Assembly: GCA_030642185.1 (NCBI GenBank)
Contig: DAOWOG010000122.1
Coordinates: 1 to 5,360 of the forward strand
Length of the DNA stretch: 5,360 nucleotides
Direction: 5' to 3'
Origin: Helicobacteraceae bacterium
GTDB lineage: Bacteria; Campylobacterota; Campylobacteria; Campylobacterales; Sulfurimonadaceae
The notes beneath the pieces are model-generated. The model was not told the origin of the DNA, made no database searches, and saw nothing but the letters and a program-made list of their open reading frames with translations. Each line of letters opens with the position of its first letter. Positions within the stretch are counted from its first letter, which is position 1. Shown here one piece after another: positions 1-5,360 of the stretch. A program made the translations under genes and the position numbers.

Positions 1-32
1 TCAGTCACTTTTCTTTTAATAGATAATTTCAT
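1..32 (-). CDS. 5' end of an unidentified gene, cut by the window edge
   Basis: An ATG at 30-32 (minus strand) opens a reading frame MKLSIKRKVT followed by D or E, running off the left edge. AGGAG (44-48) lies 11 nt upstream, which is a little long, and a TATAAA box (57-62) sits above that, so the start is supported by signals rather than by length. Ten residues do not identify a family. A short basic start of this type is common before a first membrane helix in chemoreceptors and sensor kinases, but this is only an impression. It follows the flavoprotein gene on the same strand, 109 nt after its stop, so a subunit of that enzyme cannot be excluded. Confidence 0.4.
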   Translation of the reverse strand, partial: MKLSIKRKVT

Positions 33-56
33 CAGTCACACCACTCCTATCACTAC

Positions 57-62
57 TTTATA
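57..62 (-). promoter_or_regulatory. -10 box (TATAAA) for the left-edge gene
   Basis: On the minus strand TATAAA lies 24 nt before the ATG at 32, giving a predicted start near 50 and a leader of about 18 nt that contains the AGGAG ribosome binding site. No -35 hexamer is evident, as is usual for Campylobacterota sigma-70 promoters. It would uncouple this gene from the flavoprotein gene upstream. Confidence 0.35.
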
Positions 63-68
63 CGCTTC

Positions 69-83
69 AGGAGCAAAGCTCCT
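69..83. repeat. Perfect short hairpin AGGAGC-AAA-GCTCCT
   Basis: A six-base perfect inverted repeat with a three-base loop, just upstream of the -10 box at 57-62. It is not followed by a T run on either strand, so it is a weak terminator candidate. A hairpin of similar form (TCAGGGGC-TTTT-GCCCC) occurs at the far right of the window. Confidence 0.5.
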
Positions 84-99
84 TGCACTACGTTAACAC

Positions 100-124
100 T
101 GGGTTTACTTCGGCAGTAGGCCCA
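100..124. repeat. Ten-base-pair hairpin with TCGGC loop
   Basis: Positions 100-109 pair with 115-124 around a five-base loop. Eight pairs are Watson-Crick and two are G-U if read as plus-strand RNA; these two become A-C mismatches in minus-strand RNA. The structure therefore fits a plus-strand transcript or single-stranded DNA better than the mRNA of the flanking minus-strand genes. Confidence 0.4.
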
Positions 125-125
125 C

Positions 126-138
126 GCACCCTTGGTGC
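126..138. repeat. Hairpin GCACC-CTT-GGTGC just past the flavoprotein stop
   Basis: A five-base perfect stem with a three-base loop begins three bases after the flavoprotein stop codon (minus strand). No U run follows it on that strand, so intrinsic termination is not supported. It may protect the 3' end or be part of the hairpin cluster at 69-138. Confidence 0.35.
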
Positions 139-141
139 TTT

Positions 142-1761
142 CTATTTCATAAAATCGACGCATAAGACCCCATCCTCTCGCCAGCTGATCGTATGGGCAC
201 CATACACCTCATCATTGGACTGCGGAATGTCGGATCTGAAATGCGCACCGCGGCTTTCGTTACGGCTGATAGCACCGACGAGAACGATCTCAGCGAGTTC
301 AACCATATTGCCGAACTCGATGAATTCAACCAGATTGGTATTATAGGTTTTTGACTTGTCGCGCGGTCCCATAAACGGAATCTCTTTTTGGATCTGACGC
401 ACGGCGCCCAACACTGCTTTAAGCCCCATGTCTGTACGCATGATGCCTGCATTGTTATAAAAAATATTGCCCATAAATTCACGTTTTTGGTAAAAGTCGA
501 TCTGGTTAGTGAAATATTTCACACCCCTGACAAAGTTTTGATCACTCACAAACTTTGTCTCATTCTTACAGACGACTTCATTCTCTGTAGCATATTTTGC
601 GGCATTGCGTCCGGCCTGTTTTCCGAAAACGATCAGCTCCAGCAGGGAGTTCCCGCCCAGACGGTTGGCACCGTGTACGTTATGATTTGCACACTCCCCC
701 GCCGCATAGAGTCCGCTAACAGCTGTTTGTGAGTCAGCATTCACCTCGATACCGCCCATGGTATAGTGGGCTACCGGTTTGATCGGAATGAGGTCTGTCA
801 CCGGATCTATCCCTTCATAAAGCTTCGCCAGTTTACGTTCCTGCGGCAATTCTTCATCAATGAACTCCTCACCGAGATGACGAATGTCCAGAAACACTTC
901 ACCGCTTTTTTCAATCTCTTGCAAAATGGCACGTGCCACGATATCGCGCGGTGCCAACTCATCCGTAAAACGCTCATGATCGCCATTAAGAAGATGACCG
1001 CCTGCTCCACGGGCACTCTCGGAGATTAAAATCGAAGAATTTTTCAACGCAGTCGGATGAAACTGGATAAACTCCATGTCGCTCAGCCGAGCGCCTGCAC
1101 GGATGGCTGCGGCGATACCGTCACCGGTTGAGCCGACAGCATTGGTCGAATGTTTGTGATAGATACGGCTGTAACCGCCGGTAGCGACGATCACCGTTTT
1201 CGCCTCAAACTTCTCTACTTCGCCGGTCTTGATGTTAAGCACATTGGCACCGCTGACGGAGCGTTTTCCTTTCCCGTCATCCTCGGTGATAAAGTTAAGT
1301 AAAAAGCGCTCGTTATGAAAAATTATCCCTGCCCTGTTGCACTGATCATACAGAGTATGGAGCACTTTCAGGCCCGTATAGTCCTGCGCGTAACAGGCCC
1401 GCTGTGCGGAGGCGCCGCCAAGACGGCGCTGGGCAATTTTACCTTCGCCACTGCGGCTGAAAGGCACACCGATGCGATCCAGCCACTCAACAGCTTCAAT
1501 CCCTTCTCGGCACAGTGCAGTCACCGCATCCTCAGATGCAAGCCCATGTGCCGATCTCAAAGTATCTTCGATATGTTTTTCAATACTGTCATCATCCGCA
1601 TTGGCCAAAGCGGCATTGATGCCTCCCTGCGCCATCGATGTTTGTGAACGCGTCGGATAACTTTTGCCGACGACTGCAACACTTGCACCCGCCTCTTTGG
1701 CAGAGAGTGCCGCTACCAACCCGGCTCCGCCGCTTCCGATCACCAAGACATCAACCATCAT
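142..1761 (-). CDS. sdhA: SdhA/FrdA-family succinate dehydrogenase/fumarate reductase flavoprotein, short cytoplasmic form
   Basis: FAD-binding subunit that interconverts succinate and fumarate, normally paired with an iron-sulfur subunit. Visible in order: the dinucleotide fold VLVIGSGGAGL (residues 5-15), TRSQTSMAQGG (37-47), FAD loop ATGG (193-196), FHPTAL (234-239), RGAGG (251-255), HYTMGG (332-337), AAGE...NRLGGNSLLE (353-375) and the C-terminal RNESRGAHFRSDIP (500-513). The substrate-site His235, Arg251, His332 and Arg367 are present. The family's flavin-linking histidine (RSHT in E. coli FrdA) is Gln40, so FAD is probably bound non-covalently. At 538-539 residues it is shorter than E. 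coli SdhA/FrdA (about 590-600). No Tat signal is seen, unlike the periplasmic MfrA type, so it should be cytoplasmic. AAAGGA lies 2 nt before the first ATG and 5 nt before the second (1756-1758), so the second may be the true start. No subunit gene is recognisable next to it. Confidence 0.95.
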   Translation of the reverse strand: MMVDVLVIGSGGAGLVAALSAKEAGASVAVVGKSYPTRSQTSMAQGGINAALANADDDSIEKHIEDTLRSAHGLASEDAVTALCREGIEAVEWLDRIGVPFSRSGEGKIAQRRLGGASAQRACYAQDYTGLKVLHTLYDQCNRAGIIFHNERFLLNFITEDDGKGKRSVSGANVLNIKTGEVEKFEAKTVIVATGGYSRIYHKHSTNAVGSTGDGIAAAIRAGARLSDMEFIQFHPTALKNSSILISESARGAGGHLLNGDHERFTDELAPRDIVARAILQEIEKSGEVFLDIRHLGEEFIDEELPQERKLAKLYEGIDPVTDLIPIKPVAHYTMGGIEVNADSQTAVSGLYAAGECANHNVHGANRLGGNSLLELIVFGKQAGRNAAKYATENEVVCKNETKFVSDQNFVRGVKYFTNQIDFYQKREFMGNIFYNNAGIMRTDMGLKAVLGAVRQIQKEIPFMGPRDKSKTYNTNLVEFIEFGNMVELAEIVLVGAISRNESRGAHFRSDIPQSNDEVYGAHTISWREDGVLCVDFMK

Positions 1762-1787
1762 GTTCCTTTATCATTATTCTTGCGCGC

Positions 1788-1793
1788 ATTGTA
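1788..1793 (-). promoter_or_regulatory. -10 box (TACAAT) for the flavoprotein gene
   Basis: Minus-strand GATTACAATGCGC predicts a start near 1781 and a leader of about 20 nt ending in the AAAGGA ribosome binding site (1764-1769). At normal spacing the -35 region falls at about 1811-1816, inside the palindrome at 1809-1846, so a protein bound there could control transcription. Confidence 0.45.
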
Positions 1794-1808
1794 ATCTATA
1801 CGGTGTTA

Positions 1809-1846
1809 TAAGTACCTGACCATAATCAATTATGGTCAGGTACTTA
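1809..1846. repeat. 38-bp near-perfect palindrome: operator or bidirectional hairpin
   Basis: Left arm TAAGTACCTGACCATAAT and right arm ATTATGGTCAGGTACTTA match without a mismatch, separated by two bases (CA). As RNA this is a 17-bp stem with a four-base loop. It starts 19 bases beyond the DUF3108 stop codon, so it may end that transcript, but no U run follows on the minus strand. It also covers the -35 region of the flavoprotein promoter, which fits an operator for a dimeric regulator. The sequence alone does not decide between the two roles. Confidence 0.7.
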
Positions 1847-1865
1847 AGAAGTTAAGATTGTGATA

Positions 1866-2647
1866 TTACTCTATGCGTCTGAGTATTCCGTAACCGACCG
1901 GAAAGACCCACTTTGTACCAATGATCTCAAGAATCATTCCTCCCTCATCCAGAAAAACCAGTGCAGAGTGCCGTTTGTCTTTTTTATGGTTAATGATCTT
2001 GACCATCAAAACCTGATCGTACTTTTTGCCCTCGATCAGATGTGCCCACTCTTCTTGCTGCTCATCTTTTAGACGTGTCATAATAACATCTACATGCTCT
2101 TTGACTGCGCCAACAGCCCGTATGAAAAAAGGGTTATGTGTCTCAATAAACAGATGCAGGCTTACCAGCGAGCTGATGGGATCATAGTCGCTGTAATAGT
2201 CCAGAGTCTCTTCTTCTATGGTGATCACATTCCGTGACTCCTGCGCAAAATTCATTGTGAAAATATCCAGCACAGATTCGTTGACTGTCTCATTCTTCTC
2301 GACATATTTGTGGACTGTCCGCTTCGTATTATCCACCTTGTAGCGAATCAACTCCGTTCGCTTATCCGAACGTTTTTGCTGTTCGTAATGTTCACTCACC
2401 ATCCGGCCATTAACAATACTGCCGCGACTAATCAACAGATCTTCTTCATTGCTTGAGATCACCGCAGCCAAACCGCTTGCTTTTGCAAAAAGTTTACTTC
2501 ATACCTATTATCTGATCGGCTCACGTTAAGCTCTGCCTCTCCAATCCTGCCCAGAACAGACAGAGTCACTTCATATTTCAGTTGTATTTGCTCGAGCGCC
2601 GTTAAATTAACGATACTGAGTAACAGAATAAAAAACATTTTTTTCAT
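1866..2647 (-). pseudogene. DUF3108 family periplasmic protein, split by a one-base frameshift
   Basis: Two overlapping frames make one protein. The first (ATG at 2645-2647) gives a signal peptide MKKMFFILLLSIVNLTA and then the DUF3108 start (LKYEVTLSVLGRIGEAELNV), but stops at 2459. The second carries the rest (AKASGLAAVIS, then LISRGSIVNGRMVSEHY, ending GYGILRRIE at 1866). The break is at a run of five T on the coding strand (2487-2491). One more T, or a -1 slip, would join ...EVNFF to AKASGLAAV and give a protein of about 260 residues, normal for the family, whose function is unknown. The downstream frame is well preserved, so this is a recent mutation, a sequencing or assembly error at the homopolymer, or, less likely, translational frameshifting. 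A TTG three bases before the ATG is a less likely start. The Shine-Dalgarno is weak. Confidence 0.8.
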
Positions 2648-2676
2648 CAATTAATGCTCACGCTTATTTTTTTGTG

Positions 2677-2682
2677 ATTATA
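2677..2682 (-). promoter_or_regulatory. -10 box (TATAAT) for the DUF3108 gene
   Basis: A perfect TATAAT on the minus strand, followed downstream by an A-rich stretch. It predicts a start near 2670 and a leader of about 23 nt. It overlaps a plus-strand TATAAC (2679-2684), so the divergent promoters may compete for polymerase. Confidence 0.5.
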
Positions 2683-2693
2683 ACTCTTTTAGC

Positions 2694-2699
2694 TACAAT
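2694..2699 (+). promoter_or_regulatory. -10 box (TACAAT) immediately before the AEC permease
   Basis: The T-rich stretch TTTTAGC followed by TACAAT fits the Campylobacterota -10 style, but places the transcription start at or one base from the ATG at 2705, which would make the mRNA leaderless. The alternative TATAAC at 2679-2684 would give a leader of about 14 nt, still without a Shine-Dalgarno. Confidence 0.4.
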
Positions 2700-2704
2700 T
2701 CCCT

Positions 2705-3613
2705 ATGACTTCTATCATCTTTTCTGTCCTTGGTATCTACATTTTTATCGCTGTCGGTTTTGTGGCAAAGCTGAGTTTTAAAGAGAAGATCGATGACCGT
2801 ACGATCACCCTGCTTTCGGTCTATTTTTTACAGATATTTTTGACATTCTGGGGACTGCTCAAACGTCCCATTGATGAGACGCTGCTCTATGCACCGATGC
2901 TCTATGTCGGAATCGTCCTTTTGACACTCACCATCACATTTCCTTTTGTCAAAAAACTCTTTAGTGATCCCAAAGAGCGCTCTATCGCAACAGTGGCGGC
3001 ACTGATCGGAAATACCGGGAACCTGGGGATTCCTCTGGGGATCGCGATCTTTGGCGAAGAGAGCATTCCCTATACGACCGTCATTAATCTGGTCAATGTT
3101 TTTGTTGTCTACACCCTGGGTGTCTACTTCTATTCACGCGGAACTTTCAATGTCAAAAGCTCGCTGATGAACATTGTCAAACTGCCGATTTTATGGGCAG
3201 CCATGATAGCCATCGCGCTAAACCTCGGCGGGTACGAGCCAAGTGAAACAGTTGATAAAACTCTTCAGATGGGGGCCTATGCCTCCATGGTGATCCAGCT
3301 CCTGCTTTTTGGGATTTATCTCTATGATATACGGATCAGAGAGCTTAACCGTCTGCTTATCACCTGGGTCAGCAGCATTAAATTCCTGCTGCTGCCGCTG
3401 CTCACGTTCGGGGTACTCAGCATGGTTGAAATGGATCCGATGATCAAGGGCATCCTCTTTTTGGAACTGATCATGCCGCTGGCCGTCGCCAATGTCAATC
3501 TGGGATCACTCTATGAATGCCGCCCCAAAGACATCACGGCACTCGTATTTATCACTTCGCTGCTTTTTTTGGGGATTATTTTTGTGGCGATGAAAGTGGT
3601 ACGATGGTTTTAA
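2705..3613 (+). CDS. AEC-family (auxin efflux carrier-like) inner-membrane permease
   Basis: Secondary transporter of the AEC family (PF03547), whose bacterial members move small organic acids or other solutes; the substrate here cannot be told. The 302 residues are almost entirely hydrophobic and fit about ten membrane helices (roughly 4-22, 33-51, 63-82, 92-115, 124-143, 155-175, 189-207, 217-238, 246-268, 277-298), the usual size for the family. The hallmark GNTGNLGIPLG (102-112) is present in the first half, and its counterpart MPLAVANVNLGSLYE (257-271) in the second. There is no Shine-Dalgarno before the ATG. Moving the start downstream would cost the first helix, so the start is kept. 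It is divergent from DUF3108 and convergent with the ATPase, so it is probably transcribed alone. Confidence 0.9.
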   Translation: MTSIIFSVLGIYIFIAVGFVAKLSFKEKIDDRTITLLSVYFLQIFLTFWGLLKRPIDETLLYAPMLYVGIVLLTLTITFPFVKKLFSDPKERSIATVAALIGNTGNLGIPLGIAIFGEESIPYTTVINLVNVFVVYTLGVYFYSRGTFNVKSSLMNIVKLPILWAAMIAIALNLGGYEPSETVDKTLQMGAYASMVIQLLLFGIYLYDIRIRELNRLLITWVSSIKFLLLPLLTFGVLSMVEMDPMIKGILFLELIMPLAVANVNLGSLYECRPKDITALVFITSLLFLGIIFVAMKVVRWF

Positions 3614-3624
3614 AGTGATTTGCG

Positions 3625-4722
3625 CTAAGCCTTGAGATATTCGACAAGAAAGCCGTCATGTACGCTGTATTTCCCTCTCTCTTCATTAAATACATATCCC
3701 ATCTCCATCAGGCTTTTATAGACCTGGTTCAGCCGAGCACCTTTAAGCGCCTGTTCTTCTCCTCTTGCAAGCCGATAAATAACATCATAATTATGTTTTT
3801 TGGATTTTAATTCATGTACATACTGTTCAACGAGATCAAGCATCTCATAATAGGCATTTTCATACGCCTCTGTCATTGTGTCATCCGTGATAACCTTTAA
3901 TTCCATTTCCAGCGCCAGATAGTAGATGTTTTGCATCACCAGCATTGTATTTGACGGATGACCTCCGAGACGATGCAACAAGTCGTTAAATACCTTTTTA
4001 TTCTCGATAACAATTCTCTTTTTTTCTAACACGCTTATCAACTCTTCTTGAAGTTCATCTATATCAAAAGGGGTAAGCTTGAGTTTTCGACAGAAGTTAT
4101 AGAACGGTGATTTTTTATTCTCAAAAATTTCTGTCATTAGATGTTCAATGCTTCCGAGAAATCCGTAGGTGATTGCTGCATGATGCTGCATTGCCCCACG
4201 TAATGCTTCGAGGATATCATTTTCACCACAGTCCAGTTTTACAATATCCTGAAACTCGTCAAATATAAAGATAAAACGACTGCCCAGTTCGTCCGAAATT
4301 TTATTGGCGATCTCCAGCGCCTCAATAAGCATATCGCAGGCATCCCTCTGTTTGGCAAAAAATTCAACTGAGTATTCAAACAGTTCCAGGTTGATTGTCA
4401 CGGTCTGCCTGTTTTCGCGAAGCAGTAAAAATGCATCATTTTTAAGTTTTGAGAAAAATCCTGTTATGCCGACTTGGGCGTAAGTGAAATCGATGATCTG
4501 CTCTGCAATCACCTCAAGTCGCGGAGCACGGCGCAGATCCAAATACAGTGTGGGGCGGCTGTTATCAACAAGCACCTGTTTGACAAGCGATGTCTTTCCG
4601 TATCTACGCGGTGCTTTTATCATAAAGTCTTGATCATTTATGATCTGTTGTTTGACTGTTTTCAGCATTTTGGAGCGGTCAAAAAAATCTTTTCCGGTAA
4701 CCGGTTTACCCACTTTAAACAT
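3625..4722 (-). CDS. Archaeal-type P-loop ATPase (Arch_ATPase/STAND-like) with C-terminal winged helix
   Basis: Nucleotide-binding protein of 365 residues. Visible: an N-terminal VTGKDFFDRSKML (8-20) matching the F.GR..E.. entry motif of the family; Walker A APRRYGKTSL (37-46; the first glycine of the classic motif is Ala, a common variant here); Walker B FIFIFDEFQ (150-158); a sensor-like GFLGS (187-191); the family's PFYNFCRKLKLTPF (206-219); and a probable winged-helix end (about 310-365). The role is unknown; relatives are annotated simply as ATP-binding or archaeal ATPase proteins. It is cytoplasmic, with no signal peptide or membrane helix. The start is supported by AAGGA (4731-4735) 8 nt upstream. 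Its stop lies 11 bp from that of the permease, with no terminator between. It appears more AT-rich than the flavoprotein and permease genes and stands alone, which suggests an accessory gene. Confidence 0.85.
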   Translation of the reverse strand: MFKVGKPVTGKDFFDRSKMLKTVKQQIINDQDFMIKAPRRYGKTSLVKQVLVDNSRPTLYLDLRRAPRLEVIAEQIIDFTYAQVGITGFFSKLKNDAFLLLRENRQTVTINLELFEYSVEFFAKQRDACDMLIEALEIANKISDELGSRFIFIFDEFQDIVKLDCGENDILEALRGAMQHHAAITYGFLGSIEHLMTEIFENKKSPFYNFCRKLKLTPFDIDELQEELISVLEKKRIVIENKKVFNDLLHRLGGHPSNTMLVMQNIYYLALEMELKVITDDTMTEAYENAYYEMLDLVEQYVHELKSKKHNYDVIYRLARGEEQALKGARLNQVYKSLMEMGYVFNEERGKYSVHDGFLVEYLKA

Positions 4723-4730
4723 AAAATAGA

Positions 4731-4758
4731 TCCTTATATAGCGATTTCTTTAATTATA
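4731..4758 (-). promoter_or_regulatory. Promoter and ribosome binding site of the ATPase gene
   Basis: On the minus strand TGTATAAT (TATAAT at 4753-4758, extended TG) predicts a start near 4746 and a leader of about 24 nt. AAGGA (4731-4735) is 8 nt before the ATG. The surrounding 4740-4830 is strongly AT-rich, typical of a promoter in this phylum, and otherwise shows no gene. Confidence 0.55.
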
Positions 4759-4888
4759 CAATTTATATATAATTAAATCAAGCAAATAACTATATAAATA
4801 GATTAAGATATTTACTTATTAAACAACCCCTTTGCCTCTCTTGCATCTCATTTTAAAACGCCAAGTCTAAAAACAACTGTACACTATC

Positions 4889-4953
4889 CCGGAACCCGAA
4901 ACTTGTTTCGGGCTAACTGAGCTTATTTCCCTCCAACAAGTTCGAGGTTCCGG
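4889..4953. repeat. 65-bp inverted-repeat element with an internal hairpin (REP/MITE-like)
   Basis: The ends are CCGGAACC (4889-4896) and its exact reverse complement GGTTCCGG (4946-4953). The similarity continues inwards: read from each end, both arms show CCGGAACC, a three-base difference, then AACTTGTT. The left arm also forms its own perfect hairpin CCCGAAAC-TT-GTTTCGGG (4895-4912). No ORF is inside. This fits a small palindromic mobile or extragenic repeat; no target-site duplication is obvious. Confidence 0.55.
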
Positions 4954-5020
4954 TAATTTCTTTATTCACGCCGATAAATTCGTTCCGCCCCATCTTCAAG
5001 CCCTGCCTTTAAAGGATTAT

Positions 5021-5073
5021 TTTCTCGTTCCACTTCTCCCGGAAGAGGTGGAATGGAGAGGTGGAACAAGAAA
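5021..5073. repeat. Hairpin with tandem AGAGGTGGAA repeat and two alternative pairings
   Basis: TTCCACTTCT (5028-5037) can pair with AGAGGTGGAA at 5044-5053 (nine Watson-Crick pairs, one G-T, six-base loop). Part of it can instead pair with the second copy of AGAGGTGGAA at 5057-5066: GTTCCAC (5027-5033) with GTGGAAC (5061-5067), extended by TTTCT/AGAAA after one mismatch. The two copies repeat with a 13-base period. It lies directly upstream of the promoter at 5094-5099. Confidence 0.55.
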
Positions 5074-5090
5074 AGGGAAGTTTATAGTTG

Positions 5091-5099
5091 TGCTATAAT
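5091..5099 (+). promoter_or_regulatory. Strong extended -10 promoter (TGCTATAAT)
   Basis: A consensus TATAAT (5094-5099) is preceded by the extended -10 TGC. The upstream region (5081-5090) is T-rich, with no -35 consensus. The start is predicted near 5106. It drives the short terminated RNA at 5106-5183 and, by read-through, the small ORF at 5213. A minus-strand TATAAA at 5081-5086 overlaps it and could fire leftward into the hairpin at 5021-5073. Confidence 0.7.
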
Positions 5100-5105
5100 G
5101 CGTAT

Positions 5106-5183
5106 GCGAACAAACTTTTTGTGTTCTATGGAGCGGTAAAAGCTTTTGAGGCGAGGGATTAATTACCCCTCGCCTTTTTTTTT
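5106..5183 (+). ncRNA. Candidate small RNA of about 78 nt, possible antisense regulator of the ORF at 5213
   Basis: A strong promoter and a strong intrinsic terminator bracket 78 bases with no credible ORF. The 5' end can fold as ACAAA-CTT-TTTGT (5110-5122) or GAACA/TGTTC (5108-5126). A palindrome AAAAGCTTTT (5138-5147) precedes the terminator stem. The first bases, GCGAACAAA (5106-5114), are an exact reverse complement of TTTGTTCGC (5224-5232) inside the downstream hydrophobic mini-ORF; with base 5105 the match is 10 bp. AAAAGCTT (5138-5145) can also pair with AAGCTTTT (5219-5226). It shows none of the signatures I know for SRP RNA, 6S RNA or tmRNA. It may alternatively be the terminated leader of the same transcript that reads into the small ORF. 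Confidence 0.6.
5150..5183 (+). terminator. Strong rho-independent terminator
   Basis: GGCGAGGG (5150-5157) pairs perfectly with CCCTCGCC (5167-5174) around a nine-base loop and is followed by nine T (5175-5183). It sits between the promoter at 5094 and the small ORF at 5213, so ORF expression requires read-through, or a separate promoter that I do not see. Confidence 0.9.
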
Positions 5184-5212
5184 GCCCTCCAAGAATACAA
5201 AAAGGGGACACT

Positions 5213-5272
5213 ATGGATAAGCTTTTGTTCGCACTGCTGCTTATTTGCATTTTTGCACCTAAGTTGCTATAA
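5213..5272 (+). CDS. 19-residue hydrophobic peptide, candidate type I toxin-like membrane peptide
   Basis: The ORF reads MDKLLFALLLICIFAPKLL then TAA. AAAGGGGA (5201-5208) lies 4 nt before the ATG, a near-ideal Shine-Dalgarno. The peptide has a short charged start (Asp2, Lys3), a run of twelve mostly aliphatic residues (4-15) able to insert in a membrane, then Pro16-Lys17. Size and layout recall Ibs-type toxins (18-19 residues) and other type I toxins, but I see no sequence homology to a named family. Codons 3-7 are the region complementary to the upstream small RNA. The start and end share ATAAGCTT (5217-5224, 5269-5276), so the 5' coding end can pair with the bases around the stop (TAAGCTT with AAGCTTA). 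A chance ORF remains possible because of its length; the Shine-Dalgarno and the complementarity argue against that. Confidence 0.5.
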   Translation: MDKLLFALLLICIFAPKLL

Positions 5273-5281
5273 GCTTACTCA

Positions 5282-5295
5282 GGGGCTTTTGCCCC
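5282..5295. repeat. Hairpin GGGGC-TTTT-GCCCC after the small ORF
   Basis: A five-base GC stem with a four-T loop begins ten bases after the TAA of the small ORF. Downstream is GTCCCACCCTCTTTT, with no immediate T run, so termination would be weak. It could instead stabilise the 3' end, or its CCCC arm could pair with the GGGG of the Shine-Dalgarno at 5204-5207. Confidence 0.45.
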
Positions 5296-5327
5296 GTCCC
5301 ACCCTCTTTTGCATTAAACTTTTGTAT

Positions 5328-5353
5328 GGGTATACCAAGTAAAACTTGGGAAC
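5328..5353. repeat. REP-like palindrome CCAAGT-AAA-ACTTGG with conserved-looking flanks
   Basis: A perfect six-base stem (5335-5340 with 5344-5349) is flanked by GGGTATA on the left and GAACC on the right. I recall intergenic repeats of the form TGGGTATACC-stem-GGGAACCAG from sulfur-oxidising bacteria but cannot verify this here. The window ends seven bases later, so neighbouring copies cannot be seen. Confidence 0.35.
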
Positions 5354-5360
5354 CAGCGAA

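Follow-up and report, generated by a model that had tools for sequence, protein, structure and literature searches.

A candidate type I-like toxin–antitoxin element of Campylobacterota in which the leader RNA is complementary to a 19-codon gene on the same strand

Comparison of homologous loci establishes that a leader and the early codons of a real 19-codon gene following it on the same strand are complementary, and that this complementarity is conserved and specific to each locus. The element was studied in a window of 5360 bases that makes up an entire contig; the genome is fragmented, with 378 contigs totalling 1.88 Mb and a completeness of 80%. The explanation that we consider probable is a type I-like toxin–antitoxin pair arranged in the order of a type III system: the toxin's own transcript would begin with the antitoxin RNA, and this short RNA would block translation of the toxin.

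Organization of the locus

The element occupies the last 270 bases of the window, on the plus strand, and consists of TATAAT, a leader, a hairpin with nine T, a Shine–Dalgarno sequence, a 19-codon ORF and a further hairpin. The TATAAT (5094–5099) is the predicted −10 box of a single promoter, and the predicted transcription start, 5 nt downstream of it, coincides with the first base of R1. The predicted antitoxin RNA of ∼79 nt (5105–5183), described by a covariance model of 45 homologues, is composed of R1 at its 5′ end (5105–5114), complementary to codons 4–7 of the ORF; a second antisense arm, R2 (5115–5126), whose complement immediately precedes the Shine–Dalgarno sequence and extends into it; a conserved core, TGGAGCGGTAA (5129–5139); and a predicted intrinsic terminator (5148–5183) made of a hairpin followed by nine T (5175–5183). 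Next come the anti-core, TTGCCCTCCA (5182–5191), which pairs with the core across the terminator, and R2′, the target of R2 (5193–5204), which abuts the Shine–Dalgarno sequence. The latter, AAGGGG (5202–5207) plus AC (5202–5209 in all), has the 3′ tail GTCCC (5296–5300) as its predicted pairing partner. The ORF of the candidate toxin (5213–5272) encodes the 19-residue peptide MDKLLFALLLICIFAPKLL and harbours R1′, the target of R1 in codons 4–7 (5224–5233), within the loop of a predicted coding-region hairpin (5217–5222/5239–5244); a second coding-region hairpin, TGCATTTTTGCA (5246–5257), was predicted with RNAalifold. The element ends with a 3′ hairpin (5282–5295) and the tail complementary to the Shine–Dalgarno region (5282–5300 together), supported by RNAalifold and duplex energies. 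The TATAAT, the hairpin with nine T, the Shine–Dalgarno sequence and the 19-codon hydrophobic ORF lie where an earlier sequence-only reading of the window had placed them. The R2/R2′, core/anti-core and Shine–Dalgarno/3′-tail pairings and the coding-region hairpins were absent from that reading.

The order of predicted promoter, RNA, predicted terminator and toxin ORF is the same in the window and in 98 homologues, in which the length of the predicted RNA, with its start set at a constant distance from the core, ranges from 72 to 86 nt. A −10 box matching at least five of six positions precedes the first R1 paired base counted by 5–8 nt in all 97 scorable homologues of the 98. A simple consensus scan of the window listed neither the predicted promoter nor the predicted terminator (no −35 hexamer was recognized, and the loop limit was 8); the same scan, which thus missed the plus-strand promoter, revealed no promoter-like site on the opposite strand in 5000–5360. 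An Rfam scan of the window with E-values up to 1 retrieved neither Sib nor any other bacterial RNA family, and the matches to mir-320, MIR831, MIR6426 and mir-3914, microRNA models far below their cut-offs, were dismissed as chance.

Several other features of the window were recorded. A long inverted repeat, TTTTCTCGTTCCACTTCTCC/GGAGAGGTGGAACAAGAAAA, is located at 5018–5087, just upstream of the predicted promoter; in the Rfam scan, it was matched only by microRNA models far below cut-off. Another inverted repeat, GGAACCCGAAACTTGTTTCGGG ... TTCGAGGTTCCGG, noticed by eye, is present in the window at 4889–4957 and, in the opposite orientation, at ∼2005–2075 of L055, so that both copies of the element in this genome, the intact one and a leader-only one, are preceded by it; it is possibly a mobile palindromic repeat. 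Two overlapping minus-strand ORFs in different frames (1866–2471 and 2459–2650) may represent a single gene that a frameshift or an error of assembly has interrupted.

Distribution of the element

BLASTN searches against 100 related genomes yielded matches below an E-value of 1e-9 in eight further genomes, most of which carry several copies, some in tandem. An exact 20-base pattern of the ORF was found in 41 stretches of a collection with one genome per species. Two of these, L071 and L093, come from MAGs named as Clostridia and Rhodobacteraceae, outside Campylobacterota, and were rejected as chance matches lacking a leader or a start codon. The remaining ones are named as Sulfurimonas, Sulfuricurvum, Helicobacteraceae, Campylobacterales and one Arcobacter MAG, and include the isolate Sulfurimonas indica NW8N, whose record (L082) contains two copies in tandem. 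Within the window's family (228 genomes), the covariance model of 45 elements found matches in 70 genomes at E ≤ 0.1 and in 53 (counted by hand) at E ≤ 1e-5. Across the order, matches at E ≤ 0.01 were obtained in 41 of 398 genomes, and a second model gave matches in 24 of 398 at E ≤ 0.001. A phylum-wide draw of 397 genomes gave matches in 19 and added no further family at E ≤ 0.001. The element is multicopy within one Campylobacterota family, that of the window; the members read outside it come from families f4, f9 and f19. Matches of ∼3e-4 to 8e-4, obtained in f20 and in another two f9 genomes, were excluded from membership. An exact-pattern search gave no matches in viral contigs, and a distant blastn search of plasmids and phages, with the element of the window as the sole query, retrieved nothing.

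Unless stated otherwise, the comparisons below are based on 98 distinct intact elements extracted by a parser that required the core motif, a T-run of at least seven and an ORF similar to LMCIFAP; 46 of the 98 match the training set of the covariance model when compared by a loose string test.

The 19-codon ORF and its peptide

Counted from a conserved ATG, the ORF has 19 codons in 98/98 homologues and ends with TAG (43), TAA (31) or TGA (24); in two of the 98, there is an in-frame ATG five codons upstream. Among 67 representatives, pN/pS is 0.35 for codons 9–19, 0.65 for codons 4–8 and 1.48 for the nearly invariant codons 2–3. In the reading-frame control over the ORF, the ratio is 0.44 in frame versus 0.59 in frame +1 and 3.89 in frame +2, the +1 comparison not being a clean one. 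The sequence-only reading had named substitutions without coding constraint in the ORF as counter-evidence, and the low ratio in codons 9–19 bears out coding constraint. The leucine at position 10 and the cysteine at position 12 are invariant in the 98 sequences, and Pro16 is found in 95, although the motif required by the parser biases codons 10–16, including Cys12 and Pro16, towards conservation. The peptide has a GRAVY of 1.91. Together, these properties argue that a small hydrophobic peptide is really encoded. It is likely to be toxic and membrane-damaging, judging from its size, its hydrophobicity and the layout of the locus. NCBIfam and Pfam searches with two 20-residue relatives identified no family, the one Pfam row (E-value of 2.6) being under the cut-off.

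The multiple copies, the scattered contexts and the nested inverted repeats would also be expected of a mobile palindromic repeat of the MITE or REP kind, with inverted arms that happen to lie over a short ORF and no regulation. Such an origin is highly improbable given the coding constraint, the fixed length of 19 codons, the conserved promoter spacing and, in the close family, the exact run of nine T; moreover, inspection by eye revealed no shared ends beyond the promoter and the 3′ hairpin.

Co-evolution of the leader with the early codons

The exact 10-base complementarity between 5105–5114 and 5224–5233, regarded in the sequence-only reading as its strongest point, is real and exceeds chance. 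In the register of R1 against nucleotides 11–20 of the coding sequence, 10 of the 10 positions are paired in 75 of the 98 homologues, nine in 17 and eight in 6, whereas non-cognate combinations of leader and ORF reach at least nine pairs in 14% of cases. Pairs 1–7 are never broken in the 98, pair 8 is broken once, pair 9 in 13 and pair 10 in 15. Covariation between the two segments, which had been suggested as a check, is extensive, with changes on both sides at nine of the 10 pairs; from pair 1 to pair 10, the double changes number 11, 45, 33, 6, 61, 32, 5, 64, 45 and 0 among the 98 elements. They are few at pairs 1, 4, 7 and 10, which face second codon positions. The leader thus carries the three-nucleotide rhythm of the codons, because the second codon positions are mostly T, as is characteristic of hydrophobic residues.

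The duplex energies show the same specificity. For R1, the cognate mean is −12.9 kcal/mol compared to −4.1 kcal/mol for non-cognate pairs, and for R2, the corresponding values are −15.9 and −6.0 kcal/mol; in neither case were as low values reached in any of 10 000 permutations (98 elements). The cognate partner is the best or tied in 79 of the 98 rows for R1 and in 73 of the 98 for R2. Controls with swapped zones produced only small differences (−4.2 versus −4.0, 505/10 000; −2.8 versus −2.5, 770/10 000). When the whole arm was compared with the mRNAs of the first 45 elements, the own mRNA was the best for 44 of the 45 RNAs, and among paralogues within one genome, the whole arm ranked the cognate mRNA best in 28 of 28 cases.

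Alignments lead to a similar picture. In the alignment fitted to the model (92 rows, some of them opposite-strand shadows and a small number broken copies), 96.1% of the cells are paired, and 755 cells are changed on both sides, as opposed to 171 after shuffling and 91–118 after sliding. An unfitted MAFFT alignment of 45 elements has 85.3% of the cells paired and 226 both-side cells, versus 82 shuffled and 36–108 slid. The R1 helix is paired in 99.3% of the cells of the unfitted alignment. The R2 helix is paired in 97.2% of the cells of the fitted alignment, with both-side changes at 7 of 7 pairs, and in 64.8% of those of the MAFFT alignment, a drop that we attribute to register shifts.

Beyond R1, a second contact joins 5115–5139 with 5182–5204, spanning the terminator and reaching the Shine–Dalgarno sequence. 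Two further contacts that had been suggested from the window did not hold up among the homologues. A palindrome, AAAAGCTTTT, thought to pair with codons, is present in only 9 of the 98 leaders, and the AAAAAGG that was to pair with CCTTTTT of the terminator precedes the ORF in just one of the 98, the window itself; for the AAAAAG stretch, CTTTTTG at 5115–5121 is the better partner. Overall, the type I toxin–antitoxin-like interpretation put forward from the single sequence gains comparative support, in that both the ORF and the complementarity are kept, with changes on both sides. Base-pairing of the antitoxin RNA with the toxin mRNA, the hallmark of type I, is seen here as sequence covariation. 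The same complementarity, however, is available in cis, so that covariation alone is no proof of an RNA acting in trans.

Structure of the predicted transcripts

RNAalifold analysis of 45 full elements recovered the core/anti-core helix across the T-run, the ORF hairpin with R1′ in its loop, the second ORF hairpin, the 3′ hairpin and a helix between the Shine–Dalgarno sequence and the 3′ tail, in which pair 129–232 is changed on both sides in 15 of the 45. At core positions 8 and 9, pairing persists despite changes on both sides in 22 and 14 of the 98 elements, respectively. In the ORF hairpin, the pair between nucleotides 10 and 27 of the coding sequence is changed on both sides in 34 of the 98 and unpaired in 9, and the terminator hairpin displays both-side changes at all nine pairs of the model-fitted alignment. 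The Shine–Dalgarno/3′-tail duplex is stronger in cognate than in non-cognate combinations (−13.5 versus −11.7 kcal/mol, a gain of 1.7, matched in 0/10 000 permutations), but the effect is small, the cognate partner being the best in only 4 of the 98 rows. In single-sequence folds of the mRNA alone, the GGG of the Shine–Dalgarno sequence pairs downstream of the stop codon in 88 of the 98, and in those of the short RNA alone, the 5′ end is largely open in 44 of the 98.

R1, R2 and the core are nested around the hairpin and are all included in the read-through transcript, and minimum-energy folds of the full transcripts contain R2/R2′ in 98 of the 98 and R1/R1′ in 47 of the 98. The nesting and the constant presence of R2/R2′ would suit control exerted entirely in cis, whereby a self-inhibiting 5′ UTR folds back onto the sequences flanking the start site, the terminator does no more than attenuate the operon, and processing, temperature or a ligand opens the structure. 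We regard this scheme as unlikely. R1′ and R2′ are transcribed only after the T-run and, accordingly, are unable to decide termination, and the T-run and the ORF-less leaders described below also speak against it.

The T-run and copies without the ORF

With the loci anchored on the ORF alone and the longest T-run taken, a run of exactly nine T was counted in each of the 90 intact close-family loci. Nine T are also present in three further loci (two distinct sequences) in which the script missed the core motif. Among 21 copies with a deleted, disrupted or truncated ORF, nine T are found in 10 and 5–8 T in 11; the difference between intact and ORF-lost copies is pronounced (Fisher 7e-10), albeit inflated by shared descent. 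An invariant run of nine T cannot be extended to the whole family: it holds for the 90 close intact loci and fails for divergent elements, where the run is nine in 11, eight in 5 and seven in 5 (n = 21), and several of those with seven T carry a complete ORF. We infer that the T-run reflects selection on termination as long as a toxin lies downstream, strictly in the close family and more loosely outside it. Within the close family, the exact nine T of all loci with an intact toxin are difficult to reconcile with control solely in cis, whereas the seven-T runs of some divergent members make a strict metering of dose less general and, to that extent, favour it.

Leaders have repeatedly outlived the ORF. 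The 14 leaders without a working ORF that were examined retain the promoter, the arms, the hairpin and the T-run, which is not expected if the leader serves only in cis, and one more leader-only copy, L055, resides in the window's own genome. Conversely, a search of the 228 genomes with a pattern of the ORF allowing up to two mismatches gave 110 matches (none with the reversed control); this count and the comparison with the covariance-model matches were made by eye. Fourteen of the 110 have no model match beside them, of which 11 are unrelated sequences and three are remnants (L286, L287 and L288) devoid of leader and start codon, so that no complete toxin ORF without a leader was encountered among the 110 matches. 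The sequence-only reading had counted homologues that keep the RNA but lose the ORF against itself; such copies do exist, yet they are a minority. RNA-only copies in the minority and no ORF found without the RNA are what a toxin–antitoxin pair predicts.

Some of these copies are peculiar in other respects. In the L286 and L287 remnants, the promoter and R1 run directly into the part of the ORF that follows the R1 target, as though a deletion of the intervening stretch had been guided by the inverted pair R1/R1′. In L049, an intact element, whose ORF is at 1741, is directly preceded by two leader-only copies in tandem; these differ in their arms, have T-runs of 7 and 5, and both possess a promoter-like box. 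We make no claim that leader-only copies protect against a toxin of the same genome, given that a near-cognate partner among the loaded toxins of the same genome was found for just 2 of the 9 testable copies. The proposal that the leader-only L195 occupies the orthologous site of the intact L154 was abandoned as well, since the resemblance is limited to a few bases after the element and is unsupported by pairwise alignment.

The loss of the ORF also bears on what the peptide does. It might be no toxin at all but a signal peptide or a small regulator in the membrane, controlled by the antisense RNA, considering that toxicity is deduced solely from size, hydrophobicity and layout, and that Cys12 (98/98) and Pro16 (95/98) could mark a specific partner, even if the motif of the parser favours both residues. 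This possibility appears somewhat less likely still than purely cis-acting control: the variable copy number, the paralogue-specific pairing, the repeated disappearance of the ORF from copies that retain the leader, and the scattered contexts fit a toxin better.

Divergent members

Weaker matches extend the element to 21 divergent members from four families of the order (13 in f4, 3 in f9, 2 in f19 and 3 in the window's own family). Their peptides, for instance, MWRLLLIILLLCLLTKKLY (L212), MQQLLLIVILLMFVITKLH (L215) and MGNLIVIIVLLMLIITKLY (L219), keep the length and hydrophobicity. The cognate duplexes are again the stronger ones, for both R1 (−14.3 versus −6.6) and R2 (−28.7 versus −12.6; 0/10 000 permutations each), and the cognate partner is the best or tied in 13 of the 21 for R1 and in 19 of the 21 for R2. 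The R1 pairing is weak in L300, L215, L222 and L224, and the ORF is broken or without a start codon in L217, L222 and L224. In L203 (model match at record position 41860–41986), the R1 target overlaps the start codon rather than codons 4–7.

Proposed mode of action

Under the toxin–antitoxin interpretation, a single predicted promoter would make two RNAs of the same strand, the ∼79-nt RNA that ends at the nine T and a rarer read-through mRNA. The short RNA, complementary to codons 4–7 and to the stretch before the Shine–Dalgarno sequence, would be the antitoxin and act by blocking translation. R1 and R2 might bind as one continuous arm, looping out the Shine–Dalgarno sequence and the AUG, which would lead to repression and probably to double-strand cleavage. 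With a shared promoter, the terminator would set the excess of antitoxin over toxin mRNA. The read-through mRNA would be paired with its own 5′ arm from the moment of synthesis, the 3′ tail acting as a second lock, and a stable mRNA freed of that arm would become translatable once the short RNA runs out. Release of the toxin would then depend on differential decay and not on separate promoters. We favour a situation in which the antitoxin arm is both free, in the terminated RNA acting in trans, and attached, in the read-through transcript acting in cis. Sequence comparison demonstrates the RNA pairing, the coding nature of the ORF and its linkage to the leader, whereas toxicity, transcript ends, termination and repression are inferred in this scheme.

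We also lean, with less assurance than for the toxin–antitoxin pair as such, towards viewing these elements as a distinct class of RNA-controlled toxins. Such toxins would carry their own antitoxin as the 5′ end of the transcript, with a 26-nt arm that straddles the start site; the strictly kept U-tract would provide an excess of free antitoxin, and paralogues would be insulated from each other by the co-evolution of arm and codons.

Comparison with known toxin–antitoxin systems

Type I pairs, such as hok/Sok, TisB/IstR-1 and ZorO/OrzO, combine a small hydrophobic peptide with an RNA complementary to the toxin mRNA near the ribosome-binding site. The present element shares with them the small hydrophobic peptide, the complementary RNA and a predicted self-structure of the mRNA that sequesters the Shine–Dalgarno sequence. 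It differs in that the putative antitoxin is located upstream, on the same strand and behind the same predicted promoter, as the 5′ part of the read-through transcript, and in that the RNA is a split antisense contacting both sides of the start site. The Ibs/Sib systems of Escherichia coli consist of hydrophobic peptides of 18–19 residues, in several paralogous copies, and of antisense Sib RNAs from the opposite strand. The peptide size, the hydrophobicity and the paralogous copies are common to both, whereas Sib is encoded on the opposite strand, and no Sib match was detected in the window with Rfam.

In AapA/IsoA of Helicobacter pylori (PMC8322730), IsoA is an antisense RNA to aapA, AapA1 has 30 residues, and the full-length mRNA is inert until its 3′ end is processed. 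The phylum, the several copies, the small hydrophobic peptide and the idea of a locked mRNA are shared with the element described here; however, the pairing RNA of the latter is upstream on the same strand, and its peptide has 19 residues as opposed to the 30 of AapA1. The order of parts is that of type III systems, in which a repeat RNA inhibits an endoribonuclease toxin by binding to the protein, while the logic of the pairing is that of type I. In ToxIN, according to a review (PMC8167048), one promoter is followed first by the antitoxin RNA, then by a Rho-independent terminator and by the toxin, which is expressed through infrequent read-through; the order is the same here, with promoter and terminator being predicted. 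Our element differs in that it has no repeat array, its RNA is complementary to the mRNA, and the candidate toxin is a 19-residue peptide and not an endoribonuclease; inspection of the leader in the window showed no tandem repeat array. The same review (PMC8167048) also mentions that some adjacent type I antitoxins are divergent, convergent or parallel in orientation, so that a same-strand order is not unheard of and the element is better regarded as a variant than as a new category. No description of a toxin–antitoxin layout like this one was found in searches of the open-licence literature.

Implications

Pairs of this kind are invisible to protein-based annotation, and the layout suggests a search rule, namely, a leader complementary to the early codons of a 19–22-codon ORF behind a hairpin and a T-run. 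The ∼100 co-evolving pairs of RNA and codons constitute a natural library for tests of specificity, and the strictly kept U-tract offers material for studying how terminator length sets the dose of a toxin. If the proposed explanation is true, a single promoter suffices for type I control, and it is a terminator that determines the dose.
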